Virus record (IMG/VR): IMGVR_UViG_3300042945_001784
Location: 16,808 to 80,807 of that record
Length of the DNA: 64,000 nt
Direction: 5' to 3' (one strand)
Source: a virus
The notes under the pieces were generated by a model. It saw only the letters and a list, made by a program, of their open reading frames with translations, did not search any database and had not been told where the DNA came from. Each line of letters opens with the position of its first letter. Positions within the stretch are counted from its first letter, which is position 1. Positions 1 through 64,000 of the stretch are shown piece by piece. Made by a program: the position numbers and the translations under genes.

Positions 1-1
1 A

Positions 2-1426
2 TTTCAATACGAATGTTCGACGCCTTGGGATCTTTCAACCATCACCTATTCAGGTAAAAGCCTGGTAGTTGGTGATTGGGACCTTAACTGTAATGGACTT
101 GCAATTAGCAACGATGGCACCCGTCTGTGGTTTACTGGACGGGCTGGTGCTACCGTCTGGTCGTGTACGTTATCTACGCCTTATGACCTTGCTACGGCCA
201 CGGTTGATGTAAAGAGGGTTTACATTGGCACGCAAGATCTATCGTCAGAGGGTTTCGTCTTTGGTGACAGTGGCACCAAGATGTACGTTTTAGGTAACAC
301 CAGTAGGATAGTGTATCAATACACACTGAGCACTGCGTGGGATGTCAGCACAGCTACTTATTCCACTAAGAGCTTTAGTGTAAACACTCAAGATACCAAC
401 GCACAGGGCATTTTCTTCAAGAGTGATGGCTTGACTTTTTACATGGTCGGAGCAACTACCGACACGGTGTATCAATACACGTTAAGTACCGCTTGGGACA
501 TTGCTACTGCAAGTTATGCCAGTAAAAGCAAAGCAGTTGGCACAGAAGAAATAAACCCTAGTGATGTGTTCTTTAAGCCTGACGGCCTCAAGATGTACGT
601 CATAGGATCAACAGGTGACGATGTTAATGAGTATGACCTAAGCACGGCATGGGATGTCAGCACCGCTACATTCTTGCGTGTCTCTGCCACTGTAGGAGAG
701 ACTGCACCGAGTGGCTTGTGGTTCAAGGACGACGGCACCAAGATGTACGTTATAGGTCAAGCCAATGATGCCGTGCGTGAGTTCACGCTGTCTACTGCCT
801 GGAACGTGTCAACAATTTCTTTTTCTAAGTCACTCTCGATTGGTTTTGAGACTGCTCCAACGGGCGTCACGTTCAAAGACGATGGCACTGAGATTTATGT
901 CCTAGGTCGCACCAATGACTGTGTTTATGAAATTCAGTTAGGTACAGCTTGGGATACTGGCACCGCAAAAGGTTTTACTTATGTTGGCGGTACTGAAACT
1001 ACACCAAGAGGTCTTCATATTAACAGCGACGGCACACTTTTGTTTTTAACTGGCGGCAGTAATAGCGTCCGCAAATACACGTTATCAACCGCCTATGAAT
1101 TAGGCACGGCAACGTTATCCCAAAGTTTTTCAGTTACTGGAAGTTATGGCATTCATGTAACTGCAGATGGATTGCGGATTTATGTGACACTAGATAGCAA
1201 TGCAGCAAACCCTGCGGGCGGCAGGCAAGTTCGACAAATTACGCTTACATCTCCGAACGATTTAACGACAGCAACACTTAGTACAGTTGAGTTAATTCCT
1301 TTGCTTGGATTAACTGGAACAGCAAGCACTCCATGGGGCGTCCGCGTTTCTCCTGACGGCACTCGCATGTTTGTGTTATCTGACAGCACTCAAGGTATGT
1401 ACCAATTCTCGTTGAGGTTTGCATGA
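2..1426 (+). CDS. Virion protein with about nine propeller-like repeats (5' end outside window)
   Basis: The frame is open from base 2, so the N-terminus lies before the window; about 474 residues are visible. Nine repeats of about 50 residues follow each other, each with a turn such as DDGTKMYVIG, then a strand ending in YTLSTAWDVSTAT. Such repeats normally build beta-propellers or stacked beta-blades, seen in phage tail-fibre and adhesin-type proteins. A role in host contact is inferred from the fold type and from the small overlapping gene that follows. It lies on the plus strand, unlike most structural genes here. Confidence 0.75.
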   Translation, partial: FQYECSTPWDLSTITYSGKSLVVGDWDLNCNGLAISNDGTRLWFTGRAGATVWSCTLSTPYDLATATVDVKRVYIGTQDLSSEGFVFGDSGTKMYVLGNTSRIVYQYTLSTAWDVSTATYSTKSFSVNTQDTNAQGIFFKSDGLTFYMVGATTDTVYQYTLSTAWDIATASYASKSKAVGTEEINPSDVFFKPDGLKMYVIGSTGDDVNEYDLSTAWDVSTATFLRVSATVGETAPSGLWFKDDGTKMYVIGQANDAVREFTLSTAWNVSTISFSKSLSIGFETAPTGVTFKDDGTEIYVLGRTNDCVYEIQLGTAWDTGTAKGFTYVGGTETTPRGLHINSDGTLLFLTGGSNSVRKYTLSTAYELGTATLSQSFSVTGSYGIHVTADGLRIYVTLDSNAANPAGGRQVRQITLTSPNDLTTATLSTVELIPLLGLTGTASTPWGVRVSPDGTRMFVLSDSTQGMYQFSLRFA

Positions 1427-1674
1427 TGCTCTACTCTTACCATACCTGTTGGCCCCAGGTTTTACCTTTTCGTATCCGTTTAAGCGATGGTTCTACACGT
1501 ACAGATCCATCTACATTTACAGCAGAAGAAATTGCAGATGCTGGATACACTGGTCCGTACGTTGAACCTGCTTACAACCCTGAAACAGAAGTTTTAAACT
1601 GGGATCCTTATACTCTTACTTTTTATATCACTCCGAAACCACCGGAACCACCTGTTGATCCCATAAGTGAGTGA
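1423..1674 (+). CDS. Small protein following the repeat-rich virion gene
   Basis: 83 residues. The ATG overlaps the stop of the upstream gene (ATGATG at 1423-1428; either ATG may be used), which indicates translational coupling. The protein is acidic and ends in a proline-rich tail (PKPPEPPVDP). Small genes directly after a fibre gene often encode fibre chaperones or tail accessories, but no family is recognised, so that role is positional inference. Confidence 0.65.
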   Translation: MMLYSYHTCWPQVLPFRIRLSDGSTRTDPSTFTAEEIADAGYTGPYVEPAYNPETEVLNWDPYTLTFYITPKPPEPPVDPISE

Positions 1675-1843
1675 CAAGATTCAGGCTACAGGAGCTTTTG
1701 ATCCTTTAGTAGATGAATACTCATTCTCTATCTGTAGTGGTTCTCTTGTCGTTACGTTTGATTTCTTAAAAAAGGATGACATTGAACATTTAGTTTCGTG
1801 TCTTTCTTGTATGCTGGTTGACGACGAATCAGCCAACCGATGA
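1667..1843 (+). CDS. Small hypothetical protein with GTG start
   Basis: 58 residues from a GTG at 1667, inside the end of the previous gene; the TGA at 1841-1843 overlaps the thyX ATG as ATGA. Filling the gap exactly with overlaps at both ends is the main support. The product has a SFSICSGSLVVTFDF stretch and an acidic C-terminus (VDDESANR). No family is recognised. Confidence 0.5.
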   Translation: MSDKIQATGAFDPLVDEYSFSICSGSLVVTFDFLKKDDIEHLVSCLSCMLVDDESANR

Positions 1844-2493
1844 GCATTGTTGAACTTGTTTGGGCAACGCCAGATGCCGAAGCACTGATCACAAAGATGG
1901 CTCGCGTTTCAGCGCCAGCCAATGAGAACAACATGGAGACTGCTCCTAAGTTGCTCCATTATCTAATTAAACATGCTCACTGGTCGCCATTTGAAATGGC
2001 AAACATGTGCGTAGAGATTCACACAACGCGTGCAATCTCAGCGCAGATCATCCGTCACCGTTCGTTTTCCTTCCAGGAATTCAGTCAACGCTACGCAGAC
2101 ATCAACCTGTTAGGTTCAACTTATGTGCCGCACCTGCGTCGCCAGGATACAAAGAACAGACAGAATTCTGTTGATGATCTTGATGCGGAGATGACCGGTC
2201 AGTATTACCGGCGCATCAGTACTCTTTTTGAAGAAGCTGAACATCTGTATAAAGAGATGGTGAGTTCAGGTGTCGCAAAAGAATGTGCACGTAACATTCT
2301 TCCGCTTGCTTCTCCAACCCGTATCTATATGAATGGGTCCTTGCGTTCATGGATTACTTACATTGCTCTCCGTGAAAAGCACGGTACACAAATGGAACAC
2401 ATGCAGATTGCAAAGGACGCTAAGAAAATTTTCTGTGGTCAGTTTCCTACGATTGCAGAAGCTCTTGGCGGCACTGAAGAATGGACAATCTAA
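1840..2493 (+). CDS. thyX: FAD-dependent thymidylate synthase ThyX
   Basis: 217 residues, normal for ThyX. The signature RHR-x7-S is present as RHRSFSFQEFS at about residues 70-80, followed by QRYAD. C-terminal helices (LPLASPTRIYMNGSLRSW) match the family's FAD/dUMP-binding region. ThyX makes dTMP from dUMP with methylene-tetrahydrofolate and reduced FAD, supplying thymidylate for phage DNA synthesis; the dCMP deaminase at 10.5 kb would provide its dUMP. The start overlaps the preceding small gene as ATGA. Confidence 0.97.
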   Translation: MSIVELVWATPDAEALITKMARVSAPANENNMETAPKLLHYLIKHAHWSPFEMANMCVEIHTTRAISAQIIRHRSFSFQEFSQRYADINLLGSTYVPHLRRQDTKNRQNSVDDLDAEMTGQYYRRISTLFEEAEHLYKEMVSSGVAKECARNILPLASPTRIYMNGSLRSWITYIALREKHGTQMEHMQIAKDAKKIFCGQFPTIAEALGGTEEWTI

Positions 2494-2528
2494 AGAATAA
2501 AGTATAAACAATTAGTAACACTTAATTT

Positions 2529-2581
2529 CCTGGGCATCCTTTGGAGTAAGTCCCAGGCTTTGTTGTATTTGCACACACCAC
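2529..2581 (+). promoter_or_regulatory. 5' leader element, copy 1 (hairpin plus GGAGTAAGTC and TGCACACACCAC)
   Basis: A hairpin CCTGGG/CCCAGG (2529-2534 with 2552-2557) carries GGAGTAAGTC at 2543-2552 in and beside its loop. TGCACACACCAC follows at 2570-2581, ending two bases before the ATG of the metallopeptidase gene. The same two words recur in the same order at 13390-13424, before another plus-strand gene. Function unknown; a shared mRNA leader is the simplest reading. Confidence 0.45.
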
Positions 2582-2582
2582 G

Positions 2583-3530
2583 ATGGACAACAAACTACCT
2601 AAAGTTCCTGAAAAAGCGCTTGAAGCTTTGAAGGATGGCATTCAATCTGTTCTTGATTCTAAAGATTGGACTGGTTTTCTTTCTGCTATACGGTGCATAC
2701 ATGACTATAGTTTCAACAATAAGTTGTTGATCATGATGGCGCAGCACAAGCGTGGATGGGCGTTTAGTCCATTTGTTGCTGGTGCCAGGAAGTGGAACGA
2801 TAAGTTCAATCGGCAACTTAAGAAAGGTGAGTTCACCAATCCCATCTGGATCCTTGCTCCAGTACTCATTAAGAAGACAGATGAGAATGGACAGGTCCTC
2901 TGTCGTGCGGATGGAACGCCAGAGCAAGTGCCGATTCGCTTTCGTGGGGTGAAGGTCTATGACCATCATCAAACAGAGGGAGATCCAATCCCTGAACCAG
3001 ACACCACTGGCATGATGGCACAGCTAGAGGGAGACATTTCCTCGCATGTCATGGATGGTATGGTTGCTGTCGCAAAGCGCCGTAGCGTTGAGGTGCAGCG
3101 TTGTTCTGCAGCTGATCTTGGTTCTGCTTTAGGCCGCTGCTGGTTTGCCAATCAGGGCCGCGCCAGCAAGATTGAGATCAGCTCTGAAATCAATGAGATC
3201 ACTGCTGTCAGTGTCATGGCTCATGAGCTAGGTCACGCCATCCTTCACAACCGTGATGAGTACCAGGAACATGACTCTTCCTCCATCAAAGAACTGGAAG
3301 CTGAGTCAGTTGCTTATCTGGTTTGTTCTCATTACGGCGTGGATCTTGGTCGTCGCAGCTTTCAGTACATTGTTCATCACAACACTGCATCTGATGATGT
3401 CGTTGCAGATCTCTTGAAGTCCGGTGATCGGATTTTCCGTGCCTACGAGGAAATCATTAAGACCACTGATGACTACCTCACGACAGAGCCAGCTCCAGTG
3501 GCTCGACAATTGTTTGTTAGTACTTTATAA
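2583..3530 (+). CDS. ArdC-like protein: ssDNA-binding-type N-domain plus zinc metallopeptidase domain
   Basis: 315 residues. The N-terminal part (WTGFLSAIRCIHDYSFNN...LLIMMAQ, about residues 20-60) resembles the ArdC/DUF1738 N-terminal domain, which binds single-stranded DNA in antirestriction proteins. The C-terminal part holds HELGHAILH at about residue 213 and a downstream ELEAESVAYLV helix, the HExxH plus Glu of ImmA/IrrE-type zinc peptidases. ArdC proteins protect entering DNA from host restriction, so an anti-defence role is likely but not shown. A structured leader element precedes it. Confidence 0.8.
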   Translation: MDNKLPKVPEKALEALKDGIQSVLDSKDWTGFLSAIRCIHDYSFNNKLLIMMAQHKRGWAFSPFVAGARKWNDKFNRQLKKGEFTNPIWILAPVLIKKTDENGQVLCRADGTPEQVPIRFRGVKVYDHHQTEGDPIPEPDTTGMMAQLEGDISSHVMDGMVAVAKRRSVEVQRCSAADLGSALGRCWFANQGRASKIEISSEINEITAVSVMAHELGHAILHNRDEYQEHDSSSIKELEAESVAYLVCSHYGVDLGRRSFQYIVHHNTASDDVVADLLKSGDRIFRAYEEIIKTTDDYLTTEPAPVARQLFVSTL

Positions 3531-3548
3531 TTTCTTTGGTTCTGATCA

Positions 3549-3672
3549 GACCCTCGTGGCCGCGAGAACGTCCGGTTACTTTCAGGCGTAACTGGATACC
3601 TGATATCACAGAGTGGAAGCTGTGATGTCAACGATGAAGCAGAAAGAGGAATGGGGGCCGACCCTCATTTAA
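3549..3672 (+). pseudogene. Possible TnpB C-terminal remnant (frameshifted)
   Basis: One frame (3549-3602) reads DPRGRENVRLLSGVTGYL; after a shift, 3604-3672 reads RVEAVMSTMKQKEEWGPTLI then stop. Cyanobacterial and other IS605/IS607-type TnpB proteins often end in RVEAG... then (V/M)KQE close to the stop, and the 3' end of tnpB overlaps the omega-RNA. The match is short and from memory of the family, so this is a suggestion. No other part of TnpB is present. Confidence 0.35.
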
Positions 3673-3825
3673 AACCCGTGAACGGGATCCTCTTTTGTTA
3701 AAAATTTTTGCAGGGGCGCAACCCCACCGATAGCTACACGGCAGGGCTGTTCACTTACCAGCAGAAGGAAACCACAAAAACTTCTGCTCCCCAGGGCCTG
3801 ACGTGGTTCTTCTACGGCCCCTTGG
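3549..3825 (+). ncRNA. Highly structured non-coding stretch, possible omega-RNA-like relic
   Basis: At least seven hairpins follow each other. CCGGTTAC pairs with GTAACTGG (8 bp) and ATCACAG with CTGTGAT (7 bp, 3604-3625). AAAGAGGA (3643-3650) pairs with TCCTCTTT (3688-3695) and encloses two further stems, AATGGGGG/CCCTCATT with a CCGA loop and CCCG/CGGG, giving a three-way junction. GGGG/CCCC, AGCAGAAG/CTTCTGCT and GGGCC/GGCCC stems come next. No gene fits the interval. Strand is assigned from neighbouring genes and the relic at 3549-3672. No promoter of its own is obvious. Confidence 0.45.
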
Positions 3826-3831
3826 TATAAT
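3823..3831 (+). promoter_or_regulatory. Extended -10 promoter TGGTATAAT
   Basis: A consensus extended -10 (TGn + TATAAT, hexamer 3826-3831) lies about 30 bases before the ATG at 3862, without a good -35, which is normal for extended -10 sites. It would start a transcript near 3838 reading the small genes up to 4.5 kb. The same extended -10 form precedes the capsid gene on the other strand. Confidence 0.6.
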
Positions 3832-3861
3832 AGGTTCTATGTGCTTTACAAAAACCTTACC

Positions 3862-4092
3862 ATGGCCGTATTATGCAAACCCAAGATCATAGGAACAGTA
3901 GCCTGTGATTCCGGTTCAATCGCTCTTGTTGACCCGTCTCATCTTGAAGTATCGAACGCAGATACTGTTCAGCTTCCTCATTGGAATCTGTTTACTTCTG
4001 TTGATACTGAAATGGGGGATGGAGAATTTGTTGTTTACGCTCAACGTGACAACCGTGGTTGTTTGCGTCGAGTCATCATTGAAATTGAATGA
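3862..4092 (+). CDS. Small hypothetical protein
   Basis: 76 residues. ATG 3862 (MAVLCKPK) is preferred over upstream GTG 3841 because the TATAAT site would put transcription start near 3838, leaving almost no leader for the GTG. The sequence looks like a small beta-rich protein (GSIALVDPSHLEVSN, GEFVVYAQRDNRG). Its stop overlaps the next start (ATGA). No family is recognised. Confidence 0.6.
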   Translation: MAVLCKPKIIGTVACDSGSIALVDPSHLEVSNADTVQLPHWNLFTSVDTEMGDGEFVVYAQRDNRGCLRRVIIEIE

Positions 4093-4241
4093 TTTCTACT
4101 TACGTCTTTCTAGTCTGGGTTCTTATTAATATCATCTTTCTATTTAACTTTACGCTTCCGGTTGGTTACCTTGTTATTGTCAACCTGTCCTTTATAGTAG
4201 CCAGTATCCTTTCGGACACTGAACCTTCTAATCGGATATGA
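4089..4241 (+). CDS. Small membrane protein
   Basis: 50 residues. The N-terminal 40 residues are strongly hydrophobic (VFLVWVLINIIFLFNF, then VGYLVIVNLSFIVASI), forming one or two membrane helices, followed by a short polar tail (SDTEPSNRI). It overlaps both neighbours by ATGA, so the three genes look translationally coupled. Inner-membrane location is predicted; function unknown. Confidence 0.65.
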   Translation: MISTYVFLVWVLINIIFLFNFTLPVGYLVIVNLSFIVASILSDTEPSNRI

Positions 4242-4516
4242 GCAACCTGCTTGACCCCAGGCGCGAGCCCAATCGCTGGCTTGCTGCTATGTTTGATCAC
4301 CTTCTCCAGGTTGGCGATGCTGACTCTCTTGATTCTCTTCGTTCTGGTTATTATCAACTTTGTAATGTTGTTGAGCCTGGTTTGATTGACAGTCTATTTC
4401 AACCTTGGATTGAAGCATATCTTCAAGGACTCCAGGAAACGGATGAAACAGAAAACATTCAAAGTATCCAGCGTCCACCGCAGGGGCTAGAGGATCTGCC
4501 GGAACCACTCCAATAA
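4238..4516 (+). CDS. Hypothetical protein
   Basis: 92 residues, acidic, mostly helical in appearance (MFDHLLQVGDADSLDSLRSG), with a Pro/Glu tail. It starts with an ATGA overlap on the membrane-protein gene. Its 3' 230 bases overlap, tail to tail, the end of a minus-strand gene; both look coding, the plus-strand frame more convincingly in its first half. No family is recognised. Confidence 0.6.
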   Translation: MSNLLDPRREPNRWLAAMFDHLLQVGDADSLDSLRSGYYQLCNVVEPGLIDSLFQPWIEAYLQGLQETDETENIQSIQRPPQGLEDLPEPLQ

Positions 4517-4970
4517 TTTCCCCTAACTCATACAACGGTTCAGAAGCGTACGGTGGTCTGTGCCACCAAAACTTTAAGGCTTCCCAATCTACTAACCAGT
4601 CCGGGTGGTATGCCAACCACCTGGACCATGCTTTAAATTGTTTTTCTGGATGCCTTGAAGTGCAATCTAAGTACAGACAGTCACCAGGTTCTATTTGCCA
4701 GCGTGCTAACAACAGGTGTTTAAAGCCTCGATTGATTGATTTGAAACCACCCTTGCCTGTTAGGTGGCTACGCATGTTGCTAGCACGTTTGTTTTTTTTA
4801 TTTCGATACCAATCGTTAAGTTGTCGTTTTGATTTACTAATAGCATAAGCTACACGCCACACCCAATGATTACCGGTAAAGCAAAACTCTGGTGTTAAAA
4901 AGAGTTTGCAATACTGATCATTGATTTTAAACGTAGTAGTGCTACGCTTTCGGGATACTCTATAGGTCAT
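4287..4970 (-). CDS. Hypothetical protein on the opposite strand
   Basis: 227 residues from ATG at 4970 (MTYRVSRKRS); an upstream TTG at 5003 is less likely. The N-terminal 150 residues look like a real globular domain rich in Trp, Arg and Lys (GNHWVWRVAYAIS, HPEKQFKAWSRWLAYHPDW, WWHRPPYASE). The last 40 residues are Gln/Asn-rich and lie over the plus-strand gene, so they may be poorly conserved. Divergent from the gene at 4974 with three bases between the starts. Function unknown. Confidence 0.65.
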   Translation of the reverse strand: MTYRVSRKRSTTTFKINDQYCKLFLTPEFCFTGNHWVWRVAYAISKSKRQLNDWYRNKKNKRASNMRSHLTGKGGFKSINRGFKHLLLARWQIEPGDCLYLDCTSRHPEKQFKAWSRWLAYHPDWLVDWEALKFWWHRPPYASEPLYELGEIIGVVPADPLAPAVDAGYFECFLFHPFPGVLEDMLQSKVEIDCQSNQAQQHYKVDNNQNEENQESQHRQPGEGDQT

Positions 4971-4973
4971 GGC

Positions 4974-5252
4974 GTGGACGATCTTATCATTGCTATCCAA
5001 CAAGATCCCGAATTATGGGAGATTGTTGAGAAGCTGAAAAGTCCTGATGAAGATCTAGAAGATTTCCTGCTCAGCATAGCTCATATGCTATCCATTGAGT
5101 TTCAGGAGCTTCATAAAACAGATCTTTCCGATAAACTTGCTTCTTTATTCGGTGGTCTTCCTAGTAAGTCACTGATCATGGCACCGATGCTCCTGCACAT
5201 TGCACTGGACATCTTTTTGATGCGTGCCATTCCTCAACAAGAGGAGGGGTGA
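4974..5252 (+). CDS. Hypothetical acidic helical protein
   Basis: 92 residues from a GTG at 4974. It is acidic at the N-terminus (DPELWEIVEKLKSPDEDLEDF) and hydrophobic near the C-terminus (APMLLHIALDIFLMRAI). It sits just before the short gene at 5254 and the DNA polymerase, all on one strand and closely spaced, so it probably belongs to the replication transcript. Family not recognised. Confidence 0.6.
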   Translation: MDDLIIAIQQDPELWEIVEKLKSPDEDLEDFLLSIAHMLSIEFQELHKTDLSDKLASLFGGLPSKSLIMAPMLLHIALDIFLMRAIPQQEEG

Positions 5253-5253
5253 T

Positions 5254-5487
5254 ATGCAACACGGTTATGTTCTTTGTAACTATGATCTGTCTCAGGTGTT
5301 GTGTCTGACGCCAGAGAAAGATGGCGTGGTCCTGCAAGATGTGAGCAGTACAAAAGTACTCAATAAAGCGATATGCTTGTCAGACCTGACTGAAGCTAAG
5401 AATGTTTTACAAATGCTTCAGAATAAAGAGATGACAGGCGATCTTGAGATTGTTAATGTGGCACGACTGTACAAGAAATTCTTCTAA
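5254..5487 (+). CDS. Small hypothetical protein upstream of DNA polymerase
   Basis: 77 residues. ATG 5254 is chosen because a strong Shine-Dalgarno GAGGAGGGG (5241-5249) sits five bases before it; the frame extends further upstream without such support. The product is compact and mixed alpha/beta (GYVLCNYDLSQVLCLTPEK). It ends 12 bases before the polymerase start, so the two are probably co-translated. Function unknown. Confidence 0.7.
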   Translation: MQHGYVLCNYDLSQVLCLTPEKDGVVLQDVSSTKVLNKAICLSDLTEAKNVLQMLQNKEMTGDLEIVNVARLYKKFF

Positions 5488-5499
5488 GGTGATCTCAGT

Positions 5500-7347
5500 A
5501 TGAGACTTGTTCTAGACCTTGAGAGTAATGGATTGTTGCCAGTGATGGACACGATCCATTGTATTGTTCTGCGTGATCTAGATACAGGTAACATCATTAG
5601 CTGTGCTGATCAACCTGGTTATCACAGCCTTGAGATGGCCCTTGATTTTATAAGAGAAGCCACGTTAATTGTTGGGCACAACGTTATCAAGTTTGATATA
5701 CCTGCCCTTAAAAAAATATATCCAAGCTTACAACTTAAACCTAATGTTGAATATTACGATACGTTAGTTGTTAGTAGGGTTATGTGGCCCGAGTTAGAGC
5801 CTGTTGATGCTGCTAAGTTTTCACATATCCCACGTAAATACTTTGGTCGCCACAGCTTAGCAGCCTGGGGTGAGCGCCTTGGCGTAAGCAAGATTAACTT
5901 CAAAGAAGAAAGTAAAAAAGATAACGATGAAGTAGAAGATGTGTGGGAAAGATGGACTCCTACAATGCAAACATATTGTGAAGGTGACGTAGAAGTATCG
6001 ACTAGACTATATGAATATCTTTCCTGCCAACAGCTTGACCCCAGGTGTCAGCAACTAGAGCATGAGTTTGCTCTGGTCATGATGCAGCAGGAAACATTTG
6101 GGTTTCCCTTCAATGAAAAGGCAGCCTATGCGTTGGTCAACACGCTCAAAGCTCGACGCTCTGAGCTTGAGGATGAACTGCAAACAACCTTCCCGCCAAT
6201 CGAGGAAGAACGCTGGTCGGAAAAGACTGGCAAACAACTTAAAACAGAGATTACAGTATTCAATCCTGCCTCCAGGACACAGATCTCGCAGCGGCTACGA
6301 GCTAAGTACCCTGAGATTACATTTGAATCCACGAAAAAGGGTAAGCCCAAGGTGGATGATGACGTTCTGGAATCTCTTGGTCAGAAATATCCAGAAGCTA
6401 AGTTGTTGGCTGAGTACCAACTCTTTAACAAAAGGCTTGGTCAAATCGCAGAGGGGAAGGAAGCGTGGTTAAACCATTGCAGGATCTATAACGATGGCCG
6501 TATTCATGGCGAAGTTATTACTAACACTTGCATTAGCGGCAGATGTAGCCACAAACGGCCCAACATGGCCCAAGTCCCCAGTGTTGGTCACGCTTTTGGA
6601 GCTGAGTGCAGGGCTCTGTTTTATGCTCCTGATGGTTGGTTGTTGGTTGGTGCTGATGCTTCTGGACTCGAACTCAGGGCGCTAGGCTCCTGGCTTGCTT
6701 ACTTTGATGATGGTGAGTACGCCAGGCTAGTCAGCACTGAGGGTTTTGATATCCACACATACAATGCCAAACTCTTTGGGATCTACGATGGTGTAGGCGA
6801 GATCAGCAAGGCTACCCGTGATCTATCGAAGCGGCTTATTTATTGCATCTTGTATGGTGGCGGTGCAAAAAAGACTGGATCCATTATTTCTCCTGACGAA
6901 GGTGAAAATACCCAGTACCAGCAGGGTAAGAAAACCATTGATACGTTCTATCGGAATCTACCTGCTATCAAGAAGCTTAAAGATCTCATCGAAGAACGCA
7001 TTACGCAACGCGGTTATCTTACTGGTATTGACGGCAGACGGTTACAGATTCGCTCTAAACATTCAGCCCTCAACCAACTCCTCCAATCGACGGGAGCGAT
7101 TGCGGTAAAGAAAGCAACAACAATTCTTTATGATGATTTAACTAATGAAGGATTAGTCTTTGCAAAGGACTGGGGATTTGTTGCACACGTACACGATGAA
7201 TATCAGGCTTTAGTTAAGCCTGAGTACGTTGATCTTTATACCAAGCTAGCTATTGATTCGTTCCGTAAATCTGGTGAGTACTTTCAGTTGAAGTGTCCAC
7301 TTACTGGTGAAGCCAGGACAGGTAAGAACTGGCAAGAAACTCACTGA
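5500..7347 (+). CDS. Family A DNA polymerase with 3'-5' proofreading exonuclease (T7-like)
   Basis: 615 residues, short like phage T7-type enzymes and lacking a 5' nuclease. The exonuclease domain (about 1-175) shows DLESNG (DxE), HNVIKFDIPAL and YCEGD. The polymerase domain shows motif A DASGLELR (about 385), motif B RDLSKRLIYCILYGGG (about 440) and motif C HVHDEY (about 563); the Asp pair in motifs A and C binds the two catalytic metals. This is the replicative polymerase, working with the primase-helicase at 21.6 kb and the SSB at 11 kb. It ends one base before a convergent gene. Confidence 0.97.
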   Translation: MRLVLDLESNGLLPVMDTIHCIVLRDLDTGNIISCADQPGYHSLEMALDFIREATLIVGHNVIKFDIPALKKIYPSLQLKPNVEYYDTLVVSRVMWPELEPVDAAKFSHIPRKYFGRHSLAAWGERLGVSKINFKEESKKDNDEVEDVWERWTPTMQTYCEGDVEVSTRLYEYLSCQQLDPRCQQLEHEFALVMMQQETFGFPFNEKAAYALVNTLKARRSELEDELQTTFPPIEEERWSEKTGKQLKTEITVFNPASRTQISQRLRAKYPEITFESTKKGKPKVDDDVLESLGQKYPEAKLLAEYQLFNKRLGQIAEGKEAWLNHCRIYNDGRIHGEVITNTCISGRCSHKRPNMAQVPSVGHAFGAECRALFYAPDGWLLVGADASGLELRALGSWLAYFDDGEYARLVSTEGFDIHTYNAKLFGIYDGVGEISKATRDLSKRLIYCILYGGGAKKTGSIISPDEGENTQYQQGKKTIDTFYRNLPAIKKLKDLIEERITQRGYLTGIDGRRLQIRSKHSALNQLLQSTGAIAVKKATTILYDDLTNEGLVFAKDWGFVAHVHDEYQALVKPEYVDLYTKLAIDSFRKSGEYFQLKCPLTGEARTGKNWQETH

Positions 7348-8481
7348 TTACTTAGATTCAACTTGGAAAGGACCACCATATCCTGTTCCTTTCAAGCGAT
7401 GTTTAGATTCATCGTATCCATATTGACGCAAGCTTTGCTCTAGCCCACTGTAATCACTTCCTCTAAAGCGATCTACAACAGGATCAATCACATAATCTGT
7501 GACAACATCTGCAAGTTTTTCTGCGCCGCGACCAGCTAATTCTCCAATAACTCCTTCAGTAAAACCACGCGTTGCTGGTGGTCCTGCATAAGTTGCAAAT
7601 GCGCCACCAAGTAAACGACGGCCTTTAGGTAAACCTAGCTCACCTGCTAATCTAAAAGCGTTACGAGTTGCCAATGCTTCTTCTGCAAGCGTGTGTCTTA
7701 TGCCAGGAGAAGTTACATTGCTTAAAAGTCCTTCAAGTCCAGCTTGCCATAAACTTCTGTTTTCATCTTGAGAATTTCTGCCTGCACTTAAACCACTGAT
7801 AGTTCCTGGTTCAATATACTGTTTTCCATATCGTAAGTTGCGTTCTTTTTGCGCAAGACCTGGATCAGCAAAGTTAAGAGCGTGTCCAAACTCATGCAAA
7901 GTAACCGGTGCTGAATATCTAGCATAATTTTTTAGTTGTGGTTTTTCATCCATTAATTTATTGAAACGTTCATCTAACTCAGGTTTGCTGCCCCAAGGTA
8001 GGCTTTGAAGATCCTGCATAATAGGTGATATTTTTTCATCGAATTTTCCAAGATCTTGCATGTATTTTGCACGTGCTTCATCAGACAAAACTCCTTGAAC
8101 ATTGACACGATTTTCATTATCGAAAAAAGCATCAGGATGGTCTATAAAACCGGTAAAGTTTACAGGTGTTCTTAGTTTTGGATTAAGAAACTCTTGTACT
8201 TTTTCAATGGTTGATAAAGGAACTTGTGTTGCAGGATTTGCTCTTAATTTATTGAGTGTTTCACTTCCTAATGAAGCTGATTGATTTAGTAAAGACCGAG
8301 CTGCGTTAACTCCTGTAACTTCTCTTGCAAAATTCTGTGCTTCTTCTACTTTTCTACGGTTTACAGACTGTCCTACATAAGGACTATCAGCTCCACCAGG
8401 GAGCAGCCCTCCCGCTAAGTTTTTATCTACGGCTCCATAAACTTTTTGAAAGCCGCCGCTTAGCCAGTTAGGAAAAGGCAT
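7348..8481 (-). CDS. Virion-associated candidate with HExxH zinc-peptidase motif
   Basis: 377 residues. A central APVTLHEFGHALNFADPG segment (about residue 195) holds an HExxH zinc site. The flanks are low in complexity and Gly/Arg-rich (GGPFQ at the C-terminus; GGFQKVYGAVDKNLAGGLLPGG near the N-terminus). It heads away from the polymerase gene and is followed in the same direction by other structural genes read from 10.3 kb, so a virion or maturation role is inferred. One of three HExxH proteins in this window. Confidence 0.65.
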   Translation of the reverse strand: MPFPNWLSGGFQKVYGAVDKNLAGGLLPGGADSPYVGQSVNRRKVEEAQNFAREVTGVNAARSLLNQSASLGSETLNKLRANPATQVPLSTIEKVQEFLNPKLRTPVNFTGFIDHPDAFFDNENRVNVQGVLSDEARAKYMQDLGKFDEKISPIMQDLQSLPWGSKPELDERFNKLMDEKPQLKNYARYSAPVTLHEFGHALNFADPGLAQKERNLRYGKQYIEPGTISGLSAGRNSQDENRSLWQAGLEGLLSNVTSPGIRHTLAEEALATRNAFRLAGELGLPKGRRLLGGAFATYAGPPATRGFTEGVIGELAGRGAEKLADVVTDYVIDPVVDRFRGSDYSGLEQSLRQYGYDESKHRLKGTGYGGPFQVESK

Positions 8482-8510
8482 TGTATTTTTTAACCTACTT
8501 TAATTTTAAA

Positions 8511-8621
8511 TTACTTTTTCTTTCCGCCGTTCTTAGCTTTACGAGCATTGGCATTACCGCTATTCTGCTTAGCATTTTGCTTAGCAGTTGCAGCGGATTT
8601 TTTGTTCTTTGGTTTAGACAT
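8511..8621 (-). CDS. Small Lys/Asn/Ala-rich basic protein
   Basis: 36 residues from ATG at 8621 (MSKPKNKKSAATAKQNAKQ) to TAA at 8511, almost wholly Lys, Ala, Asn and Gly. Its start overlaps the stop of the larger upstream gene by one base. Its charge suggests nucleic-acid contact or a disordered virion component; no family is recognised. Confidence 0.6.
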   Translation of the reverse strand: MSKPKNKKSAATAKQNAKQNSGNANARKAKNGGKKK

Positions 8622-9931
8622 TAGCGGCTAATTTCCTCCCAATCTAGAGAAGCATGGATGTCTGCACCGCTAACATCAGATGCTGCAATTAAAGTCAGCT
8701 CGTAGGGTGTAGATGTAAAAGGTTCTCTTTCTAATTGGAAAGTAAAAAGAGCTTCCTTAAGAATGTCAACTGGAGTAGATCCTTGGTTAGCGCCAATGGT
8801 ATAACCGCTGGCTAAGATTCGTCCAGTTCCTTGGGTAAATCCTGTACCCGTAATGTTATATTCTACTGCAGAATTAGTTCCTGCACTAACCCACGTTCCG
8901 CCTGTTGTTGTACCACTTGCAACAACTCTCCAGTTATATGTTGCATTGTTTGTAATCCCAATCAATGAAAGAGCTGTCAAAATAACAATGGCATCTAAAC
9001 GATTAGGAGATGTTTTAAGCCGGATTGACGCCAGGGGGTAGTAGGTTCCTGCTGTTGTTAGGTCAACAGGAGTTGTAATTGGAGTACCAATTGCTTGTTG
9101 TACGCCCCTAAGTTCGTAGCCTCCTTCGGAAACAACAGAAGAACAAACTTGTTTTAATGTACTGTTACTTGCAGTTGTTCCTGTGTTTTCAATCTCATAG
9201 CGTAAAGGTAAAGATGCTGTTGTGATATAGGTTGAAGTAATTATATTGGCGTGATGGAAAGAATGGCAGTGAATAAATACACCATTGATAACAAAACCTA
9301 AGCGAACTGTTCCTAAACCAAGCCACTCAATATCCATCCAAAAGATCTGTGCTTTTGTAATATCAAGAGTCAGTCCTGAAAGACCTTCACCATCTAATTT
9401 ATCTACGTTCCAGTTACTCTGGGCTACACGTGTTTCTGTTACGGATCCAGTGACGCTGCTTCTTTCAACAAAAGATAAGGTTGAACCATTTAATTCAACG
9501 TAGATACCATTATCATTTCCAAAGTATCCAACACGTTGACGTAAATTTTGTTTTGCAGGATTGAATACAAAAGTATTTAATACAAGAAGACTTTTACCTG
9601 GTTGGTATGAGAAAACCTTAGTAGTTTCTCGATATACTTTTGATCCTGACGTTGTTGTTACGTTTAAATTAACTAAACCTTCGCTAGTACTGAACGATGT
9701 TGTCCCACCACTTGCTGTATTTATTGCCCACAAACCATTATCGTTATAGCGATGGCTAGAATCAAACAAAGTTAAGGGTTGTGACATCCTTAACCGTCCA
9801 AAAGCATCACTTGCTATTGAACTGCCTCCACCTGATGGAGCTGTTATCGCTACATTTAGTACCTGATCATCAGGATTTAGTACTTTGACAACCTCATAAA
9901 GATTGTCATCTCTTTCAATAACGGTTGCCAT
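8621..9931 (-). CDS. Virion structural protein of the FGRLRxSxP type
   Basis: 436 residues, beta-rich. The N-terminal segment DAFGRLRMSQPLTLFDSSHR is a motif I associate with large virion proteins of many tailed phages, including cyanophages; the rest is Ser/Thr/Gly-rich with short strands (IYVELNGSTLSFVERSS). It is tightly linked to the small genes at 9934 and 8511. A tail or capsid-surface protein is likely; the exact role is not visible. Confidence 0.75.
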   Translation of the reverse strand: MATVIERDDNLYEVVKVLNPDDQVLNVAITAPSGGGSSIASDAFGRLRMSQPLTLFDSSHRYNDNGLWAINTASGGTTSFSTSEGLVNLNVTTTSGSKVYRETTKVFSYQPGKSLLVLNTFVFNPAKQNLRQRVGYFGNDNGIYVELNGSTLSFVERSSVTGSVTETRVAQSNWNVDKLDGEGLSGLTLDITKAQIFWMDIEWLGLGTVRLGFVINGVFIHCHSFHHANIITSTYITTASLPLRYEIENTGTTASNSTLKQVCSSVVSEGGYELRGVQQAIGTPITTPVDLTTAGTYYPLASIRLKTSPNRLDAIVILTALSLIGITNNATYNWRVVASGTTTGGTWVSAGTNSAVEYNITGTGFTQGTGRILASGYTIGANQGSTPVDILKEALFTFQLEREPFTSTPYELTLIAASDVSGADIHASLDWEEISR

Positions 9932-9933
9932 GA

Positions 9934-10272
9934 TTACTGCGCCGAGAAGCTAAGACGTACAATAGCATTTGTTCCGCCAGTTTCTTTGTAGAAGTTAGCG
10001 CGAACAAATTTCACAGGGATGTTGCTGGCTTTATAAACAAAGGTTCCGTTCTCAGTTATGGTATTTGAAATGATGGGTCCGTAGTGCGTTCCATCAATGC
10101 TGCCATCCAGTCGAACAACAACATTTGTATCAATATTGCTGACGGTAGCTACCAAAGAATAATTCTTGGTGGAGAAGTAATTGTTTTCATACACAGACAC
10201 AGGTGGCGTTGTTCCAGGCGCTGTTAGCTCTCCTGCGTTAAAGAACAACGTGTCCTGAAAATACGTAACCAC
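9934..10272 (-). CDS. Small beta-rich virion protein
   Basis: 112 residues (MVTYFQDTLFFNAGEL...), Thr/Asn-rich with alternating strands (VVVRLDGSIDGTHYGPIIS) ending in RLSFSAQ. It is the first gene of this minus-strand block and stops two bases before the next start. Similar small beta proteins in this window lie next to fibre genes (see 40471-40812). A structural role is inferred from context. Confidence 0.65.
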   Translation of the reverse strand: MVTYFQDTLFFNAGELTAPGTTPPVSVYENNYFSTKNYSLVATVSNIDTNVVVRLDGSIDGTHYGPIISNTITENGTFVYKASNIPVKFVRANFYKETGGTNAIVRLSFSAQ

Positions 10273-10341
10273 TTCTTAAGACTCTTTTCTCCTTGCCATT
10301 CTAGAAGAAGTAAGTACAGTACACACGGTGCCCACCTTCTC

Positions 10342-10518
10342 ATGGAACCCCAACGCATCAGTGCTATTAAAGCCTCCCTGTACGACATGTCCATGGAGGA
10401 ACTTCAAGATATGAGCGATGATCTCAGCGATCTCATCTCAGTCTTAATCACGCGCCAGGTAGCAATCGAAGATGCCATCTTGGATCGCCTTGAAGCAGCT
10501 TTTGCAAAACAGGCATGA
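10342..10518 (+). CDS. Small acidic helical protein
   Basis: 58 residues from ATG 10342 to TGA 10516-10518. The sequence (SMEELQDMSDDLSDLISVL, then RQVAIEDAILDRLEAAF) is amphipathic helix throughout. The stop overlaps the dCMP deaminase start as ATGA, indicating coupling. It diverges from the minus-strand block starting at 10272; the 69 bases between hold no convincing -10. Function unknown. Confidence 0.65.
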   Translation: MEPQRISAIKASLYDMSMEELQDMSDDLSDLISVLITRQVAIEDAILDRLEAAFAKQA

Positions 10519-10970
10519 ACCCTGAAGAGCATAAGTGGCACCAGCGTTTTACCTTGTTGGCTAGGCAAGTCGCCAGCTGGAGTAAAGATCCATCCACTCA
10601 AGTTGGTTGTGTACTAACCAACAACAAAAAAGTTTTAAGTGTTGGATATAACGGATTTCCTAAGAACATTAGTGATGACCTAAACCGACTCATTGATCGT
10701 GAGCAAAAGTATGAAATCACTGTTCATGCTGAAGTTAATGCAGTCACAACAGCTGCACTTCACGGTGTCAGTACTGAAGGCGCTAACGCTTACATTACTT
10801 TCAATCCATGCTCTCGCTGTGCTGCTGTACTTATCAACGCAGGTATTAATGCCATCTATGTGGATGGCGGTTCCGAAATCCCTGAGCGTTGGTTAGAAAA
10901 CTTCATACTGGCCAGCAAAATTCTTGCTGAAGCCGGGGTAGAGTACCACACCATTGATCCCACTTCCTAA
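10515..10970 (+). CDS. dCMP deaminase (ComEB-like)
   Basis: 151 residues. The zinc site of the cytidine/deoxycytidylate deaminase fold is complete: HAEVNA (His ligand and catalytic Glu) at about residue 76 and PCSRCA (two Cys ligands) at about residue 98. The N-terminal STQVGCVLTNNKKVLSVGYNG is typical of dCMP deaminases. It converts dCMP to dUMP, the substrate of ThyX encoded at 1.8 kb. It is coupled to the small gene upstream and followed two bases later by the SSB gene. Confidence 0.95.
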   Translation: MNPEEHKWHQRFTLLARQVASWSKDPSTQVGCVLTNNKKVLSVGYNGFPKNISDDLNRLIDREQKYEITVHAEVNAVTTAALHGVSTEGANAYITFNPCSRCAAVLINAGINAIYVDGGSEIPERWLENFILASKILAEAGVEYHTIDPTS

Positions 10971-10972
10971 TC

Positions 10973-11722
10973 ATGAACAATCTGCTTGCCACTGGTATTT
11001 ATGCCGGTGAGAAATTTATGGATAATGGTTTGCGTTTTGTGCAAATCAATCTTCCAAAGGTAGGTAATTCAGGTGCACAAGTTCCTCTACTTGTTGTACC
11101 TAATAAAGCTGCAGGTGAAACCTTTGATGTGTTTCAACCTGGTGCAACATTATTAGTTGGAGGTCGGTTGTATCCCAACCGTCAAGATTACAAGATGTAC
11201 TTGGTTCCTAACCAGGTGTTTCAGATTGCTCCCCCTAACCTCGTAGTTAATCAGGTTAATCTTGCTGGTGGTGTGGGATTTATTCCAGAACAAAACAAGG
11301 AAGATCTGTTTACTTTCTCGCTGATGTGCTCAGCTCCAGCGCAGCAGATCCTTGGCCACACTTGGGATGACAGCCTTGCGTTCCGCATGGAAGCATGGGG
11401 TGATGATGCTAAGCGCATGACTGCAAACCTCCATGTGGGACGGCAGATCGCTGTGTCTGGCGTGCTCCGCTACAACACCTGGACCACACAGGATGGTCAG
11501 CAGCGTGGTATGTATCAGGTCCGCGTGAAGAGTGGTACCTATGCCTTCTTTGGTAAGAACAAGAAGAAGGAAGAACAGAATGAGCTGCGGGCTGTCAACA
11601 CTGGCAATCGGTTTGAGTCGCCAGCAGCTGTAACAGCGGAGCCTTATCAGTCCTCTGTGCAACTGCCTCCTTTGCAGCAGGACGTACCAGCCGGTATCAA
11701 CGGTGACGATGTTCCTTTCTGA
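10973..11722 (+). CDS. ssb: Single-stranded DNA-binding protein, OB-fold type with acidic tip
   Basis: 249 residues. The protein looks like two OB-type segments (about 5-85 and 105-190); the second has GRQIAVSGVLRYNTWTTQDG and RVKSGTYAFFGK, close to bacterial SSB strands. The C-terminus GINGDDVPF resembles the acidic SSB tip (DDxPF) that recruits replication and repair partners. It would coat ssDNA at the phage fork. It lies in the nucleotide and replication cluster and is followed by a terminator at 11796. Confidence 0.8.
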   Translation: MNNLLATGIYAGEKFMDNGLRFVQINLPKVGNSGAQVPLLVVPNKAAGETFDVFQPGATLLVGGRLYPNRQDYKMYLVPNQVFQIAPPNLVVNQVNLAGGVGFIPEQNKEDLFTFSLMCSAPAQQILGHTWDDSLAFRMEAWGDDAKRMTANLHVGRQIAVSGVLRYNTWTTQDGQQRGMYQVRVKSGTYAFFGKNKKKEEQNELRAVNTGNRFESPAAVTAEPYQSSVQLPPLQQDVPAGINGDDVPF

Positions 11723-11795
11723 TAAGAAAAAGTAATACGTAACAATGAATTCAATCCATCTGCCTTAGCTAAGGTAGGGGAGGCGAAGAACCAAG

Positions 11796-11821
11796 GGTTG
11801 CAGGTGCTACTGCAACCTTTT
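11796..11821 (+). terminator. Rho-independent terminator after the SSB gene
   Basis: GGTTGCAG (11796-11803), loop GTGCTA, CTGCAACC (11810-11817), then TTTT. The 8-bp perfect stem followed by U residues marks the end of the dCMP deaminase-SSB transcript. A short palindrome CCTTAGCTAAGG lies at 11763-11774 in the same gap. The hairpin also argues against starting the next gene at TTG 11798. Confidence 0.7.
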
Positions 11822-11905
11822 CATCCTCAGGTCAGCGCCAGTGGAGCCAACCCGTTGTGCAGGTGCAACTCCTGCTCTGAGGACCATCCAAACGCAACGA
11901 ACGTA

Positions 11906-12829
11906 ATGTCTGTACTGGACCGCTACCTTAATATTGAGAAGTACCAGGGTGTCCTGCGTGACTTCTGCAACTGCCAGATCCTGAATGACAAGAGCCAGTG
12001 CGGTCTCTTTCTGAAGGACACTGTGCTGGCCCGTATTGGGTGGACTGGTACTCCCGATCAATTCCCTGATGCTGAGGAGTATGAGCACACCTACAACAAC
12101 GGTGACAGCAACAAAGGAATCTTCTTTAAGACTCCCCGCATGGTAGTGCTGCACTGCGGTTTCAGGAAAGATGTCACCTTTATCGAGAACTCCGAGAAGG
12201 GTGGCATCGAAGGAATCTATCCTCGTGATTCGTTTCTTTATGACGATTGGCAAGAGAAGAATCCTAACAAGCCTTCGCCTTACAAGCGTCGTCGCCTTGT
12301 TCTGATCTTCCTTGTCAATGAGAAAGGCACTCCGGTTCACAAGAAACCGCTGCTCCTTTCCATCCACGGTGGTGCTTCCAACCTGTTTACCGATGCTTAC
12401 GGCACTTTCATCGAGCAGCTGGAGTCTGCTTTTGCTGAATTTGCTGGGCTGAAAGGCGGTGCTGGCTTTGACCCCAAGCAAGCAGCTGCTGCAATCTTCA
12501 CTCCCACCTTTGGTTCTCAGCTTTATGGTGAGAACAACAAGAGCTGGATTGCGTTCCCTAAGCAATGGGTTGTTCCCACGGTCAAGAACATCGAGTCCTT
12601 CTTCCCCAAGGGTGACGATGATATTGACTTCATTGAGGAAGTGTGGGAAACCTGCCCGCCTGAGGTGTATGCCAAGTCCTTCTTCCAGCAATGTGAAAAG
12701 GAGATTGGCTACCACGCCATCAAGCCTGGCCTGGATTTCTCCCTGCCTCCTGTTGAATCGTCTGGATCCAGTGCTCGTGTGCTGACCGGCGCACGGGATC
12801 CTGAGACCGGAGAGATCAGCCTGGATTGA
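11906..12829 (+). CDS. Hypothetical protein, possibly DUF5895-like
   Basis: 307 residues from ATG 11906 (MSVLDRYLNIEKYQG); the frame is open to TTG 11798 but that would overlap a terminator hairpin. It is mixed alpha/beta with GIFFKTPRMVVLHCG, RRRLVLIFLVNEKG and KPLLLSIHGGASN, a pattern I associate with DUF5895-type proteins of cyanobacteria and their phages, without certainty. The central GASNLFTDAYGTFIEQLE and Ala-rich AAAAIFTPTFGS parts look globular. It ends before a strong terminator. Function unknown. Confidence 0.75.
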   Translation: MSVLDRYLNIEKYQGVLRDFCNCQILNDKSQCGLFLKDTVLARIGWTGTPDQFPDAEEYEHTYNNGDSNKGIFFKTPRMVVLHCGFRKDVTFIENSEKGGIEGIYPRDSFLYDDWQEKNPNKPSPYKRRRLVLIFLVNEKGTPVHKKPLLLSIHGGASNLFTDAYGTFIEQLESAFAEFAGLKGGAGFDPKQAAAAIFTPTFGSQLYGENNKSWIAFPKQWVVPTVKNIESFFPKGDDDIDFIEEVWETCPPEVYAKSFFQQCEKEIGYHAIKPGLDFSLPPVESSGSSARVLTGARDPETGEISLD

Positions 12830-12852
12830 TCTAGACTGCTCCTGGAATGTTC

Positions 12853-12878
12853 AACCGCTCCTTCGGGGGCGGTTTTTT
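12853..12878 (+). terminator. Strong terminator with UUCG tetraloop
   Basis: AACCGCTCC (12853-12861), loop TTCG, GGGGCGGTT (12866-12874), then TTTT. The 9-bp stem with a UUCG loop and T tract is a textbook rho-independent terminator. It closes the plus-strand gene at 12829 and touches the stop codon of the convergent minus-strand gene, so it may act on both transcripts. Confidence 0.85.
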
Positions 12879-13131
12879 ATTCTTCGTAATAGGTCTTGAT
12901 CACATCTGCCTCCAGGTTGGCAAGCCGTGCGATTAAATTTCTAATGATGGCCTGGCGTTGTACAGATAGCTGAAGAAGTTTCAGTGCTCCTGCTCTTAAA
13001 ACATCTGGATCAGTAACAGCTTCTAATTCCTTTGCAATCTTTGCTTGAAGAAACTCATCTTCTAAAGAAAGATTAAAGTCATCAGGGCTGAACTTAAATT
13101 CAATTAATTCAAAGCCAGACATTATTGACAT
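12877..13131 (-). CDS. Small helical protein with NblA-like core (tentative)
   Basis: 84 residues (or 81 from the in-frame ATG at 13122). The core LSLEDEF followed by a long helix and LQLSVQRQAIIRNLIARLANLE has the spacing of NblA/Ycf18 (LSLEQEF, then a second amphipathic helix). NblA is a helical adaptor that directs phycobilisome breakdown; phage copies are known in some cyanophages. Only the first motif is close, so an unrelated helical-hairpin protein is equally possible. It is a lone minus-strand gene flanked by a terminator and a divergent promoter. Confidence 0.5.
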   Translation of the reverse strand: MSIMSGFELIEFKFSPDDFNLSLEDEFLQAKIAKELEAVTDPDVLRAGALKLLQLSVQRQAIIRNLIARLANLEADVIKTYYEE

Positions 13132-13190
13132 GGCATAATGTTCAGTCTAAACATTCAACATTTAATGTCAAGTAATCATTGTTACTGTGC

Positions 13191-13218
13191 TTGACACCAC
13201 AGGCTAAGAACCTAGACT
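13191..13218 (+). promoter_or_regulatory. Sigma-70-type promoter TTGACA-N16-TAGACT
   Basis: A consensus -35 TTGACA (13191-13196) and TAGACT (13213-13218) are separated by 16 bases, with transcription expected near 13225 and the first ATG at 13247. It sits in the divergent gap after the minus-strand gene and would drive the plus-strand block from 13.25 kb onwards. Confidence 0.65.
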
Positions 13219-13246
13219 GCCACTGGCTTCTCAGCTCTCAGCTACA

Positions 13247-13378
13247 ATGGCAAAGAAATCCTTAACAGGAACCATTCACAAAGAGTCCGTGCCCAAGCGG
13301 ACCTCTATTGGTCATGGCCGACGCAAGCGTGGCTCATTTAAAAAATCTAAAGCCTATCGCGGGCAAGGAAAAGGTTGA
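13247..13378 (+). CDS. Small very basic conserved-type protein
   Basis: 43 residues: MAKKSLTGTIHKES, then KRTSIGHGRRKRGSFKKSK and AYRGQGKG. The TSIG...(K/R)-rich...YRGQG layout is one I recognise from small uncharacterised cyanophage proteins. It is the first gene after the promoter at 13191, so it is probably made early. High charge suggests binding to nucleic acid. Function unknown. Confidence 0.75.
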   Translation: MAKKSLTGTIHKESVPKRTSIGHGRRKRGSFKKSKAYRGQGKG

Positions 13379-13389
13379 TTTCTAGACCT

Positions 13390-13424
13390 GGAGTAAGTCT
13401 TAAAACTGCTCCTGCACACACCAC
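13390..13424 (+). promoter_or_regulatory. 5' leader element, copy 2
   Basis: GGAGTAAGTC (13390-13399) and TGCACACACCAC (13413-13424) occur in the same order as at 2543-2581, here 13 bases apart instead of 17. AGAC/GTCT can close a small loop around the first word. It lies ten bases before the ATG at 13434. A shortened TGCACACCAC at 14308-14317 precedes the next gene. Confidence 0.45.
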
Positions 13425-13433
13425 CTGACCGTA

Positions 13434-14306
13434 ATGACCGTAACTGAAGCGCTACTTTCTGATGCTCAACGTCTTGTGTATGGACGTAGAAGAATTATTG
13501 ATGCTCTTTATCAAGAAGATCCAGATAAATTCAAAGTTCTACAAGCCACTGATATTCAATCTATTTCACTTGAAGATGATCTGGTTTGTTTACAGTTAAC
13601 TGACACCCAACTCTATATAGAGAGGGCAAAAATCCTTAAAAATTTCTGGGAGCACCGCACGCGCACCCCTTCCTACTTTGATTACAAGGTTTGGAGCCAG
13701 GCATTGAGCAGTCGTCCTTGGCAAGGAACACCTGTTGCAGCATTGGATTACGGTCCGTCCCAAGCCATTGATGCGCTGGAGCCTTTGCTGGGACGCCCGC
13801 CCCGGATTCAAACAGACCGTGATGGAGTACAGAAGTTGTACTTTGTCATGGAGAAAGAAGAGATGTGCAGCTGTGAATCATGGAATCAAATGCATGTCCA
13901 CAGGCATGAACTTTCCGATGAGTTCTCTACTTATACCGACATAAAATTTAAGCCCATTTGTAAACATTTACAATGGTGTTCTGCCAACATGATGCTTCAT
14001 GCAATTCGGTTTGAATCCAGGCAGAGCGATAAAGAATACAATCCAAGAATGTGTGTTTACTATTTTGATCATCGTCGCGGTTTGTTACTGTATCGCGTTA
14101 CTTATGACGGCGTAAAAACAGGTGGTCAATGGTTACCCGTTGGTGGTTGGAAAGAAAAAGCTGTCTATGACAGTAACCACATGCCAACCGGAGCTTGCTG
14201 GCAAACCTTTACGGATGCGCTGACCCAAGATCCACCTTTTAAACTTTCACTCTATTCTCATAGCCTGGGTGCATTGATGAACAGCACCCGCGCTAAACAG
14301 TCCTGA
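13434..14306 (+). CDS. Hypothetical protein with SWIM-like CxC...CxH zinc motif
   Basis: 290 residues. At about residues 145-180 the sequence has CSC and then PICKHLQWC, matching the SWIM zinc-finger pattern CxC-xn-CxH. SWIM motifs occur in DNA-binding and recombination-linked proteins. The C-terminal part (GGQWLPVGGWKEKAVYDS) looks beta-rich. A structured leader element precedes it and the Gp157-like gene follows, so a DNA-processing role is plausible but unproven. A virion protein at 42-44 kb carries a similar motif. Confidence 0.75.
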   Translation: MTVTEALLSDAQRLVYGRRRIIDALYQEDPDKFKVLQATDIQSISLEDDLVCLQLTDTQLYIERAKILKNFWEHRTRTPSYFDYKVWSQALSSRPWQGTPVAALDYGPSQAIDALEPLLGRPPRIQTDRDGVQKLYFVMEKEEMCSCESWNQMHVHRHELSDEFSTYTDIKFKPICKHLQWCSANMMLHAIRFESRQSDKEYNPRMCVYYFDHRRGLLLYRVTYDGVKTGGQWLPVGGWKEKAVYDSNHMPTGACWQTFTDALTQDPPFKLSLYSHSLGALMNSTRAKQS

Positions 14307-14330
14307 TTGCACACCACGACATTACTCACC

Positions 14331-14927
14331 ATGGCTGACAAGCTTTCCCTGATCCAAATTGCTGAATCCATCCAGCACATCAGCTTTTTGAAGGATATGC
14401 CTGACATCCCTGAGGATGAGCGGGCCATGCTGGAGCAGCACCTTCACGATCTGGCTTCTCGCCAGGAGTCCAAGTTTGATGCCATCATCGGCATGATTAA
14501 AAAGTGTGATGCTTATATTGAAGCATTACAAACAGAGATGGATGAGATCAAACAAAACCTAGATGCATGGAAAAAGAACCGGGAAAAGATGGTTTCTATT
14601 GTTAAGTTTGCTTATCAACAGAATCTGATTGATAACAAGCCAACTGGTACTAAATATCAAGCTACGATTCGTAGAGTTAAGCCACGTCTTGTAGATAACT
14701 TTGAACACTGGGAGGAGGAAGATAAGACTGAGTTTGGTTTGCGTAAGACCACGACAATAACGCGCATTAAAGACAACACTGTTGTAGATGTAAAGCAAGA
14801 GGATTTACCTGATAAAGATCGGGTGCGTGATGCACTTGCTACAGATGACGGTTCAGCGCCAGCAGCAGCTCAACTTGTTCCTGGATTCTCCTTTGTTTAT
14901 GAGCGTTGTAAAAGGTTAAGTACCTGA
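14331..14927 (+). CDS. Siphovirus Gp157-like coiled-coil protein
   Basis: 198 residues from ATG 14331 (MADKLSLIQ). It has a long central coiled coil (LQTEMDEIKQNLDAWKKN) followed by a small beta-domain and a C-terminal LPDKDRVRDALATDDG...AQLVPGFSF, the arrangement of the Gp157 family (PF05565). Members sit next to SSB, recombinase or nuclease genes in siphophages and are thought to act in DNA metabolism; their activity is not established. It is co-oriented with and close to the SWIM-motif gene. Confidence 0.7.
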   Translation: MADKLSLIQIAESIQHISFLKDMPDIPEDERAMLEQHLHDLASRQESKFDAIIGMIKKCDAYIEALQTEMDEIKQNLDAWKKNREKMVSIVKFAYQQNLIDNKPTGTKYQATIRRVKPRLVDNFEHWEEEDKTEFGLRKTTTITRIKDNTVVDVKQEDLPDKDRVRDALATDDGSAPAAAQLVPGFSFVYERCKRLST

Positions 14928-14969
14928 TCACACTTTTAAGTTCCAACAACAACAACAACAAATTCAACA

Positions 14970-15317
14970 ATGACTCAAGAACACCCGATTACACCGCCCC
15001 CTGAGCTGGTGGAAAAGTGGCTGGAGAACACTTGCTCGCATGACTGCATCGGAGCTTACCCGGCGAACTACGAGCAGCTCATCTGCACCCAAGCCGCCCG
15101 CTGGGGCGCTGATCAGGAGCTGGAGGCGTGCTGTGAGTGGCTTAAAGCCAAAGAGTGGATTCACCACGAATTCAGCGACGAACTCCGCGCCGCCCGTCGC
15201 CCCAAGCCGCCGAGCTTGAAGGAGCAAGCGCTTGCAGTTTTAGACGACGCCTCAGATCGTCTTGATGCTGCTCACGAAAACATCATCCGCCGCGCACTGG
15301 AGCAACTCGATGGCTGA
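14970..15317 (+). CDS. Paralogue 1 of the ITPPPELV / AARWGADQELEACC family
   Basis: 115 residues. It begins HPITPPPELVEKW, then QAARWGADQELEACCEWL, LRAARRPKPPSLKEQALAVL and IIRRALEQLDG. This layout is common in uncharacterised proteins of marine Synechococcus and their phages. Related sequences follow at 16446-17144 (two copies) and 17137-17478. GC content and codon use are clearly higher than in neighbouring genes, pointing to transfer from a host-like source. A run of CAA repeats precedes its ATG. Function unknown. Confidence 0.8.
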   Translation: MTQEHPITPPPELVEKWLENTCSHDCIGAYPANYEQLICTQAARWGADQELEACCEWLKAKEWIHHEFSDELRAARRPKPPSLKEQALAVLDDASDRLDAAHENIIRRALEQLDG

Positions 15318-15831
15318 TTACACAGCAACGCCCAAGCAATGGGCCGAAATAGCGCATTGGTCTGATGAATACGGCTACGCTCCTCAAACCTGCATCCTTG
15401 AACTCCGCGCCAGGGTCAAGACGCTAGAAGATACGGTTCAAAAGCACATTGTCGAAACGAATTCAAACATTGTGGCTTTATTTAGCCGGGTTGAATCGTT
15501 AGAAGCTGCTGAACGCCAAGCATCAAAAGTCCACCAGATCAGCAAACCTCTGAAACTTACTGCAAAGCAACAGGCAGAGTTAAAGGCATTGCTGACGCCC
15601 GATTTTAGGGTTGGCATGACGCCAACTTCTACTTCAAACCAAGTTGGTAATTCGCTGGTGAATCAGGTAGCCCGTGCCATCGGTCGAGACGATGAACCCA
15701 TCAACTGGGAGGAAGAAGCCCGCGCTGCGATCCGCACGGTGGCCTTGTGGCTTAACGAAACTCCCTTTGATCTCTACCCCGGTGATCGCGGCATCATTGT
15801 CAATGCTCTTTATGACCAAGTAAATCAATGA
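15310..15831 (+). CDS. Hypothetical coiled-coil protein of the GC-rich island
   Basis: 173 residues from ATG 15310, overlapping the previous stop by eight bases. It has TPKQWAEIAHWSDEYGYAP at the N-terminus, a coiled coil (LRARVKTLEDTVQKH) and a C-terminal EPINWEEEARAAIRTVALWL helix of the kind found in cyanophage and picocyanobacterial small proteins. The C-terminal motif is often a separate small protein elsewhere, so this may be a fusion. Function unknown. Confidence 0.7.
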   Translation: MADYTATPKQWAEIAHWSDEYGYAPQTCILELRARVKTLEDTVQKHIVETNSNIVALFSRVESLEAAERQASKVHQISKPLKLTAKQQAELKALLTPDFRVGMTPTSTSNQVGNSLVNQVARAIGRDDEPINWEEEARAAIRTVALWLNETPFDLYPGDRGIIVNALYDQVNQ

Positions 15832-16010
15832 CTGACTTCAAATTTGTGCCACTAAACAGCCTTGAGAATCGCCTCGGTGATGCTCTTGGCCTTGCCATTG
15901 CCATGATCCGCGATCCAAGCGCCGTGGACAACAAAGCCATGGCTCAGATCGAGGCGCCATTCAAGGAATGGTGTGATGCTCTCGTTGATGGAGGTCTACT
16001 CAATGACTGA
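15828..16010 (+). CDS. Small hypothetical protein
   Basis: 60 residues starting at the ATGA overlap with the previous gene (MTDFKFVPLNSLENRLG). Helical, with APFKEWCDALVDGGLLND at the end; the stop overlaps the next ATG at 16003. The chain of overlaps supports it as a real gene of the GC-rich island. No family is recognised. Confidence 0.65.
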   Translation: MTDFKFVPLNSLENRLGDALGLAIAMIRDPSAVDNKAMAQIEAPFKEWCDALVDGGLLND

Positions 16011-16242
16011 CACCACCCCACTGAGCCCCGCCGCGCAGGCAGTGCTGGATGCCCTGCACACAGAAAACTCAACGGGTCCAGAGCGGTATTGGGCTCGTGC
16101 CAATGCCGTTGCCGCCCTGCGTGCTGCTGCGGATCAAGTAGTGCCAAAGTTTTGGCATGAGGACAACGACATTTACGGTGAAACAATGCAAGACGTGCGT
16201 CAAAACCTCCTCGCCATCGCCGCCGAGCTTGAAGCCCAGTAG
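16003..16242 (+). CDS. Small protein of the MTDTTPLSPAAQAVLDA type
   Basis: 79 residues from ATG 16003. The opening TPLSPAAQAVLDAL and the ending LLAIAAELEAQ are typical of a small helical protein found repeatedly in picocyanobacterial genomes and cyanophages; its function is unknown. The last 20 bases of this gene (GCCGAGCTTGAAG, then CCCAGTAG) recur at 17367-17386, where they truncate a paralogue of another family. Confidence 0.75.
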   Translation: MTDTTPLSPAAQAVLDALHTENSTGPERYWARANAVAALRAAADQVVPKFWHEDNDIYGETMQDVRQNLLAIAAELEAQ

Positions 16243-16254
16243 TCAACATCACTA

Positions 16255-16428
16255 ATGCTCAAAGACATCACACGCTGTCACGGCACAGGCTGCCCCGCAA
16301 AGCAACATTGCCTCAGACACACTGCACCAATCCCAGACAATGTTCTCCTGTCATGGGCGGCAAACCTCAACTACGAGCGAGCGCACATCTGCGCTTACTA
16401 CATGCCCGCTACGCCCAAGACCCAGTAG
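16255..16428 (+). CDS. Small Cys/His-rich protein
   Basis: 57 residues from ATG 16255. The N-terminal half has RCHGTGCPAKQHCLRH, with Cys and His spaced as in a small zinc knuckle, followed by SWAANLNYERAHICAYY. It lies between two host-like genes in the GC-rich island. A zinc-stabilised fold is inferred; function unknown. Confidence 0.6.
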   Translation: MLKDITRCHGTGCPAKQHCLRHTAPIPDNVLLSWAANLNYERAHICAYYMPATPKTQ

Positions 16429-16445
16429 TCCGATCAACTAACACC

Positions 16446-17144
16446 ATGACTGACCAATTTGTTAGCGCCAACAAAATGGTGCCGCCACGTGAGATTATTG
16501 AACAATGGGCTAATGAAAAGGATTACGACGAACGCGATTGGCTTTACGAGATCCACATAGCAAACTGTGCTGCTGCGTGGGGTGCTAACCAGCAACTAAT
16601 TGCAGATGCAAAGTGGCTGGATCACAATGCCTTGAATGAACCTCACCTAAGGATCACCCCAGTGGGAGAATCATTGAAGGAAGCGATGCGTCCAAAAAGT
16701 ATAAAGGAGCGGGCATTACACGATCTTCATACTGCTTATAACGCGGATCAAATTGATGACCTTGGGAGAAATTCAATGACTAACCAACAACACCCGATCA
16801 CCCCACCGCCGGAGCTGGTAGAGCAGTGGCGCGATTTGCCCGAGTTCACCGATGGGCGGCGAAAGATGATCATGGTCACTCTTTCAAGAGAAAAACTTCT
16901 AGACATCGCCACTCAAGCCGCCCGCTGGGGCGCTGATCAGGAGCTGGAGGCGTGTTGCCATCTGCTGCGACAGCAGGGGTTTGACGTGGTTGACGACCTT
17001 CGCGCGACCCGCCGCCCAAAACTGCCATCATTGAAGGAGCAGGCCCTGAGCGAGTTGAACCTGACTGCTGATCCCAACGGAGCCGAACTTTCACGAACCC
17101 AGGTTGAACTTATCCGCCGCGCATTAGAGCAACTCAATGACTGA
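16446..17144 (+). CDS. Fused paralogues 2 and 3 of the AARWGADQELEACC family
   Basis: 232 residues from ATG 16446. Residues 1-110 are a diverged copy (MVPPREIIEQW, NCAAAWGANQQLIADAKWL, RPKSIKERAL). From an internal ATG at 16776, without an intervening stop, comes a second, better preserved copy (HPITPPPELVEQW, QAARWGADQELEACCHLL, LPSLKEQALSEL, LIRRALEQLND). The product may be one double-domain protein or the second half may also start separately at 16776. It is a clear tandem duplication. Function unknown. Confidence 0.75.
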   Translation: MTDQFVSANKMVPPREIIEQWANEKDYDERDWLYEIHIANCAAAWGANQQLIADAKWLDHNALNEPHLRITPVGESLKEAMRPKSIKERALHDLHTAYNADQIDDLGRNSMTNQQHPITPPPELVEQWRDLPEFTDGRRKMIMVTLSREKLLDIATQAARWGADQELEACCHLLRQQGFDVVDDLRATRRPKLPSLKEQALSELNLTADPNGAELSRTQVELIRRALEQLND

Positions 17145-17478
17145 GAAACACCCGATCACCCCACCGCCGGAGCTGCGTCGACTCTGGGCACAGCAAGCGC
17201 AACGCAAGAATCCACGCGATCCAGTGGCGTGGCAAGAGTACATCGCCGCCCAAGCCGCTCGCTGGGGCGCTGATCAGGAGCTGGAAGCGTGCTGTGAGTG
17301 GCTAGTAGTAGATGACTGGAAAAATGTAAGCGAGAACCTTCGCGCCTTCCGCCGCCCCAAGCCGCCGAGCTTGAAGCCCAGTAGTCCGACCCACTTCTAT
17401 TTAAATTCTGTTATAGTAAACAAGTTCCCGCTCTTTTTGATCGGGCAGATAGAGCCCAAGCCTCTGTCCAGTCCCTGA
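17137..17478 (+). CDS. Paralogue 4, C-terminally replaced (probably degenerate)
   Basis: 113 residues beginning HPITPPPELRRLW with AAQAARWGADQELEACCEWL, as in the other copies, up to RPKPPSLK at about 17375. There the usual EQAL...IRRALEQL part is replaced by bases matching the 3' end of the gene at 16003-16242, and the frame runs on to 17478 with unrelated residues. The join lies in a stretch both genes share (CCGCCGAGCTTGAAG). It is probably a recombination scar; whether the short protein works is unknown. Confidence 0.65.
   Translation: MTEKHPITPPPELRRLWAQQAQRKNPRDPVAWQEYIAAQAARWGADQELEACCEWLVVDDWKNVSENLRAFRRPKPPSLKPSSPTHFYLNSVIVNKFPLFLIGQIEPKPLSSP
17412..17417 (+). promoter_or_regulatory. 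Promoter -10 element TATAGT upstream of candidate ncRNA
   Basis: TATAGT lies in an AT-rich patch (TTTAAATTCTGT before it) immediately after the GC-rich island. No good -35 is present. Transcription would start near 17424, just before the first hairpin of the structured region ending at the terminator near 17647. Confidence 0.45.
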
Positions 17479-17647
17479 GGCTGGTTACGCTTGGGCCATC
17501 AATTAAGGGGACAACCCTGGACTGAGGTTGTCTTAAACGAAGTTCACCCATCAAAGTGTGCTCGCCCTTTATTGGTTACGCGTCAGGCAGACAGCCTGGA
17601 GGGCGGCCACGGTTCTGGAGGCGTCCGATAACGTCTCCCCGTTTTTT
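17424..17647 (+). ncRNA. Candidate stand-alone structured ncRNA
   Basis: About 224 bases with a -10 box in front and a terminator at the end. Stems: CCCG/CGGG (17427-17445); GCCCAAGC (17454-17461) with GCTTGGGC (17489-17496) enclosing CTC/GAG; GACAACC (17510-17516) with GGTTGTC (17526-17532); CAGGC/GCCTG (17585-17599). Loops 2 and 3 are complementary (GTCCAG or CAGTCC against CTGGACTG), allowing a 6-bp kissing interaction. TGGTTACGC occurs twice. No open frame inside resembles a gene. It does not match tmRNA, RNase P RNA or 6S RNA as I know them. Confidence 0.5.
17617..17647 (+). terminator. Terminator at the end of the candidate ncRNA
   Basis: GGAGGCGT (17617-17624), loop CCGATA, ACGTCTCC (17631-17638), then CCG and TTTTTT (17642-17647). 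The 8-bp stem has one G-U pair. It lies seven bases before the GTG start of the membrane-protein gene at 17654, so it could also act as a read-through control for that gene. Confidence 0.6.
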
Positions 17648-17653
17648 CCGCCA

Positions 17654-17824
17654 GTGAACCGTCGTCAACTCTGGCACCTCTGGGCAAAAGCACTCGGAGA
17701 AAAAACAGGACGGACAACCTCAGAAGCTGATCGGGTTGCCCTTATTCGTTCCGTTATTTTCTTAACTTATTTCTTAACCAATTGTTTCATTGTGGCTGGT
17801 GTCATTCGCCACTGGAACAATTGA
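17654..17824 (+). CDS. Small membrane protein
   Basis: 56 residues from GTG 17654, placed after the terminator; the frame is open to a GTG at 17558 but that part overlaps the structured RNA. A charged helix (RRQLWHLWAKALGEKTG) is followed by one membrane helix (SVIFLTYFLTNCFIVAGVI) and RHWNN. Cyanophages carry similar short helix-plus-membrane proteins. A small inverted repeat AGTCTT/AAGACT follows at 17822-17837. Function unknown. Confidence 0.65.
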   Translation: MNRRQLWHLWAKALGEKTGRTTSEADRVALIRSVIFLTYFLTNCFIVAGVIRHWNN

Positions 17825-17914
17825 GTCTTGTGTAAGACTTAACACTTTTTCCCTACTGTCCCTAGTAACCAAGAAGAACATCCGCTAATCTTGGTGCGCC
17901 CTTCCGTACCTTCT

Positions 17915-18241
17915 ATGGCTGGTGAGTTCTACTACAGGGACTACGACACCTACTTCCCTACATTTAGCAATCATTCTAATAAGGTTGCTGAAATGATGTC
18001 TCATCTGAATTATCAGATTACCGAATTCGATTTGGCACCAGTGCCTAGTCAAGAGCTGTTTCGTATGACTTTAGATCTGATGTATTACGTTGATCAAAGT
18101 TACAAAGCAGACCACGGTATTTCTGATCAGTACGAAGTTCTTTCTTTCAGAACCAAAGATGAAATGCTTGATTCAATGCGATCTCTCCTCAAGGAAGAAC
18201 TTGATCGGTACTTGGGATCTAGCGATGCAGCCAACCAATGA
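17915..18241 (+). CDS. Hypothetical protein
   Basis: 108 residues from ATG 17915 (MAGEFYYRDYDTYF). It is acidic, aromatic-rich and mostly helical, ending LLKEELDRYLGSSDAANQ. The start of the AbrB-like gene lies inside its 3' end, so the two are probably co-translated. The 90 bases before it hold only a weak inverted repeat and a T-rich patch. No family is recognised. Confidence 0.65.
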   Translation: MAGEFYYRDYDTYFPTFSNHSNKVAEMMSHLNYQITEFDLAPVPSQELFRMTLDLMYYVDQSYKADHGISDQYEVLSFRTKDEMLDSMRSLLKEELDRYLGSSDAANQ

Positions 18242-18458
18242 AACAACTAAGTCCTGGATCTGTGATGTTGATGAGGACGGTGTTCTCGTCTTCCCTGATG
18301 AACTCTGGAACCTCATGGGCTGGAAAGAAGGAGACACTATTGAATTCATTGATCAAAAAGATGGATCATTTCTTCTTAGGAAAGTAGACGAACTGCCTGA
18401 CAGTCTTGATCATGTTTCAACTGTTGAAAAAGCAGTAAAAGATGATCAAACTTCTTAA
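18225..18458 (+). CDS. AbrB/SpoVT-like small protein
   Basis: 77 residues from ATG 18225. The central WICDVDEDGVLVFPDELWN and MGWKEGDTIEFIDQKDGSF have the swapped-hairpin pattern of AbrB/SpoVT proteins, which dimerise and often bind DNA as transition regulators or antitoxins. Short versions of this type are frequent in cyanophages. No toxin gene is adjacent. A second AbrB-like gene lies at 55.8 kb. Confidence 0.65.
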   Translation: MQPTNETTKSWICDVDEDGVLVFPDELWNLMGWKEGDTIEFIDQKDGSFLLRKVDELPDSLDHVSTVEKAVKDDQTS

Positions 18459-18612
18459 AGATAAGTTAATTCGTCGGTTGAATGTTCATCTGGTGTCTCA
18501 CATTGGGGCGCCAGAAACATCAACCGACTGGGTTAATGGCTATCAACAAGCCCTCAATGATGCTGAAAAGTTTCTTGATCAGCTTGAAGTTTATGAACCT
18601 TACACAGAATGA
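18442..18612 (+). CDS. Small hypothetical protein
   Basis: 56 residues from ATG 18442, inside the end of the AbrB-like gene, to TGA 18610-18612 which overlaps the next ATG. The product is helical with a basic start (MIKLLKDKLIRRLNVHL) and a DWVNGYQQALNDAEKFLDQL helix seen in other small cyanophage proteins. A strong 56-base hairpin (18473-18528) lies within the gene. Confidence 0.65.
   Translation: MIKLLKDKLIRRLNVHLVSHIGAPETSTDWVNGYQQALNDAEKFLDQLEVYEPYTE
18473..18528 (+). repeat. Long hairpin inside a coding region
   Basis: GTCGGTTGAATGTT (18473-18486) pairs with AACATCAACCGAC (18516-18528) with one bulged base. Stacked within it, TCTGGTG (18489-18495) pairs with CGCCAGA (18509-18515). About 20 base pairs form in 56 bases, which is unusual for ordinary coding sequence. 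Confidence 0.6.
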
Positions 18613-19022
18613 AACTTTCTGAACTGATCAACAAGCTGCAACGTCTTCATGACTTGTACCCACAGCTTGATCCTCAAATAACGCTAACGGAAGTAGCTTA
18701 TTGCAGCTACGATAAGAATAAAACAGAGCCAGAGTTTTTCTGTCGTACTCTTGATAAGATTGCTTGTTTTGAATTGCAAACTTTTTTGCATATTCCTTCT
18801 GAACAACTCTTCTCTGAACGCGGTCCTTATCTAAACATCTTCTATGAAGGAGATGTAATTGATAAGCCAGAAGATTACTGGAAGAACAACTACTTTGCTC
18901 AACATGCAAACAAGCAAACTGGATCAACTCATTCAAGCAGCTGCTCAACACCAGACGCAGGAGTTGGAATGGATCAAAAATCTGTTTCAACAGAGGATGA
19001 AACTGATTACGGAACCAAATAA
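18609..19022 (+). CDS. Hypothetical protein
   Basis: 137 residues, starting by ATGA overlap. The first 100 residues look globular (LSELINKLQRLHDLYPQLDP, PYLNIFYEGDVIDKPEDYW); N-terminal helix patterns of this kind are seen in cyanophage proteins of unknown role. The last 35 residues are Ser/Thr/Gln-rich and are overlapped by another frame at 18904-19053 that looks more protein-like, so the C-terminal tail may be under weak selection. Confidence 0.65.
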   Translation: MKLSELINKLQRLHDLYPQLDPQITLTEVAYCSYDKNKTEPEFFCRTLDKIACFELQTFLHIPSEQLFSERGPYLNIFYEGDVIDKPEDYWKNNYFAQHANKQTGSTHSSSCSTPDAGVGMDQKSVSTEDETDYGTK

Positions 19023-19053
19023 ACTGTCTCATGAAAACACACAAACCGCTTGA
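18904..19053 (+). CDS. Small overlapping helical protein
   Basis: 49 residues from ATG 18904, in another frame inside the end of the previous gene. The sequence SKLDQLIQAAAQHQTQELEW and NLFQQRMKLITE is a regular amphipathic helix, unlike the overlapping tail. It also overlaps the start of the next gene (19031). It is uncertain because no ribosome-binding site is clear. Confidence 0.45.
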   Translation: MQTSKLDQLIQAAAQHQTQELEWIKNLFQQRMKLITEPNKLSHENTQTA

Positions 19054-19258
19054 TCTCCAGCAACCTGATTGGGTGTGCCGTGATTGTGGTGGACAATGGG
19101 GATTATGGTGGGATGGTGGTAAATACTCTGGACCACCACATCACTGTGCTACCTATCACAAAGGAAGGTGTGGTGTTTGCGGTAAAACAACAGGCGTTAC
19201 TGAAGCTCGTGATTATGGCGGCTTAAAAGAAGGTTGGCATAAACCTTTGATAGAGTAG
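19031..19258 (+). CDS. Zinc-ribbon protein
   Basis: 75 residues. Two CxxC knuckles (WVCRDCGGQWG and GRCGVCGKTTG) flank PPHHCATYHKG, giving a compact zinc ribbon. The WG-W-GG and TEARDYGG parts are typical of a small cyanophage zinc-ribbon family of unknown function. It could bind nucleic acid or a protein partner. It belongs to a run of tightly packed small genes. Confidence 0.75.
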   Translation: MKTHKPLDLQQPDWVCRDCGGQWGLWWDGGKYSGPPHHCATYHKGRCGVCGKTTGVTEARDYGGLKEGWHKPLIE

Positions 19259-19283
19259 TTAAAAACAAGACTATCTTAAAGTC

Positions 19284-19442
19284 ATGCAGAACAAAGGAGA
19301 ACTTAAAGAGCAGTTTCTTGCTAACACTCGTAAAAAAATGGGCATTAGCGAAGAAAAACGTCAAGACTTTAAGCAACGTGCTCAGGAGGCTAAAGCAAGG
19401 CGTCAGAAAAAAGCAGCAGAAATGAAAACAAGACCTGCTTAA
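19284..19442 (+). CDS. Small basic coiled-coil protein
   Basis: 52 residues from ATG 19284: MQNKGELKEQFLANTRKKMG, then a Lys/Arg/Gln/Ala helix (QRAQEAKARRQKKAAEMK). One charged alpha-helix is the only visible feature. Spacing to the neighbours on the same strand is short. Function unknown. Confidence 0.6.
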   Translation: MQNKGELKEQFLANTRKKMGISEEKRQDFKQRAQEAKARRQKKAAEMKTRPA

Positions 19443-19495
19443 TAATTGCAATAACTTAAAAAACTGCTAATTTAGTGCTGTAAGTTCCATTTCAT

Positions 19496-19732
19496 ATGGC
19501 CCGCAGCACTAAACAGGTACGCTTTAAAGGTAAGCCCTCGGAAATCCTGGACCCAATTGAGTTCGAGGGTTACACCATTCAGTCTTTACGCCACGGGGTA
19601 ACCGGTCATGTGCTCTATCGCTATCCCAGCGAAGAGTATGACTGGGAACCCTGCTGGGGTATGGACCTTGAAACAGCTAAAAAATCGGTGTTGCGCTGCA
19701 AGGAAGCAGAACAACTACAATCAAAAGCATAA
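19496..19732 (+). CDS. Small hypothetical protein
   Basis: 78 residues. A basic start (MARSTKQVRFKGKPSE) is followed by a beta-rich core (EFEGYTIQSLRHGVTGHVLY, EEYDWEPCWGMDL) and a C-terminal helix. The 53 bases before it contain an AT-rich patch but no clear promoter. No family is recognised. Confidence 0.6.
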   Translation: MARSTKQVRFKGKPSEILDPIEFEGYTIQSLRHGVTGHVLYRYPSEEYDWEPCWGMDLETAKKSVLRCKEAEQLQSKA

Positions 19733-19743
19733 ATAGTTTTGTC

Positions 19744-20004
19744 ATGGGACCAGCGAAGAACGACCTGATGGATGACCTTGCATGGTCTATTTATGAGTAC
19801 CTAGTTGGCGAATCAACTAAGTATGAGGGTTCTTTACTGGTCCTAATGCCAATTACTAAAATTGCTAAACAATTTGAACGTAATCATCGCACTGTTACTA
19901 GGCGATTAAGTGCACTAAAAAATGAAGGGTTGATTACTCCTATCATCAAAAAAGACTATGTGACACTTTATAGTGTTGCCGATGCGGAGAGTCCTGATGA
20001 ATGA
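19744..20004 (+). CDS. Winged-helix DNA-binding protein
   Basis: 86 residues. MPITKIAKQFERNHRTVTRR is a clear helix-turn-helix (the second helix is the recognition helix), followed by LSALKNEGLITPIIKKDYVTLY, the wing. This is the layout of small winged-helix transcription regulators. It probably controls phage or host promoters; no target is visible. It overlaps the next gene. Confidence 0.7.
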   Translation: MGPAKNDLMDDLAWSIYEYLVGESTKYEGSLLVLMPITKIAKQFERNHRTVTRRLSALKNEGLITPIIKKDYVTLYSVADAESPDE

Positions 20005-20290
20005 ACGAGACCACAACCCACTTACTGATCTCACCTTTTTGTTAGGCAGCTTTACTGACAATGGCCGTTCGCTTCGATCTTTCGTGAATCACCCTCAAGA
20101 ATTGGCTATCACCATCTTGGTTACCGGGTTACTGTCCAACTCCAGGTGGGCTATGGATCCAGAAGATGCCATCAAGACAGCCTTTGTCATTCACGAGCAG
20201 ATTCAGAAGGAAGTGCAGAACTATCAGTCTTTGAAGTTTGTCAACAATGTTGAAAACTGCTTTAAGAGACCGGAGTTGACGGAGGAATGA
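19997..20290 (+). CDS. Hypothetical helical protein
   Basis: 97 residues from ATG 19997 (MNERDHNPLTDLTFLLG), overlapping the winged-helix gene by eight bases; an ATG at 19982 in the same frame is an alternative. Helical and weakly acidic (ELAITILVTGLLSNSRWAMD, AIKTAFVIHEQIQKEVQNY). Its stop overlaps the next start. Function unknown. Confidence 0.65.
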   Translation: MNERDHNPLTDLTFLLGSFTDNGRSLRSFVNHPQELAITILVTGLLSNSRWAMDPEDAIKTAFVIHEQIQKEVQNYQSLKFVNNVENCFKRPELTEE

Positions 20291-20547
20291 AAAAGAAATC
20301 CCCCTATGCTCCGTTGTATTACTTCGATGTGGACATCGAGTGGGGCCACCTCCGTATTGGCAAGCTACTCATTCACTGGTTTAACTCCAGCACAGAGCAT
20401 GACAGCTGGGGAAGTTGCGATATTACATGGGATCTTAAGCATTCTTTCCTTTTTTGTTTTAATGAGGCCCGCCAGCGGTTTGAGTTTAGTCACCGCATCA
20501 TTGATCCCGACATTCGCCGGGTTATGCAGGGCGTCAAACACTTCTAA
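20287..20547 (+). CDS. Hypothetical protein
   Basis: 86 residues starting by ATGA overlap (MKKKSPYAPLYYFDVDIEW). Aromatic- and His-rich, beta-looking first half (RIGKLLIHWFNSS), with a basic C-terminus. It completes a chain of overlapping small genes leading into the exonuclease. No family is recognised. Confidence 0.6.
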   Translation: MKKKSPYAPLYYFDVDIEWGHLRIGKLLIHWFNSSTEHDSWGSCDITWDLKHSFLFCFNEARQRFEFSHRIIDPDIRRVMQGVKHF

Positions 20548-20600
20548 TTGGTTGCAACCACTCAGGTTTTTGCTACGTTACAGGGACTTGAGCCGCGCCT

Positions 20601-21521
20601 GTGCCTGCTGTACTGGATGAAATTTGTGCAGACGTTCGCTTAATAGAAGAACTAGAGCGCAAGATTTATACGCCGTACTCTAAAACTGCATCGTATGAGC
20701 AGTTCTTGGATTACCGTTCAGAAGGGGATACCCGTGTAGAAATTAACGGTAGTCGCCACTACAAAACTCCTTACGGTGCGCTTCCCTCTGTTACCACAAT
20801 CCTCTCAGCAACTGGTGGTAACAAGGCAGCATTAGAGCGGTGGGCAAAAAAGAATCCAGGTGGACGAGAAGCAGCAGCTGCACGTGGTACCCGTGTTCAC
20901 TCTTTAATGGAGGAGTATCTTCTTGGTATCAACAAGAATCCGCAGATTGATGATGAAGAGATTTATGACTTCTGGAAAGAGCTTCCTGAGAAACTTGACA
21001 AGCTGGAACGGGTGGTCTGGGCTGAAAACCCTGCCAATCCTAATGATTTTGCTTGGACGATGGGTGGTGATGGTATCTCCCGAGTCTGGCATCCAGGTGT
21101 TCACGAGAGCGAAACATGGGGTTGGGCTGGTGCTCCTGACATCGTGGCAGAGTACAAAGGAAAAGTGGTTCTTGGTGACCTTAAAACCAGTAATGGCCTG
21201 TATTTCAGTAAGTGGCCAGGACCTGAAACCTTGAAAAGCGAGTACGGAATGAAACGTGCTGGTTTCATGAAGTATCAGAAGTGCATGATGCAGATGGGTG
21301 CTTATGCCATGGCACTAGAGCACACCGTTGGAATTGTTCCTGAGATCATGATGATCTTTGTTGCAACACGGGAACGGTCCCAAGTGTTTGCTGTACAGGG
21401 CGGCACCATTGAAAAGTACAAGAACAAGTGGCTGGATGCTGTAAATAAGTATTATTCTGAGATTCTGCCGTCTCTTAATAAGACTGAGATTGATATGGAT
21501 GTGGTGGACGGCGACGCCTAA
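20601..21521 (+). CDS. PD-(D/E)XK exonuclease (Cas4/MGME1-like)
   Basis: 306 residues. ARGTRVHSLMEEYL (about 97) is the helix with the His found in RecB/Cas4/MGME1 nucleases; GAPDIVAEYKGKVVLGDLKTS (Asp at about 177, D-x-K at 192-194) is the catalytic core; QMGAYAMALE (about 233) is the QxxxY-type helix. Such enzymes act as 5'-3' exonucleases in phage recombination or host-DNA breakdown. It sits just before the primase-helicase gene, so a replication or recombination role fits. Confidence 0.88.
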   Translation: MPAVLDEICADVRLIEELERKIYTPYSKTASYEQFLDYRSEGDTRVEINGSRHYKTPYGALPSVTTILSATGGNKAALERWAKKNPGGREAAAARGTRVHSLMEEYLLGINKNPQIDDEEIYDFWKELPEKLDKLERVVWAENPANPNDFAWTMGGDGISRVWHPGVHESETWGWAGAPDIVAEYKGKVVLGDLKTSNGLYFSKWPGPETLKSEYGMKRAGFMKYQKCMMQMGAYAMALEHTVGIVPEIMMIFVATRERSQVFAVQGGTIEKYKNKWLDAVNKYYSEILPSLNKTEIDMDVVDGDA

Positions 21522-21640
21522 GTGCAGGTGTCTGCCCCGTAAATTAAAGATACGAAGAAAAACGGTGGACCTCTGGGCACTCCTGTCAAGTCCCGCTACG
21601 CTGGTTCCGTCGTCTTCTCCCTGATCCGCAATAAAACAAC

Positions 21641-24256
21641 GTGACGACCGCTACTCCAGAACCCAAGCCCCCTCATAAGCATCTGTCTCCAGGGCAGATC
21701 AATCTTGATCTGATTCCTGCGGATTTTCCCCTTACTCCGTTGCAAGGGAAGAAAGCTTATCTTCCGGGCTGGACTAGCGATCCAAAAACAATTGGTGAAA
21801 TCCGTAAAGAATTAGAAGAGGGACGTGCAACTGGGGTTGGTCTCCTTTGTGGACAATGGAGTAATGACCTTGCTCTGATCTTTGTTGATGTGGATGGGGA
21901 AGATGCAATCCCCGTCATCGAAGAGCTAGGTGGTGGTCCAATTAATGAGATTTTTCCTCCCACACTGACGATTACCAGTGGGAAACCGGGGAAGTTTCGT
22001 ATGTTGTTCCGGGTACCGCCAGAGCGTATCCAACAACTACCCGATAAAGCCACTATCAAAGTTGATAAGGCGCCATGGGAAATCCTTTGGAGGTCTCGGC
22101 AAGGTGCATTGATGGGTGCACACCCTGATACTGCTGGTTATTCCACAACACCACACGGTGGTTTTGAGTATGCCAAGCGGTTACCAGAAATGCCAGAGTG
22201 GCTCTATGAAGCCATTGCTCGGGCTTATCCCAGCAGCCGCTACCGAAAACGTACTTCTCCTGTTGGTGCTGTTGTAACTCAGAGCATTACTCTTAATTAC
22301 GACACAGATTCCAAATACCATCAGGAAACTGTTGTTGCAGAAGCACTTGAGTACCTCTCTGCACTATCAGAAGAACGGGCTGATGACTACGAAGAATGGC
22401 TTGCTGTTGGCATGTCTCTTCATCAGATTGATGAGTGCTTACTGGAAGCATGGATTGAATGGTCTTCTCAGTCCGATCAATTTGAAGATGGTGCCTGTGA
22501 ACGTAAGTGGTCTAGCTTTGAACGTCTTCCTGGTGGTCCAAACCCTGAGGGTGCCAGGGGTCTGAAGACGCTTCGGGCTAAAGCAAAAGAAGATGGTTAC
22601 ATTGATATGGGAGGATTTGTTGTTCCTTCCATTGATACCATCAAAAAACGTGCTGCCATGGATAACGATGGCACCGTTGAACACGATGAAAGCAATCTAT
22701 TTGCTGAGTTGTTTGGTGGCATTGAGCTGCCAGAAGACCTTTTTGGTGATGACGGTGAACTAGAACTGGTACGGATTCCTGGTCAACCGTCTCTCCCCAG
22801 TGGTAAAAAGCAGAAGGGAGCAACGCGTAACCCACCTGCTTCTGAGATTGCCAATTTTATCTCGCCAATGTTTAACAAAAATGGTTGGCGATACGACCCT
22901 AGATTTGATAGGTTTATGAAGTATGACCGCCAACGCGGTGTATGGAATGAGCAAGATCATACGAAGGATTTTAAGCATGAGGTCCAGTTTGTCCTCGGAA
23001 ACACTTCTCTCCCTGGCGGGTACACTTCTCATCTCGTTAATGATGTGTGTGCTCTGCTGGAGGGGCACCTCACCGAATACCAGTGGAATGACGATCCCTC
23101 CCGTCTTGCATTCCGTAACGGTGTCTACGATCTGGACACCAAAGAATTTTTAGAACACACTCCAGATCACTTCATTATCTGGGGTCTTGATATTGATTAC
23201 ATCCCAGAAGCTGATCCCGGTCCCATTACCGAGTGGCTTTATCGCACTCAATATGGTGATGAGGCCAGGGTTAATGTGCTGCGGGCATGGCTCCGTGCTT
23301 GTTTGGTGGGGCGCGGTAATGAAATTCAACGTTTCTTTGAAGTAATTGGTCCAGGTGGTCGAGGTAAATCCACCTTTGCCAACCTCTGCTGCGCTCTGGT
23401 TGGTAGTGGGAACTACGCTAGCACCACCCTCAACCAGTTGGAGCAAAGCCGCTTTGAGCTGTCCTCCATCAAGGGCAAGCGCCTGACACTGATCAATGAC
23501 TCGGAGCGGTATGGTGGTTCTGCTCAGACCTTCAAGGCACTGACCGGTGGTGACTCCCTTCGTTATGAAGAAAAGCTCAAGCCCATCGGTGAACCGTTTG
23601 TGTACACCGGCATGGTCATGGTAGTAGCTAATGAACCTATTCAGACCACCGATAACACCAGTGGTTTAAGCCGCCGTCGCTTAACAATTGAGTTCAATAG
23701 GCCCTTATATGACCGCAATAGTGAAGCCAAAGACATGATCAAGATTGAACATGGTCGGGTTTCAGGTCTTTGGAAGGACTATCTGCCAGGTCTTGTGAAC
23801 TGGGTGCTGGAGATGGATGAACAAACCATGCGTCAGTACCTGCTAGATACTAATGAAATGGTGCCAGCACTGCGCCGTGTTCGTAATAACATCCTGCTTA
23901 ACAGCAATAACCTAATTGAATGGCTGCAATCAGAAGTGGTTCAGGCTGATCACGTTACTGCTGTTGGTAAAAAAATTCCAAACGGCAATAAAGAAACCAA
24001 TGAACGGTATGTCAACAGTAATTATCACCTGTATCCCAGTTACTGTGAATACTGTGATGCCACAGGATCTAAAGCTGTAGGTCAGAAACGATTTATTAAC
24101 CTGCTGCTTGATTGCTGCAAAAACCAACTGGGATTGGATGACGTGCGGACCTTTAGCAAAGGTGGTAAACCCTTTGTCAAAGGACTTGCTATCCGTAACT
24201 CTGATCAGAAATTTAAAGATCTACCGACTATTCTTCCTGAAGGCAAAGAGGATTAA
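21641..24256 (+). CDS. Primase-helicase: AEP-type Prim-Pol plus SF3 helicase
   Basis: 871 residues from GTG 21641. The N-terminal Prim-Pol domain has IFVDVDGED (DxD) at about 88 and SGKPGKFRMLFRVP. A PriCT-2-like helical segment (EEWLAVGMSLHQIDE, about 250) follows, with linkers. The SF3 helicase has Walker A GPGGRGKST at about 567, Walker B-like RLTLINDSERYGG, and VVANEPI with an arginine segment GLSRRRLTIEFN. It primes and unwinds DNA for the family A polymerase. The 120 bases upstream contain no gene and no clear promoter. Confidence 0.92.
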   Translation: MTTATPEPKPPHKHLSPGQINLDLIPADFPLTPLQGKKAYLPGWTSDPKTIGEIRKELEEGRATGVGLLCGQWSNDLALIFVDVDGEDAIPVIEELGGGPINEIFPPTLTITSGKPGKFRMLFRVPPERIQQLPDKATIKVDKAPWEILWRSRQGALMGAHPDTAGYSTTPHGGFEYAKRLPEMPEWLYEAIARAYPSSRYRKRTSPVGAVVTQSITLNYDTDSKYHQETVVAEALEYLSALSEERADDYEEWLAVGMSLHQIDECLLEAWIEWSSQSDQFEDGACERKWSSFERLPGGPNPEGARGLKTLRAKAKEDGYIDMGGFVVPSIDTIKKRAAMDNDGTVEHDESNLFAELFGGIELPEDLFGDDGELELVRIPGQPSLPSGKKQKGATRNPPASEIANFISPMFNKNGWRYDPRFDRFMKYDRQRGVWNEQDHTKDFKHEVQFVLGNTSLPGGYTSHLVNDVCALLEGHLTEYQWNDDPSRLAFRNGVYDLDTKEFLEHTPDHFIIWGLDIDYIPEADPGPITEWLYRTQYGDEARVNVLRAWLRACLVGRGNEIQRFFEVIGPGGRGKSTFANLCCALVGSGNYASTTLNQLEQSRFELSSIKGKRLTLINDSERYGGSAQTFKALTGGDSLRYEEKLKPIGEPFVYTGMVMVVANEPIQTTDNTSGLSRRRLTIEFNRPLYDRNSEAKDMIKIEHGRVSGLWKDYLPGLVNWVLEMDEQTMRQYLLDTNEMVPALRRVRNNILLNSNNLIEWLQSEVVQADHVTAVGKKIPNGNKETNERYVNSNYHLYPSYCEYCDATGSKAVGQKRFINLLLDCCKNQLGLDDVRTFSKGGKPFVKGLAIRNSDQKFKDLPTILPEGKED

Positions 24257-24408
24257 TCCTTTTTGCACTTACAGGTGTCGCACTTCTTACACCAGGTTTT
24301 GTCGCCAGGAATGACTTCGGTTCCGTAATCGAAGTCATCATAATCTGGTTGGTTGCGGAGCCAACGTGCAAACTCCTCAATGTATTTCTTGATGAGTTGT
24401 GTTGGCAT
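24253..24408 (-). CDS. Small protein with Cys-rich C-terminus
   Basis: 51 residues from ATG 24408 to TAA at 24253-24255: MPTQLIKKYIEEFARWLRNQ, an acidic DYDDFDYGTE middle, and CKKCDTCKCKKD at the end, a possible metal-binding knuckle. It starts two bases before the stop of the upstream minus-strand gene and ends over the last codons of the primase-helicase. It is probably part of the small minus-strand structural group 24.3-25.6 kb. Function unknown. Confidence 0.6.
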   Translation of the reverse strand: MPTQLIKKYIEEFARWLRNQPDYDDFDYGTEVIPGDKTWCKKCDTCKCKKD

Positions 24409-24410
24409 GA

Positions 24411-24734
24411 TCAAAGAAAACTGGGTAGTTGAGGTCCTTTGGGACCGGTAGGTCTAGGAGGCATCAACGGTTTAAAACCACGCTCCATTAATTGATCCAT
24501 GTAAGGAGAATCAATATGGGGAGTTTTAAGGATCGCATTAGGCGGAGAGTAGCGAATTGTACGAGACACTAAAGGACCACCTTGTTCTTGTTCATATTCC
24601 TGACGTACTCCTAAATCTGGAATACCTTCACCGGCTTGGCTGTAGTCTTGCATACCACTAACGTACTGCTGCAAAAAACCAATGGTGTTTTTGTCCCCAC
24701 CTAATTTCGTGGGGAAATCACTGTCCATCATCAT
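24411..24734 (-). CDS. Virion-associated candidate
   Basis: 107 residues (three consecutive Met codons at the start). Pro/Gly/Gln-rich, with PTKLGGDKNTIGFLQQYVSG near the N-terminus and PPRPTGPKGPQLPSFL at the end. It resembles the other proline- and glycine-rich proteins of the virion block at 45-64 kb in composition. It lies between two co-oriented genes with 2-base gaps. Structural role inferred. Confidence 0.6.
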   Translation of the reverse strand: MMMDSDFPTKLGGDKNTIGFLQQYVSGMQDYSQAGEGIPDLGVRQEYEQEQGGPLVSRTIRYSPPNAILKTPHIDSPYMDQLMERGFKPLMPPRPTGPKGPQLPSFL

Positions 24735-24736
24735 GA

Positions 24737-25621
24737 TTAGATCAGCCCCAGGCGGAAGGCACGGGTCAGGTTCTGTGCTCGCTCACTTGCACTAGCGCCT
24801 GCTGTCGTTGCTTTGTCAGCTTGAGCAGCAGTTGCTTCTTGCTGTGCTGCTTGAGCTGCTAACGGGTTCAAGGTTTCCATGGTTGGACCCATCTCACCTT
24901 GAGCACGGGTACCAAAATCACCCATCTGGTACTCCTCTACCGGAGCAAACGTAGCTGCATAACCCTTGGTATCTGGGAATGTTGCAGCCAGTAACGGGTT
25001 AAAGGCACCAATAGCACCACCAGCTTGAGCCATTGGAGTCTTGCCGTACTTCTCCATCCAGATCTTCATGCCAAGATCTTCTGCTTCTTCTTGCTTCTTC
25101 TGATTGATCAGGTTTTGGTACTGCGCCATCTGCGACTTGTACTCATCACCTTGTGAATAATCAACAGTACCAGCAGGAGTTAATCCTTTAACAATCGCAG
25201 TAGGTTGGACAGTTCCAGCTGGAATCGTTGTTGGCTTTTCAGGTACAACAAACGGTTCTGTTTTGCTGCCTGGAGGCATTACACGGCCAAGAAGAGATTG
25301 ATCTGCTTCAATTGCGTCTAACTCTTGAGCATTTGCACCACGAGCAAGTTTGTTAAATAAATTTCCAGCCTGCTGTAAACCATATTGCAAACCAGTTTCA
25401 GGTCGCCCTGGAACACCAGCTAAACCTGCTAACTGTTTCATACCATATTCCAAACCACTTTGTTGATTGCGGTCAGGACGAACACCCAACAAACTCAATC
25501 CATATTCATAACCAGTCTGCGGCTGATTGGCTGCAGCAAGAGCAGCAGAATAATCTTTATATAGTTTTCCATCATCACCTTTATAGTAAGTTTTACCACT
25601 GCGTTTAACGTACTGGCCCAC
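24737..25621 (-). CDS. Virion-associated protein with short internal repeats
   Basis: 294 residues. Starts MGQYVKRSGKTYYKGDDGKL; then three repeats TGYEYGLSLLG, SGLEYGMKQLAG and TGLQYGLQQAG. The C-terminal third is Ala/Gln/Thr-rich (LAAQAAQQEATAAQADKATT). The composition matches internal or tail-associated virion proteins elsewhere in the window. It is isolated on the minus strand among early genes, which is unusual. Role inferred. Confidence 0.65.
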   Translation of the reverse strand: MGQYVKRSGKTYYKGDDGKLYKDYSAALAAANQPQTGYEYGLSLLGVRPDRNQQSGLEYGMKQLAGLAGVPGRPETGLQYGLQQAGNLFNKLARGANAQELDAIEADQSLLGRVMPPGSKTEPFVVPEKPTTIPAGTVQPTAIVKGLTPAGTVDYSQGDEYKSQMAQYQNLINQKKQEEAEDLGMKIWMEKYGKTPMAQAGGAIGAFNPLLAATFPDTKGYAATFAPVEEYQMGDFGTRAQGEMGPTMETLNPLAAQAAQQEATAAQADKATTAGASASERAQNLTRAFRLGLI

Positions 25622-25675
25622 GGCAATAAAGAAATCCTTTCTTACAATAGTAACACCGGGACACAGGATCTATCA

Positions 25676-25864
25676 ATGCAAATTATTCAAACCTTTCCAA
25701 AGGGTACGACTATTGAATTAGGTGAAGATTCTCATGGCAATCAAGTTCATCGTGTCTGTACTGCTGGTGGCTCAATGTGTCGTTTTGTTGAACCTTATCA
25801 TTGTGCGTTAGTCTATGCAGAACAATTTGAAGAGTGGTATTCACATAGGCCAGAACAACCGTAA
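25676..25864 (+). CDS. Small hypothetical protein
   Basis: 62 residues: MQIIQTFPKGTTIELGEDSH, then VCTAGGSMCRFVEPYHCALVY. A small beta-rich protein with three Cys. A TACAAT hexamer about 25 bases before it may be its -10. It precedes a 335-base non-coding stretch. Function unknown. Confidence 0.55.
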   Translation: MQIIQTFPKGTTIELGEDSHGNQVHRVCTAGGSMCRFVEPYHCALVYAEQFEEWYSHRPEQP

Positions 25865-25946
25865 TTTTTGCTGACATTGAAATTAGGGAGAACAACTGTA
25901 CTGTTTCTAGATCCTCCAGATCCGCTGCCGCCAGGGGCTTCTCTGG

Positions 25947-26069
25947 AGCTGTTCTGCGAACGGACGTTTTCATGTGTTATTTCCGGTATTTACTACGGGA
26001 TGAGTTTTTAGCTGTTCTCAAGTGTCCGTCATAAGGACGCGTACTTGGAACGGACGCATTAGAACAGCT
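25947..26069. repeat. Cluster of operator- or iteron-like repeats in a non-coding region
   Basis: The 335 bases between 25864 and 26200 hold no gene. AGCTGTTCT-N5-GTCCGT occurs at 26010-26029 and, inverted, at 26050-26069 (ACGGAC-N5-AGAACAGCT). A mixed copy AGCTGTTCT-N4-ACGGAC lies at 25947-25965. Related pieces are at 25889-25909 (AGAACA...TGTTTC) and 26111-26120 (GCATCCGTTC). All lie upstream of the promoter at 26144. This arrangement suits a repressor operator or replication iterons. Confidence 0.6.
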
Positions 26070-26143
26070 AGCTACTACTCTCTAAGAATATTTAGGGTTT
26101 TAAGAGCAAAAGCATCCGTTCGTTTGGCAATCTTTAAAACCCC

Positions 26144-26172
26144 TTGACTCGCAAGGGATCTGACCCTATCCT
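26144..26172 (+). promoter_or_regulatory. Sigma-70-type promoter TTGACT-N17-TATCCT
   Basis: TTGACT (26144-26149) and TATCCT (26167-26172) are spaced by 17 bases. Transcription would begin near 26180, 20 bases before the GTG at 26200. The repeat cluster at 25947-26069 lies just upstream, so the promoter may be regulated by a protein binding there. Confidence 0.6.
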
Positions 26173-26199
26173 AAAGGTGTCCCTAAAACCTCCCCTACT

Positions 26200-26706
26200 G
26201 TGGATTACCTGCAGTTTTTTAGAGATGAGTACCTAACAGAACAAGACCTCGTTGCTTTTGCTACTACTCTCAAGCTGTGTCAAGATGGAATCGGATTGAG
26301 TCCGTGTTGGTGCCTGAAAAAACTGGACCACCCTGGCCTGAAACACTTCTCTACGTCCCACCGATTCAGGCCACAGTTCAAGGGACGGGATGCCCGAGTG
26401 CTGGCGATGGCCCTTGTGAATCAGTTCATGCCAGAGGAGGGAGCGGTCGTTGTGCGGCGGCACATCTGCAAATCACAGCACTGCATCAACCCGTCCCACT
26501 ACTACTTCGGCACACTGAAGGATGTGAAGCTGGAGCACGCCAAAAGAAAAGGAGTTGACATCAGCCCAGTGGTGGTGACAGAAATACGGTCTAAGCGTGA
26601 GTCTGATAAGACCACGTGGACGTATCAGAAGCTGGGCAAGTTCTACAAACTCCCCTACCATGTCATCAGACGCATCTGCACGGAGAACGCTTACGCCAAT
26701 GGCTGA
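26200..26706 (+). CDS. His-Me finger (HNH-type) endonuclease with C-terminal HTH
   Basis: 168 residues from GTG 26200. VVRRHICKSQHCINPSHYYF (about 87-107) with GT after it is the HNH/His-Me finger core with its Cys/His zinc ligands. The C-terminal TTWTYQKLGKFYKLPYHVIR looks like a DNA-binding helix-turn-helix, as in homing-type nucleases. It probably nicks or cuts DNA; it may be a mobile free-standing endonuclease. It is the first gene behind the promoter at 26144. Confidence 0.75.
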   Translation: MDYLQFFRDEYLTEQDLVAFATTLKLCQDGIGLSPCWCLKKLDHPGLKHFSTSHRFRPQFKGRDARVLAMALVNQFMPEEGAVVVRRHICKSQHCINPSHYYFGTLKDVKLEHAKRKGVDISPVVVTEIRSKRESDKTTWTYQKLGKFYKLPYHVIRRICTENAYANG

Positions 26707-27310
26707 CCTTGATGGCATCCTTAGTCAAAACCTGGATTCAATCCTGAAGCCAGATAACAAGTTTGAAAACCAGGTCAAGAAGATCCATCAGGAGACCGCT
26801 AACAAGTACTGCCTATGGCACCGCAACGGAGAGCCCACCCATTGGAACAACTTTGGACTCATGGGAGAATGCCGAGATTGCTTAGCAGAGATCCAGAGGG
26901 GGCGCTGCACTGTTGATGTTTGTAACTTTGAACTGGATACCTACTGGACTGTTCGTAACTTTTGGTTAAAGGTAGACATCAAAGGACCAGATGAGTGCTG
27001 GCCGTGGATGGGAGCAACGCGCCGTAACAACCAAGAGACCGTTGCATACATGCCAAGCCCTTTCCATTCCGCTAAAACACAGTCTGCCTCCAGGGTTGCA
27101 TTCTGGTTATCCCGTGGCTACACAGGGAAATATCGTGTGTTCCACCAAGAAGGTTGTGATGTTCTGTGCTGTAACCCCTTACATCTGCGTATAAAGGAGT
27201 TAGCATCAGTACCTGAACCAACTGAAATCACAACCATAAATCTGAGCTATGGCAACATCTTTGACCGAGCAAAAACCAATGCAGAAGCGGAGTCAAGTAC
27301 TCCCGAGTAA
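26699..27310 (+). CDS. His-Me finger (HNH-type) endonuclease
   Basis: 203 residues from ATG 26699, overlapping the previous gene. CLWHRNGEPTHWN and CRDCLAEIQRGRC near the N-terminus form a Cys/His cluster. The nuclease core is ECWPWMGATRRNN, SRVAFWLSRGYTG, then VFHQEGCDVLCCNPLHLRI, the usual CW.W.G / RvAw / H..CdN..CcNP.HL order. Two such genes side by side may have come in together or by duplication. Confidence 0.75.
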   Translation: MADLDGILSQNLDSILKPDNKFENQVKKIHQETANKYCLWHRNGEPTHWNNFGLMGECRDCLAEIQRGRCTVDVCNFELDTYWTVRNFWLKVDIKGPDECWPWMGATRRNNQETVAYMPSPFHSAKTQSASRVAFWLSRGYTGKYRVFHQEGCDVLCCNPLHLRIKELASVPEPTEITTINLSYGNIFDRAKTNAEAESSTPE

Positions 27311-27590
27311 TTTCCACCAAGAAGAAAAGCAGTACGCAGGCTTCATCACCATTGGTGGAGAAGCACATGTCACTGCTTGGTTTGAAACCAAGGAGGAAGC
27401 TGAGTTGGAGTTGCGTTGTCTGGAGAAATCCCTAAGCTATGAACTGATTGAAACAGTGGAGATGGAAGGGATGTATCCAGAACGCGCTAGAATCATTGAA
27501 GAATTGTATCAAGCCAGTGGCCGTACCAACGGTTTATACACAGGCTTAAACATGTCTGATGTCAAGATTTCTAGCAACGCTGCCAGTTAA
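27249..27590 (+). CDS. Hypothetical protein
   Basis: 113 residues from ATG 27249, overlapping the nuclease gene; an in-frame ATG at 27279 (MQKRSQVLP) is an alternative. The middle FITIGGEAHVTAWFETKEEA and LELRCLEKSLSYELIETVEM look like a small alpha/beta fold. It overlaps the start of the next gene by 32 bases. No family is recognised. Confidence 0.6.
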   Translation: MATSLTEQKPMQKRSQVLPSNFHQEEKQYAGFITIGGEAHVTAWFETKEEAELELRCLEKSLSYELIETVEMEGMYPERARIIEELYQASGRTNGLYTGLNMSDVKISSNAAS

Positions 27591-28236
27591 CCTGGGTTTT
27601 GTTAACTTAGGAACAGTCGAATCCTATCCAACTGGAGGCACAGGTCCTACTGCTTATGGTCCTACATCGTACTACGGCAGTGATCCATTGCCTCCACGCT
27701 TGGGAGATTCTATTAATAACCCTGTTAATTTGGGGAATCTCACGGCTATATATCGCACGATAAACATTTCTAATTCTCACGGTGGATTAAGTCGGCAACA
27801 AAGTACATTTTATTCTTTCAACTTAATTACATCACGATCTATTAAAGTTACTCAAAACTATAGTCAGTTTGCTACTACACAGCAGACTAATCGTAATACT
27901 CTGATATCTTTTTATAAAGTAGAAGATGGCAATCATCGTCGTGAATTGCCTATTAATGATCAGGGTTATGTTGTTGAAGAAGCATCAGTAGAAAATGGTG
28001 ACCAAGAAAATCCAAATGTATGGTCAGACTATCCACCAGTACAACTTTCTAAAGGAACGTATATCTTTCTAATTACCAATGATATTCGTTATCTAGAAAC
28101 AACTTACTCTATTTCTCTAGAAGCTTTTATTTCAGATTGGAGATTTGTTGCAGAATTTGTTGAAGAATCATTAGATTTTGGTACTGTAACACAACCTGTG
28201 CAAGCAACTTTGGACTTTGGATCGGTTACAAGTTGA
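27559..28236 (+). CDS. Beta-rich virion or adhesion protein
   Basis: 225 residues. After a short start (MSRFLATLPVNLGFVNLG), a central beta domain has STFYSFNLITSRSIKVTQNY, TLISFYKVEDGNHRRELPI and VQLSKGTYIFLITNDIRYLE, resembling bacterial pre-peptidase C-terminal or Ca-binding beta domains. The end repeats LDFGTVTQPVQATLDFGSV, a short repeat seen in some cyanophage virion proteins. Likely on the particle surface. It lies on the plus strand, away from the main virion block. Confidence 0.65.
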   Translation: MSRFLATLPVNLGFVNLGTVESYPTGGTGPTAYGPTSYYGSDPLPPRLGDSINNPVNLGNLTAIYRTINISNSHGGLSRQQSTFYSFNLITSRSIKVTQNYSQFATTQQTNRNTLISFYKVEDGNHRRELPINDQGYVVEEASVENGDQENPNVWSDYPPVQLSKGTYIFLITNDIRYLETTYSISLEAFISDWRFVAEFVEESLDFGTVTQPVQATLDFGSVTS

Positions 28237-28281
28237 TTGTCCTGAGGAATCTGCTAATCTAAATACAGTTACCTAGGTATC

Positions 28282-28485
28282 ATGAAGACAGTTACCCTCA
28301 AAGAATTTGAGAATAACTTTGATGTTTTCATGGATGACATTATTGAAAATGGTCGTCACTATAAAATTACCTATGGTGACAACAAAGCTGTCATGATGAT
28401 TCCTTATGCTGAATATGAACTACTTCTAGATACTTATAAAGATTGGGTAGAAGAAACTAAAGATTCTATAGAAGAAACTTTTTAA
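28282..28485 (+). CDS. Phd/YefM-type antitoxin-like protein
   Basis: 67 residues. MKTVTLKEFENNFDVFMDDI and GRHYKITYGDNKAVMMIPYA, EYELL match the Phd/YefM fold (N-terminal DNA-binding beta-alpha unit, C-terminal tail). Such proteins repress their own operon and neutralise a toxin. No toxin gene is adjacent on either side, so it may counter a host toxin or act only as a regulator. Similar lone copies occur in cyanophages. Confidence 0.8.
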   Translation: MKTVTLKEFENNFDVFMDDIIENGRHYKITYGDNKAVMMIPYAEYELLLDTYKDWVEETKDSIEETF

Positions 28486-28928
28486 TTATCTCCTGTTCTA
28501 TCGTAGTATGTAGGACTATTAAATTTATTGCTAATATATCTTGGCTCTGATCTCTTAATAGCTTCATTATAAACTTCTCTACTATCCTCGTTTTTATTTT
28601 CTTCTTTCTCTTCGGAAGTTTTAAACATTCCGCTTGTTTTTGCAGCTTGAACCAAACCAGATAAATCGTAGGGCTCTTCAACTTTACCCGGTTGAATAGT
28701 CCTGCCAGCATTTGTTACCATCGGGCTATACGTTGGTGTACGTCCATAAGATGCCATTGTTCGATTAACCATATCTTGATATGTGCTTCTTTCTTGTAAA
28801 GCTCTTTGACCGTAGTACCCAGCTATATCTCCTAGTTTTGTCAAGTATTCAGGAGACGCCCACTCCCGGACTATGACTGGATCTGGATTTTTAATAGTCG
28901 TTGTGGTTGTAGGAGCACGTGAGCCCAT
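28482..28928 (-). CDS. Virion-associated candidate
   Basis: 148 residues. It begins MGSRAPTTTTTIKNPDPVI, with a helix (YLTKLGDIAGYYGQRALQER) and a charged Lys/Glu/Asn stretch (KTSEEKEENKNEDSREVY). Composition and orientation match the minus-strand structural genes; it is alone among plus-strand genes. Its stop overlaps the end of the antitoxin gene. Role inferred from orientation only. Confidence 0.6.
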   Translation of the reverse strand: MGSRAPTTTTTIKNPDPVIVREWASPEYLTKLGDIAGYYGQRALQERSTYQDMVNRTMASYGRTPTYSPMVTNAGRTIQPGKVEEPYDLSGLVQAAKTSGMFKTSEEKEENKNEDSREVYNEAIKRSEPRYISNKFNSPTYYDRTGDN

Positions 28929-28988
28929 TGCAAACTTTTACTTCAGCTTGACTTCTATACTTACTCTATCGGCAATAAACCTGTAAGC

Positions 28989-29327
28989 ATGGGGCACCAG
29001 CTGAAAACCTGCAATGACCAGGGCAAAGATCAAGATCAGCTCAGCGTAGGTAATGGGTCGTTTCATAGGTACAGTCCTTTTACTGAGGATTTTAAAGAGT
29101 TGCTCAAGGCAATGTCCACTAAGACGATGTTATCACTAATGTCAACCCAACAGAAAAACTTTGCAAACTCTTTATGGGAAGCTTCTAACTTTGGTGGTAG
29201 GCCCAAGCCAGGAGACCTAAAGCACGTGGAACCTAAACGAGATTACTATGAGTTAGTTCTGATGATGGAACATCAACGACAGTGGGAGGAGAAGCAGCGT
29301 TATTGCAGGCAGGCAAAAAGTTGTTAA
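28989..29327 (+). CDS. Hypothetical protein
   Basis: 112 residues from ATG 28989; a shorter form may start at the ATG within KAMSTKTM. The part after about residue 30 is helical and charged (MSTQQKNFANSLWEASNFGG, LKHVEPKRDYYELVLMMEHQ, RQWEEKQRYCRQ). The first 25 residues look less protein-like. Function unknown. Confidence 0.5.
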   Translation: MGHQLKTCNDQGKDQDQLSVGNGSFHRYSPFTEDFKELLKAMSTKTMLSLMSTQQKNFANSLWEASNFGGRPKPGDLKHVEPKRDYYELVLMMEHQRQWEEKQRYCRQAKSC

Positions 29328-29351
29328 GCTGTAGCAAAACAACCTTTATAA

Positions 29352-29924
29352 ATGAGCTATCGCTTTGCCGACCTTGATATTGATCTTGTAACTACAGACA
29401 ACTATAAAGAAATCTTGAAACCTTCTTTAGCGGAACAGGTAACACCTTTTATGCCGCCAGAAGGAAGTTTTGAAACAGCAGATCTTAAACGATATTTGGA
29501 ACTGGTTAAGAGCTATGAGGTAAATACGACTGATCTAATTCACGGCTTATCACTGGCTGATCAAATCAGGATTACATTCAGTGATATGAAACCGGCAACA
29601 ATCTGTGAAAAGTTTCCCGACATTGACTTGGCAACAAAACGGCGATATCGTTGTGTAGCTGAATATCTTATACGCCAGCAGGAGTTAGCTAAACTCAAAG
29701 ACGAGAATGGCAAACTCATTAAGAAACTAGGCAACATGGGAAAGATGGTTGTCATCTATGAACCATTGCCTAAAATCTGCAAAACCCTACAACAAACCGG
29801 ACTCGGACAATTTATTAAAGATGAGCGACAGGCGGCAAAGGTTAATCAACGGTCTCCTCTCAACAGCCAAAACTGGTGGGGAGAAGAAGATGGCACAACT
29901 TGTGATCGAGAGGATCTGTGCTGA
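29352..29924 (+). CDS. Hypothetical helical protein
   Basis: 190 residues: MSYRFADLDIDLVTTDNYKE, LKRYLELVKSYEVNTTDLIH, then a long basic helix (RYRCVAEYLIRQQELAKLKD). The last 35 residues overlap the next gene and are less regular. It lies in an accessory plus-strand run. No family is recognised. Confidence 0.6.
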   Translation: MSYRFADLDIDLVTTDNYKEILKPSLAEQVTPFMPPEGSFETADLKRYLELVKSYEVNTTDLIHGLSLADQIRITFSDMKPATICEKFPDIDLATKRRYRCVAEYLIRQQELAKLKDENGKLIKKLGNMGKMVVIYEPLPKICKTLQQTGLGQFIKDERQAAKVNQRSPLNSQNWWGEEDGTTCDREDLC

Positions 29925-30237
29925 TATGTGTGACTTCTATGAGAAGTTTTACGCTAATGAAGGTCCCGGCGCCATGGTGTATGTGCCTGGCACAAAAAAC
30001 CCAGAGGACTCAATGTTCTATCTGACAGTTCCAGCATTGATTCAGGCTCAGTCTGATTTTCGCTCCAGAGAAATGGAAGGTCCTGCTGAAATCATGCAAA
30101 AAGCTATTGCCCGTGCAGAAGCTGTTGATCCAGCAAAAGAAGGTGTCTTCATTCTTCAAGATGCAAAACAAATGTCACTGATCTGTTACAAACGCGATCA
30201 ACCATTGCCGTTTGCAGAGCTGCCAGAAGATGCATAG
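29821..30237 (+). CDS. Hypothetical protein
   Basis: 138 residues from ATG 29821 (MSDRRQRLINGLLST), inside the 3' end of the previous gene. The core (DFYEKFYANEGPGAMVYVPG, TVPALIQAQSDFRSREMEGP, GVFILQDAKQMSLICYKRD) looks like a compact alpha/beta domain. Its stop is overlapped by the methyltransferase-like gene. Function unknown. Confidence 0.65.
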   Translation: MSDRRQRLINGLLSTAKTGGEKKMAQLVIERICADMCDFYEKFYANEGPGAMVYVPGTKNPEDSMFYLTVPALIQAQSDFRSREMEGPAEIMQKAIARAEAVDPAKEGVFILQDAKQMSLICYKRDQPLPFAELPEDA

Positions 30238-30856
30238 GCAAAGAGCTACAACAAATAGCCATTTTGAAAAGCTCTATCGCATTTACAGATTAGAAGATGA
30301 TTGGTGTACACCACCAGAATATCTTCCTCTGATCTATCACACGTTAGGAACAGTTGATCTTGATCCTGGATCAACAGAACATGCTAATAATGAGTTCTTA
30401 AAAGCAGATACCATCTTTACAAAAAAAGATGATGCATTAAACAGGACAGATCCATGGCGCGGAAACGTTTATTGTTTCCCACCTACCTACGGTCGGTGCT
30501 CGTTTAACAAGCACAGGGGCAGCTGGCGCTGGTCTCTACGTGGCGGCTTTGGTGCACAGAGCCCTTCAACGGCTTGGTTTCGTCGTTTAGAGAAGGACTG
30601 GAAGCTGGGTTACGTTAATGCTGCTTTGTTCTTTACGGTGACTCCAGAGGTGATGCGAACAGCGCCACAGATTTGGGATTATCCAATCTGCATTCCTTCC
30701 AGGCGTCCCAAATTACTCCACGGCAAGACCTTTTATCAGATTGAAAACTTTCCTAAGTGGGGATTCTTTGTATTTCTTCCACCAAAAGAAGGTGGTTTTA
30801 ATCGTCTTGATAAATTTGAAGAAGCTTTCTCAACGCTTGGGAAGGTTGTACTGTGA
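30230..30856 (+). CDS. Phage N-6-adenine methyltransferase-like protein with altered catalytic motif
   Basis: 208 residues from ATG 30230. DDWCTPPEYLPLI, LDPGSTEHANNEF, KKDDALNR and PWRGNVYC follow the order of the phage DNA N-6-adenine methyltransferase family (PF05869-like). The catalytic (D/N)PP(Y/W) motif instead reads FPPTYG. AWFRRLEKDWKLG and a TPEVM...IPSRRP C-terminus also fit. It may methylate phage DNA against restriction, or be a non-catalytic relative if FPPTY is inactive. Confidence 0.65.
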   Translation: MHRQRATTNSHFEKLYRIYRLEDDWCTPPEYLPLIYHTLGTVDLDPGSTEHANNEFLKADTIFTKKDDALNRTDPWRGNVYCFPPTYGRCSFNKHRGSWRWSLRGGFGAQSPSTAWFRRLEKDWKLGYVNAALFFTVTPEVMRTAPQIWDYPICIPSRRPKLLHGKTFYQIENFPKWGFFVFLPPKEGGFNRLDKFEEAFSTLGKVVL

Positions 30857-30857
30857 A

Positions 30858-31154
30858 CTAAGACGGTGTAGCGCGAAAGGTATTACGGAAACCAATAGAG
30901 CTGTCAGTGTTACCGAGACTGGCAGCACCACGTGGCTCGTAAGGGAGCGCAACGATAGGAACAGTACCACCTTGTGCAGGGAAAATAAAGCGGTCATCCT
31001 GGCGGCGTTCTAATGTAATAGGAAGTTTACTTGCAGAACGTCTTGCGTCCAGGTAATTCTGCAGAAAATTTAAAGCCTGATTGTTATCAGGTATTTCTTT
31101 TGCTTCTTGATAGCGACTGTCAACCTTATAGGATTGACTCTTTTCAAATGCCAT
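30858..31154 (-). CDS. Small virion-associated candidate
   Basis: 98 residues: MAFEKSQSYKVDSRYQEAKE, LQNYLDARRSASKLPITLER, ending GAASLGNTDSSIGFRNTF. The Ser/Arg/Gly-rich C-terminus resembles other small minus-strand structural proteins here. A single minus-strand gene between two plus-strand genes. Role inferred from orientation. Confidence 0.55.
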   Translation of the reverse strand: MAFEKSQSYKVDSRYQEAKEIPDNNQALNFLQNYLDARRSASKLPITLERRQDDRFIFPAQGGTVPIVALPYEPRGAASLGNTDSSIGFRNTFRATPS

Positions 31155-31185
31155 TCTATTATTCTGCCAGCACTAAACGTTAACC

Positions 31186-31593
31186 TTGTCAGATCCAGTC
31201 GATCATCCCAGTCATTACACCAAAGGTGGTGTGGAATGTATTGATGCTATTCAATCTTCCATGACGGAAGAAGCATTCCGTGGTTACTGCAAAGGTAACA
31301 TTCAGAAATATATTTATCGCTACGAAGATAAACAGAATCCTAAACAGGATCTTCTTAAAGCTCGGTGGTATCTGGATCGTCTGCTTCAAACGTTTCCTCA
31401 AGAAACCCAGTCAGAGCCTCAACCTCCTCAATCATTAGTACCCGAGCAAACTCATCCAGCTCCTGTAAATATTTCTCTTTCTCCTCAGGAATTAGACTGC
31501 TTGCGTATCTTAGAGACTCTAGATCTTTTAGATCAGCTTCAAGAAAAGAAGATTGAGAACCCGTTGCCAACGGTTTCTGATTCCACAATCTGA
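31186..31593 (+). CDS. DUF3310 protein with Pro/Gln-rich C-terminal extension
   Basis: 135 residues from TTG 31186. DHPSHYTKGGVECIDAI, FRGYCKGNIQKYIYRYEDK and DLLKARWYLDRLL are the full DUF3310 signature, a short phage domain of unknown biochemical role often near nucleotide-metabolism genes. The C-terminal 60 residues are Pro/Gln/Glu-rich and lie opposite the 3' end of the convergent lysozyme-like gene (239-base overlap). Confidence 0.9.
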   Translation: MSDPVDHPSHYTKGGVECIDAIQSSMTEEAFRGYCKGNIQKYIYRYEDKQNPKQDLLKARWYLDRLLQTFPQETQSEPQPPQSLVPEQTHPAPVNISLSPQELDCLRILETLDLLDQLQEKKIENPLPTVSDSTI

Positions 31594-32230
31594 AAAATTC
31601 AGAAACAATTTCACCACCAGGGTTTAACCGCAGGAGTTCTGATTCTAAATACTCAATAGCCCTGACTTGTTCAATGGTTCCTTTGTAGTTTTCAGCAATA
31701 TTTAACAAACACTGTTCAGTAATACAGTTATGTTCCACTAACAATGGAACTTGTATATCGCTTTGCAGATAAAGATCTAATTCAGATCTTCTTCTATCTC
31801 TCAGTACGGGATCTGATTGATAGTTTTTGCGCATAAAAGGAGACCACTCTTTAATGATCTCTTGTTTACTTGCATTGCCATTGATTAATTCAAGCAGTTT
31901 ACATTGTTTGAAATAACTAAGTCCTACGCTTTCCGCATAACTTAGTACAGCACCACGCTTCTTTTCATTGAGTGGCATGTAAACCACGTCAGAAACATAC
32001 TCAGAAAAAATTTCTAGATCTTCTCTGAGTTGTTCATCAATTTCACGCCGAGTAACTTTTGTAAATGGTGTTACTGTCTGGCGGCCAATTTTTTTGCTGC
32101 CATAGCCAATCAACCAAGGGCCATCTTCCTTGGTTGCTTTATACGATGTATATTCTTCAAAACCAACATGGATGCGACAGGGTGTGTACCGCCGCACCAG
32201 TTCAAACGCGTAGTCAGTATAAAAGGACAA
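31355..32230 (-). CDS. Lysozyme-like protein with C-terminal extension
   Basis: 291 residues. The first 130 residues follow a GH24 lysozyme: a Glu-containing N-terminal helix (YAFELVRRY), GPWLIGYGSKKIG, REIDEQLREDLEIFSEYV, and MPLNEKKRGAVLSYAESVG with a LLELIN helix. The rest is helical and acidic. It would cut peptidoglycan, either on entry or at lysis; a separate endolysin lies at 35.2-36.4 kb, so a virion role is likely. Its end overlaps the DUF3310 gene. Confidence 0.7.
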   Translation of the reverse strand: MSFYTDYAFELVRRYTPCRIHVGFEEYTSYKATKEDGPWLIGYGSKKIGRQTVTPFTKVTRREIDEQLREDLEIFSEYVSDVVYMPLNEKKRGAVLSYAESVGLSYFKQCKLLELINGNASKQEIIKEWSPFMRKNYQSDPVLRDRRRSELDLYLQSDIQVPLLVEHNCITEQCLLNIAENYKGTIEQVRAIEYLESELLRLNPGGEIVSEFFRLWNQKPLATGSQSSFLEADLKDLESLRYASSLIPEEKEKYLQELDEFARVLMIEEVEALTGFLEETFEADDPDTTEL

Positions 32231-32255
32231 GGGACCACTGGCCCCTTACCGGGGC

Positions 32256-32642
32256 TCAGGGAACAACAACAGAACCGTTATAGCTGATTTCGCTGTAATC
32301 GTCTGGAGTTGTCATCAGAACAATATAGTTCTTAGCAGCGTTCGTTACGGTAACAGCTACTGCACCCTTGCCTTTACCTGCTTTAGCAATGTTGAAAAAC
32401 TTCTGATAGCCGGTAGGTGCTGAACCTGCTGTGTAGTCATCATCTTGAAAGATCTCAATGGTTTCAATACCAACACTGCGATCAATCTTGACGATGATGT
32501 CACCTGTAGAGCCTGGGTTAACCAGGAAAGCACGCTGGCTTAGATCACCAGTGGAACCAGGCAGAGCATCGCCTTTATAAACCAGCTCAGCACCGCTAGC
32601 GGTAAAGGTGTCTTGCGTTCCTTGAAAAGTGCGGGTAGCCAT
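32256..32642 (-). CDS. Small beta-rich virion protein
   Basis: 128 residues: MATRTFQGTQDTFTASGAEL, then alternating strands (STGDIIVKIDRSVGIETIEI, GAVAVTVTNAAKNYIVLMTT). The all-beta pattern is like tail or capsid decoration proteins. It lies between the lysozyme-like and NblA-like genes with small gaps. Role inferred. Confidence 0.65.
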   Translation of the reverse strand: MATRTFQGTQDTFTASGAELVYKGDALPGSTGDLSQRAFLVNPGSTGDIIVKIDRSVGIETIEIFQDDDYTAGSAPTGYQKFFNIAKAGKGKGAVAVTVTNAAKNYIVLMTTPDDYSEISYNGSVVVP

Positions 32643-32644
32643 TA

Positions 32645-32866
32645 TCAGTTAATTTGGTTTTGCGTTTGAAACTGGAAGGAGATGTCGGCATCAATACCGT
32701 GTTCTTTAAGAATGCTGAGGAACATTTGACGATCCATCATTTTCATGTGGAGCATATCAACAAAAGCTTCCTCTAGCTCGTCACGGTCAAGATCCTTGAT
32801 TGCCAGAGCTGCTGCATGGATAGCAAATTCGCTATCAATGGGCAGATCCAGGGCATTGGCATCCAT
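32645..32866 (-). CDS. NblA-like protein (possible phycobilisome degradation adaptor)
   Basis: 73 residues. LPIDSEFAIHAAALAIKDLD followed by RDELEEAFVDMLHMKMMDRQ and LSILKEHGI follows the NblA/Ycf18 plan: a (S/I)-x-E-F start, a first helix, (S/D)R-x-(E/Q)-L, an (M)-rich second helix, and LLK..WG-like end. NblA dimers tether phycobiliproteins to Clp protease; some cyanophages carry nblA. It sits among virion genes and lacks the usual W, so a structural adaptor of similar fold is possible. Confidence 0.5.
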   Translation of the reverse strand: MDANALDLPIDSEFAIHAAALAIKDLDRDELEEAFVDMLHMKMMDRQMFLSILKEHGIDADISFQFQTQNQIN

Positions 32867-32919
32867 TAAAAATTTACCAATCCGTCACTACATCCTAACA
32901 GCTCTGCAATTTTTGGCTA

Positions 32920-33066
32920 CTAGGCCATTGCAGATTTGGTGCCAGGGGGAATGTACCGCTGGTCAACAGTAAAGTGAGGAATGTCAGGAGCACCTTCAAA
33001 TGTTCCCTCTTCTGACTGAGGTAGCCGAGTAGAGACGTAGTTTTTTAAGAACTCTTTTGTGTTCAC
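32920..33066 (-). CDS. Small hypothetical protein with GTG start
   Basis: 48 residues from GTG 33066 to TAG at 32920-32922: NTKEFLKNYVSTRLPQSEEG, then FTVDQRYIPPGTKSAMA. It fills the gap between the NblA-like and Dps-like genes in the same orientation. No clear ribosome-binding site is seen. Possibly a small virion component. Confidence 0.5.
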   Translation of the reverse strand: MNTKEFLKNYVSTRLPQSEEGTFEGAPDIPHFTVDQRYIPPGTKSAMA

Positions 33067-33140
33067 GATCTAAAAAAAATGAACTCAGAACGTAAGTTAA
33101 GCTGTAAACACTAGTAAAAATTAAAAGGAGCGTAGCCACT

Positions 33141-33599
33141 TTAACCTAAATTAGATTTCAGCAGCCATTGGAACTTTTTGTGAGCACGCCCACGTTCTAC
33201 TGCTAAATCTAATGTTAACTGATCTTTCATAATTTCTGCTTCTTCTGCAAGCATATTAAAAGATTCAGCTAAGGTGTTATGGTTAATTGCTAAAGCACGA
33301 ATCATTCCGTCTTGATCAAAACAACTATCGGGAATTGGAGGCAACATCGAGTTGTTAAGATCATCCACACTCATTGGAGTGCTAATATCTAAAGAACGCA
33401 AGTGCTCTGCAATAACATCAAGACCATCTTGAAGTTCTTCATAAATTTCTTGAGTTAATTTATGAATAGAGTAAAACTTACTACCCATCAGATTCCAATG
33501 GACAATGTAAGTTTGATTGAGAAGATGTGACGTATCCCTAAGCAACTGCACAAGATGGCAGTAACAGGTTGTTTTGGGATCCATTTTTCCTTTAGCCAT
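33141..33599 (-). CDS. dps: Dps/ferritin-like protein
   Basis: 152 residues from ATG 33599, five bases after the upstream gene's stop. It has the four-helix Dps pattern: LLRDTSHLLNQTYIVHWNLM, then FYSIHKLTQEIYEELQDGLD and VIAEHLRSLD. The HWN His and the conserved Asp/Glu of the second helix (the ferroxidase residues) are present. Dps proteins bind iron, oxidise it with peroxide and can bind DNA. In the virion block it may protect DNA from oxidative damage in light-grown hosts. Activity is inferred. Confidence 0.85.
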   Translation of the reverse strand: MAKGKMDPKTTCYCHLVQLLRDTSHLLNQTYIVHWNLMGSKFYSIHKLTQEIYEELQDGLDVIAEHLRSLDISTPMSVDDLNNSMLPPIPDSCFDQDGMIRALAINHNTLAESFNMLAEEAEIMKDQLTLDLAVERGRAHKKFQWLLKSNLG

Positions 33600-33604
33600 A
33601 GCAG

Positions 33605-33892
33605 TTACCACTTCACACGATCTGCCCAATAAGCAGCTGACATTTTTCCTTTGGCAATGTTTTTAGCATGACGTGCTTTAAAACTTTCTCTGCGTTTGCG
33701 GTAGCTTTCTGATTCACCTTGTTTTTTAGGTGAGCCAGAAACACCTTGCTGGCCAAAGCGAATGATCTTTTCTTTTCCATTCTCGCACGCCTTGACTACA
33801 TGTGATTTGGTGGGGTGCCCAGGGGTACGCTGTGGTTTATTGCAGGCCATCCGCTCCTTAGCTAACCGCTTGGCCTTTGCATGGTCTGCCAT
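33605..33892 (-). CDS. Basic conserved phage protein, possibly DUF6321
   Basis: 95 residues from ATG 33892 (MADHAKAKRLAKERMACNKP). PTKSHVVKACENGKEKIIRF, GQQGVSGSPKK and RRESFKARHAKNIAKGKMSA with AYWADRVKW form a motif set I associate with a short basic phage protein family (DUF6321-like). It is Lys/Arg-rich and could bind DNA. It lies between the Dps-like gene and a small gene ending at 33897. Confidence 0.75.
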   Translation of the reverse strand: MADHAKAKRLAKERMACNKPQRTPGHPTKSHVVKACENGKEKIIRFGQQGVSGSPKKQGESESYRKRRESFKARHAKNIAKGKMSAAYWADRVKW

Positions 33893-33896
33893 GGCA

Positions 33897-34091
33897 TTAC
33901 ATGTAATTAGAGCGGCGTTCTTCACCAGAGACAGTCATATCCGGCTGCCCTTGTGCAATGCGCTGCCAGTCTGTTGGCCAACGGTTATCACGGGTTTCCC
34001 TTAAATTCTCTTCTGGTAAAGGAAAATCTTTACGCACAAAACTTTTAAGAAAAGCTTTACCTGGCTCTGTTGTATCTTCTGAAAACATCAT
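33897..34091 (-). CDS. Small hypothetical protein
   Basis: 64 residues (MMFSEDTTEPGKAFLKSF, then PLPEENLRETRDNRWPTDWQ). It starts inside the end of the HNH gene and stops four bases before the next start, so the packing supports it. Charged and Pro-containing; no family is recognised. Confidence 0.6.
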   Translation of the reverse strand: MMFSEDTTEPGKAFLKSFVRKDFPLPEENLRETRDNRWPTDWQRIAQGQPDMTVSGEERRSNYM

Positions 34092-34465
34092 GCGCTTACA
34101 ACAAGATCAGGAACATTAAATAAAGAGATTGTTTGTGGTTTTTGCTCTAACCACTGTTTAATTTTACTTTCCCTTTCCTCAGTGTACAATGGATGTCCTT
34201 TTTTAAACCAGCAAAAAGGAAGCTCTGATGCTTTTGATTTATTGCAGGATGTACAGCAGCACGCTAGGTTGTTGCGAGTGTTGTGTCCACCTTTATGTTT
34301 AGGAACAATGTGATCAATGGTTGCAGTGCGATTACACAGTTGTTTTTCACAGTAGGCGCACTTCCATTCCCAGGCTTCAAATATAGATTCTCTGAATTTC
34401 TTGCGAGCACTCTTAGGAGTTAAGACAATGAGATTAACTAAAAGATCGTTCTCACAATGAAACAT
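34088..34465 (-). CDS. HNH endonuclease
   Basis: 125 residues. The core WKCAYCEKQL, ATIDHIVPKHKGGHNTRNNL and ACCCTSCNKSKA is a complete HNH domain with CxxC zinc ligands, the catalytic D-H pair, and the second Cys pair. Near terminase genes HNH proteins help packaging; here it lies before the tRNA pair instead, so it may be a free-standing mobile nuclease. Confidence 0.9.
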   Translation of the reverse strand: MFHCENDLLVNLIVLTPKSARKKFRESIFEAWEWKCAYCEKQLCNRTATIDHIVPKHKGGHNTRNNLACCCTSCNKSKASELPFCWFKKGHPLYTEERESKIKQWLEQKPQTISLFNVPDLVVSA

Positions 34466-34536
34466 GAGATGTTCATGATTCCTAACATCAGGTTAGGGTG
34501 CACAAACCTGTACTACCTGCTAAGCTGTAGTCGCCA

Positions 34537-34621
34537 GGGAGCGTGGCGGAATTGGTATACGCTGCGGACTTAAAATCCGTTGGTCTCGACCTTGTGGGTT
34601 CAAGTCCCACCGCTCCTACCA
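34537..34621 (+). tRNA. tRNA-Leu (anticodon UAA)
   Basis: The acceptor GGGAGCG (34537-34543) pairs with CGCTCCT (34611-34617; first pair G-U), discriminator A and encoded CCA (34619-34621). The anticodon loop CTTAAAA gives UAA at 34571-34573 on stem GCGGA/TCCGT. The long variable arm (TGGTCTCGACCTTG) marks a class II tRNA, and GGTTCAAGTCCC is the T loop. It reads UUA, a codon rarer in GC-richer hosts. Confidence 0.95.
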
Positions 34622-34622
34622 C

Positions 34623-34696
34623 CGGGATATAGCGCAGCTTGGTAGCGCATCTGCTTTGGGAGCAGAGGGCCGCAGGTTCGAATCCTGCTATCCCGA
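34623..34696 (+). tRNA. tRNA-Pro (anticodon UGG)
   Basis: Acceptor CGGGATA (34623-34629) pairs with TATCCCG (34689-34695), discriminator A, CCA not encoded. The anticodon stem TCTGC/GCAGA holds loop TTTGGGA with UGG at 34657-34659. The T arm is GCAGGTTCGAATCCTGC. It begins two bases after the Leu tRNA's CCA; the two are surely processed from one transcript. Confidence 0.95.
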
Positions 34697-34936
34697 TTAA
34701 TCAATGAAACCAATTTCTTTTAAAAACAGATCGTTATCATAATCTGCTGGGTCATAGTCTGCATCTTCTAATAACTTCAACAGGAAATGATGCACACGTT
34801 CTGTTACCCACCGCAGGTCTTCATCACTAACATCGCAGACAATAGCATTAAGACGGAGTTCACGGGACGGTTCCCGAACATAGTCTGCAATTAACTCCAA
34901 AGCACGATACCGTCCCTTTGTAAACTCACCTAGCAT
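34697..34936 (-). CDS. Small acidic hypothetical protein
   Basis: 79 residues: MLGEFTKGRYRALELIADYV, REPSRELRLNAIVC, and an acidic C-terminus (EDADYDPADYDNDLFL). It is mostly helical. Its start overlaps the previous minus-strand gene's stop by one base. It abuts the tRNA-Pro. No family is recognised. Confidence 0.6.
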   Translation of the reverse strand: MLGEFTKGRYRALELIADYVREPSRELRLNAIVCDVSDEDLRWVTERVHHFLLKLLEDADYDPADYDNDLFLKEIGFID

Positions 34937-35154
34937 TAGTCTGCACCGATATCTCCAATAGCTGCTTGAATAGCTTCTGCATCAGCTGCTTGTTGGCGCT
35001 GATTGATAATCGCAAGAATCTCAAGAGCGCCTTGAACCTTAAGGTAACCTTCTTTAGTACGTAGCAGTTTTTCCTCTGTTGCACGGATTTCATCCGCAAG
35101 AGTTTTCAACTGTGCATTCAATCCTGTTTCCAGTTCAGATGTAATAGCAGACAT
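34936..35154 (-). CDS. Small coiled-coil protein
   Basis: 72 residues, one long helix (LETGLNAQLKTLADEIRATE, EKLLRTKEGYLKVQGALEIL) with an Ala-rich end. It lies directly after the endolysin gene in transcription order, where holin-associated or spanin-like small proteins can occur, but no membrane segment is present. Function unknown. Confidence 0.65.
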   Translation of the reverse strand: MSAITSELETGLNAQLKTLADEIRATEEKLLRTKEGYLKVQGALEILAIINQRQQAADAEAIQAAIGDIGAD

Positions 35155-35183
35155 GGCGTTACTAGATCTAAGCAGATAATAAC

Positions 35184-36422
35184 CTATTTAAGATCAATCC
35201 ACCAACCAGTATTTGGGCCATCAACAGTCCAACGACGTTTGAACAAGTTGTAGCTATACCGTAATCGCTCACCGTTGGTATTGATATAGGTGCCGCTGTA
35301 GTTATCAATTTCACCCCAGGGGTCGTGGACCACAAAGCGTTGCTTCTCCTCTTCATAGCCAATGACGCAAATCCAATGCCCGCTACCAGTAGGCGCATTA
35401 GCTGGGCCTTTATGCAGAATTCCAACAGGACATGGAAAGCCTTGATCAATACGCTGTTTCAGATCTTCAATGTTTCCGTTCTGTTTAAAGGTTGCTTTTA
35501 AACCTAAACCTTGTAGTGCTTTGACTTGCACCCAAGCTTCTGTGGTATCACCAATAGCAAAAACTTTCTTAATGTACTCGTTATCATTGGATACAGAACC
35601 TGGTCGCAAGTACATTGCTGCCATCGCGCAACTAGAAGAGAAGCAGGTGCGGCCAGCATCTCTGTAATTATCACGCTGGGATTGATAAGGAACAGGCAAA
35701 ATCAATCCGTCATAAACCACCTCTGCTTTTTCTAGAGGCTTTGCCATAGCGCCGCCAAGGCCGTACCAGTGCTCATCAAATGCCCACCAGACACCAAGAC
35801 CCCAGGGGAGTAACAGTTTGGTGTGTTTAGCGCGTTTTTCTAGAACTTGAACATCTCTGTATTCCCGATCTTTTTTAATGGGAACACGTTGGTTTAGTTT
35901 GAGTTCACTACTAGGAACGGGTTCTTTTTTTAAAAATGTATTAGTAACACAGCGAATATCAATTGTCTCTAAAGGTTTAAGTTCAGCACCAGAAGTAAAC
36001 AATTCAACTTCTTTTTTGCGTCGTTCTACAAGACCAGGAAGCACTACGCCATCGCCTTTAACCCACTTAGGTAACTCTTCTTGAGCTACTTTATTAAGAT
36101 CTTCTTTATTATTAAGTCGTTTGCGTAAGGTAGAATTTTCTAATGCATTGAGACCACAGTTAAAAGCAAAAGATACCAGGGCGTCGAATTGCTGTTGATT
36201 TAAAGGTACCGTAATTAAAAGGTCAACACCTTGTTCAAATTTAACAAGATCACGTCGTAACATTTTATTAGCACGATCTTCCGTAATACTCATCTCTGGA
36301 GTAACATCATCTCCGGTATGACCGTAACCAACTGTCCATACACCAGCAGGACAAAGATAGGATTCAAGGCATAACCCTTCAAAACTTTTAATTAGGTTAA
36401 TGCCAGTTTCAGAAATCTTCAC
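35184..36422 (-). CDS. Two-domain endolysin: GH24 lysozyme plus C39-like cysteine peptidase
   Basis: 412 residues. N-terminal GH24 domain: SFEGLCLESYLCPAGVWTVG with YGHTGDD (catalytic Glu in FEG), and PLNQQQFDALVSFAFNCGL. A middle region (about 165-245) may be SH3-like. The C-terminal peptidase shows Cys in RTCFSSSCAM, His in GHWICVIGYEEE and Asp in VHDPWG, the C39/papain-like triad. It would cut both glycan strands and peptide stems to lyse the host. The combination is uncommon. The 60 bases before it hold a possible TAAAAT -10. Confidence 0.88.
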   Translation of the reverse strand: MKISETGINLIKSFEGLCLESYLCPAGVWTVGYGHTGDDVTPEMSITEDRANKMLRRDLVKFEQGVDLLITVPLNQQQFDALVSFAFNCGLNALENSTLRKRLNNKEDLNKVAQEELPKWVKGDGVVLPGLVERRKKEVELFTSGAELKPLETIDIRCVTNTFLKKEPVPSSELKLNQRVPIKKDREYRDVQVLEKRAKHTKLLLPWGLGVWWAFDEHWYGLGGAMAKPLEKAEVVYDGLILPVPYQSQRDNYRDAGRTCFSSSCAMAAMYLRPGSVSNDNEYIKKVFAIGDTTEAWVQVKALQGLGLKATFKQNGNIEDLKQRIDQGFPCPVGILHKGPANAPTGSGHWICVIGYEEEKQRFVVHDPWGEIDNYSGTYINTNGERLRYSYNLFKRRWTVDGPNTGWWIDLK

Positions 36423-36487
36423 AGCAATCTAGATGCTGCGTTCATTTTATCTACTCTGTATTTTCACCCGCCTATCAACCACAATTG

Positions 36488-38512
36488 CTAGTAAAACATC
36501 AGAAACATGGTATTTGGCGGTTGGGGAAGAGCACTAAAGTAAACATTAAAATTATTTCCACCATCAGTAGAATTAACCCCAACAGCAAATTTACTGCCGT
36601 TAAGTTCTCCAATATTAGAAACAGATAAATAGTTAATACCTGAAGTGGCGTTAGTAAGATAAAAGTTTCGACGCGTAGTTGTTGTGCTGTTAACAGTAAC
36701 TACATTTCCAATGGTGCCAGTTATTGACCAAGTATCAATAGTACCAATGTCTGAACTAAATAAAATAGTATGAGCAACTGTTTTTGTAGAAGCAAGTTCT
36801 GTAAAAGAACATGTTCCACTACTAATAGTTGTTGTTGATGTGCCAGTACTTCCACCAATAGTTAATTTGTTATAGGCAAGATTGCCAGGACTAAAAGTTC
36901 TTGCACTTGTTGAAGTATTTGATAAAAGAATATTAGCTGTATTTTTATTAAATGTTAAATTAACTGTAGTGCTTGCTAACCAAACAGTAGCTGTTCCTGT
37001 TAGCGTCCAAAGTCCGCTACCCATTGTAACTGTTCTAGTCGTGACTCCAGTAAGCAGAAAACCACTACATGTTACATTGTAGTTGTTTGCATTGAATGTT
37101 CCATAACTAACAAAAACTGAAGAGTTGCTATTAAATGCATCACCAAGTTGGACTGTTCCTCCAACAGCCTCTATTTCTATTGGAAATGTAATTGTTTTAC
37201 CTGCAGTAACTAAGTTTATTAAATTTCTATTAACAAAAGTTTGAGTTGATGTTCCACTAACTGTTATTCCTGAACCAAGTGTAAAGCTGCCGTGTATATT
37301 GTTAGCTGCATTAAAATTAAGAGTAATTCCTGTTGTACGGCTTGAACAATCAAGTGCGCTGATATTAACACCGTCAACTGTAAGTGTCCCGGTCAAGGTA
37401 GTAGAATTATCAATAACCGCAGTATCTTGAGGAAGCGGATAATTAGTATCTGCACCAGCTCCTCCTGAGCTTGTTGCCCACGAACCAGACCCAGCCCACG
37501 TAGTATTTGTACCTACACGATAAACAGTTTTGGAAGCAGGAAATGTAATGCCGCTATTGCCGCCGCAATTGCCTCCTCGCGTTGGTGAAATAGGGGCAGC
37601 AGCACCAGCAATAGTAATATCTCGGAAATCACAATCATTAGCTGAAACTACAGCAGCTGTAATAGTTCGGTTTGTACCAATTGTATTACTTCTGATAAAA
37701 TTACGTCGAATAGAACTGGCACCAGCGCAAGTAAGAGTTCCATTAACTGTTAGATCAGAACTAATACTTAATTGCATTACGCCTGAAGAAGGAGCTGTTA
37801 GAGTAAGATTATTAAAAGTAGCTGAACCACTGATTGACCTAATTCCACTTGTAGTACCAGTATATGAAACATTGTAGAAAGTCATGCCGCCACTATCTAT
37901 AGTGACTGATGAGCTTAGATTAATTTGAGAAGTCCCTGCATTAAATGTTAAATTTGTTGAAGGAGAAAAATCTATACCACCACTAGTAAGTGTTACTGTG
38001 CTGGAACCAAGGCTAATAGATCGTAAGTTTGCAGTTGAAGAAGTAATTGAACCAGCACAAGTAAAAGAATAGTTAGCAGTATTAAAATTTCCCTCATTAA
38101 CAAAAAAATTACCGTTACAAGAAAGAGCGTCTCCTAGTGTAAGTGTAATTCCTGCACCCGAAACAATAATAGCTGCAAGTGACTTGCCAGCACTAATTAA
38201 TGTTCCAGTTCCTGTAAAAGTTGTTATTCCGGTATAGCTATATGTCATTCCAGTTACTAACGTTATGCCGCCAGCAACTGTAATGTCAGATGATCCCGTT
38301 AATGTGCCAGTAAAACCCGTGCAGTTAATGCTTTTAGCACCCGTATTACCTGTTGCAATATTACATGAACCTGTAGAGCTAGAAGTAAAGAATACATCGT
38401 CAGCAGTGGTTGGAACTGAAGCACCTCCTGCACCTCCTGATGTAGTTGCCCACTTTGTGCCTGCAGTTCCATCCCAGTTTGCAGTACCGCCAACCCAGTA
38501 ACGATTAGCCAT
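36488..38512 (-). CDS. Large beta-repeat tail-fibre or adhesin-like protein
   Basis: 674 residues, almost half Ser, Thr and Gly. It begins MANRYWVGGTANWDGTAGTK; a second copy of this opening appears mid-protein (VYRVGTNTTWAGSGSWATSS), suggesting an internal duplication. Short strands (LTGSSDITVAGGITLV, FNANNYNVTCSGFLLTG) fit a beta-helix or autotransporter-like stack. It is probably a surface fibre for host binding. It lies between endolysin and other fibre genes. Confidence 0.75.
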   Translation of the reverse strand: MANRYWVGGTANWDGTAGTKWATTSGGAGGASVPTTADDVFFTSSSTGSCNIATGNTGAKSINCTGFTGTLTGSSDITVAGGITLVTGMTYSYTGITTFTGTGTLISAGKSLAAIIVSGAGITLTLGDALSCNGNFFVNEGNFNTANYSFTCAGSITSSTANLRSISLGSSTVTLTSGGIDFSPSTNLTFNAGTSQINLSSSVTIDSGGMTFYNVSYTGTTSGIRSISGSATFNNLTLTAPSSGVMQLSISSDLTVNGTLTCAGASSIRRNFIRSNTIGTNRTITAAVVSANDCDFRDITIAGAAAPISPTRGGNCGGNSGITFPASKTVYRVGTNTTWAGSGSWATSSGGAGADTNYPLPQDTAVIDNSTTLTGTLTVDGVNISALDCSSRTTGITLNFNAANNIHGSFTLGSGITVSGTSTQTFVNRNLINLVTAGKTITFPIEIEAVGGTVQLGDAFNSNSSVFVSYGTFNANNYNVTCSGFLLTGVTTRTVTMGSGLWTLTGTATVWLASTTVNLTFNKNTANILLSNTSTSARTFSPGNLAYNKLTIGGSTGTSTTTISSGTCSFTELASTKTVAHTILFSSDIGTIDTWSITGTIGNVVTVNSTTTTRRNFYLTNATSGINYLSVSNIGELNGSKFAVGVNSTDGGNNFNVYFSALPQPPNTMFLMFY

Positions 38513-38527
38513 TATTTATGCCTTCTG

Positions 38528-38677
38528 TTAAGAGTTTTCAATTAAAGCAAGCCAACGATTAAAACGTTCTTGTTTCATTGCGTTAATCTCATCTTGAGTA
38601 TATTGATGATCATCATCAAGATACAGTGCATCACGGAATACTCCGTAATTAGTATTAAATTCAAAATCAATTTTCAT
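38528..38677 (-). CDS. Small hypothetical protein next to fibre genes
   Basis: 49 residues from ATG 38677: MKIDFEFNTNYGVFRDALYL, DDDHQYTQDEINAMKQERFN, RWLALIENS. It lies eight bases after the fibre gene upstream. A small helical accessory of the fibre is possible; no family is recognised. Confidence 0.65.
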   Translation of the reverse strand: MKIDFEFNTNYGVFRDALYLDDDHQYTQDEINAMKQERFNRWLALIENS

Positions 38678-38685
38678 GTTCTTAA

Positions 38686-40458
38686 TCAAGCCTGAGTAGT
38701 AGAAGCAACAGCATCCCAAAAAGAATCAGTTGTGTTGTAAACGCAACCTACATATGTTACCTTACCAGCTACTGTTGTTGTGGGAAGTGTGATGCCAAGG
38801 GCTCTAAATCCTGTAGATGAAGTTGTCCAGGTAATACCACGTGCCGTGCCATTGTCTTTAAAGCGGAGCATTAGACGCTGGCCATTCGTTGGTGTTCCTG
38901 TTGGCGCTGCCAGTGTGATGGAGCCAGTTAGACCTTCAGCCACAAACAAATCAGTGGTGGCACTGTTAGGTGTCAATGTGCCTGTTGTGGCTCCAGCGGT
39001 TACGGAGCGGACCTTGGGTTGGGCGGCGTTTGCGAGGTCGTATGCTGTTTTAACTGAGTTTGGCGTAGCAGCAGTTGTAGTACTTGTACTAGAAGTACTA
39101 TCAGTTAATTGAAGCGTGCCGCGAATACTAGTAGTACCTGCAACAATTTTTGTTCCTTCAATTGCAGCAGAAGCATCAATATCAGCATTAACAATAACTC
39201 CAGAACCAATTGCTGTTACACCACTACTATCAATAGAAATATCTCCAGTTATAGCAGTTGCTGTTGGAACATTAGAAACGTTACCAATTAATACACTTCC
39301 AGCAGTAATACTTGCTAACTTACTATGAGCAATAGCAGCAGAAGCATTGATATCAGCATTAACAATAACTCCTGCACTAATTTCAGTCACACCAGTATTG
39401 CTAATAGTAATGTCACCGGTAACAGCTGTTGCTGTTACAACGTTAGAAGCGTCACCAAGAAGTATTTGTGCACTGGTTAATGAAGCTAACTTACTAAAAG
39501 CAATGCCAGCGGTTGCGCTAATATCAGCATTAACAATTGATGCGTTACCGGCAACTAAAATATCTCCATTTTGATTAGGAAAATAAACAGCACGGTTAGC
39601 GGTTAACGTGTTTGGAGCAACGCTAATCCGATAAGAAGAACTACCAGCACCTCCTCCATTAATATTGATACCATCGTGTGTTGTTAAAGCACTAACAAAT
39701 GTTTGACCAGAAGCATTTTGAAAAGTATTCGCACCTGTAAAGGTGTTGTTTCCTGATGCAGTAACAGACGTTGCAATGTTCTGCCAAGTTGGCGCAGAAC
39801 CTGAACCATTACTAGTTAGAACTTGGCCACTGGTTCCGTAGTTAGCACCGCTTAAACCTAATGCACCGTTGCTATCAAATTGAATACGTGCTGTACCCGC
39901 AGTAGCAAGACCAATTTGATCTGCACCTGGAGAAAAGATACCAGTATTGCTGTCACTACTAAAGCTATAAATAGGTGCTGCAGCGGAACCTGTTAATGCT
40001 AAATATTGTCCAGCACTGTTGATAGAAGATTTTAAAACACCGCCAGTTGTAAATCCTAATTCATTAGGAGAAACATTATAAACACCAGTATCAGTATCTC
40101 CTTCAAATGTGATGCTTGGAACAGAGGCGCTACCTGTTGGGAACTTTGTTCCTGCAGTAACATAATCAGCACCAGCAAGAATAACGCCAAAGAAATTCCA
40201 GCCAGCAGTAGGTGCTGTTGCAAAAACAATATTGGTTCCAACTAAATTAAAACCTGTAGTTCCTGTTGGATCAGGTTTTTGTACAACATTGTTAACAGAA
40301 ATTAAACACTGCTGTGGATTAATTGGAAAAGGTACTGGCGCAGAACCTGAAACCCTTAATGGAAATGTTTTTAAAACTCCATTAAAACTAGAACTAATAT
40401 CATCAATAGATGTGTAGCTAGGAAAAGCTACTTGAAGATCATTACCAATGTACGGCAT
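38686..40458 (-). CDS. Tail-fibre protein with internal repeats
   Basis: 590 residues. The N-terminus (MPYIGNDLQVAFPSYTSIDD) is the virion-binding type seen in many phage fibres. The middle has GSAAAPIYSFSSDSNTGIFS repeats of fibre-trunk type and then three repeats of about 50 residues (VIVNADINASAAIAHSKLAS, VTATAVTGDITIS). The C-terminal domain (LTGSITLAAPTGTPTNGQRL) resembles phage fibre tips. Receptor binding is the likely role. Confidence 0.85.
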   Translation of the reverse strand: MPYIGNDLQVAFPSYTSIDDISSSFNGVLKTFPLRVSGSAPVPFPINPQQCLISVNNVVQKPDPTGTTGFNLVGTNIVFATAPTAGWNFFGVILAGADYVTAGTKFPTGSASVPSITFEGDTDTGVYNVSPNELGFTTGGVLKSSINSAGQYLALTGSAAAPIYSFSSDSNTGIFSPGADQIGLATAGTARIQFDSNGALGLSGANYGTSGQVLTSNGSGSAPTWQNIATSVTASGNNTFTGANTFQNASGQTFVSALTTHDGININGGGAGSSSYRISVAPNTLTANRAVYFPNQNGDILVAGNASIVNADISATAGIAFSKLASLTSAQILLGDASNVVTATAVTGDITISNTGVTEISAGVIVNADINASAAIAHSKLASITAGSVLIGNVSNVPTATAITGDISIDSSGVTAIGSGVIVNADIDASAAIEGTKIVAGTTSIRGTLQLTDSTSSTSTTTAATPNSVKTAYDLANAAQPKVRSVTAGATTGTLTPNSATTDLFVAEGLTGSITLAAPTGTPTNGQRLMLRFKDNGTARGITWTTSSTGFRALGITLPTTTVAGKVTYVGCVYNTTDSFWDAVASTTQA

Positions 40459-40470
40459 CTGTTATACCTC

Positions 40471-40812
40471 TTATGTTTGCTCAAGGTAGCTAACACATAG
40501 ATCTAACGATGTTGCTGTATTACATCGAGCACGTAATGTATCAGATGCTTCAACAATAATCTTTGTTCCTCCAGTCAGTTCCAAAGAAGAACCTGCTGGA
40601 ACTGGCGCGTTTGCTAACAAGTAAACATCATCGCCAGTGGTAGTAACCAAGTACAAATCAACGGTTACACTGCTTCCTGTTTTATTAGAAGCATACACAC
40701 TCAAGATAATATTTGAACTGCCTGCAACGCCTGTAAAAATGTTTGTTGTGGAGTTACTTATAAGATCGGTAACAACATTTGATTTCGTAGCGTGCTTAAA
40801 AGTGTTTGCCAT
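40471..40812 (-). CDS. Small beta-rich virion protein
   Basis: 113 residues (MANTFKHATKSNVVTDLI, VTVDLYLVTTTGDDVYLLAN, then ELTGGTKIIVEASDTLRARC). The pattern is found in small phage tail or fibre-base proteins. It lies between two fibre genes with 1-12 base gaps. Structural role inferred from context and fold pattern. Confidence 0.7.
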   Translation of the reverse strand: MANTFKHATKSNVVTDLISNSTTNIFTGVAGSSNIILSVYASNKTGSSVTVDLYLVTTTGDDVYLLANAPVPAGSSLELTGGTKIIVEASDTLRARCNTATSLDLCVSYLEQT

Positions 40813-40813
40813 G

Positions 40814-41218
40814 TCAACTTAAAGCCAAAATCAAAGGGATCACGTCGCCTTGAATAAGGCCACTTAGTGCTGTAATACTACCGGTAACAATAAGATTACC
40901 GACAACAGTTGAGGTGCCTGATGAATCTATTGTAACTCGCGCAACACCACCGGTTACAAGAGACAGTTGATCAGGGCCAGAGCTAATTATTCCTGTGTTT
41001 GGATCATTAGCAAACTTTAGAGCGCAGCTTGATAAACTACCTGGAGACAGTGCCATGTTGCTGCCATCCTGGCGCAACAAAGGGAAGCCTCCAGCGGTAC
41101 TTCCATCGTGTACAACACAAGTAAATTCTGAAGTGTTAACAGTAACTTCACCCAGTGCTCCGGTAAAAACGGAAGTCTCACCGGTAGAGCCACGTCTAAA
41201 TTGTACCTGAGTTGCCAC
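40814..41218 (-). CDS. Fibre-type protein with collagen-like attachment N-terminus
   Basis: 134 residues. MATQVQFRRGSTGETSVFTG, ALGEVTVN and VVHDGSTAGGFPLLR are the N-terminal motif of a widespread phage fibre family (trunk module). The rest has KFANDPNTGIISSGPDQLSL, also fibre-like. It ends in SITALSGL. Short for a full fibre, so it may be a head domain for other fibres. Confidence 0.8.
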   Translation of the reverse strand: MATQVQFRRGSTGETSVFTGALGEVTVNTSEFTCVVHDGSTAGGFPLLRQDGSNMALSPGSLSSCALKFANDPNTGIISSGPDQLSLVTGGVARVTIDSSGTSTVVGNLIVTGSITALSGLIQGDVIPLILALS

Positions 41219-41239
41219 AGCTTTCTCTGAGCCTTAGGT

Positions 41240-41270
41240 TTATTCTAAGTTGTTAAATCCTTTAGAATAA
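41240..41270. promoter_or_regulatory. Inverted repeat in a divergent gap
   Basis: TTATTCTAA (41240-41248) and TTAGAATAA (41262-41270) are perfect 9-base arms around a 13-base spacer, in the 73-base gap between a minus-strand fibre gene and the plus-strand gene at 41292. Without a T tract it suits an operator better than a terminator. Confidence 0.45.
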
Positions 41271-41291
41271 TTAGAGGTTAGTCTTGTATAG

Positions 41292-41540
41292 ATGACTCCT
41301 GAGATAATTATTGCAGCTATTACTGCTGGATTAGCAGCATTTACAGGGCTATCCAAATCACTTTCAACTTTTAACGAGCGAATCAATACCAGGTTTGAAA
41401 AAATTGAAACCAACTATGATCGTTTAGAAAATACAATCATTCGTGATTATGTATTAAAGCAAGACTTTCTCAGAGAGATGCAAGCTGTTCACCAGAAGCT
41501 TGATCGAATTTGGGACTACATGATGAACCATAAGATTTAA
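41292..41540 (+). CDS. Membrane-anchored coiled-coil protein (holin or spanin-like candidate)
   Basis: 82 residues. A hydrophobic N-terminus (IIIAAITAGLAAFTGL) is followed by a coiled coil (FNERINTRFEKIETNYDRLE, DFLREMQAVHQKLDRIWDYM). It is the only plus-strand gene in the main virion block. Membrane anchor plus periplasmic or cytoplasmic coil is a layout found in holins and small cyanophage membrane proteins; lysis function is only a guess. Confidence 0.65.
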   Translation: MTPEIIIAAITAGLAAFTGLSKSLSTFNERINTRFEKIETNYDRLENTIIRDYVLKQDFLREMQAVHQKLDRIWDYMMNHKI

Positions 41541-41959
41541 ATGGCAACCCAACTAGCACTGGTGCTGTTGTAAATATAAAGTCCAGGAGCAGATTTATCA
41601 TAATGCAGCTGCCCATCAGTTGGATTTGTTGGAAAACCGCTAGCTGACGTGGAGGCAACAGCCTTCGGCAATTGCCAAGAGCTGCCATCATAGATTTTAA
41701 AGATCTGCGTACTTGCTGTATCTAACCAGCTTTCCCCTTTTGAAAGAGAAGCGTAACCAGTAGGTACAGCGTTAGGAGCAGTGTTGCCAACATGAATTGG
41801 TCCAACTTTAATTAAAGCCGGTGTTCCTGCATTGTCACGGAAATATAAACCTGGCTCAGTAGCGTTGTAGTTAAGAGCAAGTTCACCATCTCCTAAACGA
41901 CTGGGAAACACCCTGTCATAAAGAAGACTAGAACGTAAACGTAGGATTTGAACTGCCAT
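41537..41959 (-). CDS. Fibre-type structural protein
   Basis: 140 residues. MAVQILRLRSSLLYDRVFPS, GDGELALNYNATEPGLYFRD and IYDGSSWQLPKA belong to the phage-fibre style in which a short alpha/beta repeat carries ELALN and GLYF. The end (DGQLHYDKSAPGLYIYNS) repeats the pattern. It lies two bases before the large structural gene at 41962. Confidence 0.75.
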   Translation of the reverse strand: MAVQILRLRSSLLYDRVFPSRLGDGELALNYNATEPGLYFRDNAGTPALIKVGPIHVGNTAPNAVPTGYASLSKGESWLDTASTQIFKIYDGSSWQLPKAVASTSASGFPTNPTDGQLHYDKSAPGLYIYNSTSASWVAI

Positions 41960-41961
41960 GT

Positions 41962-44334
41962 TTAAGTATTCAGATAAATGCCACAGTCAATTTGTGTGAA
42001 GGGAGGCGTTGTTGGAACACCATTAACGTATGTACCGCAGTCTAAAACATCTGGAGTTCTTGTTCCTGTAGCAGGATTATAATCCAGTGGAGTACCGTTT
42101 AGATAGTTACCACAGTCAATCTCACCAAAGCGGAAATCAGAATTGTAATCAGTTAAAGGCTGATCAAGCATACCAAATTTGGCACTCTTAATCAAATCCA
42201 TATCAATGTTGAGCATCTTTTGCATGATAGTCAACATTGTTGTTGTCACATTTAAAGGCGTTCCAGTAAAACTAAAACGATTACTATTTGGATTATTAGG
42301 ATCGTACTGAGAATTGCGTCGAATATCGTCAGTAACCATTTGAGTTACTAAATTTGGATCGTAGTTTGCTACCTGCGTAGGTTGATTACGATCTCCGCTA
42401 ATGGATTTAGCACCAGTCCAAGGCATCCCGTAACCCATCATTTGAAGACGCTCTGCAGCCACGCGAAGGCGTTCATTTTCTTTTTCTAAACGCTTAAGAA
42501 AAACTTCGGCAGATTCACCAGCAGGCGGATCGTTAGGTTCTAATAACCAAGTGTTAATGTACTCATGAGGTTTAAGATTATTTACCGTGCAATATCCACT
42601 TGTTGTCTGACTGAAAGGATAAATGATAACAAAGTTATTAGCATCAATAATCTGAGTAATAACATACTCACCGGCAAGGGCATTTCCGCTCGTAAACTCA
42701 ACATTAACGCGGGTATTTAAGCCTAAACCATGGGGCTCATCTGTTGTAACTGTAATATTAGGACCTGATTGCGTATAGCGTCCACTCAGATTTAATGGAT
42801 CATTACCTTCATCGTGGACAATAGACCACATGGCAGCATAAATATGTTTACACCAACGAAGCTGATAGTATGCAAGCAAAGGACGTGATAGATCTGCGCT
42901 ATCTTCATATGTAGGTAACTGATAAAAATTATTAATCACCACGTAACCAAAATCAGAATAAACACCTACATCATCTCTTGTTTCAACCAAATTACCATTG
43001 CGATCAAAGCGATAACCTGGACGCACTGAGCCTGCAAGAGTATTAGGAAACTTACGCCGTTCTTGTTCTTTATAAAAGTTAAATGTTTCTCGTTTCAAGT
43101 AATCCTGGCATGTGCACTGATAACGTATCTCTGTTGTCAAATAGCGTCCTACAGTAAATCCACGATGCGCCGGAACAATTGTTTTGGGTATTCCTTGATT
43201 TGTACTAGACGGTAAATTTGTTACAGGATCAAATAAACGTGTACCATAACTATCATCACGTTGGAATAAAATTTCATTTGTTGATAAGTCTGTGCCAGTA
43301 ACCGTATAACCTACATAATCATTGTAGTCATAACCGCGAATTCTGCGGTTTACAATCATTGAGCCTGAAGTAACGCCGCTAATTAAAGTTGTTATTGTGA
43401 ACTGCGTGCTATTTAAAACAGTAACTGTATAAAGACCTGAAGCTACAGCACCACTTGTTACCGCTATAAAAACTTCATTGCCACTAGAGAGGCCATGAGC
43501 AGCAGTACAGGTTACTGTTACAGTCGATCCGGTTCTTGAATATGTAGAAAAGATTCCAGGATCCCGTTCAATAATACGATCTGCTAAACGTTCTCCTGCA
43601 AAGAATGTAACCGGTGTTGGAATAGAACGTAAACGTACTCGTTGTTGGACCCAGTTTGGATCCGTAAAGGTTGTAACTTTAAATAGAGTTACATTCCCGC
43701 TGGTACTAATAGCACTAGAAGCAGTGCAAGTAAATGTATTTATTGTCGTTCCTGTAATTGTTAACGTTTCATCAAGTGCTGCGCCGCTAGTAACATTGAG
43801 ATAGATAGAGTCACCTGTGGTGTACCCATGCTCAACACTAGTAACTGTTATGGTAGTGCCGCTTTGTAAATACGTGCCATTTTTAGGTGTTTGCATATAG
43901 CGAACACCTAAGATTGGTAAACCAAAGTTGTAGAAATTAAAAGAGTTGGCATCACGGACGCCAACCATTTGTTCTCCAATCTCACTGTGGGAGCTTGGAA
44001 AAGTAAACATCCGTGCAGGAATAAAGACTCCAGGAAACTGCTGAAATGCACAATACATACGGAAGTCGCCACGGGTATTCCGTCCGGTTGCTCCGCTTCC
44101 TAGATAGGTTTGCGTTAACGTGTATAGCTCGTAACCACGTCTCCAACGATTCCACATAGAGTCATGGTTATAAAAACGAATCCGACTAACCTGATTACGA
44201 TCACCTGGTTCAAAATCAAAAGGGTTTGTGTCAATCCCTAGTTGATATTTAGTTGGTTTTTTGTTGATCTTATCGGAGAAGTTTTTAAAACCGCTATCAA
44301 ATCTTCCTCCAAAACTATCTTTACGCCTAGGCAT
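41962..44334 (-). CDS. Large virion protein with SWIM-like motif and three beta-modules
   Basis: 790 residues. Near residues 180-360 and 555-620 it carries three copies of a 65-residue module (GTYLQSGTTITVTSVEHGYT, STYSRTGSTVTVTCTAAHGL, GRYTQSGPNITVTTDEPHGL). Between copies two and three CQCTC-like (YQCTCQDYL) and, 75 residues later, RWCKHIYAAMW match a CxC...CxH zinc motif. A charged N-terminus and helical C-terminus flank these. It is probably a baseplate or tail-tip protein. The module recurs in the next gene at 44486. Confidence 0.7.
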   Translation of the reverse strand: MPRRKDSFGGRFDSGFKNFSDKINKKPTKYQLGIDTNPFDFEPGDRNQVSRIRFYNHDSMWNRWRRGYELYTLTQTYLGSGATGRNTRGDFRMYCAFQQFPGVFIPARMFTFPSSHSEIGEQMVGVRDANSFNFYNFGLPILGVRYMQTPKNGTYLQSGTTITVTSVEHGYTTGDSIYLNVTSGAALDETLTITGTTINTFTCTASSAISTSGNVTLFKVTTFTDPNWVQQRVRLRSIPTPVTFFAGERLADRIIERDPGIFSTYSRTGSTVTVTCTAAHGLSSGNEVFIAVTSGAVASGLYTVTVLNSTQFTITTLISGVTSGSMIVNRRIRGYDYNDYVGYTVTGTDLSTNEILFQRDDSYGTRLFDPVTNLPSSTNQGIPKTIVPAHRGFTVGRYLTTEIRYQCTCQDYLKRETFNFYKEQERRKFPNTLAGSVRPGYRFDRNGNLVETRDDVGVYSDFGYVVINNFYQLPTYEDSADLSRPLLAYYQLRWCKHIYAAMWSIVHDEGNDPLNLSGRYTQSGPNITVTTDEPHGLGLNTRVNVEFTSGNALAGEYVITQIIDANNFVIIYPFSQTTSGYCTVNNLKPHEYINTWLLEPNDPPAGESAEVFLKRLEKENERLRVAAERLQMMGYGMPWTGAKSISGDRNQPTQVANYDPNLVTQMVTDDIRRNSQYDPNNPNSNRFSFTGTPLNVTTTMLTIMQKMLNIDMDLIKSAKFGMLDQPLTDYNSDFRFGEIDCGNYLNGTPLDYNPATGTRTPDVLDCGTYVNGVPTTPPFTQIDCGIYLNT

Positions 44335-44482
44335 TTAAAGATAACCCTTTACGGGGATCTCCTGGATAAGGATAGCTTACTTCTTTTACACCCATCATTC
44401 GACGCCAGTTATTGGCCATGTCAACAGCAAGCTGCCAATTAATCCTGTTCTGATCTTGAGACCAGGATTGAATATCTTTCAT
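44327..44482 (-). CDS. Small hypothetical virion-block protein
   Basis: 51 residues from ATG 44482 to TAG at 44327-44329: MKDIQSWSQDQNRINWQLAV, DMANNWRRMMGVKEV, ending YPGDPRKGLSLNA. It overlaps the start of the 790-residue gene by eight bases and follows the previous gene by three, so translation is probably coupled. No family is recognised. Confidence 0.65.
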   Translation of the reverse strand: MKDIQSWSQDQNRINWQLAVDMANNWRRMMGVKEVSYPYPGDPRKGLSLNA

Positions 44483-44485
44483 AGA

Positions 44486-45259
44486 TCAATAGTATCCGCC
44501 TTGCAGGCAAACATAAAAACCGTTGGTTAATGCTGCTGTTCCGCTAACCGATGCATATAAAGCTTGACCACGTTGCAAAACTAATCCGCGAGTTTTAGGC
44601 GAAACTTCATTATTAGTTGAAGTAAAGTTAGCTCCAGCGTGTGGAACTGGATGGTTAATCAAAGGAAGAACTTCATTTAAAGTTAGGCTGTATGTCTGAC
44701 TTGCAGCCACAGCAGGAACGCTAACAGTAAACAGTGGGAAGAATTGGTTAATATTTGTGATCGAACCAGTGTTAACAAGATAGAAACAAACATCAATAGG
44801 CTGGTAAACGTTAACGTTTCCAGAAGTAGTCAGTGTTCCTGCGCTAGTAATCGTAAACGTTGTTGAAGTAACGGCAGTAACAGTAGCTGTTTCATCAACA
44901 GCTGTACCACTGGTGTAATCTAGATAAACAGACTGACCAATTTTTAGATTGTGATTTGCAAGGGTAACTGTTACGGTAGTTGTACCAACTTGTGAATAAG
45001 TTCCTGCTCCAGGAGTAGCAGCGTCTAAAAAGATATTACGTTCTTTGCTATAACGTAACCAAATCTCATCAACGTACGCACCACTAACAGAGGTATCTGT
45101 TAATGCGCTATCAACATCTAAAACGTTGGTGGCGTTGCCCACAGCTGTAGGAATTAAGCTCGTGGAGAACAGCTGACCAGAAGCAACGGTTAAAAGAGTA
45201 CTGTTAAGAAAGGGCCGGTCAATCATTGCCGGCTGCTTATTGGTAGAAGAACTAGCCAT
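44486..45259 (-). CDS. Virion protein sharing a beta-module with its neighbour
   Basis: 257 residues. The segment GTYSQVGTTTVTVTLANHNL with YLDYTSGTAVDETATVTAVT and TTSGNVNVYQ is the same 65-residue module as in the 790-residue protein. The N-terminus (RPFLNSTLLTVASGQLFSTS) and the C-terminus (LVLQRGQALYASVSGTAALT) are beta-rich and resemble head or tail surface proteins. Structural role is well supported by context. Confidence 0.75.
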   Translation of the reverse strand: MASSSTNKQPAMIDRPFLNSTLLTVASGQLFSTSLIPTAVGNATNVLDVDSALTDTSVSGAYVDEIWLRYSKERNIFLDAATPGAGTYSQVGTTTVTVTLANHNLKIGQSVYLDYTSGTAVDETATVTAVTSTTFTITSAGTLTTSGNVNVYQPIDVCFYLVNTGSITNINQFFPLFTVSVPAVAASQTYSLTLNEVLPLINHPVPHAGANFTSTNNEVSPKTRGLVLQRGQALYASVSGTAALTNGFYVCLQGGYY

Positions 45260-45303
45260 TCCTTCTGGTTAACGTTATTTGCTAAACCTATTGTAGCGCA
45301 GGT

Positions 45304-45513
45304 TTAAGCAAATAGTTTTTCAAAAATTAAAGGGTCTATTTGCTGAAGCCCTTTAATCTTGCTCCCTGCCATCCGATAGTCACCAGGAAGCGGGCGGGTT
45401 CCAGGAGTGCCGTCGCCAGGAAGAGGCCGTAGTCCTGGTTCATAGTCACCAGTACGCGCACCAAGGCCACGTCCTCTTGGGGTTATGTCCCGCTCCTGGA
45501 GTGGATCAATCAT
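45304..45513 (-). CDS. Small Gly/Pro/Arg-rich protein
   Basis: 69 residues with a repeated PLPGDGTPGTRPLPGDY element and a C-terminal helix (KIKGLQQIDPLIFEKLFA). It looks like a disordered linker with an anchor helix. It overlaps the previous gene's end by four bases. An inverted repeat TAAACCT/AGGTTTA lies just after its stop (45282-45305). Function unknown. Confidence 0.6.
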   Translation of the reverse strand: MIDPLQERDITPRGRGLGARTGDYEPGLRPLPGDGTPGTRPLPGDYRMAGSKIKGLQQIDPLIFEKLFA

Positions 45514-45722
45514 TGCCCTTTGTGTTTAGTAGCCAGTTCAACAGCACGTCGTGCTTTTTTAGCAGCCGGTGTGTTTTCTACAAACTGTTTACCGCTCCGG
45601 GATTCACGCTGCTTCTTTTGATCCGTTTGCTTGCGTTCTTCTGGAGAGAGCCGAGCCCACGCAGCTTGAGGTAAGTAACGCTCTGTGCTTTTCTTACCTG
45701 GCTCAATTGCTTTATCAGCCAT
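45510..45722 (-). CDS. Small basic protein
   Basis: 70 residues from ATG 45722 (MADKAIEPGKKSTERYLPQA). PEERKQTDQKKQRESRSGKQ and AKKARRAVELATKHKGQ give a strongly basic helix. It overlaps both neighbours by a few bases. The A-A-K-K-A-R-R-A-x-x-L-A-x-K-H-K style tail occurs in small cyanophage proteins. Possibly DNA-associated. Confidence 0.65.
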   Translation of the reverse strand: MADKAIEPGKKSTERYLPQAAWARLSPEERKQTDQKKQRESRSGKQFVENTPAAKKARRAVELATKHKGQ

Positions 45723-46143
45723 CGTTGATTGGTCCTCCATAGAGCCAGGCATCACAGGTCCTTGCTGCAGCACACTTAAACTTAAAGAGCTGGCAATAAC
45801 CTAAGTTGGAATGGTCTAAAACTTCGTAAGGATCTGCAGCACCGCTTTCATTGATTCCTTCAATGATGCAATCTAAGATTAAACCAGATTGATCAAAGGC
45901 AGCACAGTTACCACAACGTGCAGACATTACAGTTTCTACATCACTGTTCCACATGTCTGCTTTCTTTTCCCAAAACCCAGGGTCAGGTTCATCAGGATTC
46001 AAAGGACCATAAGCAAAGTTATCAATGGTCCAATTTCTATTTTTGATATTTTCTTTAATATCAGTTGTAGCACGAGGGCATGACTGTCCTACAGCAGTTG
46101 CAGTTTTACCAAGCAGTGCTTTTGCTTTGTAGTTTTCCATCAT
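45715..46143 (-). CDS. Cys-rich virion-block protein
   Basis: 142 residues. Its second half holds ARCGNCAAFDQSG, LDCIIEG, GYCQLFKFKC and ARTCDAW: seven Cys in the spacing of a metal-binding or iron-sulfur-like domain that recurs in cyanophage structural modules. The first half is Lys/Asn/Asp-rich (DIKENIKNRNWTIDNFAY). Function unknown. Confidence 0.7.
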   Translation of the reverse strand: MMENYKAKALLGKTATAVGQSCPRATTDIKENIKNRNWTIDNFAYGPLNPDEPDPGFWEKKADMWNSDVETVMSARCGNCAAFDQSGLILDCIIEGINESGAADPYEVLDHSNLGYCQLFKFKCAAARTCDAWLYGGPINDG

Positions 46144-46373
46144 CCTTTCTTCTTCTCATACTCATCTTTAGTCATCCACTTTTGCTCACCCCAACGCTTT
46201 AAAGATTTCTGTCCTTCTGTTTTTTCTCCTTTGTAACCGCCACCTTTCTTCTTGTATTCTTGCGCCAGGAGCTGAGCTTTTCGTGCACTCCACTGACCTG
46301 GCTTCCCTCCTTTGGAACCAGCCATGATGCGATCTTTAATGCGTTCACGCATTTCTGGTTTGGTATACGCCAT
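46140..46373 (-). CDS. DUF5872-like basic protein
   Basis: 77 residues. TKPEMRERIKDRIMAGSKGG, KPGQWSARKAQLLAQEYKKK, GGGYKGEKTEGQKSLKRWGE with QKWMT is a motif set I recognise as DUF5872, a short basic domain of phages and giant viruses with unknown role. It overlaps both neighbours by one to four bases. Likely nucleic-acid contact. Confidence 0.8.
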   Translation of the reverse strand: MAYTKPEMRERIKDRIMAGSKGGKPGQWSARKAQLLAQEYKKKGGGYKGEKTEGQKSLKRWGEQKWMTKDEYEKKKG

Positions 46374-46654
46374 CAGAACTGATTTTGAATTGGTCTTTTA
46401 TTAAGAATAACAGGAGGCACTGCATCACTTGCAGAACGATCTACCTCACGCATGTAAGCAGGGTTGTTCAGCTGATACCGTGGATCATTGCTTCCGTTGT
46501 AACCTACAACATAAGAGCAAGGGCTGCTCTTCTCTTTTATCTGGGATTGAAATGGGTCAGCAAAACTAGCCGTAGTCATGCTGTAATCCTGATACATGTT
46601 GTTGTAATTAACAGGATAAGCAGAGCTATAACCAGGAACGTTTGCAAATCTCAT
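46373..46654 (-). CDS. Small virion-block protein
   Basis: 93 residues: MRFANVPGYSSAYPVNYNNM, SYVVGYNGSNDPRYQLNN and VDRSASDAVPPVILNKRP. It is rich in Tyr, Asn and Pro and largely disordered-looking. Its opening MRFA-x2-P-x-Y is shared with the 402-residue protein at 61661-62869. It overlaps the peptidase-like gene by four bases. Confidence 0.6.
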   Translation of the reverse strand: MRFANVPGYSSAYPVNYNNMYQDYSMTTASFADPFQSQIKEKSSPCSYVVGYNGSNDPRYQLNNPAYMREVDRSASDAVPPVILNKRPIQNQF

Positions 46655-47304
46655 GCAAAGTAATTAGCTGTTGGTTGGCTTTGCATCATCTTAACTAAAC
46701 TGTTAACGGGAATAGTACTGCCAGATGGTTTAACCATCTTTGAAATATAGTTTTTTAAATACTGCTCACGACTTTGTTGTTCTTCTGCCTTGTTTCCAGT
46801 TTGAATAACAATGTTAATTGACTGTGGAGAATCAGTAGAAGATGGTTGTTGAGCAGGTTGAATTTGTGGAGTTTGTTGTCCACCTAAAGATGCTTCTTGT
46901 CCGCCTTTAGTATGTAGTAGCTCAATTTCGTAACCTTCTGGTGTTTGAATAGTTCCTAAACCTTTACCTGGTTTAAAAGCACCTGCACCTTTCCAGTACA
47001 ACGGAGTGCCGCCAGGAACACCAAAGTCAATTCCTTTGTGATAGGTTGAAGCTCCAGCGGTAGGTGCAGACCGTGGACCAAACCCAGAGGTAATAGGGAA
47101 CGCTGGTTTAAACCCGTCTTTTGTTTGCTGGTAAAGGGGAGTTTTTGCCTCCCCAATTACTAAGTTTTGCAGGCCACTGCGCCATGTGCTGGGGTCAATG
47201 TACTGTCCACCTTTTTTAACACGGACATCAAGGTGAGGTCCGGTTGTTGGAAAAATATCTTCTCCAGGTTTAGCAACGTAGCCAGTATGGATAATGCCTG
47301 CCAT
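46651..47304 (-). CDS. M23-like metallopeptidase fold protein with shared C-terminal tail
   Basis: 217 residues. GPHLDVRVKKGG, FPITSGFGPRSAPTAGASTY with HKGIDFGVPGGTPLY, and YEIELLHTKGG follow the LytM/M23 order (HxxxD and HxH strands), though the last His pair is altered (LHT), so activity may be lost or changed. A Gln/Pro-rich linker and the C-terminal tail ending MMQSQPTANYFA follow. Probably a virion-associated cell-wall enzyme or structural relative. Confidence 0.75.
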   Translation of the reverse strand: MAGIIHTGYVAKPGEDIFPTTGPHLDVRVKKGGQYIDPSTWRSGLQNLVIGEAKTPLYQQTKDGFKPAFPITSGFGPRSAPTAGASTYHKGIDFGVPGGTPLYWKGAGAFKPGKGLGTIQTPEGYEIELLHTKGGQEASLGGQQTPQIQPAQQPSSTDSPQSINIVIQTGNKAEEQQSREQYLKNYISKMVKPSGSTIPVNSLVKMMQSQPTANYFA

Positions 47305-47306
47305 AA

Positions 47307-48032
47307 CTATGCGAAGTAATTAGTAGGCTCTGTTTTGACCATCTGTTGCGCCAACTCCATTGGAGATGGAATAGATGAGCGCCTATTCTTTTGATATTCT
47401 AATAGGAAACTTAAAGGATCACTACTTGCTGTTGAGGAAGCCTTAGCTCCATCGGCAATAATGATGTTAATGTTTGGCATTCCTGCCTGTTGCTGTTGCT
47501 GTTGCTGTTGTTGAGGTGGTTGGCTAGCAACACTTCCTGGCCCAACTTTTTGTTTTTGTTGCTCGTAGTATTGATACAGGTCACCGAGTTTTTTAAAAGG
47601 TTGCCCATAGTAACTTCCTCCACTAGATGTTGGCAATGCAGCCCACTCTGGAGCAAGCTTGTTAAGAACAGTTCCAAATTTTTCTCCTTTTAGGAAGGGG
47701 TCTAATGCGCCTCGCTTTTTATCAATCAAATAAAGAGCAGCAAGGTCTTGAGATTTAGGGCTAAAGTCAGGTAAGCCTAAAGCTTTTGAGGTGTCCTGCC
47801 ATGTTCCAGGCATGAACTGATAAGCACCAGCAGCAGCACTGTCGTATTTACCGCTGCTAATAACTTTATCTGGATGTTTCCATCCTTTGGATGTGTCAAA
47901 TTTGCCACCACCAAACATGGTTTGGTAGCCGGTTTCTCCTGGTGTACCCTCTGCGTAACGGATGGTATTGAGCAGAGCACGTACCTGAGGACGTTGAAGC
48001 AGTTCTTCGTAGCGTTGGCGCAGATCTGACAT
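47307..48032 (-). CDS. GH104-like virion lysozyme with poly-Gln linker and shared C-terminal tail
   Basis: 241 residues from ATG 48032, five bases after the upstream stop. LLNTIRYAEGTPGETGYQTM, GAYQFMPGTWQDTSKALGL and DFSPKSQDLAALYLIDKKRG match lambda-endolysin-type GH104 transglycosylases, with the catalytic Glu in YAEGT. A run of nine Gln (about 47489-47515) links to a tail PSPMELAQQMVKTEPTNYFA shared with proteins at 46651 and 62869. It probably cuts peptidoglycan during DNA entry. Confidence 0.85.
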   Translation of the reverse strand: MSDLRQRYEELLQRPQVRALLNTIRYAEGTPGETGYQTMFGGGKFDTSKGWKHPDKVISSGKYDSAAAGAYQFMPGTWQDTSKALGLPDFSPKSQDLAALYLIDKKRGALDPFLKGEKFGTVLNKLAPEWAALPTSSGGSYYGQPFKKLGDLYQYYEQQKQKVGPGSVASQPPQQQQQQQQQAGMPNINIIIADGAKASSTASSDPLSFLLEYQKNRRSSIPSPMELAQQMVKTEPTNYFA

Positions 48033-48036
48033 GGCT

Positions 48037-48516
48037 TTACCGGAGGTTGTACTCGTAGTAGAAGCGGGTACCGATGGCTGTGTCGGCAGGTCCTGGTAAA
48101 GCTTGAATAAATTCGGCGCCTTCACGCTCGAAGCGATAACGGGCTTGCATAGGATTCCTATAGTTAGCCACGTATAAATGAAGAGCTAATCTGTCAGTTT
48201 CATAAAGATAAATCTCTGTCCAGGTTTTAAGTGTTTCTTTGAAATCAGTCGTTGTGATAGTACGGTCAACATCACCAGCGATGTTTTCTAACCGGTTACG
48301 TGGAACTGAATTATTATTCACACTACCTGTCATATCGGTGCGCTTCTCCGCCTCATCGCACCGAGTGACTTGTTCGACCAATTTCGCGTACCAGAAAGAA
48401 TCTGGTACATTGTTCAAAGCTTCCTCAAGCCTAGCAAGATCACCAGCAGGAATAGATGTGGTGTTATATCCTAGGTGCCAACGGATCTTTGACTTGAGGA
48501 AGTTATCAAGTTGCAT
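48037..48516 (-). CDS. Putative head-tail connector protein
   Basis: 159 residues. MQLDNFLKSKIRWHLGYNT, PAGDLARLEEALNNVPDSFW and YAKLVEQVTRCDEAEKRT form helices; the C-terminus (HLYVANYRNPMQARYRFERE, FYYEYNL) is beta-like. Size and position between the HhH protein and the virion lysozyme fit a neck or connector protein, a type seen in cyanophages; no firm family. Confidence 0.6.
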   Translation of the reverse strand: MQLDNFLKSKIRWHLGYNTTSIPAGDLARLEEALNNVPDSFWYAKLVEQVTRCDEAEKRTDMTGSVNNNSVPRNRLENIAGDVDRTITTTDFKETLKTWTEIYLYETDRLALHLYVANYRNPMQARYRFEREGAEFIQALPGPADTAIGTRFYYEYNLR

Positions 48517-48956
48517 TATTCAACTCGAATAAGATTTTCTTTGATAATTTCATCCCAATCAACACGCTTAATAGCTTTAAGTTGATCTAAACGGACGAAC
48601 TTTTCGCCGGGCATTGAGGTTTGTAAATCCTTAATATCCCGTGCTGTTTTCAATCCTACTCCAGGTAAATGGTCTGCAATCTGTCTAGCACTCGCAGTAT
48701 TGAGATTAATGCGAGTATCTAGTGGGAAAGTTTCCTTTTTAGTAGGAATGGGAGGGTTGACGCCTTCTTCTTTGAGCTGCTCAGTGAGGCGTTCTTCCGT
48801 CCGATCCTTTTCATTGGTAGCACCAATGTGCGGAATCAAATCATCGCGTTCGATGTACAGAACTTCATCCTGTGCATCAATACACATCATGATTCCATCA
48901 CCGTGGTGAGAAATCATTTCAACGAGTTGACCAGTTGGTTTGTATTGGTAGAGCAT
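48516..48956 (-). CDS. Helix-hairpin-helix (ComEA-like) protein in the virion block
   Basis: 146 residues. The N-terminal 60 form a small beta-domain (GQLVEMISHHGDGIMMCIDA). The C-terminal RINLNTASARQIADHLPGVG, LKTARDIKDLQ and FVRLDQLKAIKRVDWDEIIK are a full HhH unit of the ComEA type, which binds DNA backbones without sequence preference. In a structural block it may contact packaged DNA at the neck. Confidence 0.85.
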   Translation of the reverse strand: MLYQYKPTGQLVEMISHHGDGIMMCIDAQDEVLYIERDDLIPHIGATNEKDRTEERLTEQLKEEGVNPPIPTKKETFPLDTRINLNTASARQIADHLPGVGLKTARDIKDLQTSMPGEKFVRLDQLKAIKRVDWDEIIKENLIRVE

Positions 48957-49016
48957 TCAAGAAGAGATGACAACTACCAATACAATACCAACCTCAACTC
49001 AGCTAATCAATATAGA

Positions 49017-49835
49017 TCAGCTATCAGTGCCACCCACCTGAGAAGCAAAATCAATGAACTCATTGATATCTTCCCAAGCCACAGCAGCAGCAGGACGCAG
49101 ATAGTTAACGCGGCAAAGGATGTAACCAGCCTTGCCAGCATCTTTATCGGTCGAGCTGATGAACACACCGTCACCGTCCACAGTGGTGGAGGTCACAGCG
49201 TTCACGTTGAACACCTTGAAGGTGGTATCTGCAGTAACGCGATAGAACATCGAGTTGGCAAAGTCAGCCGCCACGATGCCTGCTGTCGTCACAGCAGAAG
49301 TGAAGGGCAGGTCAGCAATCGTGGTGTCGCTCAGACCCTGAGCAAACAGGGAGCTGGTTGCAGACACAATGGAGCTAGCAGCAGCCAGACCATTAGCTTG
49401 AGTCGAAGGAACACCGAATGGAGAACCACCGTTGTTAGGACCAAGCAGCAGACCTTCGGTGGAGGTGCCACCGATTGCACAAGTCACAGGGGAGGCAGGA
49501 AAACCAGCCAGACCACCAGCAGGGAGGTCCTGAGCAATGGCGATAGAAGCGCCATAGATGTAAGCAGGACGATCAGAGCTGGCTTGCACCACAAGGGAGG
49601 TGCGATTGTCACGCACCCGGTCGTCAGGACGACGATCAGGAGAGGGGACAATAATGTCAAAGCTCTTGAAGTTAGCTTTATCGGCAGCAAGGTTATCAAC
49701 CTTGGCATAACCAATCAGCTCAAAAGCTTCGACGCCAGGCCAACCATAAACACCTTCGGTGTTATAGGAGGAGAGGCGGTTAATTTGATTACCGGGTTGC
49801 AGAATTGCACCGGCTTCTTCTTTGTAAGCAGCCAT
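49017..49835 (-). CDS. Abundant virion protein candidate next to the capsid gene
   Basis: 272 residues. A very strong Shine-Dalgarno (GGAAGGAGGT, eight bases before ATG 49835) suggests high expression. FELIGYAKVDNLAADKANFK, SFDIIVPSPDRRPDDRVRDN and DKDAGKAGYILCRVNYLRPA are beta-rich. It follows the major capsid gene by 18 bases, so a capsid decoration protein or second major structural protein is the best guess. Confidence 0.75.
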   Translation of the reverse strand: MAAYKEEAGAILQPGNQINRLSSYNTEGVYGWPGVEAFELIGYAKVDNLAADKANFKSFDIIVPSPDRRPDDRVRDNRTSLVVQASSDRPAYIYGASIAIAQDLPAGGLAGFPASPVTCAIGGTSTEGLLLGPNNGGSPFGVPSTQANGLAAASSIVSATSSLFAQGLSDTTIADLPFTSAVTTAGIVAADFANSMFYRVTADTTFKVFNVNAVTSTTVDGDGVFISSTDKDAGKAGYILCRVNYLRPAAAVAWEDINEFIDFASQVGGTDS

Positions 49836-49853
49836 TGTTAATTACCTCCTTCC

Positions 49854-50996
49854 TCAAACGATGGTGAAAGCAGTGGTAACAAAGTCCTTGTTCAGGTTGG
49901 CAAAGCCAGCGTACAGCTGCCAAATCAGGATGATAAAGCGGCTGAAGTCATCGTTGTTGTTGATGAGCACCTGAGCATTAGGACCACCGATACCGACGCC
50001 CACGGCCTGAGGACCGAAGAACAGTGCAGGAGGAGTGTCGTGAGAAACAGCACCAGCGCCATCACCGATGTCAACGGTGATGGTTTTGGAGGGGAAGTTG
50101 GTGGACTCGAAGAAACGCACACCTTCAAACACGAAGCCAGAAGGCATGGTGGGCTCACCACCAACAAATTGAGCTTGGCCGTACTGACCGCCACCATAGA
50201 TAGCAGCGTTGGGGTTCATACCGCTCATCAGCGGGTTACCACCAGCAAAGCCAGGATAACGAGCCACTTCACGGAAGCCCTGATCAGCACGCAGATCCTT
50301 CATGAAAGAGGGATCAGCAATACAACGGTAGTAACCGTCAGCAAACACGGGGACGTTACGCTTGCGGAGGCTCTTCACCACTTCAAGCAGGTCGGTCTTC
50401 ACGTTGAACTTATAACGCTCAGAGGCATACTCAGTAGCGGTGTAAGCAGTCAGCGTGGTAGCGCCAGTCTTTGCTTTGTTGTTGGGGTAGTAGTAACCAC
50501 CCTGGGTGTCGGAGGACTGACCACGGGACTCGGACTTGAACAGTTCGTCCAGGAACACACGGTCGCGCCAGCGGCGATAGTCATCCAGCAGGGTCAGCGA
50601 ACCGATGGACTGGTGGAACATGTTGAGGTTCCCGGTGTCCAGCAGCAGACGCTGAGCGGTCATCAGAGTCTCACGAGCAATCTTGAAGGTGCTCGGGAGG
50701 TTAGCGTTGTTCGGATCTGCAGGACCGGTGTACTCACGGAGAGACACCAGCACCTTGTCCTTAACGATGGACCGGCTGTTAGCAGTACCGATGGTTTGAT
50801 CCTGGGTACGCTCACGGTTGGTCTTGGTACCAGGGTTACCCCAGAAGCGGTACCGGTCTAACTGAACCGTTTGGCCGGGCTGTTTGGTGAAGTCGTGGAC
50901 GACAACAGGCTCGCAAGCCATTTCCACGATGTAAGCTGGATGGGGGCGGTACAGCTCCGCACCCAACAGCTTGGGAAAGTCGTTATCAATAAACAT
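49854..50996 (-). CDS. Major capsid protein (HK97 fold, N4-gp56-like)
   Basis: 380 residues. The opening HPAYIVEMACEPVVVHDFTK, QPGQTVQLDRYRFW, ADPNNANLPSTFKIARETLM and GSLTLLDDYRRWRDR, with FADGYYRCIADPSFMKDLRA and a closing LYAGFANLNKDFVTTAFTIV, follow the N4-gp56 / HK97-fold capsid family. It lies after portal and an overlapping scaffold-like gene, with its own minus-strand extended -10 (51102-51110). It would form the shell. Confidence 0.85.
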   Translation of the reverse strand: MFIDNDFPKLLGAELYRPHPAYIVEMACEPVVVHDFTKQPGQTVQLDRYRFWGNPGTKTNRERTQDQTIGTANSRSIVKDKVLVSLREYTGPADPNNANLPSTFKIARETLMTAQRLLLDTGNLNMFHQSIGSLTLLDDYRRWRDRVFLDELFKSESRGQSSDTQGGYYYPNNKAKTGATTLTAYTATEYASERYKFNVKTDLLEVVKSLRKRNVPVFADGYYRCIADPSFMKDLRADQGFREVARYPGFAGGNPLMSGMNPNAAIYGGGQYGQAQFVGGEPTMPSGFVFEGVRFFESTNFPSKTITVDIGDGAGAVSHDTPPALFFGPQAVGVGIGGPNAQVLINNNDDFSRFIILIWQLYAGFANLNKDFVTTAFTIV

Positions 50997-51101
50997 GTTG
51001 GTTATTCAGCGTAGTTTTAGCTGACACCGGAGATCCAGAAAGATCCCTGACTTGTGGCAAAGAACCACGGTAAATCTGGGAACTTCCGCCCCATTAATAA
51101 A

Positions 51102-51110
51102 ATTATAGCA
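51102..51110 (-). promoter_or_regulatory. Extended -10 promoter TGCTATAAT for the capsid gene
   Basis: On the minus strand TGC precedes TATAAT (51107 to 51102), an extended -10, in an AT-rich gap of 134 bases with no gene. Transcription would start near 51095, giving a leader of about 100 bases with small stems (GTGG/CCAC). It would raise capsid and downstream expression above that of the portal genes. Confidence 0.6.
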
Positions 51111-51130
51111 ATACTTACTTATTGGCTTTA

Positions 51131-51799
51131 TTAATTTTGGCCCATTTCCTGGACAAAAGAACGTAAAAACCTACCTGCAGCAAGGCCACCAAGGGCTGTA
51201 GCTGCCGGAGCTATTACATAACCTGCAGCTTGTAAAGTACCAGGGACAGCAGATACTGGATAACCAGATTGATTAAGAAGATTAGTTCCCCGCCTACTTG
51301 CTTCAATCTCAGTAACAATACGTCCGCTGTGGTTGAGATAGTTCATCCCTAAAGCAAGAGAGGCAGCACGACGAACTGATGGAACAGCAGCTGCTGCACC
51401 AATAGTGGCGAGTCCCATTACATTAGGATTAATGCCAGCATAAGTGTGTCTTTGAATCCACTGAGGTAGTCCACCTGCATCTTCAATAGATTGGTGACCT
51501 AACTCATGACCAAGAGTAAACTTACTTGCAGCATACTGATTCAAGGAAATTGTTTTTTCTCCTTTCCTTACACTCCTTCCGTAGGGATCAGTATTGCCAA
51601 CAATCTCAGGGGTAACTCCTGTTTGTTTTGTATATTCTCCAACAATCTGATTAAGTGCTGGCTGCTCAAATGCAGTACCAGTTTCTTGCATTCCACGTTG
51701 TCGATATTGTTTAACAGATTGACGTTGCAAAGCGCGTGCGCCAGCCATGCCAGCTAGTGCAATTCCACTTTGCAATGCAGATTGTTCAGATTGGTTCAC
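51131..51799 (-). CDS. HExxH metallopeptidase-like virion-block protein
   Basis: 222 residues. KFTLGHELGHQSIEDAGGLP (about 95-114) has an HExxH zinc motif after a beta strand (EKTISLNQYAA). The C-terminal half is hydrophobic and Ala/Gly-rich (LATIGAAAAVPSVRRAASLA, YVIAPAATALGGLAAGRFL), like a membrane-inserting or internal virion protein. It may be a head-maturation protease or an ejected enzyme. It overlaps the next gene by four bases. Confidence 0.7.
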   Translation of the reverse strand: MNQSEQSALQSGIALAGMAGARALQRQSVKQYRQRGMQETGTAFEQPALNQIVGEYTKQTGVTPEIVGNTDPYGRSVRKGEKTISLNQYAASKFTLGHELGHQSIEDAGGLPQWIQRHTYAGINPNVMGLATIGAAAAVPSVRRAASLALGMNYLNHSGRIVTEIEASRRGTNLLNQSGYPVSAVPGTLQAAGYVIAPAATALGGLAAGRFLRSFVQEMGQN

Positions 51800-52005
51800 T
51801 CAGGATCAAAATAAGGTTGAACAGATTGATACCCACCTGTTTTATTTCCGTAGTTATAAGTTGTTGGAGGGAGTGGACCAATGCGGCCATAAGGGTTATG
51901 GTCTGCAGGTTGTAGTGTGCTTTGCCCACCAAAAACTTCTGGATTCATTTGAGCAATAAACATTTCTAAATGTTCTTTTGCTTCTGGTTTTGTTTTCTTA
52001 GCCAT
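51796..52005 (-). CDS. Small virion-block protein
   Basis: 69 residues: MAKKTKPEAKEHLEMFIAQ, then a Pro/Tyr/Asn-rich tail (PPTTYNYGNKTGGYQSVQPY). Small helix plus disordered tail. It touches both neighbours. No family is recognised. Confidence 0.6.
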   Translation of the reverse strand: MAKKTKPEAKEHLEMFIAQMNPEVFGGQSTLQPADHNPYGRIGPLPPTTYNYGNKTGGYQSVQPYFDPE

Positions 52006-52562
52006 TAGGATTCCTTGTTAGAGTTAGAAGTGTAAATAGGTTCAGGACCCATTGCAGCACGCAATAAATGTTGCCGTTGTTGTGCACTTTTTACATCATA
52101 AGAAAGACGTAATTGTTGTGTACCTAAAGGAGAGCCAAGTTGATTTAACGCAATGTAACTTGTTTGTAAATCAGCGGGCATTGGACTATCTCCCATTTGT
52201 CCTGGTTGAGCCATTGTACGGCTGCGTGGATCACTTGCTTGAAAAGCAATTAGAGAATTAATTCCTGCATTAGCACCCATGCCTCCAACAAAAGCACCGG
52301 TCATAGCAGCACCTGCAGCAGCAAGGCCTAAATCACGTTTTTTAATTGAACCTTGAGTTCCAACAGAAGAACCAAATTGCTGAGCTTGACCGCCAATGTT
52401 TTGTAAAAATTGTCCAACTTTTTTACCAACTCCGCTACCGGCAGATTCTGCAGCTTGCATACCTGCTTTTGCAACTTGAGCACCTTTCTGTTCAATGCCG
52501 CGTGCAATGCCGCCACCTAAGTAGCTAGCTGCAGTGCGTGCAGAATCTGGAAGCATTGCCAT
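52005..52562 (-). CDS. Ala/Gly-rich internal virion protein candidate
   Basis: 185 residues. ARTAASYLGGGIARGIEQKG, AQVAKAGMQAAESAGSGVGK and LGLAAAGAAMTGAFVGGMGA make amphipathic and hydrophobic Ala/Gly helices, like proteins ejected with DNA in short-tailed phages. The C-terminal part (LSYDVKSAQQRQHLLRAAMG) is more ordered. Role inferred from composition. Confidence 0.6.
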   Translation of the reverse strand: MAMLPDSARTAASYLGGGIARGIEQKGAQVAKAGMQAAESAGSGVGKKVGQFLQNIGGQAQQFGSSVGTQGSIKKRDLGLAAAGAAMTGAFVGGMGANAGINSLIAFQASDPRSRTMAQPGQMGDSPMPADLQTSYIALNQLGSPLGTQQLRLSYDVKSAQQRQHLLRAAMGPEPIYTSNSNKES

Positions 52563-52601
52563 ATCTAAAAAGCTGAAACGGTAATTAATTTCATTCTAGT
52601 T

Positions 52602-53006
52602 TTACTGCATACGCACGTTTGTTTGATATGGATTAATCATTTGTGGATTTTGCATAAGTTGATAAGCTGCTTGAGCTGCTTCTGGATCTGGATATACAAG
52701 CTGACCTCCTTGTGTTACAACTCCTGCTCCTATTGCACCCAATGTTTGTAAATTCTGAATTGCAGCATCTTTAGCCCGTTCACGCCCTGCAGCATGTCCT
52801 TGTCCATAAGCAATACCCGCAAGAGGATTAAGCATCAATCCGTAACCTAAAGTTCCACCCATACCTCCTTTTGTTGGATCAGCATAGCCTGCTTTCTCTC
52901 CATGAATTCTTGCAACAATTGCAGGAACACCAAGACCTAATGCAGCACCCGCTAATCTAAAACCCGGAGATAACATTGCAGAAATAAAAAAAGGGGCAGT
53001 AATCAC
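52602..53006 (-). CDS. Hydrophobic Gly-rich virion protein candidate
   Basis: 134 residues. FFISAMLSPGFRLAGAALGL with GVPAIVARIHG, and KGGMGGTLGYGLMLNPLAGI are hydrophobic and Gly-rich; GRERAKDAAIQNLQTLGAIG is helical. It belongs to the series of Ala/Gly-rich minus-strand genes. Possibly a membrane-active ejection protein. Confidence 0.6.
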   Translation of the reverse strand: MITAPFFISAMLSPGFRLAGAALGLGVPAIVARIHGEKAGYADPTKGGMGGTLGYGLMLNPLAGIAYGQGHAAGRERAKDAAIQNLQTLGAIGAGVVTQGGQLVYPDPEAAQAAYQLMQNPQMINPYQTNVRMQ

Positions 53007-53040
53007 TACCCCTTATTCTAAACTCAATTGTTTTTAAAGA

Positions 53041-54003
53041 TCACTCCATGACAAGGAGTTTCTGGCGGAAGACACCAGGATTGCGTTGAGCTTGCGAAAG
53101 ATAGCGCCAGGCATTAGCAGGATCACGATCTGCAACAGTGCCAAAATTATCCCAGAAATTCCGAGAATCCATATCTAGTTGAGGGCTTGGCGGAACCGGC
53201 ATACTTGCTCGCTCCAGGTTTGGAGTGTAGTACTCAGGTTCTGCATAAGCTTGTTGATAAGCTTGTTGCCCATCTTGAACTGGGTAAGGACCGTTTTCAC
53301 CAAAGAACTCACAAGTGTAATCAGCAAGTACGTCAGGATCAGTCAAGATCTTTTCGTAAGCTTGATGTTCTTGTGCCAGTTCTTCTAACAGTTGAACAGC
53401 TTCTGATAGTTGCTCATAACGAGCAATCAAAGCATCTTCAACAGTGCAAGCGTAATCGTTAAGAACAGCAGGTGCATCGGCACCAAAGTGGTCAATGACC
53501 TCAAGACTTTGAGGACTTACCCCGTTTGCGAGGAGCTGTTGTGTTGTTATTTCCTGCGATGTTGGGGAATAACTGGGCGAGTAACCCTGGCTGGACGGAT
53601 AAATCGGGGCTGCCGAATTGCTGCTGAATGTTCCGGTCTGTTGGGAACTGAAGCTGGCCGGGTCGATTCCCTGCGTCGGTGCGGACTGTTGACCCTGGAA
53701 CGGGAATTGAACTGGTGAACTCAGGAGCGACACCACCCGATTGAACGCTTCCTTGTACGGGTTCTCCGCTGAAGGTTGGGCTGGCTGGTACGATTGGATA
53801 GGGGCGTACGGGGCTGCCGAAATTTGCGCCTGCATCTGGGGTGCCGGTGCCTGGGCCGGCTGGTAAGGCGCCACCCACTGGCTGGTTGTTGCCACCGGAG
53901 CTTGCGCTGCCGTCTGTTGTGCTACCGGCGCCGCGTAGCTGCTCGGCGGGGTCGAATACTGTTGGGGTACCGATTGGATCGGCGCTGCGGTATCGGCCTG
54001 CAT
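53041..54003 (-). CDS. Scaffold-like protein overlapping the portal gene by 503 bases
   Basis: 320 residues from ATG 54003, which has a good ribosome site (AAAGAGGT, six bases before). Residues 1-167 are Pro/Gln/Ala/Ser-rich and are read in another frame from the portal gene's 3' part (53501-54003). Residues 170-320 are unique and helical (VEDALIARYEQLSEAVQLLE, ELAQEHQAYEKILTDPDV), ending SQAQRNPGVFRQKLLVME. Position between portal and capsid suggests a scaffolding or assembly protein. Confidence 0.75.
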   Translation of the reverse strand: MQADTAAPIQSVPQQYSTPPSSYAAPVAQQTAAQAPVATTSQWVAPYQPAQAPAPQMQAQISAAPYAPIQSYQPAQPSAENPYKEAFNRVVSLLSSPVQFPFQGQQSAPTQGIDPASFSSQQTGTFSSNSAAPIYPSSQGYSPSYSPTSQEITTQQLLANGVSPQSLEVIDHFGADAPAVLNDYACTVEDALIARYEQLSEAVQLLEELAQEHQAYEKILTDPDVLADYTCEFFGENGPYPVQDGQQAYQQAYAEPEYYTPNLERASMPVPPSPQLDMDSRNFWDNFGTVADRDPANAWRYLSQAQRNPGVFRQKLLVME

Positions 54004-55735
54004 AGGTTACCTCTTTCTGGAGACTTTCGAGTGTTCTGTAAAGGAATGGCGTCAGATCAAGACGCGGATCAGCTGCCAGGGGGAGATCTGGGCGCTGGGG
54101 ATGAGGTGTACGCATTTCTTGATTAATGAGATCAAGGAATGATGCATACGCTCGTTGTACTTGACCAACCATCCGGAAAGGATAACCGGAGAGCATCTCT
54201 GCAACTTCGTCATCCGTTTTGGACGGGAACAAGTACTTAAGTGCCTCAATACTATCAACACCCAATTCTTGTAAGTTGCGGGTAAAGATAGATTGATTAA
54301 CTTTATCTTGTGGTGTGTCTTCATAGACAGGACCCATCCAGCGCCAAAGCACTGTGCGGTCACCATCTGGAGCAAGACCGATTACACCATCAGGAATCTC
54401 TTTGGTTTCAAAAGCTTTGTTTAAAGCTTTATCCAACCCTTTCTCATACTTCTCTTTTGCTTTACGGTGTTTTTCTAGTGCTTCATCATCAGCATTTTCC
54501 GGCAATATCGGATATGTTAACCCAGATGCAACTGCTAATGATTTACGGAAGAGCTGCTCTTCCTGATAGATCATCAGTTCAAAGCAACGGCAGATCCCGT
54601 AGGTATAAAGCTGCAGACACTTTTTCTTTGCGGTGGCGCTAACGCGACCATAAGCAGATTTAATTTCGGTAGCAGTAACGTTGGTAATTGAAAGGTCATC
54701 AATACCGCCGAGTGCTAAACGGATCTCAGAACGCAGTTGATCAACATAACGGGATTGATCTGTGCTGATGGCATTAGGTGTAATAAAGCCAACGCGATCT
54801 GTTGGTTCCAGGTTGGCAATCACCCGTGGAACACGGAGGCCGCCACCAGGTAAGCCGATGTAACCAGCTTGCTGGCGCTCTGTCGGATCTTGTTTGAAGG
54901 TCGAGCTGGAGAGAGAAAACTCTGATTGGAATCCAGATTGGCTTGCAATGCTGGGTCGTTGAACTGCACCGTCTTTTGCAGTTTCAACAATGTCGTGTTT
55001 TGGCCGGGATGAAAGGAGTGTTGGATTACCAAAGAACGACAGGTTTGCCCTGATGTTCTTTACCATCTCATCGTGAGCAATGATCTGGTTAGCTAACCAT
55101 TCAAATTCTCCGCTTCCATCAGTACCGAAAGCATCGGGATTGTTGAGAACTTCTACACAAGGAATAAATCCAAGAGTGTTCTCAAGTACTTTGTTATCGT
55201 TAAAGTTAAGTGTTGCCTCCAGTGAATCGAATGTGAGTTCCTGTTCACTGTGAAGTTCGTGAATTTCACTTGGCGTGATACGAAGCCGAACATAACGTTT
55301 ATCAGTAATCAGGCCTACGCCACCAAAACCACGGCTGGATTTAACCTTGTATGCATAGATAATGATGACCTCTTCTAGATCACCATCTGGAGAGTAATAA
55401 GTACGGTAAGCATCTTTATCAAACCAATACAATCTGTAAGTTTTCTTTGTTGGTCTGATATAAAACAGTCCTTTACCGTAAGATAAGAACCGATCCCAAA
55501 TAGAATCTAACCGTGCATCTAAACGATTGAACTTGATAACTTGCTGAATAAAATCAAAACGTTGAGTTCCAAAGTTATCTTGATTGGGATAAAACTCGAC
55601 GCCCTGCCGAATCCCAAACATCTTCATTTGGGAAAGGTGAGCATTGATGAGCATCGTGTCTGCTGTCCCCGTGGCCTCACGGTTAACAACAGCTTTGAGC
55701 ATTCCTTCTAAAACGGATTGGCTCTGGGTGCTCAT
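53501..55735 (-). CDS. Portal protein
   Basis: 744 residues, the usual portal size for short-tailed phages. The core has FIQQVIKFNRLDARLDSIWD, FLSYGKGLFYIRPTKKT, GIDDLSITNVTATEIKSAYG with RVSATAKKKCLQL, and DPRLDLTPFLYRTLESLQKE. The last 168 residues are Gly/Pro/Ser/Thr-rich and share DNA with the scaffold-like gene. It lies between terminase and capsid genes. It would form the ring through which DNA is packed. Confidence 0.82.
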   Translation of the reverse strand: MSTQSQSVLEGMLKAVVNREATGTADTMLINAHLSQMKMFGIRQGVEFYPNQDNFGTQRFDFIQQVIKFNRLDARLDSIWDRFLSYGKGLFYIRPTKKTYRLYWFDKDAYRTYYSPDGDLEEVIIIYAYKVKSSRGFGGVGLITDKRYVRLRITPSEIHELHSEQELTFDSLEATLNFNDNKVLENTLGFIPCVEVLNNPDAFGTDGSGEFEWLANQIIAHDEMVKNIRANLSFFGNPTLLSSRPKHDIVETAKDGAVQRPSIASQSGFQSEFSLSSSTFKQDPTERQQAGYIGLPGGGLRVPRVIANLEPTDRVGFITPNAISTDQSRYVDQLRSEIRLALGGIDDLSITNVTATEIKSAYGRVSATAKKKCLQLYTYGICRCFELMIYQEEQLFRKSLAVASGLTYPILPENADDEALEKHRKAKEKYEKGLDKALNKAFETKEIPDGVIGLAPDGDRTVLWRWMGPVYEDTPQDKVNQSIFTRNLQELGVDSIEALKYLFPSKTDDEVAEMLSGYPFRMVGQVQRAYASFLDLINQEMRTPHPQRPDLPLAADPRLDLTPFLYRTLESLQKEVTYAGRYRSADPIGTPTVFDPAEQLRGAGSTTDGSASSGGNNQPVGGALPAGPGTGTPDAGANFGSPVRPYPIVPASPTFSGEPVQGSVQSGGVAPEFTSSIPVPGSTVRTDAGNRPGQLQFPTDRNIQQQFGSPDLSVQPGLLAQLFPNIAGNNNTTAPRKRGKSSKS

Positions 55736-55751
55736 AATTGAAAAGAGTTAA

Positions 55752-55937
55752 TTAGTTGTCTTCGATCTCGTAACCAGTTTGCAGACGCCGTAAGGTAATT
55801 ACGTCATCCTCTACCTCAATATCAAACTCAGTTCCTGGTTGGAGCGCCATGTCGTGACACAGCTCATCAGGTAAAGGAATGATAGCTGAACCGTAAGCAT
55901 CTTGCTCAAGTTCAACAACAAAGTAACCGGTGCTCAT
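55752..55937 (-). CDS. AbrB-like small protein
   Basis: 61 residues. FVVELEQDAYGSAIIPLPDE, LCHDMALQPGTEFDIEVEDD and VITLRRL have the AbrB/MazE-like swapped-hairpin pattern (GSAIIPLP, LQPGTEFDI). It lies between portal and terminase with small gaps, an odd place for a regulator. It may bind DNA or act as a dimeric adaptor in packaging. Confidence 0.6.
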   Translation of the reverse strand: MSTGYFVVELEQDAYGSAIIPLPDELCHDMALQPGTEFDIEVEDDVITLRRLQTGYEIEDN

Positions 55938-55977
55938 TGGGACGTAGTATCAGTCTAATTCCGACAATACTCTAACC

Positions 55978-57501
55978 TTAATATTCCAACTCCAACTTAC
56001 CGCGAGTCATTAGGCCATTGCAAAGCCAGACCATGGCATCAACACAATCGTCATGGGAACTAACACCAAAATTAATGATCTCATCATGAAGCGCTTGAAA
56101 CTTGCGGAATTTATTAAAGAAGATCTTACGCTGCTCAAACAAGCCCATGATGCCCCTAAACCGTGCAAGTTTGTCGCCACGGAATCCTTTGACTGGATGC
56201 CAGATCAAGTTGTAAAGACCATGTTCCATCTGGCAGATCCGTTTGAAGTCAGCTTCTAGAGATGCTTGGTAGGCCACGGCTTCTGACCAAATATCAACAT
56301 TAGATCCTGTAGGAAAATATTTCTCACCATCTTTATAAACAATTCCCCATTCATACATCATCTCCATCATCGCTTCTAATTTTTCCAGGTTACCCATTAA
56401 GCGGAGACGCTTGGTATCAATGATGTAGATCTTATCCCCAACCCTGCCGCCTAGTACAAATACACTATAGTCATTGCGTTCACGCACGCCAGCAGAAAGG
56501 TCAACACCAACACCCAGCGTGTCAAACTCCGTTGGAATTTTGCTCTTGACAAGAAGATCAGGTGAGATAGATAACTCACTAGTTTGAACAATTTGATTCT
56601 GATACTGAAAACTAAAGCTGATTGGAGCCTGGCGTTTACGATCTTGGAGATACTCTAGTGACCACATCTCAGGCCAGTAGGATTTTTCATCGCCATTCTC
56701 ATCTACCGTAATAGCAGATTGAACAATCTGTACCCAGTCATTAGCTGGAGTAAAGGTTGTGTTATGAATATCGTCATGACGGAATCGAGTACCTAGGCAG
56801 ATTGCACGAGCACCTTCAAACATGGTAGGAACAATAACTGAGTTCCAGTTATCTTCCATAGCAGCACGAATATCTCTGTTTTTAATATCGTCAGCACTCT
56901 TAATAGCGTCATCAATAATACAAAGGTGCGAACGCTTTGAGGTCACAGCACCTTTAAGACCTGCACAACAAACGGTAAATTCTTCTTCACCAGTTGATCT
57001 AATTCCTGCAAACTTCCAATCAATACTCCAGTATTCATTGGAGTTAATCCCTTTGGCAATTTTAACCATTGGGAAGATTTCTTTATAGTGTTTATTCTCT
57101 TCAATGATGCGTTTAATGGCTGCACTCTTAGGGCGTGCAACATCAACAGTGTAAGAAATATAAAGGATTTTTAACGGTTTCTTATGCAGTGCATGAACGC
57201 CAATAGACCATGCAGTAAATAAACCAAGCACAGTGCTTTTTGCTGAGCCCCGTGGCGCCAGGATGTCTACGTTGGGGCCAGCAATGCCCATCAAACATTC
57301 AGAGTTATCGCCTGTGCAAAGATGCTCATGCCATAAACGCATGTGTGTAGCTGGTGGTTTTTCACCAACTACATCACAGAAATAAGAGAAATCAACGCGT
57401 GCCCGTTCAACATCAATATTGCTAGTCTTTTTAACAACCTGTTGTTTTGCACCAGCGCGGGCAGTGCGCCTATAAACAGCGTAGAGGGATGTGTTTGCCA
57501 T
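55978..57501 (-). CDS. terL: Terminase large subunit
   Basis: 507 residues. Walker A APRGSAKST (about 81), Walker B HLCIIDDAI (about 200) with a coupling segment (GTRFRHDD), and a C-terminal nuclease with GVGVDLSAGVRERNDYSVFV (about 330) and SSHDDCVDAMVW (about 490). It packs DNA into the head and cuts concatemers. It follows the TerS candidate and precedes the portal, in the normal order. Confidence 0.95.
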   Translation of the reverse strand: MANTSLYAVYRRTARAGAKQQVVKKTSNIDVERARVDFSYFCDVVGEKPPATHMRLWHEHLCTGDNSECLMGIAGPNVDILAPRGSAKSTVLGLFTAWSIGVHALHKKPLKILYISYTVDVARPKSAAIKRIIEENKHYKEIFPMVKIAKGINSNEYWSIDWKFAGIRSTGEEEFTVCCAGLKGAVTSKRSHLCIIDDAIKSADDIKNRDIRAAMEDNWNSVIVPTMFEGARAICLGTRFRHDDIHNTTFTPANDWVQIVQSAITVDENGDEKSYWPEMWSLEYLQDRKRQAPISFSFQYQNQIVQTSELSISPDLLVKSKIPTEFDTLGVGVDLSAGVRERNDYSVFVLGGRVGDKIYIIDTKRLRLMGNLEKLEAMMEMMYEWGIVYKDGEKYFPTGSNVDIWSEAVAYQASLEADFKRICQMEHGLYNLIWHPVKGFRGDKLARFRGIMGLFEQRKIFFNKFRKFQALHDEIINFGVSSHDDCVDAMVWLCNGLMTRGKLELEY

Positions 57502-57524
57502 CCCCTTACCCTAACTCCTTACAC

Positions 57525-58010
57525 TCAGGATTCTTCTGCCAGGATTTTTGTCCACACTGCCATTACAGCATCTTGGAGTGGACCTTCAATAGGGTCATCT
57601 TTGAAGATCAGTACAATCTCACGCAGAGCACGATCAGCACCAGCAAGGATTAATCCCTGCTTGTCACCAACATAACGCTCATCTTGAATCTGCTTAATAG
57701 CGCCACGTAGTTCTTTTTGCAGCATAGCAATACGAGCAGTACCGTTATCTTGTTTCACCATGCCCAAGTCAATAGCTTGACGCAGCTTTTCTACATCTTC
57801 TCGCATGTTATCAATTTCAATCTCCAGAATTTGCTGAAGATTTCTTTTTTTAAATGTTGATTGTTGCCACTCATCACATTCCACAATGTTACCTGTAAAC
57901 CCAAGGAATCGGGCATACAGGTACATCTGAATGGGGGAACTATGTTTTTTGCAAAATGTAAGGAACGCTTCTTTCTCGTTAGGACTTAAAGTTTCTAACC
58001 AATCAATCAC
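57525..58010 (-). CDS. Terminase small-subunit candidate
   Basis: 161 residues, directly upstream of terL with 23 bases between. LSPNEKEAFLTFCKKHSSPI with QMYLYARFLGF may form a helix-turn-helix-type N-terminus; the middle is a coiled coil (LEIEIDNMREDVEKLRQAID, ARIAMLQKELRGAIKQIQDE). DNA-binding N-terminus plus oligomerising coil is the TerS plan. Assignment rests on position and fold pattern. Confidence 0.65.
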   Translation of the reverse strand: MIDWLETLSPNEKEAFLTFCKKHSSPIQMYLYARFLGFTGNIVECDEWQQSTFKKRNLQQILEIEIDNMREDVEKLRQAIDLGMVKQDNGTARIAMLQKELRGAIKQIQDERYVGDKQGLILAGADRALREIVLIFKDDPIEGPLQDAVMAVWTKILAEES

Positions 58011-59623
58011 GAACGGAATGCAGCACGTGCTTGACTATAATCCTTCTCCTCTCTGTAACGACGATACAGCTCTTGCTGCAGTTCAGTTTCACGTTGTTCA
58101 CGTGCTTGGCGACCAATGGTTTCACGCGTTTCAGTTCCACGTGTCTGCTCAAGTCCAGTTTCACCTGTGTAGCGTTCACGCTGTGTTGCACGCTCCTGTT
58201 CTCCAGTCAAACCAATCTGCCGCTCTTGGCCAGCCAAGAGTTCTGATTGGGTAGCGCGTTGTTCACGTCCGGTTGTTTGAATGCCCAGACGTTCTTCTGT
58301 GCCACGTAAACCAATCTGTCTTTCTTCTCCGGCTTGGCGTTCAAACTGTGTTAAACGCTCCTGAGTTCCAGCAGTCTCCATACCACGTCGTTCTTCTGTA
58401 CCACGAAGACCAATCTGACGTTCTTCACCAACCTGGCGCTCAGCTTGTGTACGGCGTTCTTCTGTACCAGTTAAACCAATCTGACGCTCTTGCCCAGCCA
58501 ACAGTTCACGCTGTGTGGAACGTTGTTGTTCACCGGTAGTGCTAATTCCTAGACGTTCTTGTTCGCCACGGGTAACAGCAGTTAACCGTTCTTGAGTACC
58601 GGTTAAACCAATCTGCCGTTCTTGACCGGCTAAAAGTTCAGACTGTGTTGCACGCTGTTCACGACCAGTTGTTTGAATACCTAAACGTTCTTGTTCTCCG
58701 CGAACCCGTGTAAGACCAGTTTCACCGGCAAACCGTTCTGTTTGCGTTCTCCTTTCTTCAGCACCGGTTAAACCGATTTGCCGTTCTTGACCTGCAAGTA
58801 ATTGCCCTTGTGTAGCGCGTTGCTGTTCTCCTGTTGCGCTAATTCCTAAACGTTCTTGCTCTCCACGAGTACCAATTAAAACTCCTTCACCAGCAAAACG
58901 CTGACGTTGAGTTTCTTGTTCACCAGCAATTTGTTGGCCCAGAGTTAAACGTGATTCCCGACCGGTTAAACCAATCTGACGTTCCTGTCCAGCAAGTAAT
59001 TGCTGTTGCGTAGCACGTTGCTGTTCACCAGTAGTAGTAATTCCAAGACGCTCTTGCTCACCGCGTGTAAGCGTAGTTAAGCGTTCTTGTTGACCAGTCA
59101 GGCCGATCTGTCGTTCCTGGCCAGCAAGTAATGCTTCTTGTGTAGCTCTTGTTTGTTCTCCGGTTAAACCAATCTGACGCTCTTGGCCAGCAAGAAGTTG
59201 TCCCTGTGTTGCTCTTTGTTCTGCTCCAGTCAGCCCAATCTGACGCTCTTGGCCAGCTAACAGTTCACGTTGTGTAGCACGTTGTTGTGCGCCTGTTAAA
59301 TCAATCTGACGTTCAGCACTTTGAGAAGCTAAACGTTGGGTTTCAATTTGTCCGCGAGCAGATTCTGTTGCTGCAAAACGTGTGGCACCAGCAGACTGTG
59401 CAGCTGCATACTTAGTGGCTTCTGATTGTGATTGAACTCCTTGAAGATTAAATTGTCCAATCTTTTCGTTTGATGCACTTTGAACATTCAGCTCATTTAA
59501 ACGTGCTTGATTATTAATGGCATTAGCTGTTTCTGCTTGGTTATAACCAAGGATGTCCATAATGGCATTGGACACACCTTGAATATCACCAAGATCAATA
59601 AGGTTGACGTTTTGCTTTGCCAT
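58007..59623 (-). CDS. Virion-block protein with about 35 uninterrupted 11-residue repeats
   Basis: 538 residues. From about residue 110 to 495 the sequence breaks into 11-residue units with no insertion, alternating types such as QRATQxxLLAG and QERQIGLTGxx, or ERLGIxTTGEQ. Gly sits at fixed places in most units. Hendecad repeats form long, slightly right-handed coiled coils, so a rod of roughly 55-60 nm is possible if fully helical. The end (RRYREEKDYSQARAAFRS) overlaps the TerS candidate by four bases. Role unknown; fibre, ruler or internal protein are options. Confidence 0.8.
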   Translation of the reverse strand: MAKQNVNLIDLGDIQGVSNAIMDILGYNQAETANAINNQARLNELNVQSASNEKIGQFNLQGVQSQSEATKYAAAQSAGATRFAATESARGQIETQRLASQSAERQIDLTGAQQRATQRELLAGQERQIGLTGAEQRATQGQLLAGQERQIGLTGEQTRATQEALLAGQERQIGLTGQQERLTTLTRGEQERLGITTTGEQQRATQQQLLAGQERQIGLTGRESRLTLGQQIAGEQETQRQRFAGEGVLIGTRGEQERLGISATGEQQRATQGQLLAGQERQIGLTGAEERRTQTERFAGETGLTRVRGEQERLGIQTTGREQRATQSELLAGQERQIGLTGTQERLTAVTRGEQERLGISTTGEQQRSTQRELLAGQERQIGLTGTEERRTQAERQVGEERQIGLRGTEERRGMETAGTQERLTQFERQAGEERQIGLRGTEERLGIQTTGREQRATQSELLAGQERQIGLTGEQERATQRERYTGETGLEQTRGTETRETIGRQAREQRETELQQELYRRYREEKDYSQARAAFRS

Positions 59624-59649
59624 AAAAGTACTCTTGAACTGCTTTAACT

Positions 59650-59677
59650 ATTATAGAGTTGTTTCTGGATAAGTCAG
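59650..59677 (-). promoter_or_regulatory. Promoter CTGACT-N16-TATAAT upstream of the repeat-protein gene
   Basis: On the minus strand CTGACT (59677-59672) and TATAAT (59655-59650) are 16 bases apart; the start codon is at 59623. The consensus -10 and the position in the 56-base gap make it a probable promoter for the repeat protein and terminase genes. Confidence 0.55.
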
Positions 59678-59679
59678 AT

Positions 59680-60258
59680 TCAAGTACGCAACCAAATACC
59701 TGCGGTGCCACGTTTTAAATCGCCAAAAGCACGTTGCCTTTCTGCTGTAGCAGAAGCTGCTAAACCAGCTTGCTGTTGCATAGACAGATTACGCGCAGCC
59801 TGTGCTGTTGGAGACAGTTCTTTCATGCGGAATGCTTCCATTTGACGGTTTAACTCTTGGTTGCGCATGTACTCTGTAAAAGGAAGCGAAGCTGCACCAA
59901 AAGCTGTAGCAGTACCAAGACCTAAAACGTTTTGTTTTAATTCAGTTTCTAACAGTCCAGGCTGCAATGCTTTTTGTAACTTGACATACTGGTCAATATC
60001 TAAATCAGTTGGAGATAAAGTTCCGGCGCCAGAGGTAGAAGGAGGTGAAGGAATCTGTTGAGTAAGTCCGCTTCCATACTGCTTTTGAAGTTCCTCTAAG
60101 GCAAGGTCAACTGTTTTACCAGTATTAAAATCAATGCCTTTGTATTTACCAACCTTGGACCACAGATCTTGAACGTTGAAGCCGCTAGGTTTAAAAGTAG
60201 TGCTACCAAAATAATTTGGAGTGCTTGGTTTGTAGAAACTACTAAAGTCCTGAGGCAT
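59680..60258 (-). CDS. Virion-block protein
   Basis: 192 residues. MPQDFSSFYKPSTPNYFGST has a SerPro-rich start; then LDIDQYVKLQKALQPGLLET and GTATAFGAASLPFTEYMRNQ, and a Gln/Ala helix (RNLSMQQQAGLAASATAERQ). Similar in composition to neighbouring internal-protein candidates. It lies 15 bases after the upstream gene. Function unknown. Confidence 0.65.
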   Translation of the reverse strand: MPQDFSSFYKPSTPNYFGSTTFKPSGFNVQDLWSKVGKYKGIDFNTGKTVDLALEELQKQYGSGLTQQIPSPPSTSGAGTLSPTDLDIDQYVKLQKALQPGLLETELKQNVLGLGTATAFGAASLPFTEYMRNQELNRQMEAFRMKELSPTAQAARNLSMQQQAGLAASATAERQRAFGDLKRGTAGIWLRT

Positions 60259-60273
60259 GACCAGCCCCTCCTA

Positions 60274-61080
60274 TCAGAAGTAACGGTACTGGGTAGAACC
60301 AGCTTGACCAATGTTGCTCATGAAACCTTCTGCCATCCGCTGAGCACCAAGCTGACCTTGCTGACGCATTGCAGCATCTGTAGCTAAGGCTGTTGCAAGC
60401 TGAGCAGCTTTAGCGCCACGAATCAGGTCAGCTTCTTTAGAACGCTGCTGATAAGCTTCTTGGTACGGAGCATAACGCAAAGCATTCTGCAAGCTCTGCA
60501 TATACTGCTGTTGTTCAAACCGTGCTTGACTCTGAATAGCACCAAGAGGATCGGCATAACCTGCTGCACCTGGAGGACCAAACTCACTGAGGTTAGAAGG
60601 AGTCATCTGGCCTGCACCATAACCAGGAACATCAGGCAGTTGCGGAGTGCTGGCACCAGTAACCTGTCCGCCAAGACCAACAGCTTTAGAAATCGGGGTA
60701 ACAGCCTTACCTGCAAGATTTGCGCCGCCAGCAGCAAGAGCAGGAACAGCTAAGCCGCCACCAATTAGTGCAGCGCCACCTAAACCTTTAGCAAGAGCAG
60801 CTTTGCCCATAACTTGCTGGCCAATAGGATTCAGAGTACTGGAACCGCCACGGGCAAATAACTGAGATGCTTTATAAGCTTCTGGAGCAATCTTTGCACC
60901 AAATGCAGTACCAGCAAGACGCGTACCGATAGCACTGGCAGCACCAGGAAGAACAGCACCTAAACCAGTGCCAAGTAAACCACCGCCAATTGTTTGGCCA
61001 ATATCGCCACCACTGCGTTTGTAAGCTTCTGCTGCGCCTAATCCACCCCCAAATAAAGCGCTAATCAGTAATGGGTTCAT
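60274..61080 (-). CDS. Gly/Ala-rich hydrophobic virion protein candidate
   Basis: 268 residues. LISALFGGGLGAAEAYKRSG, IGQTIGGGLLGTGLGAVLPG and GGAALIGGGLAVPALAAGGA form glycine-zipper-like hydrophobic stretches, which can insert in membranes. The C-terminal third is a Gln/Ala helix (MRQQGQLGAQRMAEGFMSNI) ending GSTQYRYF. Likely an internal, possibly ejected protein. Role inferred. Confidence 0.65.
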   Translation of the reverse strand: MNPLLISALFGGGLGAAEAYKRSGGDIGQTIGGGLLGTGLGAVLPGAASAIGTRLAGTAFGAKIAPEAYKASQLFARGGSSTLNPIGQQVMGKAALAKGLGGAALIGGGLAVPALAAGGANLAGKAVTPISKAVGLGGQVTGASTPQLPDVPGYGAGQMTPSNLSEFGPPGAAGYADPLGAIQSQARFEQQQYMQSLQNALRYAPYQEAYQQRSKEADLIRGAKAAQLATALATDAAMRQQGQLGAQRMAEGFMSNIGQAGSTQYRYF

Positions 61081-61121
61081 GAAATTAAATCCTCTTAATT
61101 GTTATTTTAGAAGAACTATGC

Positions 61122-61658
61122 TTAACCAAAAAGACTACCGCCAGCACCACCAAGTCTTGCACCTAAACTGGCTCCAGCGGGACCGCCAGCAATGAACCCA
61201 ATGCCTGCTCCAGCAAGTGTTCCAATGGCTTCACCAATGCCACGACTACCACCAGTCTGTGTGGTTGTTTGTTCAGGAGTACCTAAATACATTGTGTAAC
61301 CTTTACCACGAGCTGCAGTGCCTACATTAGATCCATAACCACGTTCTTCTCTAGAAGAAGAAGGAAGACCGGAAGCACTGTTTTGTTTCTTATAACCAAG
61401 TGCTTTATCTAAAGCATTTATTGCTGCACCAAGCCAACTTGGTTGACCAGAACCAGAACCAGAGGCTAGTGCGCCAGTTCCACTTAAACCTGGCAAATTT
61501 AAAGAGCCACCCCAGTCAACACCAGGGGTCTGCCCCCAGTCGGTACCGCCTCCACCGCCGCCTCTACCTGCAGATCCCCAATCATATCCACCGATACTAG
61601 GTGCTGCACCTTTAAAAATATTATCTGTTTTAACGTAATTGTCGTAAAGTCCAGCCAT
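61122..61658 (-). CDS. Gly-rich virion protein candidate
   Basis: 178 residues from ATG 61658 (MAGLYDNYVKTDN), two bases from the upstream stop. Gly/Ser/Asp/Trp-rich (GSAGRGGGGGGTDWGQTPGV), with a C-terminal glycine-zipper (IGTLAGAGIGFIAGGPAGAS). The C-terminus is like membrane-inserting segments of other internal candidates. Function unknown. Confidence 0.65.
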   Translation of the reverse strand: MAGLYDNYVKTDNIFKGAAPSIGGYDWGSAGRGGGGGGTDWGQTPGVDWGGSLNLPGLSGTGALASGSGSGQPSWLGAAINALDKALGYKKQNSASGLPSSSREERGYGSNVGTAARGKGYTMYLGTPEQTTTQTGGSRGIGEAIGTLAGAGIGFIAGGPAGASLGARLGGAGGSLFG

Positions 61659-61660
61659 TA

Positions 61661-62869
61661 CTAATTCATGTAAGAAGTTAATTCTTGCCAACTAGAAACC
61701 GGTGGTTGGCCCAATGCTTCAGTTGCTGATTGGAAAGAACCGTATTTATGCTTTAAGTATTCTACCGGTTGTTCTTTCTTTAGACGGTTCTCTGCTTGTT
61801 TATTGAAGACGGCTTGAGAAGCTTTCTTTGCTAAATAACCAGCGCCAAGACCAGCAGCCACGAGGCCAGCAGCTACAGGTAATTTAGGTGCACCGATAGG
61901 TTCTTTCTGGCTAACTTCTTGGAGAAGATCTTGTAAATAATTAACACCACCTTGCGTTCCTTTCTTAATTGGAATACCTGCTTTTTCCACAGCAAGCCGG
62001 CGGCTAACTTGTTTGACTGCATCCTCCATTTCTGGAGTCCTTGTCATTACTGTTTGGGCATAACGCATTTTCTCTGGCAATGCTTTTTGCAGTGCTCCTG
62101 TAGTTCCAATAGCAGTTGCAGCACCAATAGCTGTGGATGCCGTAACAGGGAAACCAAAATATTGGATTTCAGGTTCATTTAATCCTTTTGCTGTGCCACG
62201 AATAATACCAAGAGGGCCAACAAAAGATTGCGTTTCAGGATCGACTTTTCCAAATCCATCTGGTTTCATCTGTTTATAACGCAGATACTGTTGATACGTT
62301 GGGTATGCAACTTCAGGACGTTCTTCTTTAAACGTTTGATACGGAAGAGGATCACCACGACGACCCGTAAAATAACGCAGTACAGATTCAGCAGCAGGGT
62401 TGGCAGAGGTACGACCTGTTGGATCTTCTTCTTTGGAAACTGGCAAGATACTTTTGAAGCCAGCGGGACGAGCACCTTGTAGTGGGTTGCCTACAGCACC
62501 GCCTAAAGCAGCAATAGCAAACGGAGTGCTGCGACCTAGTAGATCTGTAGTAAGGGGATCAAGTCCCATCTTCTCACCAGCAGCGCGTCCCACGTTGCGG
62601 CTAACAGCAAGAGCGTGGTTTAAAAACCAGTAGGTTCCGCGTGAGGCATCTGTTAAAACATCAAGGGCGCCAGTGGCTGCAGCCAGTGGAACATTACCTT
62701 CCTTTGCATATTGGATTGCTTCTTTTATACCACCATAAACAGCACGAGGTCCAGTTGCGCTACGACCTTGCTTTAAACCTTGTTCTACATAGTTACTAAA
62801 TTCACTGCCAAATTTTCCAGCAGCGGCAACACTATTAGAGAGGTAATTAGGAATATCTGCAAAACGCAT
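61661..62869 (-). CDS. Internal virion protein candidate
   Basis: 402 residues. It opens MRFADIPNYLSNSVAAAGKF; then Ala/Gly-rich helices (VPLAAATGALDVLTDASRG, LLGRSTPFAIAALGGAVGNP), a charged middle (LPYQTFKEERPEVAYPTYQQ), and LVAAGLGAGYLAKKASQAVF near the end. Alternating hydrophobic and charged blocks are like ejection proteins. It overlaps the next gene by one base. Confidence 0.65.
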   Translation of the reverse strand: MRFADIPNYLSNSVAAAGKFGSEFSNYVEQGLKQGRSATGPRAVYGGIKEAIQYAKEGNVPLAAATGALDVLTDASRGTYWFLNHALAVSRNVGRAAGEKMGLDPLTTDLLGRSTPFAIAALGGAVGNPLQGARPAGFKSILPVSKEEDPTGRTSANPAAESVLRYFTGRRGDPLPYQTFKEERPEVAYPTYQQYLRYKQMKPDGFGKVDPETQSFVGPLGIIRGTAKGLNEPEIQYFGFPVTASTAIGAATAIGTTGALQKALPEKMRYAQTVMTRTPEMEDAVKQVSRRLAVEKAGIPIKKGTQGGVNYLQDLLQEVSQKEPIGAPKLPVAAGLVAAGLGAGYLAKKASQAVFNKQAENRLKKEQPVEYLKHKYGSFQSATEALGQPPVSSWQELTSYMN

Positions 62870-63555
62870 TAGAAGTACCGAGTTGTAGGAGTACTTAACA
62901 TTTGATTTGCAATCTCAAAGGGACTAGGAGTACCGCCTTGAGAAATGTGATAAATGTAGCTCGGGAACTTATAGTTCCTGGCGTACGTTAATTCTAAACG
63001 ACGTTGATGATCCATTGCTTCAGGACCACCTGCAACAATTGCTTGTGGTGTAGCAGCTAACTCAGCACCTGTAACATCTGCTTGTATACCAGTCTGAGTA
63101 TTACGTCCACCACCAAATCCTTCTGGTAAAACAGAACTTGTTACTGCTTTAGTTAATGGATCAGTAACAGCCATTCCACCAACAAGACCAACGCCTAACT
63201 TACCGGCACCAGCAGCAAAACCTGCTAAACCCTGTGCAGCAGACGGTGGAATACCCATACCTGCCATTCGTTGAGCCATTGCAGGTTCAATCTGAGAAAC
63301 GCCGGGTGCTACCTGTTTTAAGCCCGCCATAACACCACGTTCAACAGGACCACTGAGAACACCAAGTGTTGCAGCACGCATCAAGCTTTCAGGAAGAGGA
63401 GGTCCCTCCTGGCCCATGACTCGCGGTAACCCCTGTTCAAGTGCCAGGCTTATTGCACCGGTACGAGCAGCTTCTTTAGCAAACGCTTTGCCGCCAGCTG
63501 GAGCAACGATGGGGAGCAGGCGTTGTCCTGCTAAACGGAGAGCGGTTCCAATCAT
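62869..63555 (-). CDS. Internal virion protein candidate with shared C-terminal tail
   Basis: 228 residues. Ala/Gly/Pro-rich helices (LRLAGQRLLPIVAPAGGKAF, AQGLAGFAAGAGKLGVGLVG) are followed by ELTYARNYKFPSYIYHISQG and a tail TPSPFEIANQMLSTPTTRYF. The tail closely resembles those of the GH104-like and M23-like proteins at 46.6-48 kb. It is probably an internal or ejected virion protein. Confidence 0.65.
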   Translation of the reverse strand: MIGTALRLAGQRLLPIVAPAGGKAFAKEAARTGAISLALEQGLPRVMGQEGPPLPESLMRAATLGVLSGPVERGVMAGLKQVAPGVSQIEPAMAQRMAGMGIPPSAAQGLAGFAAGAGKLGVGLVGGMAVTDPLTKAVTSSVLPEGFGGGRNTQTGIQADVTGAELAATPQAIVAGGPEAMDHQRRLELTYARNYKFPSYIYHISQGGTPSPFEIANQMLSTPTTRYF

Positions 63556-63974
63556 GAGATGCTAGTACCTTCTGAGCCTGGGAATTCTTTTCCTTTTTCA
63601 GCTTTTTGCTGAATTAATGCAGTTAATCCACCTGGATCAACTCGATCTTCTGGTCCTAAAACAGGACTGCGATCATAGTTTGCCAAGAAAGAACTCAGAT
63701 AATCTGGTCCACTAATAGAAAACGGATCTTTACCAGTGTTAGGAATAGTTTGATTTGTTCCGGGAGCATTTGTTAAATCAAGTTTTTCATCAAATGCTCC
63801 GTACTGTTTAGCAGGAAATACAGGGTTTGTATCACGTAGGTTGGCTAAGTACTTGTTAAGAAACGCTTTTTCTCCTGCCATTTGCTGATCAACAAATGGA
63901 CCCAAGGAGTCACCTGCATTATCTTTAGATGCAGCTTTAACTCTATTGAGATAAGGGATTTGCGTTTTAAACAC
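63552..63974 (-). CDS. Virion-block protein
   Basis: 140 residues: FKTQIPYLNRVKAASKDNAG, FLNKYLANLRDTNPVFPAKQ, DYLSSFLANYDRSPVLGPED. Mixed helical, with Asp/Pro-rich linkers. It overlaps the next gene by four bases. No family is recognised. Confidence 0.6.
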   Translation of the reverse strand: MFKTQIPYLNRVKAASKDNAGDSLGPFVDQQMAGEKAFLNKYLANLRDTNPVFPAKQYGAFDEKLDLTNAPGTNQTIPNTGKDPFSISGPDYLSSFLANYDRSPVLGPEDRVDPGGLTALIQQKAEKGKEFPGSEGTSIS

Positions 63975-63979
63975 AGTAG

Positions 63980-64000
63980 TTAGTTACCTTTCTTTTTCTT
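63980..64000 (-). CDS. C-terminal end of a further minus-strand gene
   Basis: Reading leftwards from the window edge gives KKKKGN and a TAA at 63980-63982, six bases before the next start. This suits the basic tail of another gene of the block, but too little is visible to be sure. Confidence 0.35.
   Translation of the reverse strand, partial: KKKKGN

Follow-up and report, generated by a model that had tools for sequence, protein, structure and literature searches.

What does a phage gain from a protein built as one long, gapless run of 11-residue units, and which property of such a run is held by selection, its length or its helical phase? The question is raised by a gene next to the terminase genes of a virus known from metagenomic sequence, IMG/VR record IMGVR_UViG_3300042945_001784. 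This record has 80,807 bases, and the window, i.e. the whole stretch of 64,000 nucleotides that was analysed, comprises bases 16808-80807 of it.

The rod gene and its repeat array

The gene and its parts are, in window coordinates:

58007..59623 (-), gene for the 11-residue-repeat rod protein, 538 aa, defined by its open reading frame, self-identity and orthologs
59450..59623 (-), residues 1-58, the N-terminal segment, which bears a type-A module (GDIQGVSNAIMDILGYNQAET...NEKIGQF)
59318..59449 (-), four divergent 11-residue units, residues 59-102, AlphaFold2 pLDDT ~81-88
58097..59317 (-), residues 103-509, the main array of 37 units, each exactly 11 residues long
58010..58081 (-), the C-terminal 24 residues (LQQELYRRYREEKDYSQARAAFRS), a putative docking peptide whose length and phase are conserved

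Self-identity of the rod protein is highest at lags divisible by 11 (0.27 at 22, 0.29 at 44 and 0.31 at 66), while the maximum in 500 shuffles over lags 5 to 79 was 0.168. An earlier note on this DNA had claimed that the protein can be cut into 11-residue units without gaps, and this is borne out: residues 103-509 give 37 units with 0 indels, and the four units before them (NLQGVQSQSEA, TKYAAAQSAGA, TRFAATESARG and QIETQRLASQS) keep the register of the main array. The unit types are also as the note described them, A (QRATQxxLLAG), B (QERQIGLTGxx) and C (ERLGIxTTGEQ), and so is the in-register Gly, which occupies position 9 in 22/38 units and position 11 in 14/38. The array is made of Q, G, E, R, T, L and A, with few Lys and nearly without aromatics; a Trp/Phe marker was not found in the units, since the window array has 0 Trp and Phe is rare.

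When like units are compared in pairs, 70% of synonymous sites and 17% of nonsynonymous sites are changed, the latter figure being pushed down by the picking of pairs for peptide likeness. We reject recent DNA duplication as the only source of the array, as most synonymous sites differ between like units. The units are accordingly old and kept at the protein level, and, judged from the substitutions, their peptides are under purifying selection. A near relative from a different metagenome (L002) has the same array with one extra unit, and this agreement makes an assembly artefact of the window contig unlikely.

Gene neighbourhood

The rod gene lies in a block of packaging and structural genes:

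59680..63974 (-), upstream block of six ORFs, mostly Gly/Ala-rich, without confident family match
58007..58010 (-), GTGA overlap of the rod-gene stop and the GTG start of the next gene, seen in the sequence and in nearly all relatives
57525..58010 (-), 161-aa ORF in the small-terminase position, assigned by position only
55978..57501 (-), TerL, terminase large subunit, 507 aa (phrog_38, E 7e-77)
53501..55735 (-), portal-like virion structural protein (phrog_20475)

Past the portal-like gene come a long overlapping ORF and a major head protein. The GTGA overlap makes translational coupling of the rod gene and the 161-aa gene possible. As to the virion-block setting beside the terminase that the earlier note had proposed, the structural gene block, TerL and the portal-like gene are in place, and from this position we infer that the rod is a virion-block protein. 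Matches to fibre/tail PHROGs lie at ~38-42 kb, away from the rod gene. In the ORFs and the genome scanned there was no match to a tail-tube PHROG or PF06199, in a tested family set that is not exhaustive, and no long-tail genes were found. The upstream block could be an ejection-protein module, a reading that we offer as a possibility.

Two further observations concern the neighbouring ORFs. In the ORF immediately upstream, 59680-60258 (-), near relatives are 63-67% identical, against 97-99% for TerL, which suggests a fast-evolving module. The 320-aa ORF at 53041-54003 (-) shares ~500 nt, in another frame, with the 3' end of the portal-like gene 53501-55735 (-). Synechococcus phage S-EIV1 has this overlap too (13538-15841 and 15288-16265 of L025, 41% identical), of which the GenBank annotation covers only the tail of ORF 15288-16265; the overlapping ORF is probably a conserved, scaffold-like gene.

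Relatives of the rod gene

Orthologs were gathered in two ways, via the rod protein and via the 161-aa gene that starts inside the rod stop codon. The rod-protein search gave 23 loci and the 161-aa search 36, the two sets sharing some contigs, and an ortholog stood directly before the 161-aa gene in 36/36. A profile search of IMG/VR with the 161-aa protein returned at least 557 matching stretches, of which 80 loci were kept; the ortholog is in place at 79 of these and the remaining contig is too short. One contig (L017/L042) has no ATG in frame and was left unscored. The lineage is common, with at least 557 IMG/VR stretches carrying the linked gene, and a minimal version is present in the cultured S-EIV1. 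This phage is the nearest annotated one to the window (TerL 64% identical), and its ortholog AHV82216 (KJ410740), an 82-aa hypothetical protein, lies just before the 161-aa gene. The searches found no ortholog in other annotated phages; one of them may suffer from low-complexity masking, and matches at E ~8 are chance.

Across these relatives the 161-aa protein is strongly conserved and the rod variable. The rod N-terminus changes fast, and relatives other than the window carry extra low-complexity tails there, rich in P/A, G or K/Q. In L076/L079 the common C-terminal form is nested in a clade with an alternative C-terminal form of similar length, a pattern that suggests exchange of the C-terminal peptide. 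Within genome_contigs only L141 and L142 carry the rod gene; both come from the 'Bacteroidetes' MAG IN_BCD_1 and are probably phage contigs binned with it.

Phase is kept and length is free

The distance from the N-terminal module to the C-terminus falls into one class modulo 11 in 90/91 scorable proteins, over 43 distinct distances. Two module types occur at the N-terminus, and with strict patterns one modulo-11 class holds 56/57 type-B and 19/19 type-A proteins, the type-B distances spanning 57 to 772 residues. Looser patterns print 88/91, and two rows (L130/L136) re-anchored by eye make this 90/91; they were rejected as phase exceptions since the loosened pattern had hit the second R of RRT and both are in phase by eye. 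The sole real exception, L012, has one residue absent from one unit. A naive probability for such counts assumes that the relatives are independent and should not be taken at face value. As a control, the distance from start codon to module in type B fills all 11 modulo classes. The other end is equally constant: the C-terminus lies exactly 24 aa past the anchor in 42/42 anchor-bearing proteins of the first set, and in the larger one 97/103 have the anchor R at -28. Variable unit lengths in relatives, which the earlier note had named as evidence against its proposal, were looked for, and unit length proved constant (90/91). These data support selection on helical phase, as far as sequence comparison can speak to it.

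The number of units behaves differently. Among 64 complete proteins it ranges from 2 to 70 with a median of 12, counted from the module, a count that gives the window rod 38, and it differs among contigs whose next 1.3-2 kb are 97-99.9% identical. Where the next 1.6-2 kb are 99.9% identical there are 20 vs 13 units, and further pairs have 59 vs 65 (99.8%), 22 vs 23 (99.3%) and 15 vs 12 (98.8%). Identical 161-aa proteins accompany rods of 40, 59 and 65 units, and where TerL is 97-99% identical to that of the window, arrays of 4 or 8 units occur, against 37 in the window. Repeat collapse in single contigs may affect pairs such as L081/L083. The selection on length that the earlier note had read into the array does not agree with these numbers, and because unit number varies between near-identical phages, a ruler under length selection is contradicted. 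Taken across the relatives, rod length is freely changed by evolution and phase almost never. The family is a natural experiment that separates the selections on a repeat rod, with phase kept (one exception in 91) and length free.

Predicted structure

AlphaFold2, run as a monomer prediction, gives the window rod as a near-continuous helix with mean pLDDT 63.8, best at the N-terminal module and the C-terminus and dropping to 40-70 in much of the array; for a 283-aa relative (L134) it gives a near-continuous helix at pLDDT 73.9. The rod protein is thus predicted to be an elongated alpha-helical rod. Counting 1.5 A for each residue of the helical part, a straight helix would measure ~120 nm in the longest relative (990 aa) and ~14 nm in a short one (117 aa). 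Of the right-handed hendecad coiled coil in the earlier note, the predicted helix and the strict 11-residue register stand, while its classical form is not supported, since the units lack a single hydrophobic face: across 898 distinct units the one-face (98.2-degree) hydrophobicity amplitude is near zero (0.03), whereas the three hendecads of phiX174 H reach 0.33.

Other folds were considered. A two-seam helical barrel is attractive, and the units do show a two-face pattern (component 0.143), which is however non-significant (permutation p 0.19). A beta-solenoid, suggested by a Fourier peak at 163.6 degrees, was rejected; an 11/3 helix has its second harmonic at the same angle, and AlphaFold2 returned helix only. 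Pfam, PDB and fold searches with the rod protein gave no match, and neither sequence nor fold searches found homology to a known virion or ejection protein. There is no transmembrane segment in the rod protein, and family and fold searches recognised no receptor-binding or trimerisation domain. The Pro-rich N-terminus of 8/34 type-B relatives weakly matches phrog_13568, from which no function is gained, and the 292-aa neighbour in S-EIV1 with a similar Pro-rich start is unrelated to the rod.

Proposed function

We tentatively favour the hypothesis that the rod is a phase-locked spacer in the virion of a short-tailed phage, belonging somewhat more likely to the internal ejection (genome-delivery) apparatus than to an outer fibre. 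In such a spacer the C-terminal peptide of constant length would probably dock the rod to the particle or an assembly partner, the 11-residue units of three turns each would set its length, and the N-terminal module would form its variable end. Units would be gained or lost in whole 33-bp steps, and selection would hold the helical phase, i.e. the orientation of the faces from end to end, while accepting nearly any unit number. Phase would matter if the faces must stay aligned along the whole rod, for which a bundle or tube of parallel, in-phase rods is an example. Recombination between repeats gives 33-bp steps anyway, and this may account for part of the phase constancy. Against the favoured reading stand the lack of homology to known virion or ejection proteins, the lack of a transmembrane segment, the non-significant two-face pattern, which a helical barrel would need, and lengths of 14-120 nm, ill suited to a conduit with a single envelope to cross. 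The virion role is drawn from synteny, and delivery is preferred to an outer fibre, a weak step, because fibre-like genes lie elsewhere and because short-tailed phages need delivery proteins, no others of which were recognised here; docking and oligomerisation, like virion location and the delivery role, are what we infer from these data. If the rod is a delivery conduit, a short-tailed phage would tune its delivery reach by gain and loss of 33-bp units.

Doubtful, and still the best of the alternatives, is an outer fibre or whisker whose C-terminus docks on capsid or tail and whose variable N-terminus is an exposed tip, with length left to drift. Prophage collagen-like fibres vary by whole repeats in the same kind of evolution (PMC3368898), the fast-changing N-terminus with its low-complexity tips would suit a tip, and rods of ~120 nm fit outside the capsid more easily than inside. 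The fibre/tail PHROG matches sit elsewhere, however, and the rod has no recognised receptor-binding or trimerisation domain, its tip often being a mere low-complexity tail.

We consider it unlikely that the rod is a non-virion assembly or packaging factor working with the 161-aa protein in the small-terminase position. The rod gene overlaps or adjoins the 161-aa gene at every complete locus, which is in favour of this, but the two products differ in conservation, the 161-aa protein being strongly conserved and the rod variable. A change of C-terminal variant within one 161-aa clade (L076/L079) argues, weakly, against the 161-aa protein as docking partner.

A bolder form of the preferred spacer, which we regard as improbable, is that rods lie side by side and in phase as a genome-delivery tube, its length evolving in 1.65-nm quanta independently of the capsid. 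If true, an abundant cyanophage lineage would make a tail-like conduit of freely evolvable length from a single repeat gene.

That the rod fixes some dimension of the particle as a molecular ruler or tape measure, with selection on its length, is very unlikely: tape-measure proteins with a variable number of gapless 11-residue repeats are known (PMC3271669), but near-identical phages have 13 vs 20 (99.9%) or 59 vs 65 (99.8%) units, 40, 59 and 65 units occur with identical 161-aa proteins, the units lack a Trp/Phe marker, and a tail-tube family was not found in the ORFs and genome scanned.

Group 3 LEA proteins have an 11-residue period, and the earlier note had drawn the parallel. An LEA-like or otherwise disordered protein of cellular action and without structural role would share this period, the polar composition and the low AlphaFold2 confidence (40-70 in much of the array), and is hardly tenable given a composition that differs and is poor in Lys, no Pfam LEA match, a place in phage structural synteny and a strict phase between two conserved ends that disorder would not lead one to expect.

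Comparison with known systems

S-EIV1 is counted among the short-tailed cyanophages (PMC7156551, PMC9382816). Like the rod, its AHV82216 stands just before the 161-aa gene, and it is 40% identical over 42-55 C-terminal residues; unlike the rod, it scores 0 units and has about two divergent hendecad-like stretches, a minimal form. Two short ORFs upstream of this ortholog (8483-8662 and 8666-8827 of L025) resemble its N-terminus and are small tandem paralogs. The S-EIV1 TerL (L025 10081-12621, 846 aa) has a large insertion relative to the 507-aa TerL of the window, whose ends look intein-like (CLVGDTMVL...NGFNVLN-C) and which contains an HNH-like ORF in another frame; in L008 and L016 the best TerL match spans just 85% of the query, so a similar insertion is possible there.

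The icosahedral phiX174 delivers its DNA through a helical tube of the H protein, whose hendecads line the lumen with Q/N/R (PMC7354561). The 11/3 helices and Q/R-rich polar units of this DNA pilot are like the rod, whereas H has three hendecads followed by heptads (PMC7354561), and no sequence homology between the two was found. Ejection proteins of the T7 gp15 / P22 gp20 type, from short-tailed phages, parallel the rod in being fast-evolving and size-variable (PMC8954989), with no homology to it found, and they are not known as quantised repeat arrays.

In prophage collagen-like tail fibres with PCoil domains rod length varies by multiples of 3 (collagen) or 7 (coiled coil) residues (PMC3368898). 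This whole-repeat change is like that of the rod, while collagen triplets or heptads and defined PfN/PfC domains set these fibres apart (PMC3368898). Tape-measure proteins share with the rod 11-residue units in gapless arrays of variable number (PMC3271669). They belong to long-tailed phages and bear Trp/Phe markers (PMC3271669), whereas neither marker nor tail-tube family was found for the rod, and unlike theirs, its unit number varies between near-identical phages. Quantised, length-variable phage rods and fibres (PMC3368898) and tape-measure 11-residue units (PMC3271669) were thus already known; new are the rod family itself, its near-absolute phase lock measured in many relatives, and the finding that phase and length are uncoupled.
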